Below are positions 1 to 64,000 of a DNA stretch of 64,000 bases, one piece after another. The DNA lies in assembly GCA_022710385.1 (NCBI GenBank), contig JAKLGZ010000001.1, positions 1 to 64,000 of the forward strand, written 5' to 3'. The notes below the pieces were generated by a model that saw only the letters and a list, made by a program, of their open reading frames with translations, had not been told where the DNA came from and searched no databases. This DNA is from Methanoregula sp. Lineage in GTDB: Archaea; Halobacteriota; Methanomicrobia; Methanomicrobiales; Methanospirillaceae. Within the stretch, counting starts at the first letter, position 1. Every line of letters starts with the position of its first letter. The position numbers and the translations under genes are program-made.

Positions 1-321
1 AGTTCATTCAGTATCAGCCCGGCAATCACGGTCGTGTCCCCCAACGGTGGCGAAACCTACCCGACCGGCACTCCCCTCATTATGAACTGGACCTATTCCG
101 GCACTCCCGGAACAGCAGTGAATATCGATGTGATGAAAGGTGGTGCAACCCTGAAAACGCTTCCAGGGATCCCCCTCGGGTCGGGAGGATCTGGATCGTT
201 CAGTGTCACGATCCCATCCACAACACCCTTGGGATCGGATTACCAGATCCGGGTGACCAGCTCCAGCTATCCGGCGTGCACTGACATGAGTAATGGACTG
301 TTTACGATAAGTTCCGGATGA
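1..321 (+). CDS. C-terminal fragment of a KNH-repeat surface protein (5' end outside window)
   Basis: The frame is open from base 1 and stops with TGA at 319-321, so only the last 106 residues of a longer protein are visible. They form one complete beta domain: a P-N-G-G-E-T-Y opening, a W-T-Y strand, a GGSGSF turn and a closing Y-P-A-C-T-D-M-S. This matches the Kre9/KNH-like repeat (PF10342 type) seen five times at the end of the 1777-aa protein at 40701-46034; the last repeat there is the closest relative. The protein is probably extracellular. A GTG at 34 is in frame but is almost certainly internal, because the domain's first strand lies before it. Confidence 0.8.
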   Translation, partial: SSFSISPAITVVSPNGGETYPTGTPLIMNWTYSGTPGTAVNIDVMKGGATLKTLPGIPLGSGGSGSFSVTIPSTTPLGSDYQIRVTSSSYPACTDMSNGLFTISSG

Positions 322-607
322 TGCATGAGGTGAATGCGATTCAAAAAAAAATTCAACAAAAATTTTTCTGATATCCAAAGAAACTGCGAGAGTTCCTATC
401 AGAATGTGCACGCCCCACCAAAAAGTATTATTTGAGAACCCTCCAGATGGGCTACTATGATACAAGCATAGAGAGAGGGGTTCTGCCTGAGAATGCCCTC
501 TCTGCTGTGTGTTCAGGAGGGTATCGTCCGGAAATGGAGTGCTGTACTCCGTTCCTCCTGTTCATATGACACCACCTCGTCTGGTTTTGTATCTGGAAAG
601 AGGTTTG
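322..607. other. Intergenic stretch with poly-T terminator-like run
   Basis: This gap holds an A-run at 344-352 and a T-run at 363-367 just after the stop at 321, a plausible archaeal poly-T terminator for the upstream gene. An A/T-rich stretch near 420-432 may be promoter sequence for the following secreted protein. No convincing coding frame was seen. Confidence 0.4.
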
Positions 608-1297
608 ATGATGAAACACAGTATGGTAGTGCTCATCGGGATACTCATGATCATGGTCCTGGTGATCCCTGCAATGTCAGAGGATAAATCCCCGGATCCC
701 GGAGGAGATCTCCTTTATCAGGGAGACAGTGCTGAAGAATCGATCGCTCTCCGAATACCTGCAGATACCCAGCCGGTTCTTTCCGGCTCCGGCGGATCGA
801 AAAGTACACCACCTCAAAGCCCGGTCCTTCTTGGAGGTGCGTATGCCAATCGTGACACTATCTTCGTCCATGGGACAAGTGCGGTCGGCTATCTGCCCGA
901 TGGGGATGTCCTCTCAGTCTATGATACCGGATCCGGACATGAGACCAACCTGCTCTCGCATGGGTACACGGTTATCAATTGCCCGCTGCCCGGGTATTAC
1001 GACAAAACCGGGGGAGTGCAGCCGAAGGTCAGATATATTGCTCTTCACTATGCATCCGATTCCGATGGGAGTCAGTGGCCGAAGGTTGAGAACATCCATG
1101 TGTTCAATGGTCACGAGCTGCTCGTCTCCTTTGATACCTCTTTTTCAAACACCGGAGTCTTTTCAGACCAGGTCATTAATCTGGGAGACTACTATCGCTT
1201 TGACCGAGGCATGAATATCCAGCTTGTTATCGGGAACGGGGCAGCAACGACAAAAACATTCACCATTGGGGGATATGGTGCCCGGTATGAATGGTGA
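608..1297 (+). CDS. Secreted protein of unknown function
   Basis: This encodes 229 residues. The ATG at 608 (or 611) was chosen because an AAAGAGGT Shine-Dalgarno-like sequence lies at 597-604 and a typical signal peptide follows (M-M-K-H, then a hydrophobic run ending I-P-A-M-S). An earlier in-frame ATG at 509 would put charged, Cys-rich sequence ahead of the signal. The mature part is rich in G, S, T and aromatic residues, as in beta-sandwich surface proteins, and ends with a G-G-Y-G-A-R-Y-E-W strand. No catalytic motif or transmembrane anchor is visible, so it is probably released or bound to the envelope. I do not recognise the family. Confidence 0.75.
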   Translation: MMKHSMVVLIGILMIMVLVIPAMSEDKSPDPGGDLLYQGDSAEESIALRIPADTQPVLSGSGGSKSTPPQSPVLLGGAYANRDTIFVHGTSAVGYLPDGDVLSVYDTGSGHETNLLSHGYTVINCPLPGYYDKTGGVQPKVRYIALHYASDSDGSQWPKVENIHVFNGHELLVSFDTSFSNTGVFSDQVINLGDYYRFDRGMNIQLVIGNGAATTKTFTIGGYGARYEW

Positions 1298-1688
1298 TCC
1301 AAACAATCTTTTCCCTCCGAAAATTTTTAATATAATGGGCCGTTTTCTATTATCACCAATGCACAGAGCGAGGGCAAATCCAGGGCAGGGGGGACCCAGG
1401 TATGGACACTCACTGGAACATCGGAAGTGCCCAGCAGTCTTTAGCGATCTGCCAGCAGCCCTGGATGAATGTGACTGGGGATGAACAGCCCTATGAATCC
1501 CGATACCCTGCCAGGATTCTCTACCTCCCCTCTCTGATTTTTTAACCCTCGCTCTTCTTATCATCCCTGCTTCGAATCATCTGGCAATCTGTTTTTCATA
1601 CCTGCTGGGGGTTCCCCGGGTCCATCTGGGAGAGGGGTGAATTGGTTGAACAAAAAAATGATAAAAGAGTGCCGGGTAATGATCACGC
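1298..1688. other. Intergenic region containing a possible 47-aa ORF
   Basis: An A/T-rich TTTTTAATATAAT element at about 1325-1337 could be a TATA box. The only short frame worth noting is 1402-1545, listed separately. The remainder shows no recognisable gene or RNA. Confidence 0.35.
1402..1545 (+). CDS. Possible small ORF, 47 aa, unknown
   Basis: The frame opens with ATG-GAC-ACT-CAC-TGG and stops at TAA 1543-1545. It follows a purine-rich tract with GGGG and AGGT directly before the ATG, and it lies about 70 nt after an A/T-rich TATA-like element. The residues (M-D-T-H-W-N-I-G..., ending L-P-S-L-I-F) contain no motif I know. It could easily be chance; only conservation would decide it. Confidence 0.2.
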   Translation: MDTHWNIGSAQQSLAICQQPWMNVTGDEQPYESRYPARILYLPSLIF

Positions 1689-2084
1689 ATGGCGCCAGCA
1701 AAAGAGCAGGAAGATCCAGGGCAGGGACAGGGAAAGCCGGCAAAAAGTGATGCAGCGATCATGCAATCTGCCGTGGAGCTCGTCAGTACGGGCCGGATCC
1801 TTGTCAGTGTGGAGGGGGCACGGATACAATCCATCCGGGAAGACCTTTCCGTTCGTTGCAAGGGGTGCCGGGGACCTTTACGGGGGAGTGCCGAAGCGAT
1901 CTATACCTTTGCCCGGGACTGGCTCAGTACGAGCCCGGAACAGCGATTTGAACCCGATTCTCCGATTATAATGCATGAATACCGGTATGGGAATTATATC
2001 CCTTCCCCGTTCTGGATCAGCACCCTGAGATGCAGGAACTGCGGGATGCAAACGGTCGTTGCCGTTCAGCTGGTGGTGATCTGA
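1689..2084 (+). CDS. Small CxxC zinc-binding protein, unknown function
   Basis: This is a 131-aa protein. The first 30 residues are polar and disordered (P, G, Q, K rich). The rest carries two paired cysteine knuckles, C-K-G-C near residue 57 and C-R-N-C near residue 117, which together could bind one zinc ion. There is no signal peptide or membrane segment, so it should be cytoplasmic. The ATG at 1689 is the first start in this frame; a competing frame at 1642-1971 lacks such motifs and was discarded. The family was not recognised. Confidence 0.6.
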   Translation: MAPAKEQEDPGQGQGKPAKSDAAIMQSAVELVSTGRILVSVEGARIQSIREDLSVRCKGCRGPLRGSAEAIYTFARDWLSTSPEQRFEPDSPIIMHEYRYGNYIPSPFWISTLRCRNCGMQTVVAVQLVVI

Positions 2085-2261
2085 GGGGAGCTGTCGGCCA
2101 ATCCATTGGACAGAATCCGATTGAATCAAGACAGGGTTGTAATACCACGATTGCTAGGAATGGTGGAGAAGACAGTTGATAGCAGGATTGTTGGTATTGG
2201 CACCTGGTCCCTGATGGTGAATGAAAAGAGTTCCAGGATCAAACTCTTTCTATCAGATTAT

Positions 2262-2269
2262 TTTATAAT
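2262..2269 (+). promoter_or_regulatory. TATA box of the matrixin-type gene (probable leaderless promoter)
   Basis: The TTTATAAT element is centred about 28 nt before the ATG at 2293. Archaeal transcription usually starts about 25-27 nt downstream of the TATA centre, so the transcript would start at or next to the start codon. No Shine-Dalgarno sequence is present before the ATG, which supports a leaderless mRNA. Confidence 0.5.
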
Positions 2270-2292
2270 CTGTATCCTTTATACAAGAGTGT

Positions 2293-3093
2293 ATGAGGAA
2301 ATATTGCCTTCTTCTCATGATCGTATTCATCGTCATTTCTGCGACGAGCGTGATTGCCGGACAACCCAACTTACCTCCCTCCCCCCCTGAAAGGACGTTC
2401 TCTCTTCCCCCTCAGGCAAGCGAGGTCGCTTCAGGAGTGTATTATCTTGGGACCTCATATGATAAAGAAAAACCAGTTGAGGGGTATGCATTGATCCATT
2501 ACAAGCCCGGTTATGCAAAGCCTACGAATCCGGCAAAACCATCCAAGGATCCTTCCTGTTATACGTATCTGGCAAAAGGAGCAAAGTGGAGGATCCTGGA
2601 GCCATATATTGTTGATTTGACCTATTCCAATGAAATAGCACCTATTATTGCCAGTAGTATTCAAAAATGGGAGGTAGCCGCAGGAAAAGATATCCTCGGT
2701 GAAAATAGTGCCGGTACCATTGATGGTGCTGATATGGAGAACCCCGACAACAAAAACGAAGTCATGTTTGGGGGGATTGAAGACAAGAACGTCATCGCCG
2801 TCACCATTGTCTGGGGCACCTTCTCTGCTCCTGTACCATCACGGGAGTTGGTAGAATGGGATCAGGTCTACAACACCGATTATGACTGGTCTTTTCGTGG
2901 AGAACCTGATACTACGGAGATGGATTTTGATAACATTGCCACCCACGAACTGGGGCACAGCGTTGGCATGGGAGATCTCTACACCTCTGCCTGCTCTGAA
3001 CAGACCATGTATGGATATGCCGCAACAGGAGAGACAAAAAAGAGGAGCCTCGAATCCGGAGATATTTTTGGTATCAAATCACTTTATAAATAA
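2293..3093 (+). CDS. Secreted matrixin-type zinc metalloprotease
   Basis: This 266-aa protein has an N-terminal signal peptide (M-R-K-Y-C-L-L-L..., ending near residue 23). The metzincin zinc site H-E-L-G-H-S-V-G-M-G-D is at about residues 218-228: two His and a third ligand Asp in place of the commoner His, with Glu219 as catalytic base. An E-Q-T-M-Y-G segment near 237-241 fits the Met-turn. The family (M10-like) cleaves proteins, probably outside the cell here. There is no C-terminal anchor. Asp as third ligand is seen in some metzincin relatives, so activity is plausible but not certain. It appears to be transcribed alone. Confidence 0.8.
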   Translation: MRKYCLLLMIVFIVISATSVIAGQPNLPPSPPERTFSLPPQASEVASGVYYLGTSYDKEKPVEGYALIHYKPGYAKPTNPAKPSKDPSCYTYLAKGAKWRILEPYIVDLTYSNEIAPIIASSIQKWEVAAGKDILGENSAGTIDGADMENPDNKNEVMFGGIEDKNVIAVTIVWGTFSAPVPSRELVEWDQVYNTDYDWSFRGEPDTTEMDFDNIATHELGHSVGMGDLYTSACSEQTMYGYAATGETKKRSLESGDIFGIKSLYK

Positions 3094-3552
3094 TATTTTT
3101 CAACCACTTCCGATGAGAATAAAACGACCGCCCCTGTTTTGTACTTCTTCTCATCAGAGCGATGTTCGTAGCATCAGGGTTCCCGATTACCCAGCCTGAT
3201 TTTACAGACTCGCAGGGCATGGCGATTCGACAGGAACCAGGTCCCCGTACGAATAACAGAATATCCTCAATGTGCCATACTGCCTATTATTATCAAACCG
3301 CGAAGAAGTGCGGGAACCTTGTATTCGTGTGAGAATATATCTTGAAGCCTTGATCTGCCTCCCTCATCAATTTCCGGGAATTGTAATTCCACTCTCTGGA
3401 TATGCATGTTCCCAGCATTTTCGGTATCCCCGGATACCACGGTATTCCCAGGGGGTTACCGTGATAGGGGCGGTACCCACCCTGTCCCAACCAACTCACT
3501 CACCACTCGAATCCCTTGGGGAGCGGGGAGAGTGAAAAAAAGGGTGCCTCTT
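3094..3552. other. Intergenic region with two adjacent hairpins
   Basis: This 459-nt gap lies between convergent genes. It contains a perfect GGTATCC/GGATACC inverted repeat at 3423-3438 and a second one (ACGGTA ... TACCGT) at about 3440-3463. An A-run at 3535-3541 is T7 on the minus strand and is a likely terminator for rubrerythrin. Short frames here show no protein-like features. Confidence 0.4.
3535..3541 (-). terminator. Poly-T terminator after rubrerythrin
   Basis: Seven A residues on the plus strand read as T7 on the minus strand, starting 12 nt past the rubrerythrin stop. Archaeal RNA polymerase terminates at such runs. Confidence 0.45.
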
Positions 3553-4125
3553 TCAATAGTTCTCGGAGAAGAGCTCGAAGTGGGCTTTCGGGTGGTCGCA
3601 GACCGGGCATTTCTCAGGGGCTTGCTTCCCCTCAAAGACCGCACCGCAGTTCCGGCAGTACCAGCGTGCCGGTGTCGCACGGGAAAAGACAGTCCCCTTG
3701 GTGACGTTTGCTAAGAGCTTCCGGTACCGCTGCTCGTGGTATGCTTCGACCGTTGCCACCTTGCGGAAGAGGGCTGCGATATCGGCAAATCCCTCCGATT
3801 CTGCAATCCCGGCAAAGTCCGGGTAGAGCGTATCCCACTCATGCTGCTCGCCCTCAGCAGCGGCAAGCAGGTTCTCTCTCGTCGATCCGATCATGCCTGC
3901 GGGGTATGCGGCGGTGATCACGGCACTCCCTCCTTTGAGCTGTTTGAAGAAGAGCTTGCCATGCTCCTTCTCCTCATCAGCAGTCTTCTGGAAGAGGGCT
4001 GATATCTGCTCGTATCCTTCTTTTTTTGCAACGCTTGCAAAAAAGGTGTACCGGTTACGGGCCTGGGATTCGCCGGCAAATGCAGCGAGCAGGCATTGTT
4101 CTGTCTTACTCCCTTTCAACTCCAT
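3553..4125 (-). CDS. rbr: Rubrerythrin
   Basis: This 190-aa protein is a non-haem di-iron peroxidase that reduces hydrogen peroxide in anaerobes. The N-terminal four-helix ferritin-like domain has the A-G-E-S-Q-A-R-N-R-Y signature at about 17-26, E-E-K-E-H near 51-55 and E-A-Y-H-E near 127-131, which supply the iron ligands. The C-terminal rubredoxin-like domain has C157-x2-C160 and C173-x2-C176. The second ATG (4125) was chosen because family members start M-x-L-K-G-T/S-K and an AGGA lies 7 nt before it; an upstream ATG at 4146 would add seven residues. It is monocistronic, with a poly-T terminator. Confidence 0.95.
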   Translation of the reverse strand: MELKGSKTEQCLLAAFAGESQARNRYTFFASVAKKEGYEQISALFQKTADEEKEHGKLFFKQLKGGSAVITAAYPAGMIGSTRENLLAAAEGEQHEWDTLYPDFAGIAESEGFADIAALFRKVATVEAYHEQRYRKLLANVTKGTVFSRATPARWYCRNCGAVFEGKQAPEKCPVCDHPKAHFELFSENY

Positions 4126-4146
4126 TGGAATTTCCTGAAGATACAT

Positions 4147-4616
4147 GCTCCCCGATTAACGATATACGCAGCTGACTGGTTCCCTGAAGCAGCAAAGCAT
4201 ACCCTGGAATTGAAAGTGTCACATGGTCTTCGGAAATAACAGGTGGTATCGCATTGCAGTGGTCCTTTTTTCCGACTCCCCTGGTTGTGATACACGCGGG
4301 TATGATCTACCCCCCTTGTGAGGAAGCGGTACAAAGACACGGGGAGAATCCGGGATCAATCGGTATCCCTGGGGAGCTGGTTTGCCAGGGCGAGCGGGAG
4401 CTCCTGCTCTCCCCGCCCTGATCGGTATCGGGCGTGGCACAAGGGAACCATGCATTCATGCCATGGATGGTTCGCCTCCCGTATCTGAATAGCTGGCTAT
4501 CTATGGACCGCCAAGCCGCCTCTGGAATATCTCGATACATTGAGATATCGTTCAGATGAAAATGGCGAACCTGATGAAGCTCGCGTTCCCACTTCCTCTT
4601 TTTCCTTAAAAAAGGA
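4147..4616. other. Intergenic region, no gene seen
   Basis: This stretch separates the rubrerythrin start from the 3' end of the cyclophilin gene. At 4604-4615 a CCTT-A-run-AGG palindrome contains A6, which is T6 on the minus strand and a likely terminator of the cyclophilin gene. The short frames have atypical composition and no motif. Confidence 0.4.
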
Positions 4617-5261
4617 TCAGATCATCTCAGCCTTTATGATCGTGACATTCTGGAGCGGGCGGTTTCCACCGGCCTGGCCCGTTGTCTGGACTTTGCCTAT
4701 TTTGTCGACAACATCCATCCCCTCGGTAACTTTCCCGAAGACCGGGTGCTTTGTATCCAGGTAGTTGTTGTTGACAAGGTTGATGAAGAACTGGGATCCG
4801 CCGGTGTTGGGACCGGCATTCGCCATCGATATGGTCCCGCGGTCGTTCCGGTTCCCCGGCTGGAACTCGTCCGGTATCATATATCCCGGTCCACCGCCCC
4901 CGGTCCCGGTGGGGTCTCCTCCCTGGATCATGAAGCCGTCAATCACGCGGTGGAATATCACCCCGTCATAGTACCCGGCCTTTACGAGGGTCTCGAAGTT
5001 CCCTGCCGTTATCGGCATGGAGGGATCAAGGGCGATCACGATCGTCCCCATGTTCGTCTCAAGCTGTACTTTTTTCCATGACTCAACGGCAACTGACGTC
5101 ATAACCGGGGTGGTAGCGGCTGTCGTCGTCCCTGTGATAACCGGGGTGGTTATTGATGTCGTGGAAGTTGGCACGGAAGGTTGCCCGGTGGTACATCCTG
5201 CTGCAATCAGGAGTGCGGCAAGAACAATGCCGAAAATGAGAAAACATCTGGCTGGTGACAT
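4617..5261 (-). CDS. Cyclophilin-type peptidyl-prolyl cis-trans isomerase, lipoprotein
   Basis: This 214-aa protein speeds cis-trans isomerisation of X-Pro bonds in exported proteins. The start at 5261 was chosen because it gives a lipoprotein signal with lipobox L-I-A-A-G-C (Cys22) and a Thr/Pro-rich linker to about residue 55; a longer frame to 5330 would bury the signal. The cyclophilin core has F-H-R-V-I-D-G-F-M-I-Q-G-G-D, the active-site Arg and Gln, and G-G-S-Q-F-F-I. It is therefore probably attached to the outer face of the membrane. It is divergent from a zinc-ribbon gene, with a 17-bp tandem repeat between them. Confidence 0.93.
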   Translation of the reverse strand: MSPARCFLIFGIVLAALLIAAGCTTGQPSVPTSTTSITTPVITGTTTAATTPVMTSVAVESWKKVQLETNMGTIVIALDPSMPITAGNFETLVKAGYYDGVIFHRVIDGFMIQGGDPTGTGGGGPGYMIPDEFQPGNRNDRGTISMANAGPNTGGSQFFINLVNNNYLDTKHPVFGKVTEGMDVVDKIGKVQTTGQAGGNRPLQNVTIIKAEMI

Positions 5262-5330
5262 CTGAGGTTCAGGTTGGACCAGGGGGGAAAAAAGGATTTT
5301 GGGTAGAGCCCAGGAAAAGGAATAGAACAC

Positions 5331-5455
5331 AGGGAAAGTACCGGACAGGAGACAGGAGCGGGCAGGGGAAAGTACCGGACAGGAGAAAGCACCGGACAGG
5401 AGAAAGCACCGGACAGGGGGGAAGTGCCGGACAAGGGAAAGTACCGGACAGGAAG
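5331..5455. repeat. Tandem 17-bp repeat (minisatellite), about seven units
   Basis: Units of the form AGGAGAAAG(T/C)ACCGGAC repeat head to tail with small changes (about 17 bp, one unit 18 bp). Copies begin near 5331, 5347, 5364, 5381, 5398, 5415 and 5433, ending near 5455. The strand bias is strong: purines lie on the plus strand. It sits between the divergent cyclophilin and zinc-ribbon genes, so it could be a promoter element or simple replication slippage. It is not spaced like a CRISPR. Confidence 0.75.
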
Positions 5456-5516
5456 AGGAATGGAGCGGGGAACCCTTGTGACAGGTTTAAGGCAGAAGAG
5501 ACTGATACCTACCACG

Positions 5517-5684
5517 ATGGACCGTTATCGTTGCTCACAGTGCAGCCAGGAGTATTTTTTGAAGAATACCTGCAGTTGCTGCGCTCCGCCGCCGGGACCC
5601 CATTTCTGCCCGGAATGTGGCGGGGAGCTCTTCAGGATCGGGGGGGATTATTTCTGCGCTCCCGACAATTACGAAATGGATTGA
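5517..5684 (+). CDS. Small double zinc-ribbon protein, 55 aa
   Basis: The protein opens M-D-R-Y-R-C-S-Q-C and contains a second Cys cluster (C-S-C-C) and a C-P-E-C-G-G knuckle followed by a final Cys, enough for one or two zinc ribbons. The ATG at 5517 was chosen because the first zinc knuckle begins right after it and a TTTAA element at 5486-5490, about 29 nt upstream, would give a leaderless mRNA. In-frame ATGs further upstream (5424, 5460) lie in or next to the tandem repeat. Such small ribbons often act in RNA or protein binding; no specific role can be read here. Confidence 0.65.
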   Translation: MDRYRCSQCSQEYFLKNTCSCCAPPPGPHFCPECGGELFRIGGDYFCAPDNYEMD

Positions 5685-5893
5685 AAACGGACATCAGGCA
5701 CTCATGTGGACTGTTCCTTCTTTTTCTCTGCGAAGGATTGGTTTTTACCTGGCGATCAAGGTCCTGTTACCTCCATGCTCTGCACCCAGGACCTACACTA
5801 TTCCCCTCTTTCAAGGGGCTACGATGCAATACTAGATATACTCACGCAGCATGTGTCATACAACAGTTTCCAATAACTGTTTTGAGAAAGATC

Positions 5894-6064
5894 ATGTATA
5901 ATCGATCAAATTATGGGAGCCCGAGAACTACCGGACCCCGCGAAATGACAAAAGTAGTATGTTCAGATTGTGGAAAGGATTGCGAAGTACCGTTCAAGCC
6001 TACTGAGGGACGCCCCGTGTATTGTCAGGAATGCCTGCCAAAGCACCGGCAGCCCCGGTACTAA
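5894..6064 (+). CDS. CxxC-x17-CxxC zinc protein, 56 aa
   Basis: The protein has C-S-D-C-G at residues 23-27 and C-Q-E-C-L at 44-48, the spacing of the small CxxC-CxxC family common in methanogens, and a basic tail ending R-Q-P-R-Y. The likely conserved core starts at M-T-K-V-V-C; the ATG at 5894, preceded by a GAGAAAG purine tract, adds 17 polar residues. It is often encoded near translation or nucleic-acid functions, but its role is unknown. A T8 run directly after the stop is a good terminator. Confidence 0.75.
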   Translation: MYNRSNYGSPRTTGPREMTKVVCSDCGKDCEVPFKPTEGRPVYCQECLPKHRQPRY

Positions 6065-6066
6065 TC

Positions 6067-6074
6067 TTTTTTTT
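6067..6074 (+). terminator. T8 terminator after the CxxC protein gene
   Basis: Eight T residues begin 3 nt past the stop codon at 6062-6064, as expected for archaeal intrinsic termination. Confidence 0.5.
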
Positions 6075-6146
6075 AGTTCTTCGCGTTCACAACCTGGTGT
6101 TCCAGGCTTCCCTGATCGCTGGTATCGTCACTTCGGCGGGATATCA

Positions 6147-7037
6147 TCAATCCCTCACTGCGGCCTTCAGCCCCTTTCCTGCTCCTCGTGCACTGCGCCT
6201 CCCGAGTTCTCCGGCAATGACCATCAGGAGAATAAATCCGATCACTGCCACGTCCATGACCTCCAGTACTACATCAGGATTAGCTGCAAAATTGCTGCTG
6301 GCGATGGCAAACGCGGCAGCCAGGTTACGTTGGCCGGTTCCGAGGGCAAGGACCTTCTTGATCTCCTTATTGGTCCCCCCCAGCAGATACCCGATGACCA
6401 CCGCTCCAATTATCAGAAGGACCGCCGCCAGAATTCCACCGGTTCCAAGAATGCCAAAGGATTCATCGTAATAAGCCACGAAATATCCGATGAACATTGC
6501 GGCGAGGGAGAGGTTGGCTGCCATGGTCATCGTGTGGACGAGGCCCGTGGCCACCTCTTCGTACCTCGCCCGGATGAAAAGGGCAAGGGCGAGCGGGATG
6601 AGCATCAGCACGATCAGGCTCTTTGAGATCTCCCACGGACTCACCTGCACTCCGGGCAGTACAAATGGCAGAACGATGGGCAGGAAGGCGATGGAAATCA
6701 CCATCAGAAGGACCATCAGCCCGGCGGTAAACGCCATATCGCCTTTGGCCAGCTGAACCAGCTTGGGGAGGAATGGAGCCCCTGCAGCGAAACCGACAAG
6801 GATCAGGCCGATCTGCAACCCCTCCGAGAGCGGGATGATCCCCACGATCAGGAGTGCAAGTACAGGCACTACTACAAAGTTAGCCACAAGAGCCATGATG
6901 ACGAGCTTCCTGTTCTTCAGGGGGGCAAGGATCTGGGGAATGGTCAGGTTAAATCCCATGCCGAGCATGCTGGTGATGATAAATACCAGCACCCCCAGGT
7001 TGGCGATGGCAAGAAAGAACGGATCAAACTGGGTCAT
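6147..7037 (-). CDS. BASS-type (bile acid:sodium symporter family) transporter
   Basis: This 296-aa integral membrane protein has about nine or ten hydrophobic helices. The helix pattern and the crossover motif G-T-G-Q-R-N-L-A-A-A-F near residues 235-245 match the SBF/BASS fold (PF01758), whose members move organic anions with sodium. The substrate cannot be predicted. The C-terminal tail is basic (R-R-S-A-R-G-A-G-K). A GGGAG element lies about 10 nt before the ATG. It is transcribed toward the CxxC gene and alone on its strand; the phosphoribosyltransferase upstream is 179 nt away. Confidence 0.8.
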   Translation of the reverse strand: MTQFDPFFLAIANLGVLVFIITSMLGMGFNLTIPQILAPLKNRKLVIMALVANFVVVPVLALLIVGIIPLSEGLQIGLILVGFAAGAPFLPKLVQLAKGDMAFTAGLMVLLMVISIAFLPIVLPFVLPGVQVSPWEISKSLIVLMLIPLALALFIRARYEEVATGLVHTMTMAANLSLAAMFIGYFVAYYDESFGILGTGGILAAVLLIIGAVVIGYLLGGTNKEIKKVLALGTGQRNLAAAFAIASSNFAANPDVVLEVMDVAVIGFILLMVIAGELGRRSARGAGKGLKAAVRD

Positions 7038-7216
7038 ATTTTTTCAGCTCCCGGACCGGCATTCATATGCATGATCAGCCTGCCTTCGTGATAGTCCCGT
7101 GCCCTCATCATCATCTCCCTTCTGCTATGGGGCGGTTGTTATCCATGGATAAAAGAGTTATGATTTCATTCAAACCGATCGGAACGAGAGGGCCACTGTT
7201 GGATTCACCTGGTATC

Positions 7217-7915
7217 TCAATACAAAAGCTGATCCCTCCGTGCGAGGGACAGGGAGCGGATCACCTCTTCGTCATCGAGGTCGTTCCAGTTCTGATAGGC
7301 GTCAGCGACCGCAAAGGGATAGGAGTCCCGCAGGTTCAGGCATACGGTAGTAGCAACCATGCTGGAGATCATGGCAACTGCTTTTGCGGACCCCGTAGGC
7401 ACAGCAACAATGATCTCATCTGGGTTCTCGGAATTGAGTGCGTTCACTGCCGCCATCATCGTGTATCCTGACGCAAGCCCGTCATCGGTGATTATTACCG
7501 TCCTCCCGTGGATTGGAGGGATCGGAAGCCCACCCGTAAAATGGTCGATCCGTTCCCAGATGTTCTTCTCAGTCTCCTCTGCTGCCTGCCGGATCTCCTC
7601 CCCGGTAAGGTTCAGGATCCTGACCAGCTCCTGATTCAGGTAGACCTTCCCGTTCCAGGTCATCGCCCCGAACCCGGCCTCGGGATTCCAGGGGATCTTC
7701 AGCTTTCTCACCACGCCAAGGAACATCCGTGCCGGAATCCCTTTGGCCAGTTCAAGCCCGATCGGGACTCCCCCCGCCGGAATGGCACAGATCAGGGGAT
7801 CTGTAACGGGACGGTGCTGACGCATGAATGCAGCAAGGCGTCTGCCGGCATCATTCCGATCCCGGAATACTGCATCGCAGTTCCGGAGTGCCGAATCTTC
7901 AAGGAGATGCACCAT
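7217..7915 (-). CDS. Phosphoribosyltransferase-domain protein (intact copy)
   Basis: This 232-aa protein has the type I phosphoribosyltransferase PRPP loop V-I-I-T-D-D-G-L-A-S-G-Y at about 140-151 and a conserved A-I-P-A-G-G-V-P segment at 44-51. It matches the stand-alone PRTase family often annotated only as a putative phosphoribosyltransferase; base specificity is unknown. The start is M-V-H-L-L-E-D; no clear Shine-Dalgarno precedes it. A close paralogue at 15915-16621 (minus) is broken by a frameshift, so this is the surviving functional copy. The two conserve P-W-N-P-E-A-G-F-G and L-D-D-E-E-V-I-R. Confidence 0.85.
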   Translation of the reverse strand: MVHLLEDSALRNCDAVFRDRNDAGRRLAAFMRQHRPVTDPLICAIPAGGVPIGLELAKGIPARMFLGVVRKLKIPWNPEAGFGAMTWNGKVYLNQELVRILNLTGEEIRQAAEETEKNIWERIDHFTGGLPIPPIHGRTVIITDDGLASGYTMMAAVNALNSENPDEIIVAVPTGSAKAVAMISSMVATTVCLNLRDSYPFAVADAYQNWNDLDDEEVIRSLSLARRDQLLY

Positions 7916-8275
7916 GAATACACGTGCTTCCAGCCTTCGGTATTCCCTGCCGGTTTAAAATTCTTCCCACCCTGTGCGAAGCTGTATGCCTGATGCATCA
8001 TTCCAGAAAGCATTTTTTTCAACACAGAAGTCCCCGAAGTAACCGTGGCGGCACCATCAGGGTTGAGATGGAACACCCCGTCCCTTGTAATAGCAGTGGA
8101 ACATCATCATCATCATCATCATCCTGTTTGTTCCACCACCTCCCTGGTTAGACTCAGAATTGAAAAAAACCAAAATACGACCTTTTTTCATGTTTTTCCT
8201 CCAGGATACCTGCGAAAATTTTCGAAGTCAACGCCAGATTGAAGAGATCATCTCCCAATACGCTAGCGTGAGATA
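7916..8275. other. Divergent intergenic region with a (CAT)7 tract
   Basis: This 360-nt region separates the divergent phosphoribosyltransferase and beta-propeller genes. It holds seven CAT units at 8102-8122 and a TTTAAAATT element at about 7957-7965 that could be a promoter for the minus-strand gene. A T-rich patch lies near 8183-8205. No supported gene. Confidence 0.4.
8102..8122. repeat. (CAT)7 microsatellite
   Basis: Seven perfect CAT trinucleotides lie in non-coding DNA. Such tracts vary in length by slippage. Confidence 0.8.
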
Positions 8276-10399
8276 ATGTCACCGAACGATACCTCCGTTA
8301 TGCTCTGTGCCATATTCATCCTCATCGCAGTCGTTGCAGCAGGATGCATGAGCACGCTCTCCCCCGCCCCTTCCGTTCCAGCAGAACTGAAGAAGTTCAA
8401 CTCAACTGCCGAGATAGAGCAATACCTGAAAGACTCCCTTGCAGCAAGCCAGCAGGACGGGTACTATCCCCCCTCTCTTGCTACCGGGGGCATGGGCGCC
8501 GGGGTGAATGCCCCGCAGGATTCAGCAGAGAAGTCAGACTCCGGCATCCCTGCCTCCTCCCGGCCGGGGAGCATCGATTACTCGCAGACCAACATCCAGG
8601 TAAAAGGGGTCGATGAACCCGACATCATAAAAAATGACGACCGGTATATCTACACGATCTCCGGCCAGACCCTCGCCATCATCAGAGCCTACCCGGCAGA
8701 GGGTGCATCAGTGGTCTCCGAGACTGAGATCAATGACACACCAAAGGAACTCTTTGTCAGCGGTGACCGGCTTGTTCTCTTTTGTACAGGAACAGAAGAT
8801 TCCGATACCCGGCCGGATACTACCGACCCGTGGAGGAATCCCGTGCCTCCCTATTACCGCCCTTACTCCCCGGTCACCTTCACGACCATCTATGATATCA
8901 GTGACCGGAACCATCCAAAAATGCTGAAGGAGTATACGATCGAAGGCGATTATCTCGATGCCCGGATGATCGGTTCGCTGGTATACCAGATCACCAGGGA
9001 GCAGATCTCACCCTATTATGGCGATCATATCGTTGTCCCGGCCCTCCGTGAGGGGACAAGGACCGTGATCCAGCCGGATGTCTGGTACTTCGACCATCCC
9101 GAGTCCCAGTACACCTTCACCACCATCACCTCCCTTGATGCTTCGAATGGAAAGGAGAAGGATGCCCAGACCTACCTGCTCGGTACGGGAAACACCCTCT
9201 ACGTATCAGAAGATGCGATCTATGTGAGCTACCCGAATTACCACCCTGTGATCTATAAGGGGATTCCGCAGGAGGTCGCCCCGGGTCTGGCCGTTGACGC
9301 CAGCGGTTCGGCCGGGATCTCCTCATCACAGGTCTCCGCAATCCCGCCCGACTTCAACACCCTCCCCGAGAGTGAGCGGGAGTCGATCCTTGACAGTCTC
9401 CGAAACGATGAACAGGATGCAATCCGCCGCCAGGAGGCCGATCAGACCACTACGGTTATCCACAAGATTGGCATCAGGGACGGTGCCATCACGTACCTTG
9501 CAAAGGGGGAGGTCCCGGGAACTCTCGACAACCAGTTCTCAATGGATGAGTACAAGGACAACCTCCGCGTCGCCTCAACCTCCAGCATCTACACCCCGCG
9601 GTTCGGGCAATACACGTACAACAATGTCTATGTCCTTGACGAGAAAATGGCCACGATCGGTGAATTGACCCACATCGCTGAACAGGAGACCATCTACTCG
9701 ACGCGGTTTATCGGCGACCGGCTCTACATGGTGACCTTCAAGCGGATCGACCCGTTCTTCGTGATCGATCTCGCAAAGCCGGAGAACCCGGAGATCCTCG
9801 GGAAACTGAAGATCCCCGGCTACTCTGATTACCTCCACCCATACGATGCAACGCACATCATCGGTATCGGCAAGGAGACCACCACCAATGACTGGGGCGG
9901 CGTCTCCACAAGCGGTGTCAAGCTTGCCCTCTTCGATGTCTCGGACGTGACCAGTCCCAAACAGCTGGACAAGGTCCAGATCGGGGATGCCGGCTCAGAT
10001 TCAGCAGCGCTCTCGGATCACCATGCCTTCCTCTTCGAAAAGGGAAAGAACCTCCTTGTAATCCCGGTCCGGGCGGTTTCCAATGAGCCGGTCACCCAGG
10101 AGGACTCCTTCTCTGCCTACCGTCCGTACGTCTGGTACGGGGCATATGTGTTCGGACTCACGCCCGAGACCGGATTCACCCTCAAAGGAACCGTCCAGCA
10201 TGGTAGTGGTGACAGCGGGTACTACTATTACGGCAGCTCAACCTCGGAGGTGAAGCGTTCTCTGTACATCGGGGATATCCTGTACACGATGTCTTCAAAA
10301 CAGATCAAGGCAAACCCCCTTGACGATCTCAATACGACCATCACCACCATCCCCCTGCCCAATGGTGGAGAGATCTTATACCCTCCCCTTGTGAAGTAG
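8276..10399 (+). CDS. Secreted beta-propeller domain lipoprotein
   Basis: This 707-aa protein has a lipoprotein signal with V-A-A-G-C (Cys24). After a low-complexity linker it shows Q-V-x-G-V-D-E-P-D-I-I-K-N-D near residue 109 and repeated Y-x-I-S / L-Y-V-S blades, the hallmarks of the archaeal/bacterial secreted beta-propeller family PF09826. Family members are membrane-anchored with the propeller outside; their ligand is unknown. The C-terminal blades end at L-Y-P-P-L-V-K without a second anchor. GTGAG lies a few bases before the ATG. It is monocistronic. Confidence 0.88.
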   Translation: MSPNDTSVMLCAIFILIAVVAAGCMSTLSPAPSVPAELKKFNSTAEIEQYLKDSLAASQQDGYYPPSLATGGMGAGVNAPQDSAEKSDSGIPASSRPGSIDYSQTNIQVKGVDEPDIIKNDDRYIYTISGQTLAIIRAYPAEGASVVSETEINDTPKELFVSGDRLVLFCTGTEDSDTRPDTTDPWRNPVPPYYRPYSPVTFTTIYDISDRNHPKMLKEYTIEGDYLDARMIGSLVYQITREQISPYYGDHIVVPALREGTRTVIQPDVWYFDHPESQYTFTTITSLDASNGKEKDAQTYLLGTGNTLYVSEDAIYVSYPNYHPVIYKGIPQEVAPGLAVDASGSAGISSSQVSAIPPDFNTLPESERESILDSLRNDEQDAIRRQEADQTTTVIHKIGIRDGAITYLAKGEVPGTLDNQFSMDEYKDNLRVASTSSIYTPRFGQYTYNNVYVLDEKMATIGELTHIAEQETIYSTRFIGDRLYMVTFKRIDPFFVIDLAKPENPEILGKLKIPGYSDYLHPYDATHIIGIGKETTTNDWGGVSTSGVKLALFDVSDVTSPKQLDKVQIGDAGSDSAALSDHHAFLFEKGKNLLVIPVRAVSNEPVTQEDSFSAYRPYVWYGAYVFGLTPETGFTLKGTVQHGSGDSGYYYYGSSTSEVKRSLYIGDILYTMSSKQIKANPLDDLNTTITTIPLPNGGEILYPPLVK

Positions 10400-10844
10400 A
10401 GGCAGGGAATCAGGTCATTTTTTCGGAAGTGCCGGATTTTCTCTCACAAAGACCGGATTTACGGCACCACCATCCGGGCGGCACCGATCTGAGGAAGAAC
10501 CAGGTTCACAATCAATGCTCCGGAGGGATGAAGGGAAGAGGAGGAGCAGGATGATGTCAGCATTGGTATCCTCTCTGTTAGGTGATCCTTACAAGCACTA
10601 TTCCCCGGGGGCTATCAGAGAACACCGCATGGAATTGCGATATGCAGGAAGATCATCCCTCGGTATTTATTATTCTTTCAAGGAAAATTCAGAAACTGAT
10701 ACCCCGGACGTCAATAAAGGCCGTACCTCCCTTCTTTCCCTGAAGGCGGGGAAGACCCCCTGCTGACCGGTTCCCGGGAAGGATCTTTTATTCTCTCATC
10801 AGGCCTATTCTCTTTGAGACATCTGCCGGCGAAGGAGTGATGGT
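10400..10844. other. Intergenic region, no supported gene
   Basis: This 445-nt stretch lies before the SpoIIE phosphatase gene. A short frame (10515-10766) has no motif and an unconvincing start. A TTTATTCTC stretch near 10787-10795 could be part of the phosphatase promoter. Confidence 0.35.
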
Positions 10845-13010
10845 ATGGATCTGAAAAGAGAGAAGACCCGGTTATCCGTCAGGACAAAAATATTTCTGGT
10901 CTTCCTTATCCTCTCTGTCACCGCCCTTCTCCTCACCGGTTTTCTTGCCTTCGTGCAGATGGGGAACGTGAGCCGGTTCGCTGTCGATCGGAGCACCGAT
11001 CTCGCCAGCTCCATCATGAACGACAGTTCTGCTGCCCTGGAGCAGGATGCAGAAGATGCTCTTCTCCGGCTGGCTACGGACCAGGCACACATCAGTGATA
11101 TCCTCTTCCGTCAGGTGGGCAGTGAGACCAGCTCCATGGCCACCTATGCCCTCCGGATCCAGCAGGATCCCTCCCTGATACGGGAGCGACACTTCTATCT
11201 CCAGGACGATCCTCCGGCCGATAATCTCTCGACATCAGTGCTCTTCCTCTCTCCTGGAGTCGAACCCCACATTCCGGTTGAGGAGCAGAATGCCATCGGT
11301 ATGATGGACTCCATCTTCATCCCGGTCTATTCATCGGACCCGAACCTGGCGGCGGTATACCTGGGGACAAGCAGTGGGATGTCGGTCATCTATCCCTGGT
11401 TTACCGGGATGGATGCTGCCTTTGATCCCCGGACGCGGGAATGGTTCAGGCAGGCCGAGCAGACCGGGAACCTCACGTGGTCAAAGCCCTATGTCGACCT
11501 GCTCGGGCATGGTCTGATGATCACCTGCTCGAAACCAGTGGCCGATCCCGAGAAGGGATGGTTCTGGGTGGTCGGGGCTGACATCACCATCGAGACCATC
11601 AACCAGAACATCATCGGGACCCAGGTCGGTGAACTGGGATATGCCATGCTGATCGACTCAGAAGGGAACATCATCTCTCGACCCGGGCTCTCCTCCGGGG
11701 ACATGCGGTGGGACGAGTCGTTTGAGACCGAGAACCTCGTCATATCTGAAAACCCGGGCCTCCGGGCGGTCGCCATGGACATGATCAGCGGGAATACCGG
11801 TGTGGCGAAGGTACAGTACGAGAACGGAGAACGGTTCATCGCCTATGCTCCGGTAGAGAGCGTGAACTGGTCGGTTGCCGTGGTGATGCCGGTGGATGAA
11901 GTCGTGGCTCCCGCGGAAGCGACGAGGGAGAGTATCCTTGCAGCTTCGGGTGAGACGGCATCGCACATCACCGGCCAGCAGGACCAGATGCGGACGATCT
12001 TCTCGGGTGCCTTCTTTGTGCTGCTCGCGGCGGTCGGAATCCTCACCCTTCTCTTCACCCGTCACCTCACCCGGCCGATCGAAGAGCTCAGGAAAGGATC
12101 CGAGGCGATCGGGGCAGGGAACCTCGATTATGCCGTGAACGTGCAGAGTGGGGATGAATTCGAGGATCTCGCCGCTTCGTTCAACCACATGGCGGCTGAC
12201 CTGAAGGATCATATCGAGAACCTGAAGAAGACCACGGCAGAGAAGGAACGTATCGAGAAGGAACTCGAGATCGCAAAAGTGATCCAGCAGAGTTTCCTCC
12301 CGGAGACGGCGCCGAATCTCCCGGGAATGGAACTTGAAGGCTTCAATCTCCCGGCTGCGGAGGTGGGCGGCGACTTCTACGACTTCATTGCTCTGGACAA
12401 TGAACGGTGGGGACTGGTCATCGCCGATGTTTCCGGGAAAGGGGTGCCTGCCGCCCTGTTCATGGCCCTCTCCCGCACGCTCGTCCGGGCAAGCACCTCC
12501 CATTACCAGGACCCGGCAGAGTCGATCCGGGAGGCCAACCTGAATATCTTCCTCGACTCAAAGACCAGCATGTTCGTCACCCTTTTCTATGCGGTCCTTG
12601 ATGCCAGCAGAAAGGTACTCACCTACGTCAATGCCGGCCACAACCCGCCCATGCTTTTCTCATCCGGGACGTCAGGGGTGACGCTGCTTGAGGCACAGGG
12701 GATCGCTCTTGGGGTGATTGACACCATCGATCTCGAATCGGTAACCGTCCCCCTGCATCCAGGAGACGTGGTGGTTTTGTATACCGATGGAGTAACCGAA
12801 GCCACCAACGATCGGGACGAGGAATACGGGGTGACCCGGTTACGTGATATCGTTATGGCATCACGCGACCTGCCTGCGAGGGAGATTATCACCACCATCG
12901 TCCAGGATGTGATCCGGTTCACCGGAGCCCGGCCCCAGTTCGATGACATCACCCTGATGATCCTCAAGGTCAGCCAGGGAGACATGCTTGGAACAACTTC
13001 GAGAAATTAA
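10845..13010 (+). CDS. Cache-HAMP-SpoIIE serine phosphatase (membrane sensor)
   Basis: The protein has 721 residues. Order of parts: a transmembrane helix at about 16-39; an extracellular double Cache-type sensor, about 60-370, with the F-D-P-R-T-R-E-W-F motif near 191; a second helix at about 383-406; a HAMP domain to about 458; a coiled-coil linker; and a PP2C/SpoIIE domain from about 490. Metal-binding acidic residues are visible in G-G-D-F-Y-D, A-D-V-S-G-K-G, D-G-V-T-E-A and F-D-D-I-T. Such proteins (RsbU-like) dephosphorylate serine or threonine on a partner in response to a small extracellular ligand. No anti-sigma or STAS partner is encoded next to it. GGAGTG precedes the ATG. Confidence 0.92.
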   Translation: MDLKREKTRLSVRTKIFLVFLILSVTALLLTGFLAFVQMGNVSRFAVDRSTDLASSIMNDSSAALEQDAEDALLRLATDQAHISDILFRQVGSETSSMATYALRIQQDPSLIRERHFYLQDDPPADNLSTSVLFLSPGVEPHIPVEEQNAIGMMDSIFIPVYSSDPNLAAVYLGTSSGMSVIYPWFTGMDAAFDPRTREWFRQAEQTGNLTWSKPYVDLLGHGLMITCSKPVADPEKGWFWVVGADITIETINQNIIGTQVGELGYAMLIDSEGNIISRPGLSSGDMRWDESFETENLVISENPGLRAVAMDMISGNTGVAKVQYENGERFIAYAPVESVNWSVAVVMPVDEVVAPAEATRESILAASGETASHITGQQDQMRTIFSGAFFVLLAAVGILTLLFTRHLTRPIEELRKGSEAIGAGNLDYAVNVQSGDEFEDLAASFNHMAADLKDHIENLKKTTAEKERIEKELEIAKVIQQSFLPETAPNLPGMELEGFNLPAAEVGGDFYDFIALDNERWGLVIADVSGKGVPAALFMALSRTLVRASTSHYQDPAESIREANLNIFLDSKTSMFVTLFYAVLDASRKVLTYVNAGHNPPMLFSSGTSGVTLLEAQGIALGVIDTIDLESVTVPLHPGDVVVLYTDGVTEATNDRDEEYGVTRLRDIVMASRDLPAREIITTIVQDVIRFTGARPQFDDITLMILKVSQGDMLGTTSRN

Positions 13011-13053
13011 CTGAGCAGTGAGGCTCGGTTCTATTCTCCAAAAAGAATGATTA

Positions 13054-15606
13054 TCAGTTCTTCCTTCCCGCGATCCCAAATGCGATCAGGATCCCCACAA
13101 CGCTTCCTATGAGCACGAATACGGAAAGGCCGGTGGTTGTCGTGGGAAACGTGGTGGGCTCAGTCGTTGGTGTGGTGGTGGTTGGTACAATGGTTGTTGG
13201 GGGGATCAGAGTGGGAGTCATTGGAGGAGTGACGGGTTGAAGGGAGAATGACGTGGTTGCCACTGCACTGGAGACGGTGACCCCGCTTACCGTGACAAGA
13301 TAGGTGTCAGGGACAAATGCGTCGGTGGTAAAGGAGAACGACCAGTTGTTCCTATCACCCGGCCCTTCCTGGACCACGGTCATCCCGGACACTCCTGAGA
13401 ACGCCCCGCCTCCCTCCTTTGGGGTTGGTCCGAACGCCAGGGAGGTCACCTCAATTAGCAGCTGGTTGCCCGGGGCAAGGTTGGTGGTGCCTGAAAGGAT
13501 GATCGTATCACCGATAGTATAGTTCCCGGAGAGGGGTGTGATCGTCACCTGAGGGTTGACGAGGAGAAATGACGCTGCCACATACGTGTCATCGATGAAG
13601 GGGCTTTCGAGTGACCGGATCAGGGCATCGGCTGCCTGCGAGCTCATCAGGGCTCCGGCACCCCCCACCCGGAAGAGGGGGCTGCCCGGGACCGGGTACG
13701 AAGAGAGGACCAGCTGGCGGTTGGGTGAAGGATACACATCAAGCGTATCCGTGTACCCCGGGTGCTGGATCAGAAGGTAATACTGCCCGGTCGCAAGATC
13801 AGCGGTCTCACCTTCCCCCAGGGTATAGGTGAACGAACTGTCAGCATTGATCTCCTCGGTATCATACAGAAACCGGTTGATACCAAAGATCCAGATTGCC
13901 ACGCCAGGAGAGGGATCCCCGGTTGCCCTCCCCCGCACCTCGACCGGATCCCCCCTAGCTATTATGCTCTGTCGGACCCCGGCTGTCACGAAGGGCCGGG
14001 CAAACGTGATGGCGCTGATCGAGTACCTCCAGAGGGAGAGGTCATTTCGCGAAGCCGGTCCCGAGACCACATAGAGAGAGTAGGTCCCGGCATCTATCCC
14101 CAGGTTCCCGGTAAGCCACCGGAATTCCCACGTATTGTCGGGATCGACCGGCACTGCGGTAAATGTCTCCGGCTGCCCTGTAATGACGGGAATCCGGGGA
14201 TTGGCAAGACTCCCGCCTGATGAAGGCAGGTTCGGACCCGTCATGAAGAGGTATACCGTATCCGATTCGGTATTCGTCCCGGAGAGCAGGACCTGCTCCC
14301 CGAGATAAAATGAGCGTGGAACGCCAGCCACGATGCTGACCGATCCCCGGACAACCCTGATACTGACCTCATCGGATGGCACCCCTCCTGGCGATATCCG
14401 TTCGACCTGGATGGTGTAGCGTCCATCCTCAGTGGCAGAGGAGGTCTGCCATTGGACGGTTCGTACCCCGCTTCCAGACAGGGTAACAAGGGCATAATAC
14501 GGGGTGCCGTTTGCAGGAGAAGGAGGCACATCGTCCCGGATCGTCATTCCCTGCCGAGTCGAGATAGGATGCGAACCGATGGGATACGGGCCATTCATGG
14601 GATCGGTCCGGACGCCCTCCTGACTTGGGGTGATAATGGGCGGCTGATCGCCCGGGTTTCCGCTCATACTTCCCGTATTCCGGACCCAGAGATAATACTC
14701 CGTCCCCGGGACCCCTGTGATCGTGACGGTGAACGGATTCCCCCGGACGATTTCAGCTGTGTTCGATACTGTCGTCACCTGCTCGGAATCAAGGGTTACC
14801 TGGACCGGCAGAGGCCGGCAAAAGAGGGCACTCCCTTCGATATTGTCCTGCAGCTGGTTTACATTGTAATCCAGCCGTGCAGTGTAGGTCCCCGAAGGGT
14901 ACAGCCGGGATCCGGATGAACTTCGGGCCGCGGTATCCCAGCCGGCAGCGGTTCCGGGGGCGACCCAGTACCAGAGCGAGGAATCGACGTTAAGGTTCCT
15001 CAGGGGGAGCAGCGTGCCATTGAGTCCCGCAACAGCAGTAAGGGTTGCCCCGGCCGGGGTGATCAGGACGATCGAGAGATACCCGTCTGATGCAGGATCA
15101 TACCCGGCCCTCCGCGTAATCGATGCCATATTGGTCTCGATACGGAAATTCACGAGCGTTCCCGGTGTTATACCGAGCCCGGAAACATCTTCACCGGTCT
15201 CCTGGTTCCATACCCGCAACCTAAGGGCAGGGCATTGGACCTGGAACGCCGGGCCGATGACGGTCCTGTTCCAGCTGTACCAGATCCCTGTCGCGTGTCC
15301 GAACTGTGACGGGGAGACATAAAAATTATGTGTATCCCCCAGGGGGACGATCATTGCCGGCACATCGGTCTGCGGGTTCGATCCCGGGGAAAACCAGGCG
15401 ATCTGGTGTGCCGTTTCCGGAACAGCGGCGCTGACGTCCAAGCCCTCTTCGCCAATGAATACCTGGTCACCGGTGCTGATGACATTCGTCACTGCTCCGG
15501 CTGGCATGATCAGGAGTACGAGCGGGACGATAAGCAGTATCGCCCATAGCCATGGAATCGCCAGGAAATGCCGCTCACCGATGATTCCTGATCCTCTCTG
15601 ATTCAT
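13054..15606 (-). CDS. DUF3821-type surface protein with C-terminal membrane anchor
   Basis: This 850-aa protein has an N-terminal signal helix (W-A-I-L-L-I-V-P-L-V-L-L-I) followed by a G-D-Q-V-F-I-G-E-E-G-L-D segment, which marks the DUF3821 domain of methanogen surface proteins. Several Ig-like repeats follow, each with a G-x-x-I/V-x-L-S-G-T-N turn. The last module (about 700-800) is nearly the same as the main domain of the 206-aa protein at 21546-22166. A Thr/Pro-rich stalk leads to a final transmembrane helix and a short basic end (G-R-K-N). It is likely glycosylated and cell-wall associated. It is convergent with the SpoIIE gene. Confidence 0.85.
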   Translation of the reverse strand: MNQRGSGIIGERHFLAIPWLWAILLIVPLVLLIMPAGAVTNVISTGDQVFIGEEGLDVSAAVPETAHQIAWFSPGSNPQTDVPAMIVPLGDTHNFYVSPSQFGHATGIWYSWNRTVIGPAFQVQCPALRLRVWNQETGEDVSGLGITPGTLVNFRIETNMASITRRAGYDPASDGYLSIVLITPAGATLTAVAGLNGTLLPLRNLNVDSSLWYWVAPGTAAGWDTAARSSSGSRLYPSGTYTARLDYNVNQLQDNIEGSALFCRPLPVQVTLDSEQVTTVSNTAEIVRGNPFTVTITGVPGTEYYLWVRNTGSMSGNPGDQPPIITPSQEGVRTDPMNGPYPIGSHPISTRQGMTIRDDVPPSPANGTPYYALVTLSGSGVRTVQWQTSSATEDGRYTIQVERISPGGVPSDEVSIRVVRGSVSIVAGVPRSFYLGEQVLLSGTNTESDTVYLFMTGPNLPSSGGSLANPRIPVITGQPETFTAVPVDPDNTWEFRWLTGNLGIDAGTYSLYVVSGPASRNDLSLWRYSISAITFARPFVTAGVRQSIIARGDPVEVRGRATGDPSPGVAIWIFGINRFLYDTEEINADSSFTYTLGEGETADLATGQYYLLIQHPGYTDTLDVYPSPNRQLVLSSYPVPGSPLFRVGGAGALMSSQAADALIRSLESPFIDDTYVAASFLLVNPQVTITPLSGNYTIGDTIILSGTTNLAPGNQLLIEVTSLAFGPTPKEGGGAFSGVSGMTVVQEGPGDRNNWSFSFTTDAFVPDTYLVTVSGVTVSSAVATTSFSLQPVTPPMTPTLIPPTTIVPTTTTPTTEPTTFPTTTTGLSVFVLIGSVVGILIAFGIAGRKN

Positions 15607-15914
15607 CTCATCGTTCCTCGTTCCAATCCGGCTGGGAACGTGCTCCTTCCGTCCCTGGCCTTTGATACGAGGGAATACGAAAGAGGGTGATGAAAAAGGT
15701 ATGGATACGCTTCAAATTTTGCCATAAGGTTTCTGCACAGGAAAACGAATCGAAAAAGATGAGGGCAAAAAAATCCTGGGAAGGGCCGGATCCCCTTAAA
15801 CCCTCCCCTTACCATTTCTTGGCAGCATCCTCACTTGAACGATGTCAAGTCATATACCAATTCACGGCCGGTAAAAACAGCAGAACGCTTGGGCTGGGTC
15901 ATTCCCGGGTCCTC
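15607..15914. other. Intergenic region, no supported gene
   Basis: This 308-nt gap lies between the DUF3821 gene start and the 3' end of the broken phosphoribosyltransferase gene. It should carry the DUF3821 promoter, but no strong TATA was identified. Confidence 0.3.
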
Positions 15915-16621
15915 TCAAGTTATTCCATAGAATAGGCGATCCTTCCTTGCCCGATTGAGAAGGCGGATCACCTCTTCATCGTCAAGGTCATACCAGTTCT
16001 CATACGCTTCCGCGACGGCAAAAGGAGTGTGGTCCCGAAGGTTCAGGCATATGAGGGTATCGACGAGGCCTGGGAGAACTGCAACCGCCCCGCTTGATCC
16101 GGTTGGCACGGCTATGATGATCCTCTCTGAACTCTCTGCTCTCAATGCTTCCACCGCTGCAAGCATCGAATAGCCTGATGCAAGTCCGTCATCGGTGATG
16201 ATAACCATCCTGCCGGCAACGGGGGGGATGGAGCCTCGTCCGGTATACATCTCGATCCGTTCCCGGATCGAACGGTGTCCCTCTGCGACAGCCAGTCGAA
16301 TCTCATCGTCGGTGAGGCTCAGAATCCTGACCAGCTCCTGGTTGAGGTAGATCTTCCCGTTCCAGGTCATCGAGCCGAAACCGGCCTCTGGATTCCAGGG
16401 GACTTTCAGCTTCCTCACGATCCCAAGGAACAGCGGTGCCCGGAACCGTTCCGCCAGTTCAAGCGCTACCGGAACGCCGCCTGCCGGGATCGCACAAATC
16501 AGGGGATGTTCCACGGGACTGTGCTCTTTTATGAAGGCAGCAGGTGTCTGCCTGCATCAGCCCGATCCCGGAACACTGCCCGCCTGTTCCGGAGTGCCGG
16601 GTCTTCAATGAGGTGAACCAT
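15915..16621 (-). pseudogene. Phosphoribosyltransferase-domain protein, broken by a 1-nt frameshift
   Basis: The 3' part (15915-16514) encodes A-I-P-A-G-G-V-P, the PRPP loop V-I-I-T-D-D-G-L-A-S-G-Y and the same tail as the intact paralogue at 7217-7915. In the other frame, an ATG at 16621 starts M-V-H-L-I-E-D-P-A-L-R-N and runs to A-G-R-H-L before an in-frame TAA. Adding one G in the run at about 16539-16545 restores L-A-A-F-I-K-E-H and joins the two parts, matching the paralogue residue for residue. The total length of 707 nt is one short of 236 codons. It is either a true pseudogene or a sequencing error; a shortened protein from the internal GTG at 16514 would lack about 37 residues. Confidence 0.85.
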
Positions 16622-16826
16622 GACATCCAGCCGGATGTAATACCTGCTCTTTTATAATTATTCTGATTCCCACGGTCAGGAACGCTAATCCTTCATCTTC
16701 TCCAAGAAGGTCAGGGGTACGAGCGACAATGGCATTCACTGCCATGCCTGCTCACAACCAGTCTCAATTGGTGAACGCTACGGCACAGGCTCAAGTCCCG
16801 ATGAGAGGGGAGGAATAAAAATGGTG

Positions 16827-17153
16827 TCAGATCGGATGATATTCCCGGACCGGGACCGCGATGGCCTCGCCACCAAGGATCCGTCCCAGGTCACGGAACC
16901 CAATGACGTACAGGTGTTGTTCGATCAACGTGGTCAGTTCATGCTTCTCCGGGCCATGAATCGGGGAAAGCCATGCCGTCCCTTCACGTTCCCCGCTTGG
17001 ATCAACCACATCCACCGGTTTGTGGAAGAGGAGCGATGGAACATCATCAGGGACAATAAAATACCGGGATCCGGCGATATCCATGGATACCCCCCTGCCG
17101 GATCTGCGTGCGGTGCCCGCTCTGGTATAGGTGATGCACGGTGTCTTTCCCAT
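16827..17153 (-). CDS. Small protein of unknown function, 108 aa
   Basis: The frame starts M-G-K-T-P-C-I-T-Y; a GGTGA sequence lies a few bases before this ATG, while an in-frame GTG at 17165 would add four residues. The sequence is compact and mixed (I-A-G-S-R-Y-F-I-V-P-D-D-V-P, then L-Y-V-I-G-F-R-D-L-G-R-I-L-G-G-E), with no signal peptide, helix anchor or metal motif. A plus-strand frame over the same DNA is longer but has poor composition. The family was not recognised; it looks like a small cytoplasmic alpha/beta or beta-barrel protein. Confidence 0.5.
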   Translation of the reverse strand: MGKTPCITYTRAGTARRSGRGVSMDIAGSRYFIVPDDVPSLLFHKPVDVVDPSGEREGTAWLSPIHGPEKHELTTLIEQHLYVIGFRDLGRILGGEAIAVPVREYHPI

Positions 17154-17414
17154 TTTCTTCACCACATACCTATGGGATCCCTGATCATGTAAAGGTGGCG
17201 TCAGACGCTGAATTGAATTTATTTTGACGATTGAACTAAAATAATCGCAATTTCAAATAAGCGATCAAGACGGAATCCCGGAGATGGGAGGAACAGAGCG
17301 TATCTGGCATCGAACGTCGGGGAAGGATCCCTCCCATTCTTACAGGCACAGACCAATTTTCATGAATATGAGGAGGGGTAGATTTTATCTCCCTGCACCA
17401 ATATCCATTCAGCT

Positions 17415-18395
17415 ATGGAACGAAGATCAGCCTTCCTGCTCCTGGTATGCCTGGCCGGGGCATTCATCCTGTGTTCCGGATGTACCCAGCCGACGGACTC
17501 CCTTCCCAATGCCACGCCCTCCTCCACTCGCACGATGGTTACCTCGGTCGATACCCCACTACTCCCTCCCCCCACCGCCACAACGGTTACCCCGGTTGAT
17601 ACCCCGAAAATCCCTCCCTCAGCCGATACCCCTTCCCTCACTCCCACGACACTCATTCCAGGAGATCCGACCTCCTGCACGAAGGATTCAGACTGTGTGC
17701 CAGCGCAGTGCTGCCACCCGACCGGGTGTGTCAATATCCGCAACCAACCCGACTGCTCCACCATCGCATGCACCAAGGTATGCCAGGGACCGATTGACTG
17801 TGGTGCCGGCCACTGCGGCTGTGTCAATGGAATATGCAGTATAATCCCAGGGCCGGCGTCCACTCCAGCCGGGCAGGCGACCCTGAAAATTGCGGTTAAG
17901 GATGCTCCGAAGATCAAGGACGGGGGAACGATTACCCATCTGTGGTTGAACATCAGCGAGGTGAGTGTTCACCGGGCATTGGCAAACCAGTCGATCAACG
18001 AGAGCAACGAAGAGATGACAGTGATTGAATCGGAGGATCCTGATACCGCAGGGTGGATAACGGTTATCAACGATACCACCATGGTTGACCTGATGGAGTT
18101 TGTGAACATGAGCAGGGAGATCGGTCAGAATACCGTAGATCCTGGCAGATACACCCAGATCCGCCTGAAGATCGACTCCGGTACCATCACCGTTGATGGT
18201 ATCACCCATGATCTCTCGGTCCCGAGCGGGGTGCTCAAGCTGAACCGTGGATTTGACCTTGATCCGGAGGAGACACTGACGCTCACCCTCGACTTCAATG
18301 TGGATAAATCCGTGATCAGGACCGGATCGGACCAGTACAAGCTGAAACCGGTCATCGCGGTTCTCTTGGATGAACAGCAGGCAAGAGGATCGTGA
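17415..18395 (+). CDS. DUF4382 lipoprotein with Cys-rich module
   Basis: This 326-aa protein has a lipoprotein signal ending C-S-G-C (Cys23), a Thr/Pro-rich stalk to about 80, a Cys-rich module at about 87-140 (start C-T-K-D-S-D-C, about twelve cysteines, probably disulfide-bonded), then a DUF4382-type beta domain (about 153-326) with D-A-P-K and V-S-V-H-R and a closing L-K-P-V-I-A-V-L-L-D. DUF4382 proteins are exported and of unknown role. A GATTTTATC element at 17376-17384 sits about 31-38 nt before the ATG. The stop lies 7 nt before the HIT gene start, so both may be co-transcribed. Confidence 0.85.
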   Translation: MERRSAFLLLVCLAGAFILCSGCTQPTDSLPNATPSSTRTMVTSVDTPLLPPPTATTVTPVDTPKIPPSADTPSLTPTTLIPGDPTSCTKDSDCVPAQCCHPTGCVNIRNQPDCSTIACTKVCQGPIDCGAGHCGCVNGICSIIPGPASTPAGQATLKIAVKDAPKIKDGGTITHLWLNISEVSVHRALANQSINESNEEMTVIESEDPDTAGWITVINDTTMVDLMEFVNMSREIGQNTVDPGRYTQIRLKIDSGTITVDGITHDLSVPSGVLKLNRGFDLDPEETLTLTLDFNVDKSVIRTGSDQYKLKPVIAVLLDEQQARGS

Positions 18396-18402
18396 TCTCC
18401 CC

Positions 18403-18810
18403 ATGGGACAGCGGGATTGCCCGTTCTGCAGGGTGGACCTGGAGGAAGTGATCATCGATAATGACCTGGTTTTTGCCAGGTTCGATCGCTTCCCGGTGAG
18501 CCGTGGCCATCTCCTGATCATCTCAAAACGGCATTTCGCGGATTATTTCGAAGCTTCCCGGGAAGAGAAGATGGCAATCCTTGAGGTCATCGACCAGGCA
18601 AAGAGGTTTCTCCACAACCGCTTTCACCCCGATGGTTACAATATTGGTGTCAACATCGGGGAGGCAGCCGGCCAGACCGTCATGCACCTGCATGTCCATG
18701 TCATACCGCGGTATACAGGGGATGTCCCGGACCCGCGGGGTGGGATCAGGGGAGTCATTGCGGGGCGGCAGCACAGCGGGAACCTGGTGAACGATCAGGG
18801 TGAAGCATAG
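18403..18810 (+). CDS. HIT-family nucleotide hydrolase/transferase
   Basis: This 135-aa protein has the histidine triad H-L-H-V-H-V at 95-100, with His97 or His99 as likely nucleophile, and the zinc ligands C6-x2-C9 and H44 typical of HinT-like members. They hydrolyse adenosine phosphoramidates or diadenosine polyphosphates in the cytoplasm. The ATG at 18403 was chosen because it begins at M-G-Q-R-D-C-P-F-C and avoids a 26-nt overlap with the DUF4382 gene; a GAGGAT lies about 13 nt before it. A role linked to the lipoprotein upstream is not evident. Confidence 0.92.
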   Translation: MGQRDCPFCRVDLEEVIIDNDLVFARFDRFPVSRGHLLIISKRHFADYFEASREEKMAILEVIDQAKRFLHNRFHPDGYNIGVNIGEAAGQTVMHLHVHVIPRYTGDVPDPRGGIRGVIAGRQHSGNLVNDQGEA

Positions 18811-18930
18811 GATCCTGATCAGAGGACAGTGTACCTTCTCTCAGAGGAGATGGATCGGATCTGCAGAAGCGAACAAGAGGACAGGATGCAGAGACCATGA
18901 AACAGACAGATTTTTGGGAAGGAGATGAGT

Positions 18931-19062
18931 ATGGGATTTTTCAGCTGGCTGAAAGACCTGGTTGCAGCACCCCTGCATGATGAGCCGGAGAAGAAGCGGC
19001 GAAAGAGAGAGGATGAAGAAGAGGAAGAGATCGAGGAACTGGTTGCGATCGATATCATCTGA
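18931..19062 (+). CDS. Small acidic protein, 43 aa
   Basis: A very clear GGAAGGAG at 18917-18924 lies 6 nt before the ATG (another ATG at 18925 is in the same frame). The product starts M-G-F-F-S-W-L-K-D-L-V-A-A-P-L, a short amphipathic helix, followed by a K/R-rich and then E-rich stretch and a V-A-I-D-I-I end. The strong ribosome site and the charged, ordered composition argue that it is real. The function is unknown; peripheral membrane binding by the N-terminal helix is possible. Confidence 0.55.
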   Translation: MGFFSWLKDLVAAPLHDEPEKKRRKREDEEEEEIEELVAIDII

Positions 19063-19315
19063 ATTCTGTATATGCCATTTGCGAAGGCGTCCTTTCATCG
19101 CGGGATAGTTGTCCGAAAAGATCAGTCTCTCTATTGGTTCACCGAAATGAGAATGGGAAAATCGACTCTGATCTCATCGTTCCCTGGGGTGACAGGGAGA
19201 GCCTGACTTATCGTTGTGGTGAGAGGTCACTTCTTCCAGGCCCTCCTCGAGTGTGAAAACCAATGACCCTGATGGGAATGACCGGGAAGTTTAAAAGGGG
19301 ATTGATACCCCTTGG

Positions 19316-19849
19316 TTATGCCTGGCTGAGCTTTTCTGCAGCTTTTACTCCTTCGGCCAGTTCTGATCCAAGTGCCATGAGAGAGTCTGGAGTGATGAAC
19401 CCGTTTGCAAGCATGATTCCATCCTGTGCGAGCGCTATCTCCTTCAGATTCTTGGCCCAGAGATGCTCGATCAGCAGGAATCCGGCGGCGCTTCCATTGG
19501 GAATGTCCCTAGCAATCTCCCGGATCTGTTTGTGGTTGAGTCCGAACTCCTTTGACATCGCAGCAGCACCCGCTTTTGCCCCGGCCACGGCACCCTTTCC
19601 GCGAGCGGCACCAAGCCCGATCAGCGCTCCGACAGCGGCTCCCAGTCGTTTCCGGTCGGCATCGGAGAGCTCGGTGATCTGCACCGATTCGATCAAGCCG
19701 TTCGCATCCTTCACCACGCCAAGGAGCCCGATCAGTCGGATGTACTTCTTCTCACTGAGCGCGAGCAGTTCCTTGAGTAAATCTCCTTTCAGCTTGTGCG
19801 GGTCGGGAAATCCGATCGCGACCATCTGGACAGGTCCAAATTCAACCAT
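19316..19849 (-). CDS. DUF1269/DUF6325-like protein
   Basis: This 177-aa protein opens with V-A-I-G-F-P and a short alpha/beta half, then has a Gly/Ala-rich central stretch (A-A-V-G-A-L-I-G-L-G-A-A-R-G-K-G), and ends with a helical part around I-P-N-G-S-A-A-G-F-L-L-I-E-H-L-W-A. This layout matches the DUF1269-type membrane-associated proteins. The role is unknown. AGGAAAGA precedes the ATG. It is divergent from the GMC oxidoreductase gene, about 200 nt away. Confidence 0.75.
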   Translation of the reverse strand: MVEFGPVQMVAIGFPDPHKLKGDLLKELLALSEKKYIRLIGLLGVVKDANGLIESVQITELSDADRKRLGAAVGALIGLGAARGKGAVAGAKAGAAAMSKEFGLNHKQIREIARDIPNGSAAGFLLIEHLWAKNLKEIALAQDGIMLANGFITPDSLMALGSELAEGVKAAEKLSQA

Positions 19850-20053
19850 TCTCTTTCCTCCTGTATAGCATCAGATAACGAATCCTGGTATATAAAGGTA
19901 GCCGGGACCCGCCAGTCTCAAAGGAATCCTGGTGGCGGCATTGCTCTTCTCAGAATGTTTTTTATCCCGTTCGTACCAGGCCGAGAACCATCAGAAACGC
20001 AAGCCCGGAGCGGCGCCAAGTACCTTATCATCCCCGTGCACCCTCTCTTGTGT

Positions 20054-21247
20054 ATGGCAATCGTGGTCGGATCCGGGGCTGGGGGGGCAACCGTCGCAAA
20101 GGAACTTGCGGCGGCGGGGCACCGGGTCCTGATCATCGAGAGGGGCCCGGCAATCCCCGAGGTGGATGCCCATCGGTATTACGAGAACGTGGATGCCGGG
20201 GTGAAACTGATGAGGACCTGCTGCCTCGGCGGCACCACGATGGTCTCTGCCGGAAACGCCCTCCGCGGCCTTGAGCCAGATCTGCTCGCGTTCGGGATCG
20301 ATTTATCGTCCGAGTTTGCCGAGGTTGAACGGGAGCTCGGGGTCCGGGAGCTCCCTGACGAACTGATCGGAGAAGGGACATTTCGCCTGATGGAGGCCGC
20401 GTCCCGGCTCGGTTTTCCAGTGCAGAAGATGCCAAAGTTCATCGATCCTGGCGAGTGTTGCAGGGACGGGCGCTGCAGCCTCGGATGCCCCGTTCAGGCA
20501 CGCTGGAACGCGGTCCGGTTTGTGGAGCGTGCACTAATGCTCGGTGCAGCGCTCGTGACCGGCCAGGCAGTTACCGGGATACTCACCCATGGCAGCAGGG
20601 TTACGGGGGTCAGGTGCGGATCGAGGGAGTATCATGATGATCTCGTCGTTATCGCGGCCGGAGCCATGGAGACCCCGCGTCTCCTCGCGGGTATCGGGAT
20701 CCCCACCTCCCCGCTCTTCTGTGATACCTTTGCATCGATTGGCGGAGTCTGCCCCGGGATCGGGTTCCATCAGGACGTGCCGATGGGGGCATACATGCCG
20801 CACAGCAGCAGCCTCATCCTGACCCACTATGCCCGCCAGTTCGTGACCGCCCTCAAAGCGGCTGGTCATGATGCAGGGGAGGGCGACATCCTTGGTATGA
20901 TGGTGAAGATCAGGGATGAAGCAAGCGGTTCGGTAGGCGAGACCATCGAGAAAGGGGTTACCGAGCCCGACTCACGGCAGCTGGCATGCGGGGCCTCGAT
21001 TGCTGGTGCGATCCTCACCGAAGCAGGGGTTGATCCTGCCACGTTTGTCTCGCTTCCGCTCCGGGGATCTCATCCGGGAGGCACGGCTCGGATAGGGTTC
21101 TCGGTGGATACCCGACTCATGACCCGGATTGACGGCCTCTACGTCGTTGATGCTTCCGTCCTGCCCGCAGCGCCAGGTGCACCCCCCATCCTTACGATCA
21201 TCGCGCTTGCCAAGTACGCGGCAAAAAGGATGGAGGGCACAGAATGA
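20054..21247 (+). CDS. GMC-family FAD-dependent oxidoreductase
   Basis: This 397-aa protein begins with the FAD dinucleotide motif G-S-G-A-G-G-A at about 6-12, then V-L-I-I-E-R-G-P. A C-C-R-D-G-R-C-S-L-G-C-P segment near 136-147 is characteristic of the glucose-methanol-choline clan in prokaryotes. A C-terminal S-H-P-G-G-T-A-R-I-G and V-V-D-A-S-V-L-P close the FAD site. It oxidises an alcohol-type substrate that I cannot name. ATG 20054 was chosen because it starts directly before the FAD motif; longer in-frame options add unrelated residues. Confidence 0.88.
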   Translation: MAIVVGSGAGGATVAKELAAAGHRVLIIERGPAIPEVDAHRYYENVDAGVKLMRTCCLGGTTMVSAGNALRGLEPDLLAFGIDLSSEFAEVERELGVRELPDELIGEGTFRLMEAASRLGFPVQKMPKFIDPGECCRDGRCSLGCPVQARWNAVRFVERALMLGAALVTGQAVTGILTHGSRVTGVRCGSREYHDDLVVIAAGAMETPRLLAGIGIPTSPLFCDTFASIGGVCPGIGFHQDVPMGAYMPHSSSLILTHYARQFVTALKAAGHDAGEGDILGMMVKIRDEASGSVGETIEKGVTEPDSRQLACGASIAGAILTEAGVDPATFVSLPLRGSHPGGTARIGFSVDTRLMTRIDGLYVVDASVLPAAPGAPPILTIIALAKYAAKRMEGTE

Positions 21248-21545
21248 GAACCAGGTATCCCGGTCGAGAGCATCTTTTTTGGAGAGGAACAATATCAGGA
21301 AGCTGATGTATGATCTCTCTTCCGTCCCGGATACGAAACCTCGTCTCATGAGGGTGCTCCTACCCTTCCGCTTTAGAAAAAACTGTTCGGGCTGTCGGAG
21401 GAACCGGTTCGAAATCCGGCTCTCTCTCATTCGTATCTTCTGAGAGAAGGTTTGGTACTGAGACGGTGGGAAAAAAATCATGATTGCCTTTCAAATGACA
21501 CAGCAAAAAAAGATGAAAAGGGAGGAGGATTTTCAAAGGGGACAT
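21248..21545. other. Convergent intergenic region, no gene seen
   Basis: This 298-nt gap lies between the GMC gene end and the 3' end of the minus-strand surface protein. A palindromic CCGG-TTCGAAAT-CCGG at 21403-21418 resembles a tRNA T-arm but no acceptor or anticodon arm fits. Short A-runs near 21473 and 21506 may terminate the minus-strand gene. Confidence 0.4.
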
Positions 21546-22166
21546 TCAGCCCTTTCTCCGCACAATGCCGAATCCTGCCAGGGTCAGCATGATCGCTCCG
21601 ACAAGCGGAATCACTGAAAGGCCAGTTGGTGTGGGAGGAGGGGTTGATTCGGTGGGGATAGTAGTTGGAAGCATGGTCGGGGGCGTGGTCTGGAGGGGTG
21701 TTTGGGTCAGGGTGGATGCAATGAGAGAGAATGACGAGGTTGCCACCGCCTTCGGCACCGTTACTCCGGTTACCGTGACAAGGTAGGTATCCGGTCCAAA
21801 GGTGGCCGTATCAAAAGAGAAGGACCAGGTATTCTTTTCTCCCGGCCCTTTCCGGACCAGGGTTGTCCCGGAGACCCCAAAGAAGGTACCGCCTGCCTTT
21901 TCTTGCGTGGGTCCGAAGGACTGGGAGAGCACTTCCACCAGCAGATCATTGCCAGGTGCCAGGTTGGTGGTGCCGGACAGAATGATCGTGTCACCGATGT
22001 GATAGGTCGCCAGGTCCGTGATCGTTACCTCCGGGGGGACGACCGTGATCTGCCCCCCCACAGGAAGGATCATGAGGAGGGAAAGGACGATGACGAGCAA
22101 CGCCCATACCCCGCTGATCTTCAGGAATCCCGGCTTTGTCCTGCTTCCAGGTACGGTCTGTTTCAT
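21546..22166 (-). CDS. Small anchored surface protein sharing the DUF3821 protein's last module
   Basis: This 206-aa protein has a signal helix (V-W-A-L-L-V-I-V-L-S-L-L-M-I), one Ig-like module with I-G-D-T-I-I-L-S-G-T-T-N-L-A-P-G and P-D-T-Y-L-V-T-V-T-G-V, a Thr/Pro stalk and a final transmembrane helix ending R-R-K-G. The module is nearly the same as residues about 700-800 of the protein at 13054-15606. The ATG at 22166 was chosen for the GGAGTG about 10 nt before it; the frame stays open further up to 22295 but that part lacks a signal. It is probably displayed on the cell surface. Confidence 0.75.
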   Translation of the reverse strand: MKQTVPGSRTKPGFLKISGVWALLVIVLSLLMILPVGGQITVVPPEVTITDLATYHIGDTIILSGTTNLAPGNDLLVEVLSQSFGPTQEKAGGTFFGVSGTTLVRKGPGEKNTWSFSFDTATFGPDTYLVTVTGVTVPKAVATSSFSLIASTLTQTPLQTTPPTMLPTTIPTESTPPPTPTGLSVIPLVGAIMLTLAGFGIVRRKG

Positions 22167-22435
22167 TGGTGCGTTCCACTCCTGTTCCAGCCGGAATCGG
22201 CTGTGTGTTCCTATCAGGAACTGATAGGAGTGAATACGGAATGGTCTGTTAAATACGTGACGGTGGATTCCCGTTTCACCGGAGCGATCCCCCACAATAC
22301 AATCTCTTCTTCACAAAGGACGGAAGATTTCTCTGATGAAAATTCTCACAGGAAAAATGGACTGCCCCCTCCATCACTTCGAAAATTCCCGCACTCAACG
22401 CCATGTTTAATCAAAGGGACGCCAATATCCCGATC

Positions 22436-23752
22436 ATGAACCAGCTCGCCATCTCGCTCCTGTTGCTGTCATCCCTGGTGATTGCCGCCCTCTCCCTGGC
22501 CGGCTGCACCAGCCCCGGGACCCTTCCGGAAGAATTGCCACCGGAAGGGATCACCCCTGATACTACTGATCCTCCCGGAACTCCCCCTGGAAGTCCGCAG
22601 AGCATCGTTGCTGCAAACAATCTGTTTGCCCTGGACCTCTATTCCCGCCTTGCAGGAGACCCCAAAAACAGCGGGGAGAATCTCTTCTTCTCACCATTCA
22701 GCATCTCATCGGCGCTTGCCATCACGTATGAGGGAGCCCGTGGCGATACCGCCAGCGAGATCCGGGAGGTATTTTATTTCCCGGCAGATTCCGAAGGAAT
22801 GCGGGCAGGATACCAGGCGATCATTGGCGGAATCAACAACGGGTCTTCTGCGTACCAGCTCCGGACCGCAAACGCCCTCTGGGCGGAGCAGACCTACCCC
22901 TTCCTCCCGGGATACATCTCAGTGGCAGATGAAGTATACGGAGCCAGGGCGACCAACCTGGACTTCATCACAAAGCCCGATGATTCACGGGTTACGATCA
23001 ATCAATGGGTCGAGGAGCAGACCAATGATAAGATCAGGGATCTGCTCCCCGCCGGCTCCATTAACTCGCTCACCCGCCTGGTGATCACCAACGCTGTCTA
23101 CTTCAAGGGGACCTGGGAGAAACAGTTCGACGAGAAAGAGACGAGCATCCAGGACTTCCGGACCAGTGACGGAACGATCCTGCCGGTGGCAATGATGCAG
23201 CGGACCGACACCAATGCGACGTATGGTTACATGGAGACCGGGGATCTCCAGGTGCTCCTGATGCCGTACGAATCCGACTCAGGCAAACATCTTTCCATGA
23301 TGATCCTCCTCCCTAAGGATGGAGATCTGGCTGACCTTGAGGGATCGCTTTCTGCCGAATGGCTGAAAGGACTGCAGCAGAACCTAACGACCCAGCGGGT
23401 GATGGTGTATTTCCCGAAGTTCACCATGGAGACGAAGTACACCCTGCCAGCCACCCTCTCGGCCATGGGGATGCCAACCGCGTTTACCGCGGATGCTGAC
23501 CTTTCCGGGATGGATGGGACGAGAAACCTGTTCATCGGTGACGTGATCCACCAGGCATTCGTTGACGTGAACGAAGAAGGGACCGAGGCGGCAGCGGCTA
23601 CCGCGGTAGTCATCCAACGTGCAATGGCACCCGCGGGACCACTACCCGTCCCCGTCTTCAGGGCGGATCACCCGTTCCTCTTCCTCATCCAGGACGACGA
23701 AACCGGGCTGATCCTGTTCATGGGACGGGTGGAGCACCCGGAATCCTCCTGA
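22436..23752 (+). CDS. Serpin (serine protease inhibitor) lipoprotein
   Basis: This 438-aa protein has a lipobox L-A-G-C about 21 residues in, a short Pro/Thr linker, then a full serpin fold. The serpin signature is clear: the strand and shutter segments F-S-P-F-S-I-S-S-A-L, the hinge E-E-G-T-E-A-A-A-A-T at about 380-389, and the C-terminal F-x-A-D-H-P-F-L-F-L-I. The Ala-rich hinge implies an inhibitory serpin that traps its target by loop insertion. Counting from the hinge puts P2-P1' near R-A-M. The ATG at 22436 fits the lipoprotein signal; an in-frame ATG at 22403 adds 11 residues. Confidence 0.93.
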   Translation: MNQLAISLLLLSSLVIAALSLAGCTSPGTLPEELPPEGITPDTTDPPGTPPGSPQSIVAANNLFALDLYSRLAGDPKNSGENLFFSPFSISSALAITYEGARGDTASEIREVFYFPADSEGMRAGYQAIIGGINNGSSAYQLRTANALWAEQTYPFLPGYISVADEVYGARATNLDFITKPDDSRVTINQWVEEQTNDKIRDLLPAGSINSLTRLVITNAVYFKGTWEKQFDEKETSIQDFRTSDGTILPVAMMQRTDTNATYGYMETGDLQVLLMPYESDSGKHLSMMILLPKDGDLADLEGSLSAEWLKGLQQNLTTQRVMVYFPKFTMETKYTLPATLSAMGMPTAFTADADLSGMDGTRNLFIGDVIHQAFVDVNEEGTEAAAATAVVIQRAMAPAGPLPVPVFRADHPFLFLIQDDETGLILFMGRVEHPESS

Positions 23753-23941
23753 TTTTTCCGAACCTTACAAAGGGATTCTCCAATCTGCGGCGAGAATATC
23801 AAAGAATTACACCTGCCGATCATCTCGCACGATCTGCCCTTTTCCTGTATAACAAATCCCTGGAATCGGATCATCTGTTTTAAATCCAAATACAGGAGAA
23901 CGCTGTAGTATAGAGGGGATCCCCTTCCCCTGAAATAATCC

Positions 23942-24829
23942 ATGTACAACGCGATCAAGCACCGGACCTTTGAAATTCTTGAACAGACCAGGGAACGCGA
24001 TCTGACCAGCCAGTATTTCCAGATCTTCATCATCATCCTGATCGTCCTTAACGTCATAGCCGTCGTGCTTGAATCCGTTCAGGTCCTTCTCCTGCAGTAT
24101 TACCGGTTCTTCCTTGCCTTTGAGATCTTCTCGATCACGATCTTTTCCATCGAGTATCTCCTGCGACTCTGGGTATGCACCGAATCTCAGGAGTATCACC
24201 GGCCGGTCATCGGCCGGATCCGGTATGCACTCACCCCGCTTGCCATTGTCGACCTGCTGGCTATCGTCCCCTTCTTCCTCCCGTTCCTCATCCCGGTCGA
24301 CCTCAGGTTCCTCCGGGTGCTGCGGATCATGAGAATATTCCGGGCATTGAAACTGATCCGGTATTCTGCGGCTTCATCATTCATGGCACGGGCTCTCCGG
24401 AGGGAGAAGTACGTCATTTTCGTGAGCCTCCTCATCCTGGCGGTCCTTTTTGTGCTTGCCTCGACCCTGATGTACTATGCAGAATACGATGCGCAGCCGG
24501 AAGCCTTTGCCAGCATCCCCCATGCCATGTGGTGGGCGGTCGTCACCCTGACCACGGTGGGATATGGCGATATCTACCCCGTCACGGTCCAGGGCAAGAT
24601 CATTGGTGCCGTTGTTGCCATCCTGGGTATCGGTTTTTTTGCCCTCCCTGCCGGTATCATCGCAGCGGGATTCATCTCCGAGGTAAGGAATTCCGGGTGC
24701 AGGGAAGATACAACCCCTTCTGATGCTCGCCTGACCTCACTGGAACGATTGGCCGATCTGAAGGCGAACGGGTACCTCACCGAGGGAGAGTTCCAGCAGG
24801 AGAAGCAGAAGATCCTGGAAGAGAAATGA
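23942..24829 (+). CDS. Voltage-gated potassium channel
   Basis: This 295-aa protein has six transmembrane helices. The S4 voltage sensor carries regularly spaced arginines (R-F-L-R-V-L-R-I-M-R) at about 121-131, and the pore has the K+ filter T-V-G-Y-G-D near 204-209, as in KvAP. After S6 the tail ends in a short SHOCT-like motif (L-x-x-L-x-x-N-G-x-L-T-x-x-E-F) near residues 260-290, often involved in oligomerisation. It should carry K+ currents across the cytoplasmic membrane. A T5 run at 24836-24840 follows the stop. Confidence 0.95.
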   Translation: MYNAIKHRTFEILEQTRERDLTSQYFQIFIIILIVLNVIAVVLESVQVLLLQYYRFFLAFEIFSITIFSIEYLLRLWVCTESQEYHRPVIGRIRYALTPLAIVDLLAIVPFFLPFLIPVDLRFLRVLRIMRIFRALKLIRYSAASSFMARALRREKYVIFVSLLILAVLFVLASTLMYYAEYDAQPEAFASIPHAMWWAVVTLTTVGYGDIYPVTVQGKIIGAVVAILGIGFFALPAGIIAAGFISEVRNSGCREDTTPSDARLTSLERLADLKANGYLTEGEFQQEKQKILEEK

Positions 24830-24901
24830 TACCCCTTTTTCAGCGGTGAACAATTCGCGGTAGGTGCGGTATGATCCTATCGTGCAGGAACACGCGATGG
24901 C

Positions 24902-24910
24902 TTAATAAAA
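24902..24910 (+). promoter_or_regulatory. TATA box of the double SBP lipoprotein gene (probable leaderless)
   Basis: TTAATAAAA is centred about 26 nt before the ATG at 24932, and no Shine-Dalgarno sequence is seen, so the mRNA probably begins at the start codon. Confidence 0.5.
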
Positions 24911-24931
24911 CCTGTTGATTTATGTTCCATT

Positions 24932-26878
24932 ATGCTACCTTCCCGAACCTCCCTTTTCCACGGTCTGATGCTTCTTTTCGTAGGACTGATGCTCCTTATA
25001 TGCGGCTGCACATCGCTCCCTCCTGGCGATGCAGGAATTCCTATCGAGAGTCTTACTATCTATACCGAGCAGAACCCGCCCTACAACTACGAGGAGAACG
25101 GAACCCTGCAGGGGTTGTCAATCGACCTCTTTGAGGCGGTCACCGAACAGATGGGCAGACCTGTATCCCGTGATCAGATACAACTGGTCCCCTGGTCCGA
25201 GGGCTACCAGGCGGCCCTGCACGGCAACAAGACCATGATCTTTGCTATTGCCAGGCTTCCTGCAAGGGAGACCTCCTTTAAATGGGCCGGGCCCATCTAT
25301 CCCTATACCACCGTCCTCTTTGCCCGGCCTGACAGCGGGATCGCCATCACCAGTACTGAAGAGTTGGAGGGATACCGGATCGGAGTGATAGAAGATGACG
25401 CCGCCGTCCAGCAGCTGCTGGATGCCGGGGTGAACCAGAGCCAGCTCGTGCTGGAGACAAATGTCTCGACACTTGTCACCGAACTCCAGGAAGGCGGGAT
25501 CGACTTGTGGGCTTATTCGCAGACATCCGGCAGGTATTTCGCCAGGCAATTGACCGGCAACGCCTATAGCTTCACGATTGTTTACACATTCCCCGACATC
25601 CCAATCTATTTTGGCTTCAGCCGTGACGTGCCTGATGCAACCGTCCAGTCCTTCCAGCAGGCACTGGATGCCCTGAAGGCTGATAAGGACGTCAGGGGGA
25701 TCAGCACGTACGACGCGATTATCGGACGGCACGTTCCTCTCGTCGGGCTCTCCCATCTGCAGTACCTGACCGAGGAGTGGGCACCCTACAACTTCGAGGA
25801 GAACGGGACAGCCGGTGGTATTGGCGTCGGGATCCTGGAGGCGGTCTTCGCAGACATCGGGGTGAACCTCTCCCGGGAAGATGTGCAGATCGTCCCGCTT
25901 GCCGAAGGGTTCCGGGAGGTTCAGAACGGGAGCTCCGTGCTCTTCTCTATTGTCCGCTCTTCGGAGCGGGATCCTCTCTATCAGTGGGTCGGGCCATTCA
26001 CCCGCGGAAGTTTTGTCATTTATGCCCCGATGAACCGGAATATCACCATCGCCTCACCCGACGATCTGAACCGGTTCCGTATCGGGGCTGTTGAGGGAAC
26101 GATCGAGAACACCCTCCTTACTGACCGCGGCGTGAACACCTCCCGGATCATCAACGCCCCGGCGCCTGAGGATCTCCTCCGTATGCTTGAGGCAGGGGAG
26201 ATTGATCTCTGGGCTACCGGCGATCTTGCCGGCCGGCACCAGATGATGAAGACAGCTGAGGATCCGACTACCTATGAGATCGTTTACACCCTGAGCACGA
26301 ACGACTTCTACTTCGTGTTCAGCAAAGATGTTCCGGATACCCTGGTGAGTGCCTTTGGCCAGGCACTTGAGAACGTGCGTCTCCAGCGGGATGCCCAGGG
26401 GGTCAGCGAATATGAGCGGGTCATCTATCACTACCTTGGGGCCAGCTGTGCACGCCAGACCTTCACTGATGCAGAAGTGATAGCCCTTGTGAATATCACC
26501 GCTGCCGATATCGGGCGGAACACTCCCGACACGTTCCGGCGCATCAATGCGGGCGAAGCCCCCTACAAGAGCCCCGAACACCCTGACCTCTATGTATTTG
26601 TATACGATACGAACGTGACCCTGGTGGCCAGCGGCGACAATATCCGCCAGGTTGGTGTCAATTACCATGGCAAAACCGATGTAACCGGAAGACCGTTCCG
26701 TGATGAGATCGTCACCGCAGCGATAGCAGACGGGACAGGCTGGGTGGAGTATGTGTACAGCAATCCTCTGCAGACGGGAGTATTCTACAAGAATACCTAT
26801 TTCCGGCGGGCGGTGGGAAGTGATGGGAAGATCTATATTATCGCGGCAGGGAACTACCAGAGCTGCGAAGAGGTATAG
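24932..26878 (+). CDS. Lipoprotein with two tandem substrate-binding (SBP_bac_3) domains and a C-terminal Cache-like domain
   Basis: This 648-aa protein has a lipobox I-C-G-C at about residues 26-29. Two copies of a periplasmic-binding-protein type 3 domain follow (about 35-275 and 275-500), each starting with E-x-x-P-Y-N-Y/F-E-E-N-G-T and containing a hinge Y-R-I-G-V/A. The last part (about 510-640) shows Y-V-F-V-Y-D-T-N-V-T-L-V-A-S-G and G-R-P-F-R-D-E, as in small Cache sensor domains. There is no transmembrane kinase or chemoreceptor part, so it would work as an external ligand receptor with a partner not seen nearby. Confidence 0.85.
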   Translation: MLPSRTSLFHGLMLLFVGLMLLICGCTSLPPGDAGIPIESLTIYTEQNPPYNYEENGTLQGLSIDLFEAVTEQMGRPVSRDQIQLVPWSEGYQAALHGNKTMIFAIARLPARETSFKWAGPIYPYTTVLFARPDSGIAITSTEELEGYRIGVIEDDAAVQQLLDAGVNQSQLVLETNVSTLVTELQEGGIDLWAYSQTSGRYFARQLTGNAYSFTIVYTFPDIPIYFGFSRDVPDATVQSFQQALDALKADKDVRGISTYDAIIGRHVPLVGLSHLQYLTEEWAPYNFEENGTAGGIGVGILEAVFADIGVNLSREDVQIVPLAEGFREVQNGSSVLFSIVRSSERDPLYQWVGPFTRGSFVIYAPMNRNITIASPDDLNRFRIGAVEGTIENTLLTDRGVNTSRIINAPAPEDLLRMLEAGEIDLWATGDLAGRHQMMKTAEDPTTYEIVYTLSTNDFYFVFSKDVPDTLVSAFGQALENVRLQRDAQGVSEYERVIYHYLGASCARQTFTDAEVIALVNITAADIGRNTPDTFRRINAGEAPYKSPEHPDLYVFVYDTNVTLVASGDNIRQVGVNYHGKTDVTGRPFRDEIVTAAIADGTGWVEYVYSNPLQTGVFYKNTYFRRAVGSDGKIYIIAAGNYQSCEEV

Positions 26879-26942
26879 CAGCGGGTGATAAGGGATGGGT
26901 CCTCCCCTTATCCCCTGGTCCCCTGCAACGACAGGTATCCCT

Positions 26943-26965
26943 AAAAAAGATCCGTGTCCTTTTTT
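26943..26965. terminator. Bidirectional terminator between convergent genes
   Basis: A6 at 26943-26948 (T6 on the minus strand) and T6 at 26960-26965 lie back to back between the converging SBP lipoprotein and EFR1 genes, so each strand has its own poly-T stop. Confidence 0.5.
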
Positions 26966-26975
26966 CTAGCGGAGA

Positions 26976-27761
26976 TCATGCGGGTCTCTTGATCCTGAGA
27001 TTCGGGTGATGGTACCGCTGCCGCTGCTCCGTCTTCTTCCCTGCCTGGATCGCCAGCGGAGGGCAGAGCTGGATGCAGGCCATGCACTGCTCGCAGTGAT
27101 GGAGCCAGACCGGCCGTCCCTCCTCCAGCCGGATATTCTCCACCGGGCAGACCTTCGCGCATATCCCGCAGGAGGTGCACCGGTCATCGACACTGAACTT
27201 CCGGTCAGCATCATGGACCCCCATGATGAACTTTGGATAGATCAGGTGCTGGACAAGAGAGCCGAACACCGGCATCCTCGGTCGTTTCTGGACTCCCTGC
27301 TCCACCATCCCTGCAATCTCTTCGATGCGGCGATCGGCCTTGCCGAGGATCTTTCCGATCGTGGCATCGTTCGGCGGATTATACATCAGGACATAGTTCC
27401 CAGGCATCTTCACCGTAAAGCCCGCATCAAGCCCTCTCTTCCCCGGTCCCTGGGTCAGGATCCGTTCGAGCTGGTGCAGGGCCGGGGTTCCCCCAGAACC
27501 TCCCATGGTCAGTACGGCAAAGGAGTAGGGGACCCGGGCGAGGTCGAGCCGGAGGGCAAAGTCTGCAACAACGGCGGGAAGGCCCGAAAAGTACACGGGA
27601 GCGATGATGCCGACACGGTCTCCCTCCGGAGCGATCCGGCCCGGATCTCTGGCCACGGACGCAACAGGCACGAGTTCGCAGTCGGGGAGCCGTCTGCATA
27701 ATCCTTCCGCTACGGCAAGTGAATTTCCCGTGCCCGTAAAGTAATACAGGATGGTCTTCAT
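26976..27761 (-). CDS. EFR1-family flavodoxin-ferredoxin
   Basis: This 261-aa protein has an N-terminal flavodoxin-like half with Y-F-T-G-T-G-N-S at 7-14 (FMN phosphate loop) and a C-terminal half with two 4Fe-4S motifs, C-T-S-C-G-I-C-A-K-V-C-P and C-E-Q-C-M-A-C-I-Q-L-C-P. This is the EFR1 layout of anaerobic archaea and bacteria, an electron carrier of unknown partner. It lies 96 nt downstream of trpA on the same strand, so read-through from the trp operon is possible, but no functional link is known. Confidence 0.9.
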   Translation of the reverse strand: MKTILYYFTGTGNSLAVAEGLCRRLPDCELVPVASVARDPGRIAPEGDRVGIIAPVYFSGLPAVVADFALRLDLARVPYSFAVLTMGGSGGTPALHQLERILTQGPGKRGLDAGFTVKMPGNYVLMYNPPNDATIGKILGKADRRIEEIAGMVEQGVQKRPRMPVFGSLVQHLIYPKFIMGVHDADRKFSVDDRCTSCGICAKVCPVENIRLEEGRPVWLHHCEQCMACIQLCPPLAIQAGKKTEQRQRYHHPNLRIKRPA

Positions 27762-27857
27762 CGGTGATTCCTGAGAGGATTTTTGGTATCCCCAGGGAAA
27801 AGGATGGTGGTTTGCGATCCCTTACAGGGGGCTCTCAGTGGAGAATTCTGGGGATAT

Positions 27858-28658
27858 TTATCCTCCACGGGCAGCGAGCTTCATCGCTCTTACCAGATCC
27901 CCAATCCTGTTTCCGGGTCCTGAACCGGAAGATCCCCTATCACCGATCATCCTGATCAGGGCAGAACCCACGATAACCCCGTCAGCCCCTGCGTGTGTAT
28001 ACCGTCGGACATGTTCCGGTGTAGAGATCCCGAATCCCGGCACGACCGGAAGAGACGTCCTCTCTTTGACCACTTTCAGGAGGTCGATGGACTGCGGTGA
28101 GAGGTCCTCCCGGGTCCCGGTCACCCCGAGGGCAGCAACAAGGTAAATGAATCCCCCTGCTTTTGCGAGAATCTGTTCCCTGCGTTCCGGGGAGGTGGTC
28201 TGGCTTACGAAGAGGATGGGATCGATCCCCGCCATCCGTGCGGCAGCACAGAATGGATCTGCCTCTTCGAGCGGCACATCGGCAACCACCACCCCATCGG
28301 CTCCCGCATCTGCGGCATCACGGTAGAATTTCCGGATCCCTCTCCGGATCACGATGTTGGCATACGTCATGACGAGCAGGGGAATCCCGGTCTCTGCTCG
28401 TACCTCCCGGACCAGGTCAAACAGCCGGTCTGTGGTCATTCCCGCGGAACGTGCACGGGAGCCGGCCTGCTGGATCACGGGGCCGTCAGCCACCGGATCT
28501 GAAAATGGCATGACGATCTCGAGCATATCCGCCCCTGCGTCAACCAGTTCCCGGGAGATCTGCAGACTCTCTGGAAAGGAAGGATCACCGGCCACAACAC
28601 AGGGTACGATGAGCGGGCCTTCCCGCAACCGGAATGCACCATCGATACGGGAGTTCAT
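27858..28658 (-). CDS. trpA: Tryptophan synthase alpha subunit
   Basis: This 266-aa protein cleaves indole-3-glycerol phosphate to indole and glyceraldehyde 3-phosphate and channels indole to TrpB. Catalytic Glu and Asp are visible in [15 protein letters not shown], with the phosphate loops near G-F-G-I-S-T-P and G-S-A-L-I. It is the last gene of the operon, and its ATG overlaps the trpB stop by 4 nt (translational coupling). Confidence 0.97.
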
Positions 28659-29827
28659 GGATTACCCCCCATCAGCCCTGCAACCTGGGCGACGTCCTTG
28701 TCGCCCCGGCCGGAAAGATTGATAATGAGGATATCATCCGGTCCCCGACCCCCGGCAATCTGTCGCGCCAGTCCAACCGCGTGGGCAGATTCAAGGGCCG
28801 GGATGATCCCCTCGGTCCGGGAGAGATACAGGAATGAATCCACCGCTTCTGCATCGGTGACAGGCCGGTAGATCACCCGCCTGGTGTCATGAAGGAAGCT
28901 ATGCTCGGGCCCGACTCCGGGATAATCAAGGCCGGCAGAGATGCTGTGGGATTCGAGGATCTGGCCGAACGCATCCTGAATCAGGTAGGTGTATGATCCA
29001 TGGAGCACCCCTGGTGTTCCCCCGCAAAGCGTAGCACCATGCCGCCCGGCCAGGCCTTCCCCTCCGGCTTCCGCCCCCCAGAGCTCCACCGGGTCATCGA
29101 GGAAGGGGGCGAACATCCCGATGGCATTGGATCCTCCCCCGACACAGGCCACCATGGCATCCGGGAGTCGGCCTTCCTTTGCCATCACCTGCTCCCGGAT
29201 CTCGTTCCCGATAACGGTCTGGAACTCCCGCACAAGCGAGGGGAAGGGATGGGGACCGACGACCGAGCCGATCAGGTAGTGGGTGTCCTGCACGTTCGTC
29301 ACCCAGTCCCGGAGGGCTTCATTGATGGCGTCCTTCAGGGTCCGTGATCCCGACGCGACCGCAATGACTTTTGCGCCGAGCATATGCATTCGTGCAACGT
29401 TCAGGGACTGCCTCCGGATATCCTCCTCTCCCATGTATACTTCCACCGGGAGACCGAGCGCTGCCCCGGCAATGGCGGTAGCCACCCCGTGCTGCCCTGC
29501 CCCGGTCTCTGCGATGATCCGCTGTTTTCCCATGCATTTTGCCAGGAGCGCCTGGCCAAGTGCATTGTTCAGCTTGTGGGCGCCCGAATGCAGCAGATCT
29601 TCCCGCTTCAGGTATATCCTGCAGTTGAGGTCTGCCGAGAGATTCCGGCAGAACGTGAGGGGGGTGGGGCGGCCAGCATACTCGGTCAGGTAATATTTCA
29701 TCTCCTCCCTGAACTCGTCCGATGGTATGATCGTCCGGTACGCCTCCTCAAGCTCATTGAGGGCATACATCAGGCTCTCGGGGACGAATTGGCCTCCATA
29801 CTCCCCGAACCGTGCCGTTGATCTCAC
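28655..29827 (-). CDS. trpB: Tryptophan synthase beta subunit (TrpB1 type)
   Basis: This 390-aa PLP enzyme condenses indole and serine to tryptophan. The PLP lysine sits in [10 protein letters not shown], the phosphate-binding loop is [10 protein letters not shown], and the N-terminal [11 protein letters not shown] marks the TrpB1 class that pairs with TrpA. It starts with GTG, whose GTGA overlaps the trpF stop, after an AGAGGTGAGG Shine-Dalgarno sequence. Confidence 0.97.
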
Positions 29828-30405
29828 CCCCTCACCTCTTTTGCCCGCTGGATAAATGCTCTCACCTTCTCCCGGGCTTTTTTTCCCGGTGTATATTCCA
29901 CTCCCGTTGCCACGTCAACCCCTGCGGGGTGCACGGTCCTGATCGCTGCTACGACGTTATCCGGGGTCAGTCCGCCGGCAAGAAAGACAGGGACCCGTGC
30001 CGACTGCACTACCGACAGCGCATAGGCGCGGTCATACTGCCTGCCGCTCCCGTGGCTGGCATCGATGACAAGGACATCGGCATCATCGGGTATCCGGTCG
30101 CCCGGGCGGATACTCCGGAATACCATGGCCGTGCAGGATGCCGGAATCGGTATGGACGGGGGTACCTGGATGGCATCCGGGGCAAGGTCACAGAGTGCCT
30201 CCATCTCCCTGGAAGATGGCCCATGGGATACACAACACTGGAACAGCGTTGGGACGGCATCGAAGATCTCCCGGATCATGTCCGGCTCGATGCAACGGGC
30301 GGATGGCGAGAAGGCAATCACCCCGATCATATCGGCCCCTGCCTCCTGTGCCATGATCGCATCACCGACACTCGTAATGCCGCATATTTTTACCCGCGTA
30401 TCAAT
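29824..30405 (-). CDS. trpF: Phosphoribosylanthranilate isomerase, start codon unresolved
   Basis: TrpF converts phosphoribosylanthranilate to CdRP. The first canonical start (ATG 30354) gives only 176 residues and leaves out the conserved V-K-I-C-G-I-T strand with the catalytic Cys. That motif is nevertheless encoded, intact and in frame, directly upstream (codons from 30393), overlapping the end of trpC. No ATG, GTG or TTG precedes it in this frame. The nearest rare start is ATT at 30405, one base after GGAGGG; it is used here as a provisional start. The catalytic Asp is in V-L-V-I-D-A-S-H. Translation may rely on coupling to trpC, or the start may be a sequence error. Confidence 0.88.
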
Positions 30406-31151
30406 CCCTCCAGTCGTTGTCCGGGATTCTGAGCCCGCATGATGGTGCTCCCGACCAGAAATGCATCGGCAGACGGCCTGAGGATCCTGATGTCATACGG
30501 CCAGAGTATGCCGCTCTCGGACACCACCGTAATGCCTCCCTCGCGGAGCAGGGGTGACAATTTCATCGTGGTACCGAGATCGATCCTGAACGTCCTGAGA
30601 TCACGGTTGTTGATCCCGGCAAGGCGGGTGCCGGTCGACAGGACTTCCTGTACCTCGTGTGCAGTATGCACTTCCACGAGCGGTTCAAGTCCGTATGCAA
30701 ACGCGAGGTCTACCATATCACCCAGCCGGTCCCCGAGTACGCCGGCAATGAGAAGGACCGCATCGGCAGCAAGCGCCCGGCTCTCTGCAAGCTGTCGTTC
30801 ATCGATGATAAAGTCTTTCCGGAGCAGCGGGAGATCCACGTGCGGCCGAATCGCAGGAAGGAACGCCGAATCGCCGTGGAAATAGTACGGTTCGGTGAGG
30901 ACCGAGAGGGCAGTGGCACCGGCTCGGGCAAAGTCCCGGGCAAACCCCACCGGGTCACCCGCTCTCCGTATGGTCCCGGCGGAAGGAGAGGCATATTTTA
31001 TCTCGGCGATAATCCGGTTTCCCGGTTTCTTTTGATGAATCGCCTCATTCAGGCTGCGGGAGGAAGAGGGGGGAGGCAGGGGATACTCCTCTGCCCCGCG
31101 CAACCCGGCTACCCTTCCTGCAGTTGCCCGGAGGACCTGTTCGAGCATCAT
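30390..31151 (-). CDS. trpC: Indole-3-glycerol phosphate synthase
   Basis: This 253-aa TIM barrel closes CdRP into indole-3-glycerol phosphate with loss of CO2 and water. Family residues are seen in I-I-A-E-I-K-Y-A-S-P-S, L-R-K-D-F-I-I-D, I-N-N-R-D-L-R-T-F and V-S-E-S-G-I. The ATG overlaps the trpD stop by 4 nt, and the 3' end overlaps the start of trpF by about 16 nt. Confidence 0.97.
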   Translation of the reverse strand: MMLEQVLRATAGRVAGLRGAEEYPLPPPSSSRSLNEAIHQKKPGNRIIAEIKYASPSAGTIRRAGDPVGFARDFARAGATALSVLTEPYYFHGDSAFLPAIRPHVDLPLLRKDFIIDERQLAESRALAADAVLLIAGVLGDRLGDMVDLAFAYGLEPLVEVHTAHEVQEVLSTGTRLAGINNRDLRTFRIDLGTTMKLSPLLREGGITVVSESGILWPYDIRILRPSADAFLVGSTIMRAQNPGQRLEGLIRG

Positions 31152-32164
31152 GGGATGCCCCTGGAAGCACGGATCAGTGCCGCGAGACGTCCGGCAGCTG
31201 CTCCGGAAGTGATCGAGTCTTCTGCCTTCTCAATCCCATGGCCAAGGTCCTTTGCCCCATCGCCGAGGTAGATGGCAGCCCCCGCGTTCATGACCACCAC
31301 GTCATGGGCGGGCCCGGGAACCCCGGAGAGGATCTTCTGTATGATCGCTGCATTGAACTTCGGTGAACTGCCGGCAAGGGCCGAGTGCGGGGACCGGGGG
31401 ATGCCGAACGCTTCAGGGGTGACGGTATACTGGTGTATCGCTCCCTGGTCAATTTCAGCCACCAGGGTCGGGCCGGAGACCGCGATCTCATCGAGCCCCT
31501 GGCCATGCACCACCATCGCCCGCTCGGTGCCGAGTGCAAGGAGGGCATGGGAGAACCGGTCGACAAGAGCAGGACTGTACACCCCGCAGAGCCGAGCCGG
31601 TGCCCCGGCCGGGTTGAGCAGCGGGCCGAGCAGGTTGAACACCGATGAAAACCCCAGTTCCTTCCGGACTGCCGCGGCATGTCGGAGGGCCGGGTGGAAG
31701 GCAGGGGCAAAGAGGAACCCGATGCCGGTCTCTTCCACGATTGAACAGACCCGTTCAGGTGGGACGTCGATCCGAACACCAAGGGCTTCCAGGACATCTG
31801 CGGATCCACACGAGCTGCTCACGCTCCGGTTCCCATGCTTGACCACTGGGATCCCGGCTCCGGCTGCAACAAAGGCTGCTGCCGTGCTGATGTTGAAGGT
31901 CCCGGAACCATCCCCTCCGGTCCCACAGGTATCCACGAACCTTCCGCGGACCTGCGGCTTTATGGTCAGGGCATGGCGGAGCAGCACCTGGACAAAGCCC
32001 GTGATCTCCTCTGCCGTCTCCCCCTTGATGTGAAGGGCCGTGATCAGCGAGGCGATCTGTGCCCCGGTAGCCTGCCCGGTGGCAATCATCTCCATGACCG
32101 CCGCTGCCTGGTCGGACTCGAGCGGTTCTCCGTCTGCTAGACGGGCAAGAATTGCCTGCATCAT
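31148..32164 (-). CDS. trpD: Anthranilate phosphoribosyltransferase
   Basis: This 338-aa protein transfers phosphoribose from PRPP to anthranilate. The PRPP-binding loop G-T-G-G-D-G-S-G-T-F-N-I-S-T, the H-G-N-R-S anthranilate contact and the helical N-terminal domain are present. ATG 32164 was chosen because it follows GGAGGGG by a few bases and overlaps the trpG stop; a GTG at 32176 would add four residues inside trpG. Confidence 0.97.
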   Translation of the reverse strand: MMQAILARLADGEPLESDQAAAVMEMIATGQATGAQIASLITALHIKGETAEEITGFVQVLLRHALTIKPQVRGRFVDTCGTGGDGSGTFNISTAAAFVAAGAGIPVVKHGNRSVSSSCGSADVLEALGVRIDVPPERVCSIVEETGIGFLFAPAFHPALRHAAAVRKELGFSSVFNLLGPLLNPAGAPARLCGVYSPALVDRFSHALLALGTERAMVVHGQGLDEIAVSGPTLVAEIDQGAIHQYTVTPEAFGIPRSPHSALAGSSPKFNAAIIQKILSGVPGPAHDVVVMNAGAAIYLGDGAKDLGHGIEKAEDSITSGAAAGRLAALIRASRGIP

Positions 32165-32742
32165 GCCCCTCCACACGATCCTACCAGGAAATTCTTCACG
32201 AGGAGTTTTCCGGTTGGGGTCATGATACTCTCCGGGTGAAACTGGACCCCGGTAACCCCGAGGTCAGGATGCGTCACCGCCATGATACACTGGTCATCCG
32301 AAGAGACGGCCCGGACCTGAAACCCCGGCGGGAGAGATGCAGGATCCACCATCAGTGAATGGTACCGCGTGGCGGTAAAGGGAGACGGGATCCCGGAAAA
32401 AATGCCCTCGCCGGTATGGACGATGCTGCTGGTCTTTCCATGGACAGGAACCAGCATCCGGGATATCCTCCCGCCGAATGTCTGGACAATGGTCTGGTGC
32501 CCAAGGCAGACCCCGAGGATCGGGATGCTCCCGGCATACTCCCTGATCACGTCACGGCAGATCCCGGACTCATCCGGCGTTCCCGGGCCAGGGGAGAGGA
32601 TGATCCGTTCAGGGTCCTGGTCCCTCACCTCCTCAAGCAGTGCATCACAGGGGATTGTGAGAGGCACACTCCCCAGCTGGCCGACCAGCTGGTAGAGGTT
32701 ATAGGTAAAGCTGTCATAGCAGTCGATGATAGCCACCCTCAT
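32161..32742 (-). CDS. trpG: Anthranilate synthase glutamine amidotransferase subunit
   Basis: This 193-aa class I amidotransferase supplies ammonia to TrpE. The triad is visible: Cys in L-G-V-C-L-G-H-Q, and His-x-Glu in Q-F-H-P-E-S. The oxyanion segment S-P-G-P-G-T-P is present. The ATG overlaps the trpE stop by 4 nt, so both subunits are made together. Confidence 0.97.
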   Translation of the reverse strand: MRVAIIDCYDSFTYNLYQLVGQLGSVPLTIPCDALLEEVRDQDPERIILSPGPGTPDESGICRDVIREYAGSIPILGVCLGHQTIVQTFGGRISRMLVPVHGKTSSIVHTGEGIFSGIPSPFTATRYHSLMVDPASLPPGFQVRAVSSDDQCIMAVTHPDLGVTGVQFHPESIMTPTGKLLVKNFLVGSCGGA

Positions 32743-34208
32743 GGTCCACCCCCGCTTTCCCCGACAGCACTCACCATAGCCCGGGCTTTCTGCACGGTCT
32801 CCTCGAATTCCCGATCAGGGATCGAGTCAGCCACGATCCCGGCTCCGGTTGAACACTCGGCCCGACCGCCCTTCACCCGGACGGTCCTGATGGCGATGGC
32901 AAACTCGAGCAGGTCGTCAAACCCGCAATACCCGACTGCCCCGGCATACAACCCCCTCGGGGATGCCTCCAGGTCTGCGATGATCTGCATCGCACGGATC
33001 TTCGGTGCCCCGCTCACCGTTCCGGCCGGGAAACAGGAGGCAAGGGCATCGAACCGGTCTTTTCCCCTGGCAACGATCCCGCAGACCCGGGAGACGATAT
33101 GCTGGACATGCGAGAATCTCTCGATCTCCATGAATTCCGGGACCGTGACCGAGCCGAAGGTTGAGACACGCCCGATATCGTTCCGGGCGAGATCGACCAG
33201 CATCAGGTGCTCTGCCCGCTCCTTCTCATCTGCGAGAAGTTCCTTAGCAAGGCGGCTGTCCTCCTCCGGATCCTTTCCGCGTGGCCTGGTGCCTGCGATA
33301 GGCACGGTCTGTACCACTCCCCGCTGGACTTTGACCAGCATCTCGGGGCTTGATCCGACGATCGCCTCGTCCCCGAAGTTCAGGTAATAGAGGTAGGGCG
33401 AAGGATTGATGGAACGGATCCGGCAATAGATATCAAGGGGGTTACCATTGAACGGCACCGTAATCTTCCGTGAGAGGACGACCTGGAAGATATCTCCTGC
33501 CATGATGTGTCCTTTTGCTTTCCTTACCATCTCCAGGTATCCCTCCTGGTCCTCCTGCCCCGGATCCGGCAATGCCCCCATCGCAGGGCTGCAAGTGCCG
33601 GTGCCAGCTGGTATTGGGATATCCTGTATCCTTTTTTCCAGGGCATCCAGTCGCTGCTGTGCCAGACGTATCGCCTCGTCTCCCTCATATCCGTGAGGGA
33701 GGAGGATATCCTCAAAGAGGAGGCAGGACCCCTGCACATGATTGTACACGATGCCCCTTGTCGAACACATGAACCGGGCAAGGGGAATATCATCCCTTCC
33801 TGCCTGGACATGCCCACCCGAAAGACTGGTCACCATGTCATAGCTGCAGTACCCGACAAAGCCCCCGTCAAAGTCTCCCTCGCCTCCCGGTGTATACGAG
33901 AACCGCGAGGACAAAGACCGGAGCTGGCTGACCGGATCATCCCCCAAAAGAGGAGGGAAGAGGGAACCGCCAGGGTATGTTCCGGAAATCGCCGGAGATT
34001 CTCCAAGGACGATCTCAAACTCCGGTTCCATACCGATTATGGAACGGACCGCCCTTCTTGGGACCCCTTCCATCGATTCGAGGATATATCCCTTGGTGAT
34101 CTTCAGGGCACAAAAGAGGGTAAACGGATCGACTCCCGGAAGAGGTATAATCCTCTTTATGGGGATAACCTGGAAAGGAGGGTATTGTTCGGGCTGATGG
34201 CCATTCAC
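32739..34208 (-). CDS. trpE: Anthranilate synthase component I
   Basis: This enzyme makes anthranilate from chorismate and ammonia; 489 residues if started at GTG 34208. Conserved chorismate-site segments are G-T-R-P-R-G, A-E-H-L-M-L-V-D-L-A-R-N-D and V-S-G-A-P-K-I-R-A. An ATG at 34280 would add 24 residues, but it lies within a palindrome and 10-14 nt before the TATA box centre permits transcription to begin, so the GTG with AGGA 5 nt upstream is preferred. The first residues then lead quickly into P-I-K-R-I-I-P-L-P, where family similarity starts. The enzyme is usually feedback-inhibited by tryptophan. Confidence 0.95.
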   Translation of the reverse strand: MNGHQPEQYPPFQVIPIKRIIPLPGVDPFTLFCALKITKGYILESMEGVPRRAVRSIIGMEPEFEIVLGESPAISGTYPGGSLFPPLLGDDPVSQLRSLSSRFSYTPGGEGDFDGGFVGYCSYDMVTSLSGGHVQAGRDDIPLARFMCSTRGIVYNHVQGSCLLFEDILLPHGYEGDEAIRLAQQRLDALEKRIQDIPIPAGTGTCSPAMGALPDPGQEDQEGYLEMVRKAKGHIMAGDIFQVVLSRKITVPFNGNPLDIYCRIRSINPSPYLYYLNFGDEAIVGSSPEMLVKVQRGVVQTVPIAGTRPRGKDPEEDSRLAKELLADEKERAEHLMLVDLARNDIGRVSTFGSVTVPEFMEIERFSHVQHIVSRVCGIVARGKDRFDALASCFPAGTVSGAPKIRAMQIIADLEASPRGLYAGAVGYCGFDDLLEFAIAIRTVRVKGGRAECSTGAGIVADSIPDREFEETVQKARAMVSAVGESGGGP

Positions 34209-34262
34209 TGCCGTCCTGGGGACGGCATTCCCCAGTCCAGCGGCATCACGTACTTGGTATTC

Positions 34263-34280
34263 ATGTACAAATAAGTACAT
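34263..34280. promoter_or_regulatory. TrpY-like operator palindrome (ATGTAC-N6-GTACAT)
   Basis: This is a perfect 6+6 inverted repeat around A-A-A-T-A-A, placed 10-30 bases downstream of the TATA box, where it would overlap the transcription start. The half-sites read TGTAC/GTACA, close to the TGTACA TRP box known for TrpY regulators in Methanothermobacter. A regulator bound here would block polymerase. No trpY gene is in the window. Confidence 0.5.
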
Positions 34281-34289
34281 TGATGGATT

Positions 34290-34297
34290 TATTTATA
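34290..34297 (-). promoter_or_regulatory. trp operon TATA box
   Basis: TATAAATA on the minus strand, preceded by an A-rich BRE-like ACAAAAG, is a near-consensus archaeal promoter. Transcription is expected at about 34267-34270. A second, weaker TATAC element lies about 10 nt upstream (around 34303-34308). Confidence 0.6.
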
Positions 34298-34480
34298 CTT
34301 TTGTATACCTTTTTGGATTATGAAATTTCATCCCCTTACCACCACATCTGAAGAGAAACCCCTGTGGATGATCCACCAATGGCACGGGGTTGCCGGCCAC
34401 TCCCTGGCCCATCACCCTCAAGCGATCAGTTTAACGTTCTTCCCCATGGTATTGCAATGGGAGAACTGCTGAGGAGAGTC

Positions 34481-35434
34481 ATGGCCAAAAAAACCAAGGG
34501 TACGAATACCAGGAATGGAAAAAATCGCGCGTTATTGATCGGTATTTTCATTGTGATCTTCCTTATAATGGCCGGGATATTCTCCTCCTTTTCAAAGGTG
34601 AATGACAATACCGATACGGCCTCTTGGTCACTCGATGAATCCAGCCTCCTCTCCGTGAGCGGCCGTACCCTGCCACCCATCACGGTATCCCCTCTCGAAG
34701 AAACGGTGAACTGCACGCTGGAGAAGATCAGCTACCAGAGCGATGACACGATGGTGTATGGCCTGTTGCGCCTCCCGAGAGAGGTCCAGATCCCACCGGT
34801 CGTTATCGTCCTGCCCGCAGCCACGGTCACAAAGGAAGGAGATTGGGCAATGGCAGATGCCCTCTGTTCCTTCGGGTATGCCTCGCTCACCCTGGATGAA
34901 CGGGGCAACGGCGGCGAAACGCAGGGAGTCTCACCGATGGATCTTCAAACAGGCTACACTGCCTACCGCAACAGGGAGATGCCCGCCCAGTATGCACAGA
35001 TCTACGATGTGCTCATCGCCTATGACTACCTTCAAACCCGGAAAGATCTGGATGGGGATGCTATCGCAGTACTAGGTGAGAGCATGGGCGGCCGTTTTGC
35101 GATCATCACCGCGGGAATCGAGCCGGGTATTAAGGGTGCGTTTGTTGTCAGCTCTGGTCCTTACGGGGTCGATGCCGGGAACAATCCGGACGTGCAGCGG
35201 TTTATTACCTCGATCGAGCCTGAAAGATATCTGCTGAAGCTGCCCCCACGGCCACTGGTCATGTTCCACTTTACCGACGACCCGATCATCCCTCTCGCTG
35301 AAGGGAAGGCACTCTACAACAAGGCCCTTTCACCCAAAGCCTGGCACCAGTATAACGGGACCGTGCATGGCGTCTACAGCGAGACCTATGCCGAGGATTT
35401 GCACGCAGAACTGAAGGAGATTTTCGGAAGGTGA
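34481..35434 (+). CDS. Membrane-anchored alpha/beta hydrolase
   Basis: This 317-aa protein has one N-terminal helix (L-L-I-G-I-F-I-V-I-F-L-I-M-A-G) that holds an alpha/beta hydrolase outside the membrane. The nucleophile elbow is G-E-S-M-G-G near residue 200; the acid is likely Asp in F-T-D-D-P-I-I-P near 264 and the His in G-T-V-H-G-V near 293. The profile fits the S9/dienelactone hydrolase class (esterase or peptidase). The ATG at 34481 was chosen for GAGGAGAG 2 nt upstream; upstream ATGs at 34364 and 34457 lack such a site. It is divergent from the trp operon. Confidence 0.85.
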   Translation: MAKKTKGTNTRNGKNRALLIGIFIVIFLIMAGIFSSFSKVNDNTDTASWSLDESSLLSVSGRTLPPITVSPLEETVNCTLEKISYQSDDTMVYGLLRLPREVQIPPVVIVLPAATVTKEGDWAMADALCSFGYASLTLDERGNGGETQGVSPMDLQTGYTAYRNREMPAQYAQIYDVLIAYDYLQTRKDLDGDAIAVLGESMGGRFAIITAGIEPGIKGAFVVSSGPYGVDAGNNPDVQRFITSIEPERYLLKLPPRPLVMFHFTDDPIIPLAEGKALYNKALSPKAWHQYNGTVHGVYSETYAEDLHAELKEIFGR

Positions 35435-35564
35435 TCCCCCCTACCTTCTCATTTGAAGGATGGTCACGTTCTGAGCATCAGGATTACCAATGTTAAAGCC
35501 GGGAGGGTATCGCATGTTCATGATCAGCGCCTGTGAGCGACGATACCCATTCCAGATTCACCTG

Positions 35565-35819
35565 TTAATGCTCGTTATAGAGGATCCACACTACATACAA
35601 CATCGAGAGAGTCTCAACGAGAAAGATGATGGCTACAACGCTCGGTAAGAGGGAGATATCCATGAATGCGATAATATCGTAAACGACATAAATGCCAAAG
35701 GTGAGGGCAATAAACCATCCATAGATCTTCTTATTCAGAATCCCGATAGCAATGGCGATGATGCAGATGATCGCCTCGATAACGATGGAAACCGGCTGGA
35801 GGTAGAATGACAGGTCCAT
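35565..35819 (-). CDS. Small membrane protein, three helices
   Basis: This 84-aa protein is almost entirely hydrophobic: helices at about 10-28, 32-52 and 58-80, separated by short polar turns (N-K-K-I-Y-G, D-I-S-L-L-P). There are no residues that suggest a specific transport or enzymatic activity. It may be co-transcribed with nothing else; the TIM-barrel gene on the same strand is about 100 nt upstream. Confidence 0.65.
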   Translation of the reverse strand: MDLSFYLQPVSIVIEAIICIIAIAIGILNKKIYGWFIALTFGIYVVYDIIAFMDISLLPSVVAIIFLVETLSMLYVVWILYNEH

Positions 35820-35917
35820 ACAGAAGTGAGTGCTGCTGAATGTAAAATAGTTCCAGGGGAGCGGAAGATAAGGACATGTCGTGGGTGCATCCCGGCAATG
35901 GTCCTCGTACCCCTCCC

Positions 35918-36631
35918 CTACAATCCTTCGAGGAGTCTCTTGCTCACCAGAACCCCCTCAAGGTCCTTTACTTCGAGAACAGCCGTCGCCCCCGTTCGTT
36001 CCAGTGCTGCCATGACCGGACGGAAATCGATTGTACCTTCTCCAATAGCAGAATGGCTGTCTTTCCGGCCATCGTTATCATGGATATGCATATGTGAGAA
36101 GTCAGTCTCAAGGAATGCCGGCAGGCAGTGGTTCAGGTTCGCATGCCCGCAATCGAGGCAAAACCCGGTATCGCCAAGCGATGGGATGTCATCAGGGGTC
36201 CTGAAATGGAAATAATTTAATTCCCCCATGTTCTCAAACCAGAACATGAGCGAATGATCGGCAGCAGACTCCTGGAGCTGATGCTGGGATTTTTCGAATT
36301 GCCGATCCGCTGCCTCTTTTTCAGTGTTCCATGCATGGTACCCGGGATGCATCACAACCGGTGCCCCTATCTCCGCTGCAATAGCAAAACAGTCGATCAT
36401 CACCTCCACGCTCGCCCTCCGGATACTCTCAAAGAGGCTTGCAATATTCATCCCGTGGTAGGGGGCGTGGATGACGAAATCCTGCGAATAGCTCTCAAAG
36501 ACTGCCGGGTCGGTGATGAGATGAGGCCCCTCGTCCATCACCTCGATCAGGTCGGTGATCCCTGAGAGCGTATCAAGGGTCTCTGCAAGCGGGCGACCGA
36601 TCAGGCAATAGCTTGAGATGCCAAGCTCCAT
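35918..36631 (-). CDS. Sugar phosphate isomerase/epimerase-like TIM-barrel protein
   Basis: This 237-aa protein has the xylose isomerase-like/AP endonuclease 2 fold: first strand E-L-G-I-S-S-Y, metal ligands in H-A-P-Y-H, H-P-G-Y-H-A-W, W-F-E-N-M-G, L-D-C-G-H-A-N and H-I-H-D-N-D-G, and a final E-V-K-D. Several such barrels bind divalent metals and isomerise keto sugars or act on abasic DNA; no specific substrate can be named. The ATG at 36631 starts right at the first strand; a TTG at 36712 would add 27 residues. Confidence 0.83.
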   Translation of the reverse strand: MELGISSYCLIGRPLAETLDTLSGITDLIEVMDEGPHLITDPAVFESYSQDFVIHAPYHGMNIASLFESIRRASVEVMIDCFAIAAEIGAPVVMHPGYHAWNTEKEAADRQFEKSQHQLQESAADHSLMFWFENMGELNYFHFRTPDDIPSLGDTGFCLDCGHANLNHCLPAFLETDFSHMHIHDNDGRKDSHSAIGEGTIDFRPVMAALERTGATAVLEVKDLEGVLVSKRLLEGL

Positions 36632-36904
36632 GAGAGTATTTGAGAGGCGAGGTATGAAAAATGTGCGGATAATGGAATGAGGGTCAACGCTGTATGGATC
36701 CAGGGATTTCAAAAGGGTGTCCTCTGGTCAGGTGAAACGATCTGGAAGGCGGGGAGACCAGGAGGACTTCCCCTCATGCCAAAGAGATGAATGAAAATCG
36801 ATTGAGTGTAATCATCTAATTCGTCAATCCATTATGATAACCTCCCGATTGAGAAATCTTTTAAAGTTTGAGGAAAGAAGTGGATGCACAAAAAGGGATG
36901 CCAC
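36632..36904. other. Divergent intergenic region, no gene seen
   Basis: It separates the TIM-barrel and Pro/Thr-rich secreted genes. An A/T-rich TTATGATAA near 36832 and TTTTAAAG near 36859-36866 could be promoter parts for the plus-strand gene. Confidence 0.35.
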
Positions 36905-37483
36905 ATGACCGTACGAGTCCTGACCACGCTTTTCCTGCTCTTCTTCCTGGCAGCTGCTGCCGGGATTGTTGCAGCTGAGGAAGAGACCACCTACTATTGC
37001 TACGATTACTCGACCCAGTCCTGGAGGGTATGCACCCCTGAGGAGGCTATCCAGGCAATAGATGCCCTGGAAAAGGAGATCCCGAAAGAGCTACCTCATG
37101 ACGAATGGGAAGCCGTGATCAATTCCAACCAGCCATACTGGCAGTACTATCTCGATCCGCCGACCGGGACGCCCACCCCAACGCCTACCCCCACCCCAAC
37201 CGCCACTCCGACTCCCTCACCACGAGCAACGCTCTCCCCTTCACTCGAACAATCGTTCTTCACCCCCTGGTTCAGCAATGCTCCCAGTGCAATCCCGACC
37301 TCTGGGCCAACGAAATATCCCGGGAGATCACCAATCTTTCCAAAATACACGATAACCAGTACCCCCACTCCCACCCCGACTTCTCCCATATCCCCGGAGA
37401 ATACGATCTCGAAGGATTTCGGGAATTCGTTCTTCAGCCCCCTGTTCCCGGTGAGGAATTTCTCGCTGTTCAAGTGGTTCTGA
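36905..37483 (+). CDS. Secreted Pro/Thr-rich protein of unknown function
   Basis: This 192-aa protein has a signal peptide (V-L-T-T-L-F-L-L-F-F-L-A-A-A-A-G) and a small N-terminal domain with one Cys pair (Y-Y-C-Y near residue 32 and V-C-T-P near 42) and W-R/W-E/W-Q aromatic pairs. After about residue 87 it is a long T-P-T-P linker with short hydrophobic beads (F-F-T-P-W-F, F-F-S-P-L-F) and no closing helix. AGGGATG lies 6 nt before the ATG at 36905. The repeat-rich stalk suggests attachment to the cell envelope. No function is assigned. Confidence 0.65.
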   Translation: MTVRVLTTLFLLFFLAAAAGIVAAEEETTYYCYDYSTQSWRVCTPEEAIQAIDALEKEIPKELPHDEWEAVINSNQPYWQYYLDPPTGTPTPTPTPTPTATPTPSPRATLSPSLEQSFFTPWFSNAPSAIPTSGPTKYPGRSPIFPKYTITSTPTPTPTSPISPENTISKDFGNSFFSPLFPVRNFSLFKWF

Positions 37484-37515
37484 AGGGGACTCGTCCCTTC
37501 GCGGCCGGCTGAATA

Positions 37516-38001
37516 GTGAACCTACCCGGCGACCGGGATTGCACCCGGTCGCACCAAACCTGTTTCTGTGGGAGTTCAGCGAAGTCCCGGCGCGCAGTAT
37601 CCTCGCAGGATCTGTTAGGGGACATTCAGGCCTCAAGACCGGATAGAGCACGAGCAGCCACCTCACATCTTGTTTTATCTGAAACAAGAGTAATCTCCAG
37701 CATCGACCCAACACCTCTTCTTCAAGAGAGTGGGCACCAGGATAGTGAACAGGAGTACATCCATGTCAATCCCCGGGTCAGTGTGGTGTATGCATACCGG
37801 GGAGTCACCCTTGCGTCACTTTGCGGGGCAGATGATGTCCTCTCTGCCGTTGATTTTGCCCTTGATCCCCGTGATCTCACCGCATTGAATAACAAAGGAC
37901 TCCTCCTCTCTGGGCTCGGACCGGATGAGGAGGCAATGGTCGTCCTCGTGATGGCACGGGAGCTGGCCCGATACCAGGCTATCACTCTGAGGGTATGGTG
38001 A
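37516..38001 (+). pseudogene. Degenerate TPR-repeat fragment
   Basis: The frame is open for 161 codons, but only the latter part is protein-like: A-Y-R-G-V-T-L-A-S-L, then D-P-R-D-L-T-A-L-N-N-K-G-L-L-L-S-G-L-G, then D-E-E-A-M and A-R-E-L-A. These match two consecutive tetratricopeptide helices with lost or altered residues where G-R-Y-D-E-A-L and A-L-E-L-D-P are expected. The first 80 codons look random and include the hairpin. It is most simply a relic of a TPR gene; a short functional protein cannot be ruled out. Confidence 0.45.
37529..37552 (+). other. Perfect 9-bp stem hairpin (possible terminator or small-RNA element)
   Basis: GCGACCGGG and CCCGGTCGC flank a 6-nt ATTGCA loop. It lies about 45 nt after the stop of the secreted protein gene, with no T-run behind it, so it is not a classical bacterial terminator and may be a structured 3' end, RNA processing site or protein-binding element. 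Confidence 0.45.
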
Positions 38002-38067
38002 ACTGTAAGGGAGGAGGTTTTCCAAAACTCCAAAAGGGTAGCGACGATGAAGAAAAAACGCTGAGAC

Positions 38068-38802
38068 CTACCCCTTCCTGTTGATCTCGATCATCCGGTC
38101 CATATATGCATTGGCATTTTTAATAAACATGTCAACGTATTCTGGAGCCGGGATCAATGGCAGTTCGAGACGGAACGTTGTCTCCGGGGTAATTTTTCCT
38201 TCCTTCACCACCTCCCATCCTGCTTTCCGGAGCTGCATCTTGTAGGCATCGATCCACGGTTTCAGTTCTTCATCCTGAAGCAGGGACCCCCCTCCCCGGT
38301 AGATCTCACCCGCGAGCATGGTGTCGAAATTCCTGGCCAACCTTTGAGCGAGGAGGCGGAGAACCTGGAAATGCGTCTGTTCGGGAAAGCCGGAATTTGC
38401 CATCATGACAAATTTCTGGTTCTTCTTCTCTCCCGAAACATGCCGGACCTCCCCGTGGGGATCTTTCTCGAAATGGGGATCTCCCATCGGAATGAGCCGG
38501 TCCATGAAGTTCTTCATGATCCCGGAAACATTGTCGATATACAGCGGCGTTGCAAAGATGACGATATCTGCGGAGAGGTATTTCTTGATCAACTCCTCCA
38601 TATCGTCAGACTGGACACATGTCCCTGGTGTTTTCAGCCAGCAGTCAAAGCAGCCAAGGCAATACCTGATAGAATAGTTCGATAGGAAAATGTTCTCCGT
38701 ATCCGCACCCGCATCCTCTGCCCCGGCAAGAAAGGACGCCACCATGACATGAGTATTACTCTGTTCTGCCCGGGGACTCCCGTTAAAAGCAACAATTCGC
38801 AT
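38068..38802 (-). CDS. Iron-sulfur flavoprotein (NADPH-dependent FMN reductase family)
   Basis: This 244-aa protein opens with V-A-F-N-G-S-P-R (FMN phosphate loop) and has the compact cluster motif C48-x2-C51-x2-C54-x7-C62, as in the Isf flavoproteins of methanogens, which reduce O2 or peroxide or pass electrons from ferredoxin. A-T-P-L-Y-I-D-N-V-S-G follows the usual flavodoxin fold. The C-terminal third (about 190-244) is a family-specific helical extension. A T6 run on the minus strand at 38053-38058 is a terminator. Confidence 0.9.
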   Translation of the reverse strand: MRIVAFNGSPRAEQSNTHVMVASFLAGAEDAGADTENIFLSNYSIRYCLGCFDCWLKTPGTCVQSDDMEELIKKYLSADIVIFATPLYIDNVSGIMKNFMDRLIPMGDPHFEKDPHGEVRHVSGEKKNQKFVMMANSGFPEQTHFQVLRLLAQRLARNFDTMLAGEIYRGGGSLLQDEELKPWIDAYKMQLRKAGWEVVKEGKITPETTFRLELPLIPAPEYVDMFIKNANAYMDRMIEINRKG

Positions 38803-39040
38803 CTGCTACCCCCACCATTATGATGCCGTATGAAAGGGGAATTCTTGGCACATCGAATAAAAGTATGCCTATCACATAGGGAGTACAGATACGATAGAGG
38901 ATTTCAGCCTGTTGGATTCACGGTGGCTACCGGTAGAAAACCTGTTTTATTTCCGTAAAAACGGTTTTTTACATTCTGAAGAGGCTGATTTGATAAAATC
39001 AGCGTAAGATTGAAATATTGTTACTCATCTATATTCCTGC
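38803..39040. other. Divergent intergenic region
   Basis: This 238-nt region is A/T-rich near 38940-38995 and holds an AAAAACGGTTTTTT palindrome at 38957-38970. Likely promoter sequence for both flanking genes; no gene seen. Confidence 0.35.
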
Positions 39041-39958
39041 ATGAAAAAACGTCAGATCCTCATTTCCGGCCTGATAGCCATTTTTTTGTTTATTGTGTCG
39101 GCGACTGCGGCGGAGTGTTCCCTGGTCGGCACATGGGGGAGTATTGATGGATCATACATTTACGATCTGGATGAGAACGGTGGAGGCCAGATTATTGCGG
39201 AGGGCGTGATCCAATCCTGCAACTGGACCGAAGAGAGCAAGGTCGTGACGATCACCTGGTCATATGGTCCTGTGCCAGGAGAGCGGTATATCGACACGGT
39301 GACCCTCCTCGATGAATGCGATTCATTTGCCGGAACGAACAATTACGGAGCACCGATCTATGCTGCCAGGATAGTCAGCCCTCCTTTTGCATGTTCAGAT
39401 GAGTTTCCTCTTCAGCAGAATTCAGCACTCGTGGTTGAAAGGCCAGGGGTACTGATCAATGATTTTCCACCGAACCAGGACAACCTTACCGCCCTTCTCA
39501 TCTCGTCCCCCCTGAACGGAGATCTGGTTTTCAGCGATGATGGATCATTTACCTATACCCCGTCCCCGGAATGGTGCGGGACGGATACCTTCTCCTACCT
39601 GGTGAAGAACGAAACAGCGGTAGGAACCCCCGCCCAGGTGCGGCTGGTCGTCACAAAGCCGGAGAACCCGGCAACCTATACGATCACCACCTCGCGTCTT
39701 GGCGCTGGTGAGATCTCCCCCTCCGGCATCATTCCCCTCCAGCCTGGAGAGAACCAGATGTTCCTGGTCCTTGGGGAGAAAGGATCCCGGCTCACCTCCT
39801 TTACCATTGACAGCGTTACGATCGATGTCGTCCAGGACCCACCCAGCCCCTCTTCCGAGAACCAGGGCGTCGTGGACATCCAGAGCCTGGTCGTTACCTT
39901 TGAAAATATCATGTCGGACCATACCCTGCACGCGGTATTTACCACACCCACCATCTGA
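39041..39958 (+). CDS. Secreted cadherin-like (VCBS-type) repeat protein
   Basis: This 305-aa protein has a signal peptide ending A-T-A-A-E and a lipocalin-like or beta-barrel N-domain (G-T-W-G-S-I-D-G-S-Y, then E-N-G-G-G-Q). A cadherin/VCBS-type module follows at about 125-205 with V-L-I-N-D, G-S-F-T-Y-T-P and F-S-Y-L-V-K-N. The last 90 residues, from Y-T-I-T-T-S, have a further beta pattern ending F-E-N-I-M-S-D-H-T-L-H-A-V-F, seen in bacterial list/secretion-tail domains. There is no anchor. It is probably extracellular; an adhesive or structural role is inferred only from the fold. Confidence 0.7.
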   Translation: MKKRQILISGLIAIFLFIVSATAAECSLVGTWGSIDGSYIYDLDENGGGQIIAEGVIQSCNWTEESKVVTITWSYGPVPGERYIDTVTLLDECDSFAGTNNYGAPIYAARIVSPPFACSDEFPLQQNSALVVERPGVLINDFPPNQDNLTALLISSPLNGDLVFSDDGSFTYTPSPEWCGTDTFSYLVKNETAVGTPAQVRLVVTKPENPATYTITTSRLGAGEISPSGIIPLQPGENQMFLVLGEKGSRLTSFTIDSVTIDVVQDPPSPSSENQGVVDIQSLVVTFENIMSDHTLHAVFTTPTI

Positions 39959-40700
39959 GAGAGGAGGGGAATCCCCTCACTCTCTCTCATCCTAAAAGAG
40001 GATTTTTTAACGCTGAACAACAAAAAGAAGGAATTCGAAAGGAGGGGATTCGAAATCCTGGCTTTTCCCTCTCTATCTTGAGATAAATATATATATTTGG
40101 ATTTATAATCTCATCCTTGACCATCAATCAAGGTGGTGGTTAGTGGAGTGGGGACGCGCACCGTTTTTACGAACCCTCATGTGGCACCCAGACTTTTCGC
40201 GAGCGTTCCCATTTCATTTCATAGCATATTTTTCCGAAGAGACCTGATCTCAGTTCCTATCTGACCTCAGAACATTGGACCTGACCAGACTCATTCTTAG
40301 CCGCCCGAACTCAGATCAGATCACCATTCCCCGGGTTTCCCGGAACACTGAATGCGTTGGCCGGGAAAGGAGCGTTTGTTTCTGATGCGACGGTCATAGT
40401 GAGGAGTGGTTCTCTTACTTTGAGCGGTTGGAGCGACGGGTATCTTGCAGGGAAGCTATCAGTCCATAAGAAAAAGGGAAAATGATTCCATCAGATGGAT
40501 GATCTCAATCCAATTATTTTTCTCATGCATATGCCTATAGGAATTAGTATGGAGACCCCCTCTTCTCGCCGTATTTTATGCAAGATGAATCTTCATCCCG
40601 TCCAGGCGGCTATCTCTATACTCTCCGTCAGGGATGCATGTCTGCCATTCTGGAAAGCGTTGAATATCCTTCTGATGGATGAGGGCCAGGGGAGACCATT
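39959..40700. other. Long intergenic region before the NHL mosaic gene
   Basis: This 742-nt stretch has A/T-rich ATATATATTTGG at about 40088-40099, which could be a promoter. A short frame from about 40350 to 40484 reads as protein-like (S-D-A-T-V-I-V-R-S-G-S-L-T-L) but has no clear start, and 40495-40704 has no recognisable features. It may hold the remains of an old gene; I see no RNA gene. Confidence 0.35.
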
Positions 40701-43700
40701 GTGACGAAACTGTTTTTGGGACTTGTTCTCTGTGTAGTGTTGATCGCCGGGGGCGAGGCAGCCGTACCGGTCGGGTACCAGTTCAACGGGACATGGGGAG
40801 GACTCGGCAGTGAGCCTGGAAATTTTTCCAGCCCTCTTGGCATTGCATCGGACCAGGCAGGAAATGTCTACGTAGTCGATAGCAATAACCACAGAATCCA
40901 GAAATTTTCATCAAGCGGGACATTTCTCACCGAATGGGGTAGTCTCGGTGAATGGAACGGATTCTTACAATACCCCGCTGGAATTACTGTTGATCGTGAC
41001 GGAACTGTCCTTGTTACCGATGCTGGGAATAACCGGGTCCAGGTATTTACCGATGAGGGGATGTTCATCAATGCCTGGGGTTCAGATGGGGTGGGGGATG
41101 GCGAATTCTGGTATGCGGAGGGTATCGCGTGCGATTCGGAAGGGAATGTATACGTCGTCGATCACGGGAATCACCGGGTCCAGAAATTCGACCCGACGGG
41201 AGTGTTCCTGGCCAAATGGGGGAAAAATGGCGGTGACGGTTCATCAGGGACCGGACCGGGAGAATTTTATCATCCGCGTGGCATCCTGGTCGACCAGAGC
41301 GACAGGGTCTACGTGGTCGATACTGAGAATAACCGAGTCCAGAAATTCGATCTGAACGGAAGTTACCTGGGAGAGTGGGGCTCCTTTGGTTCCGGAGATG
41401 GCAAGTTCACCGCTCCGCGTGGCATTGCTGCAGATGGTGGCGGGAATGTCATGGTCGTGGAGGAATTGAATCACCGGGTCCAGAAATTCACCCCGGATGG
41501 AATTTTTATCTCATCATGGGGCATTGAGGGTTCGCTTGCCGGACAATTCTCTCATCCTTGTGGTATTGCTGTCGGTTCGAATGGTGAGATCTCTATAACG
41601 GATAGCAACAACCACCGGATCCAGTGTTTCAGGCCGGTAATCTCCTTTGTCAACAAGATGGGGGCATCCGGAACCGGACCCGGCGAGTTCATCCTACCTA
41701 CGGGTGTTGCCTATGACGCCTTTGGGGACCTCTACATAACCGACATGGGAAATCACCGGATCCAGAAGTATGCTGCTGATGGGACCTGGTTGTGCTCATG
41801 GGGGACCCAGGGTGCAGAAGAGGGGCAGTTCCATTGGCCATGGGGTATCGCCATCAATGGAACCGGGTACGTCTATGTAGGTGATTCGATGAACAACCGG
41901 GTCCAGGTTTTTTCCGGAAACGGAACGTTTGTCACTTCGTGGGGCTATTATGGAACCGGAGCAGGAGAGTTCAATGCTCCGTGCGATATCGCACTTGATC
42001 CTGCAGACAGGGTATATGTCGCCGATTACGGGAACCAGCGGATCCAGGTTTTTGAGGCTGACGGGACCTACCTGTTTACCGCATGGGGGGAAGGCTACCT
42101 TAATCCCCGGGGGATTACGATAGACAGGAACGGGAATATTGTCTGTGCTGACGATGCTCTTCGCAGGATATACACTCTTTCTCCGACGGGAGCATATATC
42201 CGATATTGGGGATCAAACGGCACCGGACCCGGTGAATTTTATTTTCCTTCTGGAGTTGTGACTGACGGGAACGGGGATTTTTACATCACCGACACCATGA
42301 ACCACCGGGTACAGAAGTTGAATGAAACCGGCGGGTTCATCGCATCATGGGGATCATTTGGGAGTGCTGATGGGCAGTGTAACCAGCCATACGGGATAGC
42401 CCTCAGTCCAGGGGGTGCCCTTGCCATCACCGATAGTGAAAATGCCCGTATTCTGCATTACACCACGACTGGAGCGAGGAGCCCAGTCCTTGGGTCAATC
42501 GATCCGGATACCGGTTTTCTCGGACTGCCAGTGACTATTGTCAGCCTCTCCGGCTCGTATTTCCAGGAAGGCCCGCCTGCACCCCAGGTCAATCTGAAAA
42601 GGGCCGGGCAGAGTCTGGTGAGAGGATCTGAGGTTTCCGTCCTGTCCCCAGAACGGATTGCCTGCAGGTTTGACCTTCCTGCAGATCCTGCTGCTGAGGG
42701 GATATGGGATGTTGTTCTCACCAATCCTGATGGTCAGTCAGTGACCCTTGGGAGTGCTTTCAGGATTGAATCCCTGCACGTGCTGGGGATAGATCCCCCT
42801 TCCGGTGTTATCGGAACTCCCGGCATCGGCTACTCGGTCACGGGAACCGGTTTTCACCCCGGCTCTTCTGATACTGAAGTGGCACTGAACCGATCAGGGT
42901 ATCCTGATATTCCCGCCACAAATGTCACGGTTCAGTCTTCCCGGAACATCACCTGCAATTTCGGTTTTCCCTCTGATGAGGCTGTGCTGGGAATATGGAA
43001 TGTTGTGGTTACCGGTCCGGGAGGACAATCTGCGTCTCTTCCGGATGGCTTTTCTCTTGTGCTCCCACCCCCATGTATTACTGATATTCATCCGTCAACA
43101 GGAGTGAACAATGCCAGTGTTAGGGTCACTCTCCTCGGATCGGGTTTCAGGCCTGGGATGAATGAGACCGCTGTACGACTCAATCAGACCGGACATCCCG
43201 ATATTATCGGAACATCGGTATCAGTTCTCTCATCAGGGGAGCTGTCCTGTCAATTTGGCATTCCTGCTGATGGAGCCGGGAGCGGAATCTGGGATGTCGT
43301 GGTGACAAATCCCGATCACCAGGCAGGGAGTTTACAGGAAGGGTTCATTACCGCTCAGCCGGACAATTCATTCGTCCTGGAGTGGGGATCAGATGGAGTC
43401 GGACCCGGGCAGTTCTGGCACCCGTATGATATCACGGTCGATAAACAAAGGAGCAAGGTCTATGTGGTGGACTATAACCTGAACCGTGTCCAGAAGTTTA
43501 CCACTGACGGCAGGTACCTGGGCGGATGGGGGTCCTGGGGGAATGGAACCAGCCAGTTCATGTGTCCAACCGGCATCGCAGTGGACAGTACCGGGAATAT
43601 TTTTGTGGGAGACTCGTGGAATTACCGGGTCCAGAAATTCAACAGTACATTTGGCTACCTGACGCACTGGGGCTCTCCTGGAAATGATGAAGGCGAGTTC

Positions 43701-46034
43701 GACACACCATGGGGTGTTGCAGTGGACAGCGATGACAACGTCTATATTTCTGATTTTGATGGGGTGTATATCCAGAAATTCAACGGGAACGGTGAATTTA
43801 TCCTGCGTTTTGGAGGGGCTGGATCTGGTCCGGGCCAGCTGGTGAATTCCTGGGCGGTCGCCGTTGACCGGAATGATGATGTACTGGTTGCCGATACCGT
43901 GAACCACCGCGTGCAGAAATTTTCAAAGAATGGAGATTTTCTCACTATGTGGGGTTCAGCCGGGACCGGGAACGGGCAATTTGACTTCAGCCGTGGTATC
44001 GCAACCGACGGCCTCGGGAACGTCTATGTTGTCGATGGAGGCAATAACCGGGTTCAGAGGTTCAGTGGTGACGGAGTATACCTGTCCCAGTGGGGTTCCT
44101 ATGGGAATGGTTCCGGGCAGTTTGACTACCCCTATGGTATTGCCACGGACAGCGCCGGATTCGTCTATGTCGTAGATAATTTTAACCACCGGGTCCAGCT
44201 CTTTGCGCCCGGGGCCATCACACCGGGAATACGTTCGATTGACCCGAACAGCAGCATCCCCGGTTCCCCTGTGAACCTTACCATACAGGGGGCGAATTTC
44301 TACACCGGGGAGATGAAACCCACCGTGATCCTTCACCGCACGGGGCATCCGGACATCATTGCGACGGAGGTCAATGCGGTCTCCTCTGATCTGATCACCT
44401 GCAAATGTATTCTTCCAACCGGGGGTGATGCAATCGGGGACTGGAATGTCACCATCACCAATCCCGATGGAAAGTCCATCACCCTTGTCGACGGGTTCAG
44501 TATTGTTCCTCCCACTTCGATCACGCTTACGACTCCGGTTGGAGGTGAGAACTGGACCAGGGGGACTGATGTGACCCTGTCATGGATTTATCGTGATGAT
44601 CCAGGTCCCCAGGTCAGGATCGAACTCCTCAAAGGAGCATCGCTGAGCCAGGTGATCCTTGAGAATGCCCCCATCGGGTTTGCCGGCTCAGGATTCGCTG
44701 TCTGGACGATACCCTTCGACCAGGATCCCGGGGCGGATTACCGGGTCCGGATCACCAGCGTCAGCACTCCCGCGTATACCGATACCAGCAGGGCAGCCTT
44801 TCGTATCAGTGCCGGTGCCCCGATAACGGTGACTGCGCCGAATGGCAACGAGAGCTGGAAACCGGGGACCAGCCAGAGAATCTGGTGGAAGTATACAGGG
44901 AATCCGGGACCTGCCGTTAAGATTGAGGCCCTCCGGGGAGAGACAGTCCTTGGAATTGTTACCCCGAGTACACCCCTCGGAGAGAACGGATTCGGTTCAT
45001 TTCCTCTCACGGTGCCCATGAACGCCCCTTATGGCACCGATTATCGGATCCGGGTCACCGATACCAATGATTCCACCTGCACTGATACGAGTGATGGGCC
45101 CTTCAAGGTCATTTCAGGTACCGGGGCCTCCATCACTCTGGTTTCCCCCAACGGCGGTGATGACTGGCAGCAGGGCTCCACGCGTACGATCAGCTGGAAC
45201 TATATCGGCGATCCTGGTCCAACAGTGAAGATTGAGGCACTTCGGGGAGATACGGTACTTGCGGTCATCGCTCCCGGTGCTCCGGTAGGTATAGGAGGTT
45301 CGGGATCGCTGAACCTGACGTTGCCCATCAATGCCCCGCTCGGTACTGACTATCGTATCCGGATCTCAAGTACCAGTAATAGTGTCTACACCGATATGAG
45401 CGATGCCCCCTTCAGCATCAGTGGTAATACCAGTTCCTCAATAATGGTAATATCACCTGATGGTGGTGAAAACTACCTGCAGGGATCTACCCAGGCCATT
45501 CGATGGACCTATACTGGAAATCCAGGACCCACGCTCAGGATCGAGGCATTGCGAGCTGAGAAGCTACTGGCAGTGATCATGTCTAGTTATCCAATCGGGG
45601 CAGGAGGTTCAGGCTCTTTCAACCTGACATTCCCCTACAACACGCCCCTCGGGTCTGATTACACGATCCGGGTCACCAGCACCAGCAATCCTGCCTGGAC
45701 TGATACGAGCGATGATTCATTCACAGTCAGTCCGGCGATCACCGTGGCGACTCCCAACGGGGGAGAAACCTATCAGGTTGGCGACATCCTTTCCATGAAT
45801 TGGACCTATACCGGCAATCCCGGCCCGACAGTGGATATTGCTGTGATGAAGGGGCCAGCCACCCTGAAAACACTCGCCGGTATCTCCATCGGAGCAGGTG
45901 GATCCGGATCCTACCAGGTGACAATTCCTTCCTCAACCCCATCGGGATCTGATTACAAGATCCAGGTTACCAGCACCAGCTATCCCGCTTGTAGTGATAG
46001 GAGTGATGAGGCGTTCACGATCATTGCCGGGTGA
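40701..46034 (+). CDS. Giant NHL-TIG-KNH mosaic surface protein
   Basis: This 1777-aa exported protein starts at GTG 40701 with GGGGAG a few nt before it and a signal peptide (L-F-L-G-L-V-L-C-V-V-L-I-A-G-G-E-A). Parts in order: about a dozen NHL repeats (about 25-595) of the type W-G-x-x-G-x-G-P-G-E-F / N-x-Y-V-x-D-x-x-N-H-R-I-Q-K-F, enough for two six-bladed propellers; three TIG/IPT Ig domains (about 600-880); a second NHL propeller (about 890-1170); a TIG domain (about 1173-1272); and five KNH-type repeats (1273-1777). No C-terminal helix or sorting motif is visible. It probably binds other cells or polymers. The final repeats resemble the protein cut at the window start. Confidence 0.92.
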   Translation: MTKLFLGLVLCVVLIAGGEAAVPVGYQFNGTWGGLGSEPGNFSSPLGIASDQAGNVYVVDSNNHRIQKFSSSGTFLTEWGSLGEWNGFLQYPAGITVDRDGTVLVTDAGNNRVQVFTDEGMFINAWGSDGVGDGEFWYAEGIACDSEGNVYVVDHGNHRVQKFDPTGVFLAKWGKNGGDGSSGTGPGEFYHPRGILVDQSDRVYVVDTENNRVQKFDLNGSYLGEWGSFGSGDGKFTAPRGIAADGGGNVMVVEELNHRVQKFTPDGIFISSWGIEGSLAGQFSHPCGIAVGSNGEISITDSNNHRIQCFRPVISFVNKMGASGTGPGEFILPTGVAYDAFGDLYITDMGNHRIQKYAADGTWLCSWGTQGAEEGQFHWPWGIAINGTGYVYVGDSMNNRVQVFSGNGTFVTSWGYYGTGAGEFNAPCDIALDPADRVYVADYGNQRIQVFEADGTYLFTAWGEGYLNPRGITIDRNGNIVCADDALRRIYTLSPTGAYIRYWGSNGTGPGEFYFPSGVVTDGNGDFYITDTMNHRVQKLNETGGFIASWGSFGSADGQCNQPYGIALSPGGALAITDSENARILHYTTTGARSPVLGSIDPDTGFLGLPVTIVSLSGSYFQEGPPAPQVNLKRAGQSLVRGSEVSVLSPERIACRFDLPADPAAEGIWDVVLTNPDGQSVTLGSAFRIESLHVLGIDPPSGVIGTPGIGYSVTGTGFHPGSSDTEVALNRSGYPDIPATNVTVQSSRNITCNFGFPSDEAVLGIWNVVVTGPGGQSASLPDGFSLVLPPPCITDIHPSTGVNNASVRVTLLGSGFRPGMNETAVRLNQTGHPDIIGTSVSVLSSGELSCQFGIPADGAGSGIWDVVVTNPDHQAGSLQEGFITAQPDNSFVLEWGSDGVGPGQFWHPYDITVDKQRSKVYVVDYNLNRVQKFTTDGRYLGGWGSWGNGTSQFMCPTGIAVDSTGNIFVGDSWNYRVQKFNSTFGYLTHWGSPGNDEGEFDTPWGVAVDSDDNVYISDFDGVYIQKFNGNGEFILRFGGAGSGPGQLVNSWAVAVDRNDDVLVADTVNHRVQKFSKNGDFLTMWGSAGTGNGQFDFSRGIATDGLGNVYVVDGGNNRVQRFSGDGVYLSQWGSYGNGSGQFDYPYGIATDSAGFVYVVDNFNHRVQLFAPGAITPGIRSIDPNSSIPGSPVNLTIQGANFYTGEMKPTVILHRTGHPDIIATEVNAVSSDLITCKCILPTGGDAIGDWNVTITNPDGKSITLVDGFSIVPPTSITLTTPVGGENWTRGTDVTLSWIYRDDPGPQVRIELLKGASLSQVILENAPIGFAGSGFAVWTIPFDQDPGADYRVRITSVSTPAYTDTSRAAFRISAGAPITVTAPNGNESWKPGTSQRIWWKYTGNPGPAVKIEALRGETVLGIVTPSTPLGENGFGSFPLTVPMNAPYGTDYRIRVTDTNDSTCTDTSDGPFKVISGTGASITLVSPNGGDDWQQGSTRTISWNYIGDPGPTVKIEALRGDTVLAVIAPGAPVGIGGSGSLNLTLPINAPLGTDYRIRISSTSNSVYTDMSDAPFSISGNTSSSIMVISPDGGENYLQGSTQAIRWTYTGNPGPTLRIEALRAEKLLAVIMSSYPIGAGGSGSFNLTFPYNTPLGSDYTIRVTSTSNPAWTDTSDDSFTVSPAITVATPNGGETYQVGDILSMNWTYTGNPGPTVDIAVMKGPATLKTLAGISIGAGGSGSYQVTIPSSTPSGSDYKIQVTSTSYPACSDRSDEAFTIIAG
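44518..46031 (+). repeat. Five tandem KNH-type coding repeats
   Basis: Repeat units begin near 44518, 44818, 45130, 45439 and 45736, each about 300 nt and each starting I-T/M-V-x-x-P-x-G-G. They are the coding counterpart of the partial repeat at 1-321, and could support recombination between the two loci. Confidence 0.75.
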
Positions 46035-46087
46035 TGAGAGTAGAGAGAAAAGAGTGTACCGGTCGAGAAGGGAATCCCAATTTCAAC

Positions 46088-46093
46088 TTTTTT
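46088..46093 (+). terminator. T6 terminator after the mosaic surface gene
   Basis: A T6 run follows the stop at 46034 by about 54 nt, inside an A/T-rich stretch. Confidence 0.35.
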
Positions 46094-46290
46094 ATATGAA
46101 CTTGCATGTGGATAACTGACCAGGAAAGGAGGTATCAGGACCATCACTCTTTTATCCCGGCGGAAAGAGAGACTCTGTTTGAACGATGACCCTGTCGTTG
46201 CCATCGGGAATTCTGTGTAGCGAGTCTCCCCCGTGCTGATAAGGGAGGGGATACCGTTCGGTGAGGGCAGGGCAGAGGTGAAGAGGACCG

Positions 46291-46728
46291 ATGGAATTGG
46301 GTGATGAGGAAGACCAGCGTCTGGAGGAGATCTGGATCACTATCCTCAGGCGACTCACCCGGACCATCTCCCGGACCCCGTCCGGGATCCCGGAATATCA
46401 CCCTGGTCCTCCCAAGACGCCCCTGGAATCCCACCGTCCGCTCCCTCACCTCGCCGGTGTCTATGCTTCGTCAGACCTGGCTGCCGCTATCGCAGGCGAT
46501 CTGATCGGGCGTGACCTCCCCGTCAAAGTCGAGCGACATGAGACCCCTCCTCCGTATTCCCAGGTTATCGGGGATCACACCGGCACCCTGGTGCGCGGAC
46601 ATACCGGCCCGGTCTGGGTGGTGTGGACAGATTACCACAACAACAGGTGTGAGACTATGCAAGGACCGGCCGGAAAAGACATAATCCCACCAGGTATGAG
46701 GGGCGATCAGACAAGGAAGATACCATGA
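46291..46728 (+). CDS. Uncharacterised protein, paralogue of the one at 59666-60124
   Basis: This 145-aa protein starts after GAAGAGG. Residues about 52-113 (L-A-G-V-Y-A-S-S-D-L-A ... V-I-G-D-H-T-G ... G-P-V-W-V-V) align with V-A-G-I-Y-S-T-A-E-V-A ... V-I-G-T-P-E-G ... G-P-V-W-V-I in the protein at 59666-60124. The first 50 residues differ completely: they are basic and proline-rich here. The tail after about 113 looks like low-complexity sequence. The gene overlaps moeA by 4 nt, so it may be translationally coupled to it. I do not know the family. Confidence 0.7.
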   Translation: MELGDEEDQRLEEIWITILRRLTRTISRTPSGIPEYHPGPPKTPLESHRPLPHLAGVYASSDLAAAIAGDLIGRDLPVKVERHETPPPYSQVIGDHTGTLVRGHTGPVWVVWTDYHNNRCETMQGPAGKDIIPPGMRGDQTRKIP

Positions 46729-47951
46729 AAGGCATGACCCACGGATTTGCCGATGCTTTGCGATTGACACTGGAACATATTACCCCGCTTTCCACGGAGA
46801 CAATCTCCCTTCTTGACAGTGTCGGCAGCATTGCCGCAGAAGACCTCTATGCCCTTATTGATTCCCCTTCCATGGATTCCTCCCGGAAAGATGGCTATGC
46901 GGTCCGGTCCGGTGAGGTGGCTGGAGCGACCCCGGATCATCCTGTCCGGCTTCGCCTGGTTGGATCCATCGCGGCAGGAGGCGCGAACAATATCGGTGTC
47001 ATACCAGGTACGACAGTGCGGGTCCTGACCGGAGCCTGCATCCCGGAAGGGGCAGATGCAGTGGTCTCCGAAGAATTCGCCGTAAAGGAATCCCACGAGG
47101 TGCTGATAGAAAACCCGGCTGCACCAAAAAACATCCTGCCCCGTGGGAGTGATGTCTCGTTCGGGCAGTGCCTTCTCTCAAAGGGTTCATCAATAACACC
47201 GGTCATGGCCGGGCTCCTTGCGTTAGCCGGGCATAGCCGGATCCCGGTATACCGAAGCCCTGCAATCGGGATTGTGGGAACCGGGGATGAGATCATCGAG
47301 CCGGGAGAACCCCTCCCTAAGGGCAAGATCTATGCAAGCAACATCATCACGCTGGCAGGATGGTGCCGGAGATATGGGGGCTCCGCCACCCTCGCCCTGG
47401 TCCCGGATGATCCTGATGCCATCTTTCGAACCCTGCACCGCCTGTCCCTGGAGACCGATGCGCTGATCACCAGCGGAGGGGCATGGACGGGAGACCATGA
47501 CATGGTGGCCTCAGTCCTTGGGAGCCTCGGATGGGAGCAGGTCTTCCACCGGATCCGGATCGGCCCGGGGAAAGGGGTCGGCTTTGGCATGCTTGGGGGA
47601 AAACCCGTGTTTGTCCTTCCCGGTGGGCCACCCTCCAATCTCATGGCGTTCCTGCAGATTGCACTCCCTGGTCTCCAGGCGCTTTCAGGAGATGCCCATC
47701 CAGGATTGCCCCGGATCCGCGCAAGGCTGGGGTCCGATCTGGTGGGCGGGGATCGTGACTGGACCGACTTTTTCTTCGGTACACTCTCACTGGAAGGTGA
47801 AATGGTGGTGTTTTACCCGATGATGAAACGGAGCCGGCTATCTGCAGTGGCGGGAGCTACCGCCATTGGAGCAATCCCTGAAGGTGAGGACTCTCTCCAT
47901 GAAGGGGAGGTCATCGGGGTCCAGCTCATCGGGCACGGAATGGAGCCATGA
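46725..47951 (+). CDS. moeA: Molybdopterin molybdotransferase MoeA
   Basis: This 408-aa protein inserts molybdate (or tungstate) into adenylylated molybdopterin. Family segments: S-S-R-K-D-G-Y-A-V near 53-61 (usual M-D-G-Y-A-V with R-K in place), P-E-G-A-D-A-V-V near 110, P-R-G-S-D-V near 139, G-T-G-D-E-I near 185, K-I-Y-A-S-N near 199, and S-G-G-A near 248. It is needed for the tungsto/molybdo enzymes of methanogenesis such as formylmethanofuran dehydrogenase. No other moa/mob gene is nearby. Confidence 0.95.
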   Translation: MKGMTHGFADALRLTLEHITPLSTETISLLDSVGSIAAEDLYALIDSPSMDSSRKDGYAVRSGEVAGATPDHPVRLRLVGSIAAGGANNIGVIPGTTVRVLTGACIPEGADAVVSEEFAVKESHEVLIENPAAPKNILPRGSDVSFGQCLLSKGSSITPVMAGLLALAGHSRIPVYRSPAIGIVGTGDEIIEPGEPLPKGKIYASNIITLAGWCRRYGGSATLALVPDDPDAIFRTLHRLSLETDALITSGGAWTGDHDMVASVLGSLGWEQVFHRIRIGPGKGVGFGMLGGKPVFVLPGGPPSNLMAFLQIALPGLQALSGDAHPGLPRIRARLGSDLVGGDRDWTDFFFGTLSLEGEMVVFYPMMKRSRLSAVAGATAIGAIPEGEDSLHEGEVIGVQLIGHGMEP

Positions 47952-48173
47952 GAGGGGATCCATTCTGATACCGACAGGAAAGTCGCCCTCGACAATCGGC
48001 ATTCGCATTTCTTTGGAGCGAAAAGGCCGATAAAAGAGATACCGTTGCAGGAGGTATTCTTCGGAAGGGACCACTCTGTACTCGAGCAGGGGCTGTATCC
48101 CCCTGATCCCCCGTGAATGGAGGACGAAGATCCATCTGGAGAGACGATCATCGACACACATTGGCAGACGCAT
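47838..48173 (-). CDS. Possible small protein downstream of the AAA ATPase gene
   Basis: This 111-aa frame starts 31 nt after the stop of the giant AAA gene on the same strand, directly behind an AGG. The non-overlapping part (before 47952) reads as ordinary protein (L-L-E-Y-R-V-V-P-S-E-E-Y-L-L-Q-R-Y-L-F-Y-R-P-F), with codon choice like the neighbours. The final third overlaps the 3' end of moeA antisense by 114 nt, which is unusual. If real, it would be the third gene of the VWA-AAA unit. Confidence 0.3.
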   Translation of the reverse strand: MRLPMCVDDRLSRWIFVLHSRGIRGIQPLLEYRVVPSEEYLLQRYLFYRPFRSKEMRMPIVEGDFPVGIRMDPLSWLHSVPDELDPDDLPFMERVLTFRDCSNGGSSRHCR

Positions 48174-48204
48174 TCCTGGTTGGAATAGGAGGAATCAGCA
48201 GGTA

Positions 48205-51200
48205 TCAGATCTTCTCCCCGGCCGGTGACCACGGGATGAACCTGACCTCCATCCCGGAAGAACCAACCCCGGACTCCCTGAGGATCCCGTTCATTGCAGA
48301 GAGAAAGTCGTTTTCGAGGCTGACCACGAGCGTGTCCTGTTCCTTGTAATACCGGATGTCAGAGATCGGGAGACCCTGCCATCGAACTTCCCTGCCATCC
48401 CCGGCATGCAGGACGGTCGTCCCGGCAGGATAGCCCGCCTGGTTGATCACAAGACCGGTGCCATCGCCCTTTCGGCCCACAGCAAATGAGAAGAGGCGTT
48501 CCATCGGACGGTACTCCAGGGAGATGTTGCTTATCTCAAGGTGAACAAGGGGATCGTGAGCCGGTCCGGTCCGTGCATACTGCCAGGGATGCCCTGACTC
48601 CTGGAATGACGCAACGAGGTGGCTAAGGATCCAATCATACCGGTCATCCTCGATGACCTTCAGCCGGCCGAACCGGCCTGGGAGCGAGGCGAGCTCCAGG
48701 GTTGCCACAGGGTTAGGTTGGCCAAGCCAGAATCCACGGACAATCGGGGGTGTACCTTTCAGCCCTCCACTGCTGCCCCCTTCCTGGAGGAACCGGACGA
48801 TGAAGACCGACCGCAGGTGATCCCTCCCATTGGAGTCGCAGACCAGGATATCTCCCCTGGAGAGCTGGGTTCCCCTCCGGATCGGCTCGGCACACTCCCG
48901 GAACTCTGCAAGTATCATGCTCATTTTTGATTCGGCTATCATATCCCTCGGCTTTACGGTACTCAGGAACACGGAAGCCGCATACCGCCGCAAGGCCTGG
49001 AGGTGCTCCTGGGTCTCTGGGAGAAGTACCTGCCTCCGCCTCTCTTCGCAGACATCGAGGAGAGAGAACGGGATCACCAGTTGTTCAGAGAGCGGATGCT
49101 GATCCCCTTCGGACGGAGACAGATCCCAGATGACCGGACCAAACCCGTCCACCTCCACGACAAACCCGATCTGTATCCCTTTGCCGGGTATGAGGGTGTA
49201 GAGGATATCCCCGAACCCTAACCGGACAGTCGAACGAGGCCGGGCATAGACAAAGAGATCCTCAAGGCGGGGATATGCTGTCCGAATAAGGGGGGCAAGG
49301 ATGGCAGACTGGTAGGATCCAGTAGCCATCGATCTGAATCCTGCTCCGCGTATCCCCACAGCAGCTGCACACGTATCTTCAAGAATAAGGAAGAGGGTCC
49401 CTTCATGATAGGCCAGGCCCCGGAAGGGATCGCCTGCACAGGGTACCTGGGCTCCTCCTTCCCTCCCACTCCAGGCACATATCCCGCCCTTCCAGCGGAC
49501 CATACCTTCTCCGGGAATATGAATCGCCCATCCATCCGGAGTGGCAACCAGCCGGAAGCCTGCCGGATGTTCACGGCTGACCTCCCCCTCACGATACGAA
49601 GGGCTGGTCCAGGGGGGTGAAGGGAGGCGGTAAAGGGTCCTGACAAATTCCTGGCAGCTCCCGCATGCCTGCACCATCTCTCTGACGATCATCGCAAGTG
49701 ATGGCGATGCAGGGATTTTTGTCTCTGGTTGGGCCATCTCGTAGATGGCAAGGGTATGCATCTGATCGGAGGCGACAAGCACATACTCACCTCCACTCCT
49801 GTGCAGGGAGGGTGCCGGTGATGAGGGGAGGTTTGTGATCAGGGCTGGGTATCCTGTCCGGTGGTTCACTGCTTCAGCAGAGAACGCGTGTCTGCCCTGC
49901 GTGACCCTGACCTCCATTTCAAGGACCCTGTATTCATCCCCATGGTCCATCAGGAGCAGTCCGCCAGGGGAGAACCCGGCCTTGATCTCATCGCAGGCAT
50001 TGGCGTCCCTGCCGCATGCAAGGAGGATCTCGGCAATCCGGAGGTGACATACCCAGTCTCTTCCGGCAGGGATGTGGGGAATCATCTCCCTTAAAACCCT
50101 GATTGCTGCGAGCGGTTTTCCTATTGCCTGGTAGGTCTCTGCAAGGGCGATACCCTTCTCCTCGTCGCCTTTCTTCTGGTCCCACGAGGTGCGAAATCGT
50201 TCGAGTGCAGCCGAGGCCGCAAGAACGTTCCGGTCGTAACCCGCAGCCGAGAGAGCTGCCTGTACCGCATGCAGCTCCCGGCCATCCCTCGGCCCGTAGC
50301 AGCTGCAGAGGAGATCCACCAGGTTGACAGCCCTGGACGCATACTGAAGCCCCCGTTCGATCGCCGCCTCCTCGTTCCTCATCGTCACCGGTTCGAAGAG
50401 CATTCCGCTGCTGTACAGGGGATGGAGGGTATAATATCCCTGGACCACATCGGATACAAAGTCGGGATCGGCTCCCGGATACTTCCTCTTCAGCACTTCG
50501 ACCGCCTGCCCGGGAGGGAGGTGAACGATAGTATGGATGGAGAACCGGTCCATGAACTCGAACGAGAAGTCATTCACCTCGTAAGGAGGCCGGTTGGGGT
50601 TGATATTCACACAGATTGAGGCCCTGACCGGGACCTCTCTTCCTCCCGGCAACCTGACGGACCGGTCCTGGAGCAGGTCATTAAACGAGACGAGAACCCC
50701 GGGCTGTGCCTTGTTCGCCTCGTCAAGCACGATGATCCACCCGTGATCCGGGTCAGTGAGGGCACGCAGACCGAGCGTCGCGGTATCCCCTGTTTTCCCT
50801 GCCTCGTCCTCGCCAAAACTCCGGTACGTGAGGAGGTCTGAGACCCGGGTCTCGCCGCTCATCCCAATCACGAGGAGATTGTAATTGAGGAGGTGGGCGA
50901 GGTAACTCTCGATCTTGTTCTTCCCGACCCCGGCCTCCCCGATAAGCAGGATATTTTCACCGAGTGCGATGTCTTTTAGGATCCATTCCAGGTCGGCAAG
51001 GTTCTGCGGGACCTCCTCAATCTCGGTATCGGGCACGTATGGCCCCCCCTGACCGAGGGGATATGCCACCGATCCGATCCGGAGCAGCGGGGCATTGCCC
51101 CCCTCTTCCCGGACCACCCGTGAATGCTCCCTGCGCCGGTCCCCGGCATCAACAATATCATGGAGGTCGAGGAGATCGAGGACCAGTTTCCGTGCGATAG

Positions 51201-52173
51201 GGGGATGAATCCGGTCATCGAGCCAGTACGCCTTCCGCCAGAACAGGGAACGAAGCAGGCAACAGTCCTCCGGGAACCGGGCAAGGTGCCGGACAACCCG
51301 GATCAATCCACGCGTTGTCACAGGGAAAGGGACCACCCCGTGCTCCTCGGTATAATCCCTCCTGATATCATTGGCAACTGCGATCAGCCGATCAAGGATC
51401 GAATCATCAACCCCCGGTCCATAGTCCTTCAACACTTCGAACTCTTCATCCGGCGGGAGGAACCGGAGGTGCACCTTGTTTGTGAACCGGTTCACAAACT
51501 CCCCGCTCATGACCTTTCCCTCGTAAATCCCCCTGCCTTCGCTCTTCTGGGGGTTGACCGTCGCGATAAAACGGCTGTCGGGATGTCCGCGGATCACCCG
51601 CTGATGGAGACTTTTTGCCTTGTTCTCGAGCGGTTCGTTGAACTCGGCCTGGACGTCCTCCCCGGTCCGGTTGATCTCCGAGAGGACGTTCCAGTCCCCG
51701 GCGACCATGCCATCCATGACATCGCTCATCGTCCAGCCCGTCTTTTCTTCGCCTGTCTCGCCGTAATGTCTCCGTTCGGTAATATCTGACCTCCGGAGGT
51801 TTTCATGGAAGGTTAAAATCCTGGTCTGGAACGAGGCAGCCCTCTCTGCAGCATGGGCGGCGGCATGGGGGTCATGGAGCCCTGCCGCCATCACCAGGAG
51901 GGCCTGCCGGTATACCTCGCCCAGATACCGGACCAGCATGGTCTTTCCTGACCCTGACTCCCCTGTCACGAGCAGGTTGTTCCGGGACGGCATCCGGAGG
52001 GCATCCCACATCTGTTGCAGCGAGGAGATAGTTGAGGGGACGAGGACGATGAAGGGTTCTGCCGGGGCAGGGATCCGGATCTCCCCGATGGCAAGTTCGG
52101 TCGCAACCGGCACCCGGCTGCCGGATCGCCATGCGGTCACCTTCAGGGGTCCGAGGCTGCTCAGTCCTGGCAT
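48205..52173 (-). CDS. Giant double AAA+ ATPase (MoxR/midasin-like) with large unknown C-terminal half
   Basis: This protein has 1322 residues. Start 52173 was chosen because GCGGAGGAATC lies directly before the ATG and overlaps the end of the VWA gene by 13 nt. AAA1 (about 50-350) has Walker A G-E-S-G-S-G-K-T (71-78), but its Walker B reads W-N-V-L-S-E-I-N near 160-167, with Ser where Asp is expected; sensor 1 is A-T-V-N-P-Q. AAA2 (about 400-620) has Walker A G-E-A-G-V-G-K-N near 410, Walker B I-V-L-D-E-A-N-K near 480 and N-I-N-P-N. After that come a helical TPR-like part (about 670-760) and about 550 residues of mixed beta sequence not recognised. It probably remodels protein complexes with its VWA partner. 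Confidence 0.85.
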   Translation of the reverse strand: MPGLSSLGPLKVTAWRSGSRVPVATELAIGEIRIPAPAEPFIVLVPSTISSLQQMWDALRMPSRNNLLVTGESGSGKTMLVRYLGEVYRQALLVMAAGLHDPHAAAHAAERAASFQTRILTFHENLRRSDITERRHYGETGEEKTGWTMSDVMDGMVAGDWNVLSEINRTGEDVQAEFNEPLENKAKSLHQRVIRGHPDSRFIATVNPQKSEGRGIYEGKVMSGEFVNRFTNKVHLRFLPPDEEFEVLKDYGPGVDDSILDRLIAVANDIRRDYTEEHGVVPFPVTTRGLIRVVRHLARFPEDCCLLRSLFWRKAYWLDDRIHPPIARKLVLDLLDLHDIVDAGDRRREHSRVVREEGGNAPLLRIGSVAYPLGQGGPYVPDTEIEEVPQNLADLEWILKDIALGENILLIGEAGVGKNKIESYLAHLLNYNLLVIGMSGETRVSDLLTYRSFGEDEAGKTGDTATLGLRALTDPDHGWIIVLDEANKAQPGVLVSFNDLLQDRSVRLPGGREVPVRASICVNINPNRPPYEVNDFSFEFMDRFSIHTIVHLPPGQAVEVLKRKYPGADPDFVSDVVQGYYTLHPLYSSGMLFEPVTMRNEEAAIERGLQYASRAVNLVDLLCSCYGPRDGRELHAVQAALSAAGYDRNVLAASAALERFRTSWDQKKGDEEKGIALAETYQAIGKPLAAIRVLREMIPHIPAGRDWVCHLRIAEILLACGRDANACDEIKAGFSPGGLLLMDHGDEYRVLEMEVRVTQGRHAFSAEAVNHRTGYPALITNLPSSPAPSLHRSGGEYVLVASDQMHTLAIYEMAQPETKIPASPSLAMIVREMVQACGSCQEFVRTLYRLPSPPWTSPSYREGEVSREHPAGFRLVATPDGWAIHIPGEGMVRWKGGICAWSGREGGAQVPCAGDPFRGLAYHEGTLFLILEDTCAAAVGIRGAGFRSMATGSYQSAILAPLIRTAYPRLEDLFVYARPRSTVRLGFGDILYTLIPGKGIQIGFVVEVDGFGPVIWDLSPSEGDQHPLSEQLVIPFSLLDVCEERRRQVLLPETQEHLQALRRYAASVFLSTVKPRDMIAESKMSMILAEFRECAEPIRRGTQLSRGDILVCDSNGRDHLRSVFIVRFLQEGGSSGGLKGTPPIVRGFWLGQPNPVATLELASLPGRFGRLKVIEDDRYDWILSHLVASFQESGHPWQYARTGPAHDPLVHLEISNISLEYRPMERLFSFAVGRKGDGTGLVINQAGYPAGTTVLHAGDGREVRWQGLPISDIRYYKEQDTLVVSLENDFLSAMNGILRESGVGSSGMEVRFIPWSPAGEKI

Positions 52174-55100
52174 GATTCCTCCGCAGAAATCGACCTGCCC
52201 TCCCTCCAGCCGGCCATGGCCGGGCGGCCAAGTTCCCTCCGCAGTTCCTCGCCAAGCGACTGCGGGAGGTCGGCAATATCCCTGACCCAAGTCCCGTAGG
52301 GGCGATAGGTTGCCTCAACCTGCTCCATGTCAGGGCCGATCCCCCACCCGAATATCCGGGTATCCCTGGTTGTCCTGAGTATCGCTCTCATCTGCTCCCT
52401 CCCCCCAACCCCTGATTGCCCGTCAGATATGACGAAGACCATCCGGTTTGTCCCGGTTCCCATCCGGAGACGGTTCATCCGCTCAAGCGCACTGCTGACC
52501 GCCCCCACGTCATTGGTCCCCCCCGTGGCATGGATCACCTGCCGGATCAGATAGCACCCCTGGTGGACGTTCCAGTCGTCCAGGTACCGTTTGAGCGGGA
52601 TATATTCGCTGTCGGTAAACGCCGCGATCTCGAACCGGATATCCGGGATCCTGGTGACCGCCTCGCCAAAGAGGAGGGCCGCCTGGATCGTTGCCTGGAG
52701 TTTCTTTGCCACGGTCTCATCGTGCATACTGCTGCTCGCATCGATCAGGAGGGAGAGGCACCACCGGGTCCGGTCAGGCTCTCGTTCCCGGTCCCTGAAG
52801 ATCCGCATCGTTGTCCGTACTGCGGCAAGGTTCTCCTCGTCAATATCATCCCCGGTCATGAGCTCGTTCAGGTCCCGGCTCCCCCGGCTCTTCTGGAGGG
52901 CCTGCTGGATGTTTTTCCGTGCTACACCAATCAGACCGGCGACCGGCTGGTAGAAGCGCTGATAGATGGTATAATCGTCCTCTCCCACCGCGTGCGACTC
53001 GAACAGGGCGATCCGCCGAATCCGTTCCGCCTTCTCCTCGATGGTCTCCCAGTCGCTTTTCGTCCTCTGTTTCAGGGCGCTCAGGTACTGCTCTGCCTCG
53101 CGGGTGAGTGCCTGCTCACCTGGATCATACGGCTTTTGCTCCATCGGGGATTTCCCGGTCCCTGAGGGTCCTTCAGGCTCACTATGGCTCCCGTCATCAT
53201 ACGTGGCATCGAAATACGAAAAACTGTCCCATACATCAGGAGAATATGATGTGTCGGGAACAAAGGAAGGGATCATCCGTCCCCGGCTGGTTGTGGGGGG
53301 TTGTATCCCGGGACCACCCGGTGCTTCAGTCAACCGGATCTTCAGGCCCCCCTCATCAAAGGCGGAAGCCGATGTTGCACAACGCCTTTGGAATTCGACT
53401 CCCGCCTTCTGGAGATCCCGGAACGCCTCTTTTGTCATCCCCGTGCGTCTCTCTCTCAAGGCTGAATTGGAGGCAGATGCCTCTTTCAGGAATTCCATCC
53501 CTTCGACGGCGTCCCGGTACTCCCTTGCCGCTTTCCTGATGTCCCGTGAGGTCTTCAGCAACCCGTCGAGCTCTTCGCCCTTCCTACCCGAAGGCGATCC
53601 TTCGATGCTGTTGGCACCCTCCTGCATGCCGAGGAGCTGCTGCTCCAGAGTCTCAGCGAGAGAATCGATCTGCCTGGCAAGCCCTGAGAGATCAGATATC
53701 GTCTCTCCCTGGTCTGGGATTATGTTGTCAGCCCCAGCCTCGACACCCTGCTCACCTGCTCCGACAAGGTTATCAAGGAGATCCTCACTCCGGCCGCATG
53801 CCTCCACCAGGGCATCTGCCGTGGCAGGGATACCAGGTCCGTGTTCACCGGATCCCCGGGCGCCAGGTGCCTTACCAAGCGACGGACGACCCCTCCCGCT
53901 CATCCTCCCCGGCCTGGTCTCACTGAAAGGAGATCCCCCCGGGGTTAAAATCCCATCGCCGTCACCGATGATGCTCATTCCGTTTCCTGCAAGAGCCCTG
54001 CCGGTTGCTGTATGGGAAGGCTGGTGAGGGCTGGGTACAATGGTATCGGGACGGTCTACGCTCCCATGGGGAGCATAGGAAGGGGATTTTTGGCTGGAAT
54101 GCGGTACACCCCCGCCAGTCGTTCCTTTTGACGGGATCTGGCAGAGATGTGCGAGGAATGGCCATACCTGTTCGGTGATGATCTGCAGATATGTTTCATC
54201 GGGAGCAGCCACGGCATCCCACCGTGCAATGGCTGTGGCAGCTAGGGCATGCCGGACTGCATCGCCTTCAATATGGCTGGCCGGCTGACCGATCCGTCCT
54301 TCAAAGAGGACCCCTTCCAGGAACTGGTCAGGGAGGGGTAATCGCCTGATCCGGCCCCGGTCTGCACAGCGGTTCACCAGGGCATATTCTTCCTGGCAGA
54401 ACCGATCAATCCATCTGATTACACCAGGATGAAGTGCGGACCCCTTCCAGACCGCTCTCTGGAGTCCGATCACCCTGACAAGGCGGAGGAACCAGGGATC
54501 ATCCGGCAGGTCATGCCCGTGAGGCTGGATACCGAACCACTCTCTGTACCATGCTTCCATCAGGAGTGCCTTTGTGGCATCTCCGCTCCGGAAGGCAAGT
54601 TCGTCAGGGTTATAGAGAATGAGATGGCGTTCCGGCCAGAGGTCAAGGATCGGGCTGAAGGCCGGGACTGTGGAAAGGAGGGGAACCGCTCTCCACTGGT
54701 AATCTCCGCTCACCGCACGGAGCAACTGTTCCTGCTCCTGCATGGTCCGATCGAGGTTTTTCAGGAGGCCGTCACCTGGTTCAGCACGACCAGACACCCT
54801 TCCTGCCAGAGTCCGTGCACACTCAAGAAGAAGGCTGATCCCGGATTCCTGGTCATCCCCCGATGCACCCTGTATCATCCCGGCAAACAGGTGGCCGGCA
54901 TTACCCTCCACTCGCCCGAACGAGAGATCCTTTTCCAATTCTTCCCTGGCGAGGATTACCGCAAAGAGCTCCCGAATGTCGGGAACCATCCCTTCACGGA
55001 AGAACAATTCCTCCCCTGCTTCGAACAGTTCGAAAGCATCCCTCCCGAATGTACGGGTAAACGCGGTGATTCCCCCATTCTGGATCACTCCGGTATCTGC

Positions 55101-55751
55101 CGCTGTCTGGAGGATAAATTCTGAAAAGACGGGTTCAGGGATCATCCCTGCCCGAACGAGGGAGATGAAGAGGGCAGTATACAAATGACCGGAGAAGCGA
55201 TCAGGATCGTCTGCGTGAGGTATCAGGATCCGGCCGTCGTCGGCAATAAGAGGGGGACTTCCCGGTGACGGTATCTGTCCGGCAGTTTCGAGGAGCAGGG
55301 CAGCCGGGATGCGCTGCATGCGGGTTATTCCTGGACTGAGGAGATCCTCGAGGGACAGGGGGGTGATGGTTGATCGGAGCTGGAGGACCACAGGTTCGGG
55401 ATCCCGGGGTGAGACGGTCATCCCCCAGACCCTGCATGAAACGTCAACCTGGGCTTTCTGGATTTCCGTGAACTGTGCGAGTATCAACGGCACGAGATCC
55501 CGCGGATCGCCAATAGTCCCGTCAGTGAGGGATGACTGCCGCTCCCTTTCCCTGATGGCGCTGGTCAACTGGTCCCGGGTGATACCGGTTGACCGGATTG
55601 TGGCGGTGCAATCCCGTATTCCTTCAAGAGCTGTGCGATATTCATCCCGATTCGCCGGGGTGACAAAAGCATCGGTGATCGGATCATGCTCTGCACAGCT
55701 GCCAAGAAGCATCCGGAGGAGCCGGAACAGGTGATGGACATGAACTTCCAT
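52161..55751 (-). CDS. Giant VWA-domain protein (partner of the AAA ATPase)
   Basis: This 1196-aa protein has a C-terminal VWA domain (about 990-1170) with a MIDAS motif D-A-S-S-S and T-G-G-T-N-D-V-G and a further acidic site in I-S-D-G-Q-S-G. The N-terminal 600 residues are mostly helical and unassigned; residues about 560-800 include a low-complexity Pro/Ser/Gly linker and an E-T-L-E-Q-Q-L-L coiled coil. The VWA-after-helical layout recalls CobT, NorD and CbbO partners of MoxR-class ATPases. The gene overlaps the AAA gene by 13 nt, so the two are a unit. The start ATG at 55751 has no good ribosome site. Confidence 0.8.
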   Translation of the reverse strand: MEVHVHHLFRLLRMLLGSCAEHDPITDAFVTPANRDEYRTALEGIRDCTATIRSTGITRDQLTSAIRERERQSSLTDGTIGDPRDLVPLILAQFTEIQKAQVDVSCRVWGMTVSPRDPEPVVLQLRSTITPLSLEDLLSPGITRMQRIPAALLLETAGQIPSPGSPPLIADDGRILIPHADDPDRFSGHLYTALFISLVRAGMIPEPVFSEFILQTAADTGVIQNGGITAFTRTFGRDAFELFEAGEELFFREGMVPDIRELFAVILAREELEKDLSFGRVEGNAGHLFAGMIQGASGDDQESGISLLLECARTLAGRVSGRAEPGDGLLKNLDRTMQEQEQLLRAVSGDYQWRAVPLLSTVPAFSPILDLWPERHLILYNPDELAFRSGDATKALLMEAWYREWFGIQPHGHDLPDDPWFLRLVRVIGLQRAVWKGSALHPGVIRWIDRFCQEEYALVNRCADRGRIRRLPLPDQFLEGVLFEGRIGQPASHIEGDAVRHALAATAIARWDAVAAPDETYLQIITEQVWPFLAHLCQIPSKGTTGGGVPHSSQKSPSYAPHGSVDRPDTIVPSPHQPSHTATGRALAGNGMSIIGDGDGILTPGGSPFSETRPGRMSGRGRPSLGKAPGARGSGEHGPGIPATADALVEACGRSEDLLDNLVGAGEQGVEAGADNIIPDQGETISDLSGLARQIDSLAETLEQQLLGMQEGANSIEGSPSGRKGEELDGLLKTSRDIRKAAREYRDAVEGMEFLKEASASNSALRERRTGMTKEAFRDLQKAGVEFQRRCATSASAFDEGGLKIRLTEAPGGPGIQPPTTSRGRMIPSFVPDTSYSPDVWDSFSYFDATYDDGSHSEPEGPSGTGKSPMEQKPYDPGEQALTREAEQYLSALKQRTKSDWETIEEKAERIRRIALFESHAVGEDDYTIYQRFYQPVAGLIGVARKNIQQALQKSRGSRDLNELMTGDDIDEENLAAVRTTMRIFRDREREPDRTRWCLSLLIDASSSMHDETVAKKLQATIQAALLFGEAVTRIPDIRFEIAAFTDSEYIPLKRYLDDWNVHQGCYLIRQVIHATGGTNDVGAVSSALERMNRLRMGTGTNRMVFVISDGQSGVGGREQMRAILRTTRDTRIFGWGIGPDMEQVEATYRPYGTWVRDIADLPQSLGEELRRELGRPAMAGWREGRSISAEESCQD

Positions 55752-56031
55752 GGGGATCTGGATTGGACCGGATTGGCCGGGGAACGGGGACGATCCGGTA
55801 CCAGTTCATATCTATTCGCCATCTTCTGACTAATAGCTTCAGATACAGATCTGGTTCAAACCAAAAAAAGCGAGAGTCCTGCCATCAGGTACATTCCCGG
55901 AAGGTCCTTTTTTCCTTAATCAGGATAATTCCTTCTGACTGACAGCCTCCGTGTATTCCCGTGCTCCTTTTTTTCATACAGCATTATCAGATCCCCCACC
56001 CCAGGTATGATTACCATCCCGGGATACTGCC
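55752..56031. other. Divergent region between the VWA/AAA unit and the ABC exporter
   Basis: This 280-nt region should contain both promoters. An A-run at 55862-55867 and T-runs near 55909 and 55969 were seen; no gene is supported. Confidence 0.35.
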
Positions 56032-56991
56032 ATGGATGCTATCCAGGTAACCAGCCTCACCAAAAAGTTTTCCGACCTTGTCGCGGTCGACAACGTGAGT
56101 TTCACCGTCCGGCCCGGTGAAGTATTCGGGTACCTCGGTCCGAACGGCGCCGGAAAGACGACAACGATCCGGATCCTCACCGGGATCACGACTCCTACAT
56201 CCGGCACGGCACGGATCTTCGATCTGGATATCGTTTCCGATACCATCAGGGCACGCCGGCAGATGGGGATCGTGTACGAGACCTCGAACGTGTATGATGA
56301 CCTGACCGCATGGCAGAACATGATGTTTGCCGGCGAACTCTACAACGTCGGAAAGAAGGACCGGGAAGAGCGGGGATCTGCGCTTCTTGCAACCTTCGGC
56401 CTCCTGGAGCGGAAGGGGAGCCGGGTCCACGGCTTTTCAAAGGGGATGAAACGGCGTCTCACCCTTGCGATGGGTCTGATCAACGATCCAAAACTCCTCT
56501 TCCTGGACGAGCCAACCTCCGGCCTTGACGTCCAGAGCAACCTTATCATCCGGGAGGTACTCCAGGACCTCACCAGCCGGGGAGTGACCGTCTTTCTCAC
56601 CACCCACAACATCGAGGAGGCAAACGTCACCTGCGACCGGGTCGCCATCATCAACAAGGGACGGATCGCCGCCATCGATTCCCCGGAACGCCTCAAAAAG
56701 ACCATCCAGAGCGTTCAGTCCATAGAAGTGGCCTTCGAGAAGGGCATCAACGAAGCCCTCACATCGCTTGCCCGCCTCCATATGGTGAGTGAGGTGCGGA
56801 AAGAAGGGGACAAGATCAGGCTGTATACCGATGACCCGACCACCCTCCTCGAAGAGATCATGGAGTACTCCCGCGTCCACCAGAACCGGGTGGTGAGTGC
56901 GACCACCAGGGGACCAACCCTGGAGGATGTCTTCATCCACCTGACCGGGCTCCAGGCACCGTCAACTGGAGGAGGGGGAAATGGCAGATAA
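56032..56991 (+). CDS. ABC transporter ATP-binding protein (DrrA/CcmA type)
   Basis: This 319-aa protein has Walker A G-P-N-G-A-G-K-T-T near 38-46, the ABC signature as a family variant F-S-K-G-M-K-R-R near 136, Walker B L-L-F-L-D-E-P-T near 155, and a T-T-H-N switch. The C-terminal 90 residues form the extra domain typical of DrrA-like exporters. It energises the permease encoded next, with which it overlaps by 11 nt. The substrate is unknown; drugs, lipids or polysaccharides are the usual cargo. Confidence 0.93.
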   Translation: MDAIQVTSLTKKFSDLVAVDNVSFTVRPGEVFGYLGPNGAGKTTTIRILTGITTPTSGTARIFDLDIVSDTIRARRQMGIVYETSNVYDDLTAWQNMMFAGELYNVGKKDREERGSALLATFGLLERKGSRVHGFSKGMKRRLTLAMGLINDPKLLFLDEPTSGLDVQSNLIIREVLQDLTSRGVTVFLTTHNIEEANVTCDRVAIINKGRIAAIDSPERLKKTIQSVQSIEVAFEKGINEALTSLARLHMVSEVRKEGDKIRLYTDDPTTLLEEIMEYSRVHQNRVVSATTRGPTLEDVFIHLTGLQAPSTGGGGNGR

Positions 56992-57739
56992 CCCGGGAGG
57001 AAGCCAGATCCCTGCCGAAGCCAGGGCAGCATGGGCGATCGCCAAGAAGGACATGGCCATCTATTACCTCAAGCCCAACATCATCGTATCCGGCCTGCTC
57101 TTTCCCCTGTTCATGTTCCTCGCGTTCGCTTCAGGAAAGAACGTCCCTCTCGGCCTCCTGATCCCAGGACTGATCTCAGTCACCCTCCTCTTCTCTTCAT
57201 CGACAATCGAACCGGTCTCGATCCCCATCGAACGCCGGACCAAAACCTTCGAACGGCTGATATCCGCACCGGTCTCGCTCCATGCGATCGTGTTTGGCGA
57301 GAGCCTGTCGGGATTCATGTACAGCCTCGGGATCGCGCTCGTCCCGCTCATCGTTGGAATCCTCGCATTCGGAACAGGCATCCCGCATCTCCTCTCGCTC
57401 ATCGGCGGCATGCTCCTTACCGCCCTCTGTTTTTCGACAATGGGTACTCTCTTTGCTGCATACCCTACCGAGAGCCCGGGGGATATCATGTCGATGTTAA
57501 ACCTCGTCCGGCTCCCCCTCATCTTCGTATCCGGGACCTTCATAGCCCTTGAGGCCATGCCTCCGATTGGAAAGGCGATCTCCTACTTCTCTCCCCTCAC
57601 CTACGGCAATGACCTGATCCAGGCGGCATACGGGAACCCCGCACATTTCAGCCCGGTGCTTGATATCGGCATGCTCCTCCTGTTTTTTGTCATTTTTCAG
57701 CTGATCGCCCACCATTTATACGCAAGGTTCAATGAATGA
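56981..57739 (+). CDS. ABC-2 type transporter permease
   Basis: This 252-aa protein has an N-terminal amphipathic helix (A-W-A-I-A-K-K-D-M), then six transmembrane helices. The conserved E-R-R-T-K-T-F-E-R-L near residues 83-92 and the P-L-T-Y-G-N-D-L near 205 are typical of ABC-2 permeases that pair with DrrA-type ATPases. It forms an exporter with the upstream gene. The stop is followed by divergent sequence; no third component is in the operon. Confidence 0.92.
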   Translation: MADNPGGSQIPAEARAAWAIAKKDMAIYYLKPNIIVSGLLFPLFMFLAFASGKNVPLGLLIPGLISVTLLFSSSTIEPVSIPIERRTKTFERLISAPVSLHAIVFGESLSGFMYSLGIALVPLIVGILAFGTGIPHLLSLIGGMLLTALCFSTMGTLFAAYPTESPGDIMSMLNLVRLPLIFVSGTFIALEAMPPIGKAISYFSPLTYGNDLIQAAYGNPAHFSPVLDIGMLLLFFVIFQLIAHHLYARFNE

Positions 57740-58078
57740 GACCGGCTACGGCGGTGACATTTTTATTAAAATCGTGAACCGGGCCAGGAAAATGCAGGAA
57801 AATGCGGTCTTTTTGCCGGGATCGATTCTGGAGAAGACCTCTCTCCTGGCATAAATTTCATACAAATTGTCGATAAAACGCTCTTTATTCGAGCATAACG
57901 TATGGAAATGCCGGATAATTTTCATTCGAAACAGGGGGAGCACCTCTTCATTTGCAATGCCTCCTTCGTCTCTGCAGAGCACTCATCTTCCACCGATCTA
58001 GGATGTTCTGTCGATCTCTGGGAGGGGAATTTTAAGGCACCCATACCTTTATGTCTCCTTATTGCTATCCCGCTCATT
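57740..58078. other. Intergenic region with a TATA box for the GYD gene
   Basis: This 339-nt stretch includes a T5-A-T2-A4 patch just after the exporter stop (57770-57782), a possible terminator. TTTAT at 58048-58052 is centred 29 nt before the ATG at 58079, as expected for a leaderless gene. A minus-strand frame (57746-57982) is A/T-rich and not convincing. Confidence 0.4.
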
Positions 58079-58369
58079 ATGCCACTCTTCATAATCCTGG
58101 GGAAATTGTCTGACAAGGCGATTGAGAAGATGAAGGAAGCAAAGAAGCGGGATCTAAAGGCGGAGCAGATTATCCATGCAGCCGGGGGGACCCTCCTCAG
58201 TCATTATTACACATTCGGCCGGTACGACTTCGTTACCATCGTCGAATTGCCATCCACCGAAGTCCTGGCAAAGGTAGTGGTGGAGATTGCCAAGTGCGGG
58301 ACGGTCAGCACCGAGACTATGGCAGCCATCCTGCCGGAACAGATGTATGCCATGGCCAGGGGAACGTGA
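58079..58369 (+). CDS. GYD-domain protein
   Basis: This 96-aa protein opens M-P-L-F-I-I-L-G-K and has the G-R-Y-D motif (in Y-T-F-G-R-Y-D-F) near residue 48 that names the GYD family (PF08734), a small ferredoxin-like alpha/beta fold of unknown role. Start 58079 was chosen because it gives the normal family length and has a TATA element 29 nt upstream; a longer frame from 57902 adds 59 unrelated residues. The end M-A-R-G-T is short and polar. Confidence 0.85.
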   Translation: MPLFIILGKLSDKAIEKMKEAKKRDLKAEQIIHAAGGTLLSHYYTFGRYDFVTIVELPSTEVLAKVVVEIAKCGTVSTETMAAILPEQMYAMARGT

Positions 58370-58445
58370 AAAATAACATGGATCCTCTGAATGCCACAAG
58401 CATAAAAGATGAAAATGCCGGAGGCATTTCCTATGAGAGAATCTC

Positions 58446-59333
58446 TCAATCCGGAAGGGTGAAGATGTGGATGGACTGGTCTTTCCTGGTACATCTCCCG
58501 GGCTGATCATGCTTTGCTTTGTCCGATACCACCACCAGCCGGCCGTTGCCAAGCCAGGCGACCCCTTCCAGGTTACAGTAGATACTCCTCCCTTTCTCAT
58601 CGCGAGGGAAGAGATAGGTCTGGCCATCATCTTCGAAGAGATCGTCCCACTCCCCACCTTCTGAACGGATATGTCCTGTCCACAGCGCCGATGAAGCCTG
58701 CGAGAGTACGGTTAAAGAACCATTATGGAGAGCGAGACTGACATAGTCCCTGTAACGAACCGCCTTCGGCAGCGTGATCGTGCCGCCATGCTCCCATTGT
58801 TCCGCACCCTGTTGAAAGACCTGTATTCTTCCTTTTCCCGGTTTTGCACCCTTCTCACCGCCCTTACAATCATTTCCCTCACAGAGGCACAGGAGATATT
58901 CAACCCCCCCATGGTGCATGATCGATAAGCCTTCAAATCCTTTATTGCCTGTCCTGATCGGGAAGTTCAGCCAGCAACTTCTGATAAAGGAGAATGATTT
59001 GTCAAATTCATCGATACGGGGCAGATAGGTATCCTCACCTGTTTTGACGGCCTCGATAAGGCAGAACAAGTGGCCCGTTGATGACTGGAATGTGATATCT
59101 TCATAACCGCTACCGGTGCCCTTCAGATGGATCAGCGCAGGCTCCTCAGCTATGTATCTCCAATCAGGCCGGATGCGTAAAAGGGATGGGAGATCGTCAA
59201 ATATGATGTGAAGGTATCCATCCTTCAGAGATACTCCACTGGCTTCAAAGTGCTGATCATCCCTCCCTTTGACAAGGTCTTTGATCCTGGCCTCATACAC
59301 GAGCTCAAGGAATGATCCTTTATCCGGATTCAT
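58446..59333 (-). CDS. Phytase-esterase-like beta-propeller protein
   Basis: This 295-aa cytoplasmic protein without a signal peptide has repeated beta segments and two sequence marks, N-K-G-F-E-G-L-S-I near 125-133 and R-L-V-V-V-S-D-K near 268-275, as in the esterase-like-activity-of-phytase/SdiA-regulated propeller groups. Cys pairs (C-L-C-E-G-N-D-C) lie near 147-154. I cannot name a substrate. The 3' end overlaps no other gene. Confidence 0.6.
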   Translation of the reverse strand: MNPDKGSFLELVYEARIKDLVKGRDDQHFEASGVSLKDGYLHIIFDDLPSLLRIRPDWRYIAEEPALIHLKGTGSGYEDITFQSSTGHLFCLIEAVKTGEDTYLPRIDEFDKSFSFIRSCWLNFPIRTGNKGFEGLSIMHHGGVEYLLCLCEGNDCKGGEKGAKPGKGRIQVFQQGAEQWEHGGTITLPKAVRYRDYVSLALHNGSLTVLSQASSALWTGHIRSEGGEWDDLFEDDGQTYLFPRDEKGRSIYCNLEGVAWLGNGRLVVVSDKAKHDQPGRCTRKDQSIHIFTLPD

Positions 59334-59493
59334 CGTTCACCCCTGCCCGGATGTCTATCACGGGAGGTATATTACCTTATAGGATCCAGGGGCTCCTCAT
59401 TGTTCTGAACCCGGGTGAGGACGACAAGTGTTTTTTCCACCCACTTGTCATTTTTTCATTATCAGGAAAGAAAGTAGCAGGAAATGGCGTAAT

Positions 59494-59700
59494 ATGATTC
59501 CTTCACCAGCGATTGGGGGTTGGCTGGAATCGTATGAGGAAAAGGGATCAGGTCAATGGATCCGGCCAGTTTCTATCCCATCCATCCGGACAAGAGCGGA
59601 ACAGATAAGCCTGAATCAGAAGAGGTTTATGCTGGATACCCTAAGAGACTGGGACGCTGAAGAAGATGACAGAGACACCTACCCTCCCTTCCATCGATGA
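59494..59700 (+). CDS. Possible small protein coupled to the following gene, 68 aa
   Basis: This frame overlaps the start of the gene at 59666 by 35 nt. It reads I-P-S-P-A-I-G-G-W-L-E-S-Y, then R-A-E-Q-I-S-L-N-Q-K-R-F-M-L-D-T-L-R-D-W, a plausible helix, and ends in charged residues. An AGGA lies about 12 nt before the ATG. It is either a short upstream gene or an N-terminal portion joined to the next by a frameshift. Confidence 0.35.
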   Translation: MIPSPAIGGWLESYEEKGSGQWIRPVSIPSIRTRAEQISLNQKRFMLDTLRDWDAEEDDRDTYPPFHR

Positions 59701-60124
59701 GGAGCCGTTCATGGTTGAATCGGAGACAGTGAATGCCATCAGGGCCAGGGCACCGCTTGAGGCGATCATCCTGGATTTTATGCTGATCGACGGGAGGGCT
59801 GTCGTGGTCGACATGACCCTGGAAGAGGTCCGGGAGGGAATCAAGGCACGGTATGAAATCGATCCCTTCGAGGATGCACATCAACCAAGGGCAGCCAAGG
59901 AAGCCCCTTCGATAGTCCCATATGTCGCAGGGATCTACAGTACCGCTGAAGTGGCAAAGATTATCGCCACCAGGCTGATCGACGCCGGATTCCCCGTCCT
60001 GGTGGAACAACTTCCCGAGGCTCCTCCTGATGCTGATGTAATTGGGACACCGGAAGGAGGGTTGGTGCAGGATCACCAGGGTCCGGTCTGGGTGATAAGC
60101 ACCGGGTATGCCGGGAGGAGTTAG
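59666..60124 (+). CDS. Uncharacterised protein, paralogue of 46291-46728
   Basis: This 152-aa protein has an N-terminal half unique to this copy (V-N-A-I-R-A-R-A-P-L-E-A-I-I, then V-V-D-M-T-L-E-E-V) and a C-terminal half (about 85-150) shared with 46291-46728: V-A-G-I-Y-S-T, D-A-D-V-I-G, and the block D-H-Q-G-P-V-W-V-I. The two occur in different contexts, so they form a small family peculiar to this or related genomes. It has no signal, helix or metal motif. GAAGAAG precedes the ATG. Confidence 0.7.
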   Translation: MTETPTLPSIDEEPFMVESETVNAIRARAPLEAIILDFMLIDGRAVVVDMTLEEVREGIKARYEIDPFEDAHQPRAAKEAPSIVPYVAGIYSTAEVAKIIATRLIDAGFPVLVEQLPEAPPDADVIGTPEGGLVQDHQGPVWVISTGYAGRS

Positions 60125-60135
60125 GACCTACGCTG

Positions 60136-60141
60136 TTTTTT
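60136..60141 (+). terminator. T6 terminator after the uncharacterised gene
   Basis: A T6 run lies 12 nt past the stop at 60124. Confidence 0.45.
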
Positions 60142-60204
60142 GGGATTTTACCATCGCATTGATGGGATACGGTGGAGATAACCGTGAATTCTCAAAAAAT
60201 CTCC

Positions 60205-60753
60205 TTATTCAAACCTCACCACTTCCGGCAGTTTCACTTCCAGTACCTTCTTCTTCTCAAAGAGTGTGAACGGTTCCGGATTCTCCTTCTCATGGCCGCA
60301 ATAGGCAAGGGTCACGAACGCCTGCATGATGCCCGATTGGAAACCGGTGATTTCATCCTTTTTCATTCGGAGAGCCAGGTCATCCAGTTTGACTGTTGAC
60401 GTCACCCGGAACCAGTAGGTAGTGGTCCATACGTCGAATGCTCCTGACTTCACGATGAAATCAATCCTCGGATAGATGGGTTGCAGCGACTGCTCATACG
60501 TCGCTCTGATTTCACGCTCTCCTTCGAGTTGCTGGATGGAGACCTGAACGAGGCCTTTGCTCAGCTCTTTTGAGATACAGGTCGTCAGGGTATTGATCAG
60601 CTGATCCTGGGCATCCTTCTCTCCAAGCCCTGTTCTGATGGTCCAGGTAATAATCTCCGTGAAGTCTTCCCTGTGGCTGCTCTTTACCAGCCCGGTTATT
60701 GCCTTATCAATCATTTCGGAATCCACAACCGGGTTTGTCAGTGAAACGTTCAT
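60205..60753 (-). CDS. Uncharacterised protein coupled to the PKD surface gene
   Basis: This 182-aa soluble protein lacks a signal peptide. It is a mixed alpha/beta sequence: an N-terminal helix set (M-I-D-K-A-I-T-G-L-V), a central W-x-R pattern and later strands (Y-P-R-I-D-F-I-V-K-S, W-T-T-T-Y-W-F-R-V-T-S), with one Cys. Its ATG overlaps the stop of the PKD-protein gene by 4 nt, so the two are co-translated. The function is unknown. Confidence 0.65.
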   Translation of the reverse strand: MNVSLTNPVVDSEMIDKAITGLVKSSHREDFTEIITWTIRTGLGEKDAQDQLINTLTTCISKELSKGLVQVSIQQLEGEREIRATYEQSLQPIYPRIDFIVKSGAFDVWTTTYWFRVTSTVKLDDLALRMKKDEITGFQSGIMQAFVTLAYCGHEKENPEPFTLFEKKKVLEVKLPEVVRFE

Positions 60754-62639
60754 CTTTCATCACCTTCTTTCCAGATCCCTGACTTGACCTCAACCGTGAT
60801 ATCAGGAAATTCTTCCTGCCTTCCCATACCCCCAGCGTCGAATTCCAGTCCGCTGTCAGTGGTAATATGGAACTCTGGTATGGTACGCCTGCGGTTGATT
60901 ATCTGCTGGCGGATATACCAGAGAGCGATGGCAGTACAGATAATAATCAGTGACCCGCCAGTAATCGGCAGGACAGGGAATGGCGATTCCGCTACCACGG
61001 TCACCACTGCCCGGTCTGATCCCCCGTGCGGATCGGTCACCACAAGTGAGACCTGGTAGGTCCCCTCTTCCTCGTAGGTGTGCGCCGTTGTCCGGCTACC
61101 TGCTATGAATCCATCCCCGAAATCCCAGGAATAGGTGAGGTTTGTATCGTCCGGGTCAGAGGAACGCGATCCGTCAAAGGTTACCTTCAAGGGTACGGTT
61201 CCACTCTCCGGTGAGAGACGTATCATGGCAACGGGAGGCTCGTTTCCGACCATGATTGCCACCTCGTCCTGATCGGCGGCTCCCTTGTCATCGGTCACTG
61301 TGAGGACTGCAGTATAGGAACCCGGATCCTGGTACTGGTGGCTTGTGCTTGCGGTCTGCTCACCAGAGCCATCGCCAAAATCCCAGGAAAAAGACCTGAT
61401 CTTCCCGTCCGGATCATAGGAAAAGGTACCATCAAAATTGACCGTCAGGGGATCCGGGCCCGAAGCAGGGGTACCACGTGCATCAGCAATCGGGGGGGTG
61501 TTGTCCGTCCGTATGATGAACGAGGAAGTTCCCGAAGAGCCCTGGTTGTCAGTAACCGTCAGGATCACACGGTACTCCCCTGGCTGGCTGAAGGTATGAT
61601 CCGCTGCTGGTCCGGTCGCTGATTTCGAATCTCCGAAGTTCCAGCTGTAGGATCTGATGGAACCGTCCTCGTCATAGGATCGTGAACCGTTGAAATGAAC
61701 AGAGAGGGGTGCCTTCCCCGAGGGAGGGGTGGCATCGATGAGAGCCCTGGGGGCGAGGTTGGTAACCGTAAATGGTGTCTCTGCGCCATCTGCCTGGCTT
61801 TCAGCCCGGACCGTGTAGCTCCCCGGTGCAGTATCCGCGGGAATGATGAACGATGCCGTAAAAGAACCCATAGTCCCGCTCCTTGTCATGGGAATATCAC
61901 GCGTGATTTCAATCCCGTTGAAGAACAGGATTATCCGGAACGCTCTCTTCTCGTCATAATAAAATGAACTTCCGGTCACTGTCACCATGCTGCCCGCTTT
62001 CCCTGAAAGAGGGGATACCATCAAGGTCGGCTCGTAGACAGTAATTGTTCGTTTTCTTGCATTGTTTCCTGCCATGTTGGTGACTGTCAGCGTAACCGAG
62101 TAAGTGCCGTTTTTCCGGTACGTATGCGATGGATTCGGCAGCGTGGAGGTGCTGTCATCCCCGAAACTCCACCACCATGATGTCGGCGAACCTGTTGAAG
62201 TGTCGGTAAACTGCACCACCAGGGGTGCAGGGCCTGTGCCGGAAGCAGGATCCATCGCAAAGTTCGCAACCGGGAGCGTCACCACCGTAAATGTTGCAGT
62301 TGCCGCTTGAGAACCCCGGACGGCCTGGACAGGGTAGGCCCCGGGAGGGATACCGGAGGGAACCTGGAATGGGATGGTAAAAGAGCCGCCCCCGTAGGCG
62401 CTGGCAACCTCAATCCCATTGAACCTGATGACCGTCTCCGGGGGAAATTCTGGATCTCCTTCTTCAGAAAACATGCTCCCAGCTGCTTTTGCCCAGCTTC
62501 CGGCTTTTCCTGATGACGGTGACAGGACCAGCGAAGGGCCAGCGGTTGCCACCTCTGTCACCATGGCACCAGTCGCGGAAGTGATCAGAAGACCAACCAG
62601 TACTATCACAAGGAGTGCCAGGATCGGATTTCCTTTCAA
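60750..62639 (-). CDS. PKD-domain surface protein with C-terminal membrane anchor
   Basis: The protein has 629 residues from the provisional TTG start at 62639, which gives a clean signal helix (L-A-L-L-V-I-V-L-V-G-L-L-I-T-S-A). The frame stays open to 62876 but that part has no signal, so a start at TTG is likelier. Then come an S-G-K-A-G-S Ig-like module, a PKD domain (S-W-W-W-S-F-G-D-D), a second S-G-K-A-G-S module and three more PKD domains ending near residue 540, each with a Y-x-W-D/N-F-G-D turn. A transmembrane helix near 560-580 and a cytoplasmic tail of about 50 residues end the protein. Confidence 0.8.
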   Translation of the reverse strand: MKGNPILALLVIVLVGLLITSATGAMVTEVATAGPSLVLSPSSGKAGSWAKAAGSMFSEEGDPEFPPETVIRFNGIEVASAYGGGSFTIPFQVPSGIPPGAYPVQAVRGSQAATATFTVVTLPVANFAMDPASGTGPAPLVVQFTDTSTGSPTSWWWSFGDDSTSTLPNPSHTYRKNGTYSVTLTVTNMAGNNARKRTITVYEPTLMVSPLSGKAGSMVTVTGSSFYYDEKRAFRIILFFNGIEITRDIPMTRSGTMGSFTASFIIPADTAPGSYTVRAESQADGAETPFTVTNLAPRALIDATPPSGKAPLSVHFNGSRSYDEDGSIRSYSWNFGDSKSATGPAADHTFSQPGEYRVILTVTDNQGSSGTSSFIIRTDNTPPIADARGTPASGPDPLTVNFDGTFSYDPDGKIRSFSWDFGDGSGEQTASTSHQYQDPGSYTAVLTVTDDKGAADQDEVAIMVGNEPPVAMIRLSPESGTVPLKVTFDGSRSSDPDDTNLTYSWDFGDGFIAGSRTTAHTYEEEGTYQVSLVVTDPHGGSDRAVVTVVAESPFPVLPITGGSLIIICTAIALWYIRQQIINRRRTIPEFHITTDSGLEFDAGGMGRQEEFPDITVEVKSGIWKEGDER

Positions 62640-62922
62640 TTTTTTTGACCCGTTGCTGCCTTCCCGATAGAGACAAACTCCAGAGATTCTTCTTGTGGAC
62701 TCTTTTTCCTCCCACAAGCCTCCGGGGAGGTGATTGTGACCTCCAGGACGTGTGGAAGAAGAGGGAACGAAATGTCCGGAGGGGTATATTCCGGTTGAAA
62801 TGCAGGCCATAGAAGCATCCCCCTCTTGAGGGGTGGTTATTTTTTTTGGGATATTAAGGGTGCCGGTTGCTCCCAAGGTATCATATCACCTGGGGAAGAA
62901 TAGAGAACAACGAAGCTCTGAA

Positions 62923-63636
62923 ATGACCCTGGTTGTGAATGAAGTCCGCGCGAAGTCCATCCTCTCCCCCTCGAAGATACATCGTTACGTTGTCAATCCC
63001 TATACCGGCTGCCAGCATGGATGCACCTACTGCTATGCCCGCTTCATGAAACGGGTGACAGGACACAAGGAACCATGGGGCGAGTTTGTCGATGTGAAGA
63101 TCAATGCACCGGAATTACTGGAGAAGGAGATACGAAGGAAACAACGGGGGACCGTATGGGTAAGCGGGGTGTGTGACCCGTACCAGCCCCTGGAAGAACG
63201 GTATCGGCTGACCAGACAGTGCCTGGAGATCCTGGCCCGGAACGAATGGCCGGTGATCATCCAGACCCGTTCTCCCCTGGTCCTGCGTGACATCGACATT
63301 ATCAGGGAGGCCAGTGGGTTCGAGGTTGGCCTCTCGATAACCACTGCGGATGAAGAGATACGGAAGATCTTCGAACCAGAGGCGCCGCCAATACCGGAAC
63401 GGATCGCCGCCCTCGGGAAATTACACAGCGAAGGGATCAGGACTTTTGCGATGATCGCCCCGCTGCTCCCTGGAGCTGAGGGGCTTGCCCCACTTCTCAA
63501 AGGAACGATTGACTATTGCATTGTTGACCGCATGAACTATCACTACGCTGATTGGGTGTACCGGAAATACGGGCTTGAGTTCGCCCTTACGGATGACTTC
63601 TTCTCCCGGATGAACCAGGAGCTCTCTTCTCTGTAA
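62923..63636 (+). CDS. Radical SAM protein, spore photoproduct lyase-like (SPL) family
   Basis: This 237-aa protein has the Fe-S cluster motif C30-x3-C34-x2-C37 in Y-T-G-C-Q-H-G-C-T-Y-C-Y, which is the SPL-type spacing, followed by V-W-V-S-G-V-C-D-P-Y-Q-P. The catalytic partial barrel and length fit archaeal SPL-family proteins, some of which act on DNA or other substrates; lesion repair is not proven here. ATG 62923 was chosen because the family core starts at M-T-L-V-V-N-E; a longer frame from 62833 adds 30 residues. It is divergent from the PKD gene. Confidence 0.88.
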   Translation: MTLVVNEVRAKSILSPSKIHRYVVNPYTGCQHGCTYCYARFMKRVTGHKEPWGEFVDVKINAPELLEKEIRRKQRGTVWVSGVCDPYQPLEERYRLTRQCLEILARNEWPVIIQTRSPLVLRDIDIIREASGFEVGLSITTADEEIRKIFEPEAPPIPERIAALGKLHSEGIRTFAMIAPLLPGAEGLAPLLKGTIDYCIVDRMNYHYADWVYRKYGLEFALTDDFFSRMNQELSSL

Positions 63637-63970
63637 CAGAACCCGGCAATCGAAAACAAATGCTGAATAAAATTTTGCGGAACTCCAGGGACTGTCTGTT
63701 CCGCCAGACCGGGCGGTGAATGAGGGAACTCTGGTTGATTCGCCTCTCCCGATCCCCTCTGCCCCTCTCAACAACAGCATCCTCACAATAGGTACATTGG
63801 TGGTGCTATTGTCTGCATGCCTGTCATGCGATAGTTTTATTCCAACGATCACCATATCCGCTATCGGCTCTGGAAGTACCACAGGAATTGATCGGGAGAT
63901 TTGGATTCCCCCTCTTTTTAATCGCAGCAGAAACGATCAGAGCAGATATTCCAGCAAGAGGTATGATGCA
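63637..63970. other. Intergenic region after the radical SAM gene
   Basis: This 334-nt stretch has a T5 run at 63915-63919 in TTTTTAATC and no supported gene. A minus-strand frame over this region has poor composition. Confidence 0.35.
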
Positions 63971-64000
63971 ATGACAAAATTCTACATGAAATGGAAGATG
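63971..64000 (+). CDS. Possible 5' end of a gene running out of the window
   Basis: ATG 63971 follows AAGAGGT (63957-63962) by about 8 nt and the frame stays open to the window end: M-T-K-F-Y-M-K-W-K-M. Too short to identify. Confidence 0.35.
   Translation, partial: MTKFYMKWKM

Follow-up and report, generated by a model that had tools for sequence, protein, structure and literature searches.

Possible two-layer tryptophan control of trpE in Methanomicrobiales: a promoter palindrome and an overlapping mini-ORF with a conserved Trp codon

Introduction

Where does expression of trpE begin, and what controls it, in a methanogen whose apparent trpE ATG lies inside a palindrome at the trp promoter? 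We addressed this question in a 64,000-nucleotide stretch of a Methanoregula sp. genome (the window), in which the trp operon lies on the minus strand (trpE at 32739-34235, then on to trpA, from 27858, in the list of open reading frames). The assembly it belongs to is a draft of 1.735 Mb in 197 contigs, about 74% complete. The features of the operon and its promoter are as follows.

27858..32742, minus strand: trpG, trpD, trpC, trpF, trpB and trpA, following trpE; named from the ORF sequences, not scanned.
32739..34235, minus strand: trpE, anthranilate synthase component I (Pfam Chorismate_bind, 3e-94; Anth_synt_I_N, 3.2e-17), with the frame taken as entered at the conserved element described below.
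34263..34280, no strand: putative palindromic operator ATGTAC-N6-GTACAT, equivalent to two TGTACA-type boxes 10 bp apart (TGTACA-AATA-AGTACA), from sequence and conservation.
34290..34297, minus strand: TATA box TATAAATA of the trp operon, a promoter element.

Results

A conserved palindrome at the trpE promoter

The palindrome ATGTACAAATAAGTACAT (ATGTAC-AAATAA-GTACAT) occupies 34263-34280. The initial annotation had reported it over 34263-34297, a span that also takes in the TATA box, and it is indeed there, as the only exact match both in the window (none in 100 shuffles) and in the whole assembly. With up to one mismatch the assembly has four sites, this one included, against two for a reversed control pattern; with up to two mismatches the window has four sites against 0.95 expected. 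Single TGTACA words number 10 in the window against 5.0 expected, a count reached by 3 of 100 shuffles, and such lone words are weak evidence.

Archaeal transcription starts about 25-27 bp from the centre of the TATA box. By this geometry the trpE transcript would start near 34267, within the palindrome, as the initial annotation had proposed. The ATG at 34280 would then sit upstream of the transcript, and in the relative G010 the same position reads ACG, with an in-frame stop just after it. We therefore rejected this ATG as the start of trpE, in agreement with the earlier claim.

Across the 12 genus genomes we scored 12 arm positions of the palindrome, allowing C or T and A or G at the inner ones. 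All 12 are kept at trpE in seven genomes (G000, G002, G004, G005, G006, G009, G011) and 11 in four (G003, G007, G008, G010); the best fit in G001 scores 10 and lies elsewhere, the corresponding place being degenerate. Far from being absent from all close relatives, the site is thus kept at trpE in 11 of the 12. In G002, G006 and G009 both arms are altered together (ATGTAT..ATACAT), as expected for the site of a dimer. The distance from the start of TATAAAT to the start of the palindrome is 17 nt in 11 of the 12 genomes, whereas that from the palindrome to the downstream conserved element is 30 or 39 nt, which argues that the palindrome is part of the promoter. Next to the TATA box, on its upstream side, is another small palindrome, GTATAC (34303-34308), which reads GTATAA in G011.

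The palindrome recurs at other tryptophan genes and across the order

We searched the genus for further sites with the pattern TGTAY-N6-RTACAT. The palindrome lies before a gene that we read from its sequence as trpB2 in 12 of 12 genomes, beginning 32-33 nt before the start codon (the one protein scanned matched PALP), and it precedes a gene for a TrpP-type transporter in 5 of 12 (G000, G002, G006, G009, G011), the other seven genomes not having been searched for trpP. One TrpP protein was scanned and matched PF17099 with an E value of 1.3e-12. In G010 a palindrome (L214, G010:C187) precedes, instead of trpP, a gene that by eye resembles an ECF transporter T component. Palindromes within the gene for ribosomal protein L30 and within a gene taken for purF were set aside as coding coincidences.

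For the order as a whole we used the pattern TGTAY-N6-RTACA, at most 160 nt upstream of the conserved element or, where the element is lacking, of a point 130 nt before the trpE core motif. Of 129 distinct trpE upstream regions, 43 have an exact site, compared with 0.06 in block shuffles, and 73 have one when a single mismatch is allowed (2.6 in block shuffles). Seventeen of the 43 exact sites read TGTATAAATATGTACA, that is, they lie over a TATA-like box. Many of the 56 regions without a site (the f5 loci, for example) lie directly behind another ORF, as judged by eye and not counted.

Its conservation and shared targets indicate that the palindrome is very probably the operator of a tryptophan regulon. 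Such an operator would extend a TrpY-type regulon (trp operon, trpB2, trpP) to the Methanomicrobiales, with two placements relative to the TATA box.

Candidate regulators

The TrpY consensus is TGTACA, and trpB2 is a TrpY target in Methanothermobacter. The trpE promoter studied here has boxes of this type, and the same site stands at trpB2 throughout the genus. The initial annotation's proposal is supported as far as the operator of a Trp regulon goes, with TrpY a putative binding protein. No trpY lies divergent from trpE; the divergent gene is the following.

34364..35434, plus strand: alpha/beta-hydrolase (matches to Hydrolase_4, DLH and related folds), not a regulator; its N-terminus resembles a membrane anchor by eye.

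A search with HTH_3 gave candidates in all four genus genomes searched. One of them, 177 aa long, combines HTH_3 with a region that weakly resembles PrpR_N. Of 246 genomes sampled from the phylum, 163 have a match to it at E 1e-6 or better, and the PDB gave a single weak match (E 0.024). None of the four HTH candidates scanned against NCBIfam had a TrpY-named match, and no operator was seen by eye at the candidate regulator gene. In two genomes of family f6 the HTH/PrpR_N-like gene is convergent with the presumed trpA at the end of the operon (L261, 862-1411, plus strand; L262, 1040-1553, plus strand), which is suggestive only, and we set this protein aside as TrpY.

That some regulator other than a TrpY relative binds the palindrome is a serious possibility, if short of probable. 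The sequence of the boxes and the pairing of trpE with trpB2 as targets agree with Methanothermobacter TrpY and speak against this; no TrpY was identified among the HTH_3 candidates of the four genus genomes, and another archaeon offers a precedent. According to the accessible part of PMC6737238, TrpY controls trpE in M. thermautotrophicus, whereas the TrpY homologue of Thermococcus kodakarensis does not bind its own trp promoter and that organism uses Tar (TK0271), with the site TGGACA-N8-TGTCCA; the same text mentions unexamined TrpY branches in other archaea, methanogens among them. Tar likewise is a palindrome-binding regulator of aromatic amino acid operons, but differs from what we describe in its site, in the position of that site upstream of BRE/TATA and in being an activator (PMC6737238, same part). 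The arrangement here differs from that of M. thermautotrophicus too: a single palindrome lies at the probable transcription start (in other genera over the TATA box) and not divergent from a trpY gene, trpP is added to the targets, and the binding protein is putative.

An order-wide element and mini-ORF at the 5' end of trpE

Downstream of the palindrome the trpE upstream regions share a second conserved sequence. In the window its parts are as follows.

34232..34250, minus strand: order-wide conserved element at the 5' end of trpE, here CGTGATGCCGCTGGACTGG, from comparison.
34205..34246, minus strand: mini-ORF MPLDWGMPSPGRQ with its stop, defining frame 0; ATG1 at 34244-34246, Trp codon TGG at 34232-34234, from comparison.
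34233..34235, minus strand: CTG in the trpE (-1) frame, overlapping the Trp codon; candidate entry point, from comparison.
34206..34208, minus strand: GTG taken by the initial annotation as the trpE start; with the mini-ORF stop TGA (34205-34207) it forms GTGA.
34210..34226, minus strand: hairpin GCCGTC-CCCAG-GACGGC, 5 nt after the Trp codon, from sequence and comparison.

The core of the element is ATG-CCN-NTG-GA(A/C)-TGG (Met-Pro-x-Asp/Glu-Trp; 34246-34232 in the window), and comparison of trpE upstream regions gave the fuller consensus (G/C)GTGATGCC(N)(S)TGGA(A/C)TGG. Of the order's 232 genomes, 110 have the exact element, with a leading GG or GA, and none matches a reversed control; the genome of the window carries a CGTG form and so falls outside the 110. 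Outside the order a slightly looser pattern matched 3 of 276 genomes, compared with 4 for the control, and neither of the two matches examined (all but the one in G489) had a trpE core motif nearby.

For comparison we used 103 distinct loci with at most three mismatches to the element. Another 26 of the 133 loci with a core motif exceeded this limit and were excluded; those of them that were inspected mostly have ordinary ATG starts. Twenty-one of the 110 exact-element genomes are not in the locus set, and 7 lacked the core motif (loci L140, L149-L152, L155-L157), as did L116 and L129, which have no exact element; L028 matched a wrong motif. Duplicate loci and bacterial matches from the protein search (L045-L070) were not used.

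ATG1, CCN and TGG are each invariant (103/103). Codon 3 is GTG in 73 loci, CTG in 21, TTG in 3, ATG in 3 and another codon in 3, and codon 4 is GAC in 58, GAA in 42, GGA in 2 and AGA in 1. Probabilities calculated for this codon choice (about 1e-17 and 1e-16) ignore kinship and are not used. Frame 0 closes after 5-32 codons. Loci without GGTG before ATG1 still have ATG1, four of them (L023, L033, L123, L125) with GGAGG 2-4 nt before it. In 33 of 103 loci a Shine-Dalgarno (SD) 5-mer is found in the 12 nt or so that precede the element (shuffles 6.75, maximum 14); most of these loci are related and operon-internal. These features suggest that the mini-ORF is probably translated.

Some loci depart from the pattern. 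In L132 (genus g36, outside the 103) a 1-nt insertion sets ATG1 in the trpE frame; TGG is lost there and GGAGG stands 7 nt before ATG1. In genus g5, presumably Methanoregula-like, four loci (L115, L107, L111, L114) have decayed-looking elements (MPGNW, MPMGW and MPMRW) that keep Met, Pro and Trp with the rest changed, and several others have no element and ordinary ATG starts.

The trpE frame is kept at the element, and start codons are missing in some species

The conserved trpE core LESxEG lies in the -1 frame relative to the mini-ORF, 144-192 nt downstream, in 107 of 107 loci (103 distinct). Indels between the element and the core preserve this frame, an argument for entry into the trpE frame at the element. 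The comparison places entry at 34233-34246, about 25-40 nt upstream of the GTG at 34208. The initial annotation had named that GTG as the translation start. GTG stands at this place in only 2 of 12 genus genomes (G000, G011), and the 80%-identical relatives G010 and G008 have GTC and ATC there, so we rejected it as a general start for the genus and kept it as a rival start for the window's own genome and G011 alone. The trpE frame of the window has two possible conventional starts, the ATG at 34280 and this GTG; G010 has neither of them and no other.

Indeed, 25 of the 103 loci are startless: the entry position holds CTG, and the trpE frame is free of ATG, GTG and TTG over the stretch that begins 60 nt upstream of the element and ends 45 nt short of the LESxEG core. 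They represent about three clades and include three single-contig genomes (G097, G099, G103), which makes assembly error an unlikely cause. In loci L075-L099 of family f5, presumably Methanoculleus-like (genus g21), a stop closes the trpE frame ahead of the element's GAT codon, at a distance of 6 nt in 21 of the 25 loci and of 36 nt in the other 4. Such conserved startless genes raise the possibility of wrongly annotated trpE starts in these genomes.

We also compared substitutions between close pairs. From about 30 nt after the element onwards, third positions in the trpE frame show a clear excess (92/174/288 at positions 1/2/3), whereas the first 30 nt show none (240/346/268). The pattern thus does not support coding directly after TGG and counts against entry there, although the overlap with the mini-ORF and the hairpin may mask an early third-position signal.

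A hairpin follows the Trp codon

In the genus of the window and its neighbours a stem of 6-7 bp with a 5-nt loop (GCCGTC-N5-GACGGC) starts 4-5 nt after the Trp codon. Among the six stem pairs a single one covaries (UA 11, CG 8 and UG 1 in 20 in-register rows), but 389 of 500 shuffles reach that count, which speaks against this as evidence. In further clades different stems occupy roughly this position (GCTC-N5-GAGC, CTGCC-N5-GGCAG, AGCCC-N5-GGGCT). Under a common rule (at least 4 pairs, beginning 3-6 nt after TGG, loop of 4-7, score at least 11) a hairpin is found in 64 of 103 loci, mostly with a spacer of 4-5 nt. Shuffles give 6.5 (maximum 12), and four positions further down the sequence give 3 to 15.

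All 25 startless loci have the hairpin, against 1.4 (maximum 5) in shuffles, although a place 45 nt further down still qualifies in 11 of the 25, which weakens the association. The 12 CTG loci without a hairpin all have another start codon. Taken locus by locus, the stem is better than its own shuffles at p<0.05 in 31 of 100 loci; the f5 stem is 4 bp and not significant per locus (p 0.055-0.275). The window mRNA could also form a CUGGGG/CCCCAG fold over the Trp codon (34216-34235, minus strand), exclusive with the GCCGTC/GACGGC hairpin. This alternative was seen by eye in few close relatives only, and we rejected it as a general feature.

Discussion

The palindrome and the mini-ORF together occupy about 75 bp, and we consider it reasonably likely that they form two layers of tryptophan control, at the level of DNA and of translation. 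In the first layer, a dimeric regulator responsive to tryptophan, TrpY-like in its site and regulon, would bind the palindrome as its operator and block the transcription start of trpEGDCFBA; trpB2 and, in genomes that have it there, trpP would be further targets. In the second, translation of a transcript from near 34267 would begin at ATG1 (34246); after Met-Pro-Leu-Asp the ribosomes would arrive at the Trp codon (34234-34232), which would serve as sensor. With plentiful charged tRNA-Trp they would read on and stop at 34205; with charged tRNA-Trp scarce they would pause, the hairpin being 5 nt ahead, and part of them would enter the -1 frame of trpE. They could do so by slipping in the P site while the Trp codon is hungry, or by aborting and restarting at the overlapping CTG or ATG.

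Extended to the order, the boldest reading is that trpE lacks a start codon in some species and is made only when mini-ORF ribosomes lose their frame at the single conserved Trp codon, so that low charged tRNA-Trp switches on TrpE beneath a TrpY-like repressor. We put its probability at roughly 0.38. We lean slightly towards a dependence of trpE frame entry on the Trp codon, and hold a true -1 frameshift to be a tentative proposal. If correct, such a programmed, amino-acid-sensing frameshift would be an archaeal counterpart of attenuation.

The overlapping reading frames, the second in the -1 frame and kept so at every locus, are those of programmed -1 frameshifting, but in the 103 loci there is no slippery heptamer X-XXY-YYZ; the element reads G-GAC-TGG or G-GAA-TGG. 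A P-site slip from GAC to GGA would pair poorly, one from GAA better. The portions of PMC8211752 available to us describe hungry-codon shifting, in which the P-site tRNA slips by -1 while the A site is empty, as a known process that needs no downstream structure, and give 5-9 nt as the usual distance of a stimulatory structure at known -1 sites. Many of the trpE loci have a putative structure although hungry-codon shifting needs none, and all lack a heptamer, and so they fit no single textbook class. The same portions record one demonstrated archaeal -1 frameshift (as of 2021), in fucA1 of Saccharolobus solfataricus. It too has overlapping ORFs in the -1 relation and a putative stem-loop; unlike trpE here it has the heptamer A-AAA-AAT, whereas the shift point in trpE would be a Trp codon in a gene of Trp synthesis.

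The main deflating alternative is plain initiation at the entry codon, be it ATG or CTG, with GGTGAT as the ribosome-binding site and with ATG1 and TGG as by-products of that site and of a +4 G. ATG at the entry position in 45 of 103 loci shows that initiation there is possible, GGTGAT resembles an SD complement, and L032 keeps GGTGA and the ATG at the same spacing without ATG1. The gap from GGTGAT to the CTG or ATG is 9 nt, however, as against -3 to 3 in 18 of 25 reference genes and 9 in one (a small, unverified set from six stretches, with SD and start chosen automatically). The remaining 58 loci have CTG and none has GTG or TTG, starts that the reference genes use 9 and 5 times, respectively; +4 G is present in 103 of 103 loci compared with 7 of 25 reference genes; and ATG1 persists where GGTG is gone. 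Plain initiation explains poorly the unchanging ATG1 and TGG and the lack of GTG and TTG; we regard it as rather unlikely. Only A or C occurs at the first position of the entry codon in the 103 loci (the additional decayed locus L115 has TTG), which neither model explains.

Another alternative is abortion and restart. An acidic residue 4 and the hungry Trp codon could drop the early ribosome, with a new start at the overlapping CTG or ATG, and residue 4 is indeed Asp or Glu in 100 of 103 loci. In the part of PMC8092293 consulted, early Asp/Glu codons of Salmonella mgtQ, also a very short ORF, destabilise its ribosomes and raise downstream translation, but through an RNA switch and not through a change of frame or through Trp. 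No archaeal case is known to us, and the hairpin would fall within the footprint of the initiating ribosome; we find this route doubtful as the explanation of trpE translation. For the genome of the window and G011 alone, the GTGA overlap would allow ribosomes that end at the TGA (34205-34207) to restart at the GTG at 34208. Ten of the 12 genus genomes lack that GTG, among them G010 with no ATG, GTG or TTG in the trpE frame, and the frame is already kept upstream, so that such a restart appears improbable even there.

Classical transcription attenuation has the mini-ORF with its Trp codon before trpE, the hairpin behind it and, in the window, the two exclusive folds (CUGGGG/CCCCAG and GCCGUC/GACGGC) in its favour. 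It is nevertheless very improbable: by eye no U-run of an intrinsic terminator follows the hairpin, the second fold was seen in few genus members only, and the overlap of trpE with the mini-ORF leaves little room for a terminator before trpE. The proposed loss of frame at the Trp codon shares with trpL-type leaders and hungry-codon frameshifting a short ORF with a Trp codon before trpE and a starvation-dependent loss of frame, known from the available parts of PMC8211752 and PMC5009743. It differs from trpL-type leaders in that the mini-ORF overlaps trpE in another frame, with a single conserved Trp codon and no terminator seen. Titles and abstract openings among the literature matches listed included no paper on archaeal trpE recoding or a Trp leader ORF, and a term search found neither trpE nor anthranilate in the available text of PMC8211752 and PMC3711429 or in the first part of PMC5009743.

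Two further genes of the window attracted attention by eye. A 1777-aa ORF at 40701-46034 (plus strand), with many NHL-type repeats and IPT/TIG-like domains, is likely to encode a large surface protein. The 648-aa protein encoded at 24932-26878 (plus strand) has tandem halves resembling substrate-binding proteins and a C-terminal cache-like part.

Follow-up and report, generated by a model that had tools for sequence, protein, structure and literature searches.

The locus raises the question of what two overlapping giant genes, one for a VWA/MIDAS protein and one for an ATPase with two AAA domains, do in a Methanoregula genome. Positions below refer to the window, i.e. the whole stretch of 64,000 nucleotides that was analysed. 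The two genes lie in it as follows:

52161 to 55751, minus strand: gene of the VWA/MIDAS protein, first gene of the pair (1196 aa, ATG start; open reading frame and orthologues from 7 other genomes)
48205 to 52173, minus strand: gene of the tandem-AAA ATPase, second gene of the pair (1322 aa from ATG; open reading frame and Pfam)
52161 to 52173, minus strand: gene overlap of 13 nt (identical in loci L018, L019, L020, L022, L023 and L024)

The sequence-only reading had described two overlapping genes, for a VWA/MIDAS protein of 1196 aa and for an ATPase of 1322 aa that has two AAA domains, and both open reading frames are present on the minus strand with their Pfam domains. It had also proposed an undescribed AAA/VWA remodelling pair with tandem AAA domains and big unassigned regions, which agrees with our results in that a described complex of the same architecture was not found. 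A longer, TTG-started ATPase frame reaches position 52290; the ATG start is the one kept in relatives. In genome G026 (locus L024) the ATPase frame is interrupted near residue 299, which reflects either an error or decay. Chance overlap or a pseudogene is ruled out by conservation and by dN/dS values of 0.07–0.12 in the core. We consider it fairly probable that the two genes form a horizontally mobile unit that encodes a self-contained remodelling machine of the MoxR/midasin (helix-2-insert) AAA+ clade, working by the mechanism proposed below.

The link drawn earlier between the VWA protein and the AAA protein holds, since they co-occur strictly, each being found in the identical 7 of 61 related genomes, and the gene overlap is kept. 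An identical set of seven would arise by chance once in C(61,7), about 2e-9, if the two were independent; as adjacent genes they are not. These comparisons show joint inheritance of two overlapping genes, one for a tandem-AAA ATPase and the other for a separate VWA protein whose MIDAS is complete. Of the order's 232 genomes, a profile search found the VWA gene in 8, which all belong to one family, and the VWA profile run against 394 genomes of the phylum returned the order's eight carriers and one distant giant protein only. Scanning one genome per species of bacteria and archaea for the ATPase gave seven loci, all in Methanomicrobiales, with exact peptide patterns that reach close relatives only. 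Among the 61 related genomes searched, 2 of the 45 of good quality have the ATPase; several carriers are incomplete MAGs, and in these an absence is weak evidence.

The flanks of the pair differ between genera. It adjoins moeA in the window and G008; G035 and G026 have asparagine synthase/Gat genes there, G169 an arsenic permease and zinc efflux, and G027 an FMN reductase, and no third gene accompanies the pair throughout the loci examined. In G011, a close relative, only 155 bp separate moeA from the ABC exporter, with no pair between them. The G011 flanks (90–96% DNA identity) align to the window until 47990 and resume at 55958, just short of 8 kb being cleanly missing:

47991 to 55957, no strand: segment present in the window and absent from G011, which joins both flanks directly

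Likewise, moeA and the exporter are adjacent without the pair in G010. Genome G008 is about 89% identical to the window over 16 kb (the pair and the moeA side), and silent divergence between the two is 0.17–0.29 in the pair and 0.24 in moeA. Since G008 has the pair at the same site, the simplest reading is one gain and then a loss in G011. In the trees of both proteins G007, which belongs to the genus of the window, groups with G169 from another genus (support 100/100 and 96/95), and therefore the genes of the pair have moved between genera together. Direct and inverted repeats in the segment are short and imperfect. Judged by the differing flanks, the tree conflict and the clean absence in G011, the pair is an accessory and horizontally moved element. 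It had been suggested that moeA or the exporter might be a client of the pair. This does not stand: the two are not conserved partners, because they lie side by side without the pair in a close relative, and other genera have other neighbours. On the same grounds neither gene qualifies as an operon partner.

The predicted features of the ATPase are as follows:

51139 to 52056, minus strand: AAA1, CobS-like, residues about 40–345 (PHROG 249, 5e-26; CobS, 1.6e-6)
51940 to 51963, minus strand: AAA1 Walker A, GESGSGKT, intact (sequence alignment)
51676 to 51684, minus strand: AAA1 Walker B, L-S-E (Asp replaced by Ser, Glu kept; S165 and E166 invariant)
50254 to 51051, minus strand: AAA2, midasin/dynein-type AAA_5, residues about 375–640 (top solved single-domain match is a midasin AAA)
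50917 to 50940, minus strand: AAA2 Walker A, GEAGVGKN (Ser/Thr replaced by Asn; invariant)
50719 to 50727, minus strand: AAA2 Walker B, L-D-E, intact (invariant)
49969 to 50196, minus strand: TPR-like helices, residues about 660–735 (TPR_19 in 5 of 8 members, best 1.6e-5; weak)
48208 to 49959, minus strand: mainly beta C-terminal region, residues 739–1322 (fast-evolving; 26–52% identity per 50-residue block)

The Pfam AAA_5 match (2.3e-30) spans two P-loop regions. All six complete ATPases combine GESGSGKT with L-S-E in AAA1 and GEAGVGKN with L-D-E in AAA2, and the Arg fingers (R229, R543) and the sensor-2 Arg are kept in both domains alike. Without its Walker A hydroxyl (GKN), AAA2 would be expected to hydrolyse Mg-ATP less well; hydrolysis may also be retained at both the GKN and the S-E site, or at neither. 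When single domains are compared with solved structures, AAA1 scores higher with CobS (30.5 bits) than with midasin (21.8), and AAA2 higher with midasin (30.5 bits) than with McrB (19.8); the top-scoring structures are thereby VWA-coupled motors in both cases. Midasin was rejected as the nearest relative of AAA1, its whole-chain score being swollen by its six domains while CobS is higher per domain. AAA1 and AAA2 are homologous by profile (hhalign, 98%). In both of them insert-like segments sit between Walker A and Walker B, and these probable H2 inserts have the common motif SD[IL]..xR..GE....KTGxT. The homology together with the common motif fits a putative internal duplication with both inserts lining one pore. 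Regarding the end of the protein, about 550 residues had been reported as unmatched. About 580 mainly beta residues are indeed without a match, while the weak TPRs that precede them had not been part of that description. Foldseek pairs residues ~660–735 with TPR modules (TM to target about 0.6), and with the model of residues 560–1322 (mean pLDDT 73.6) it gave zero matches at E≤0.001.

The VWA protein is divided as follows:

54132 to 55751, minus strand: all-helical N-terminal region, residues 1–540 (secondary structure of the model, pLDDT 75–90 in parts only, and conservation)
53832 to 54131, minus strand: probably disordered linker, residues 541–640 (pLDDT about 25–30, without secondary structure)
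53367 to 53831, minus strand: long helices, probable helical bundle or coiled coil, residues 641–795 (predicted model)
52764 to 53144, minus strand: conserved helical pre-VWA module, residues about 870–996 (conservation; the match of the G233 giant protein reaches into it)
52212 to 52763, minus strand: VWA domain, residues about 997–1180 (Pfam VWA; best solved match is the midasin MIDAS domain)
52728 to 52742, minus strand: MIDAS DxSxS (DASSS), D1004 to S1008 (invariant in family columns)
52515 to 52517, minus strand: MIDAS T1079 (invariant in family columns)
52422 to 52424, minus strand: MIDAS D1110 (invariant in family columns)

The VWA fold begins near residue 997, and it is preceded by about 990 residues instead of the roughly 600 given earlier. 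Pfam VWA/VWA_2 matches the window protein at 3e-4 and the top-scoring relative at 2.5e-9. Against solved structures the sole significant match of the VWA core is the midasin MIDAS (2.2e-4), spanning the VWA fold; the core also matches PHROG 1576. The label 'NDE1' of PDB 8ql1 was not followed, as the chain's own matches to midasin entries show it to be a midasin-type MIDAS. The model of the whole protein is poor (pLDDT 49.6) and readable for secondary structure only; Foldseek gave zero matches at E≤0.001 with this poor model, because of which a pore finger is not visible either.

The two proteins evolve at two speeds. Identity per 50-residue block, computed without the 91%-identical copy, is mostly 0.64–0.90 in ATPase residues 51–650 and mostly 0.62–0.82 in VWA protein residues 901–1196, while outside the motor and the VWA core it is mostly 0.22–0.5. 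In the VWA protein, residues 901–1000 are about 80% identical and residues 1–540 only ~25–45% between genera. Between the window and G008, dN/dS is 0.07–0.12 in the AAA domains and the pre-VWA/VWA core, as compared to 0.24–0.42 in the TPR, tail, head and linker and 0.21 in moeA. These values show strong constraint on the motor and the VWA core, and rapid divergence in the ATPase's TPR/beta tail and the VWA protein's helical head. Positive selection on the outer parts was not seen, every ratio between the two closest copies being below 0.45. Read from substitutions, the pattern is one of constraint, with outer parts that are relaxed or diversifying, and does not amount to positive selection.

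How the two AAA domains are arranged can be approached through giant proteins of another family in the same phylum. Genomes G233 and G414 encode proteins of 3261 and 3311 aa, each of which has six AAA_5 domains as well as a VWA domain and a WD40-like region. Their domains 1, 3 and 5 are 48–74% alike and domains 2, 4 and 6 are 42–69% alike, while odd and even domains are only 24–31% alike; the AAA tree splits the odd and even sets at 98/99, and Walker A alternates between GKD and GKS/T. By these similarities the giants are three copies of an odd/even AAA pair, i.e. a covalent trimer of a two-AAA unit. Giants and pair both have paired AAA_5 units and a homologous pre-VWA/VWA module (VWA E=1e-15 within the G233 protein), whereas only in the giants are three AAA-pair copies, with the GKD and GKS/T alternation, joined in one chain. 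AAA1 and AAA2 of the pair map unclearly on the odd and even domains, with long branches that join neither set. It is above all this triplicated two-AAA unit of the giants that leads us to propose trimerisation of the window ATPase into one ring, an arrangement that we favour by analogy. Alternatively, the tandem chain could form two stacked homohexameric rings in the style of Cdc48/ClpB, and tandem AAA proteins of other clades do stack. We find stacking unlikely here, as the multi-AAA relatives dynein and midasin form a single ring, the giants are a covalent 3 × 2 repeat, and a common H2-insert motif in both AAA domains is what would be expected if both line one pore.

Comparison with known systems places the pair near several of them. 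It has two features of MoxR-clade AAA+/VWA systems: an AAA_5/MoxR-clade ATPase with a MIDAS VWA partner next door and co-inherited. VWA8, a eukaryotic mitochondrial protein, also combines AAA_5 domains with a VWA, in a single chain. Midasin (Rea1/Mdn1), which acts in eukaryotic ribosome maturation, is the top match among solved structures for both AAA2 and the VWA core. AAA_5 domains and a MIDAS-type VWA occur in both systems, and in midasin this VWA docks on the ring (PMC11603028). However, it has six AAA domains, a linker, a D/E-rich tail and the MIDAS in one chain, while the pair has two AAA domains and a separate VWA, and a Rea1-type linker was not found in it. Midasin is also tied to the ribosome; the pair consists of patchy accessory genes without a ribosomal link. 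CobS-CobT likewise has its ATPase and VWA on two neighbouring genes, AAA1 is CobS-like and PHROG 249 contains phage homologues. The pair differs by its second AAA, its TPR/beta tail, its larger size and a locus without cobalamin genes, and CobT (PF06213) had zero matches in the window genome and is absent from the matches listed for the window VWA protein. In NorQ-NorD and CbbQ-CbbO the VWA partner is built as helical N-terminal region, linker and VWA, with the same logic of ring and adaptor; their single-AAA ATPases are about 30 kDa and tied to a known client enzyme, whereas no client gene constantly accompanies the pair. MoxR-vWA ternary conflict systems (PMC7159879) also combine a MoxR-clade ATPase and a vWA co-chaperone, are mobile and have variable outer parts, and the TPR and then beta-rich region of the pair recalls their beta-propeller subsystem. 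They have three genes, however, while the pair has two, is archaeal, has tandem AAA domains and lacks an effector. No VMAP, iSTAND, FtsH or bp-family domain was found in the pair; bpMoxR, which does match the giants, is absent from the matches listed at E≤1 for the VWA protein and from the best 25 of 26 for the ATPase. The pair lacks tested defining features of midasin, CobST (CobT) and the Kaur ternary systems.

Because the distribution is accessory and mobile, no neighbour is constant and the outer parts evolve fast, a conditional role in conflict/defence or in maturation of an accessory complex is likelier than housekeeping. The pair could sense, dismantle or block a viral or plasmid complex that its variable head and tail recognise. 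This is possible, though we would not expect it. MoxR-vWA conflict systems do exist (PMC7159879), and patchiness, horizontal transfer, clean presence or absence at one site in close relatives and fast evolution of the non-motor parts are in line with it. On the other hand, there is no effector domain or third component, dN/dS does not point to positive selection, and the defence or quality-control role suggested earlier gained no support: Pfam families of Kaur et al. such as bpMoxR are absent from the matches listed, PADLOC (version 2.0.0) gave only short, generic hits in the P-loop region, to IetA, mad8 and PtuA, and none of the neighbours checked is a defence gene.

Doubtful, in our opinion, is a chaperone for maturation or cofactor insertion of an accessory enzyme, as in CobST, NorQD and CbbQO. 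Its main support is the CobS-like AAA1; MoxR/VWA pairs of known function mostly serve this purpose (PMC9976466), and helical head, linker and VWA repeat the NorD layout. Yet known pairs usually adjoin their client, whereas this one has no constant neighbour across genera, and the missing CobT match speaks against a CobST-like function. It is quite improbable that the pair is a chaperone which an archaeal virus or mobile element left behind or which is carried on its behalf, as has been proposed for p618/p892 of Acidianus two-tailed virus and for halovirus AAA/VWA genes. AAA/VWA neighbouring genes occur in archaeal viruses (PMC7911831), and the PHROG matches of the VWA core (1576) and AAA1 (249) agree with such a source. 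However, two viral-contig scans and tblastn of phages and plasmids gave no orthologue of the pair, the ATPase hits there being generic MoxR-like AAA that cover 11–18% of its length; the scanned loci have no tRNA landmarks, and no integrase or virion gene was identified among the examined neighbours.

For the remodelling machine that we prefer, the best-supported mechanism would be a VWA docked on a MoxR-clade ring with the MIDAS gripping a client, by analogy with known systems (PMC13036017, PMC9976466, PMC11603028, PMC7159879). Three ATPase chains would close into a single ring of six AAA domains with two unlike sites in alternation: AAA1, whose Walker A is intact, would probably hydrolyse ATP, and AAA2 would serve in binding or regulation. 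In NorQD the VWA docks through a finger/H2i contact (PMC13036017, PMC9976466) and in Rea1 the MIDAS docks on the AAA ring (PMC11603028); the VWA domain of the pair would dock in this NorQD/midasin fashion, via a finger/H2-insert contact. The MIDAS metal may then grip an acidic residue of the client, which is selected by the fast-evolving head and tail and would be encoded outside the locus. ATP hydrolysis would drive a pull or twist on the gripped client, which would thereby be stripped, opened or activated. A more specific version is rather unlikely: a mobile two-gene archaeal immunity machine, with a tandem-AAA trimer as a midasin-like pseudo-hexameric ring, alternating active and regulatory sites, a variable head and tail choosing the invader complex, and midasin-type rings derived by triplication.

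The engine of the pair resembles known motors; its layout is unusual and its outer parts are variable. MoxR/VWA pairs are widespread, but little is documented of the logic that connects simple homohexamers such as NorQ and CobS with concatenated rings such as midasin and dynein. The triplicated archaeal giants, together with a two-AAA ATPase whose defective sites complement each other, may represent a prokaryotic intermediate that is directly testable. If the immunity machine is true, it would, with the giants, show midasin-type single-chain rings arising by triplication of a two-AAA unit. As a defence system the pair would be a new kind among archaea; if it matures an enzyme, its client would belong to an unrecognised accessory pathway of methanogens.

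The syntenic region of G011, a close relative without the pair, also lacks the gene for the 1777-aa NHL-repeat-like surface protein, and variability in the window therefore reaches beyond the VWA–ATPase pair into 40290-46285. The features beside the pair are as follows.

40701-46034, NHL-repeat-like surface protein gene, 1777 aa (within 40290-46285)
46291-46728, small protein, 145 aa, on one side of the pair
59666-60124, small protein, 152 aa, on the other side

By eye the two small proteins resemble each other (GxY... and GPVWV motifs); neither matched a Pfam family.

In G169, ArsP permease, cation efflux and further metal-related genes neighbour the pair (locus L020); these surroundings are an accessory-gene region. 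In another carrier, G026, the ATPase gene (L024:10001-13538) is broken near residue 299 into frames of 316 and 892 aa; either the assembly is wrong here or this copy is decaying.

The chain of PDB entry 8ql1 matched by the VWA core is labelled NDE1 and, judging from sequence matches, is a midasin-type MIDAS domain. Single-chain archaeal giants are encoded at L031:3278-13063 (G233) and L085:635-10570 (G414). In each, six AAA_5 domains form three odd/even pairs, joined in the same chain by a WD40-like region and, at the C-terminus, a VWA; this is a midasin-like layout in non-eukaryotic proteins. The six-AAA set arose by triplication.
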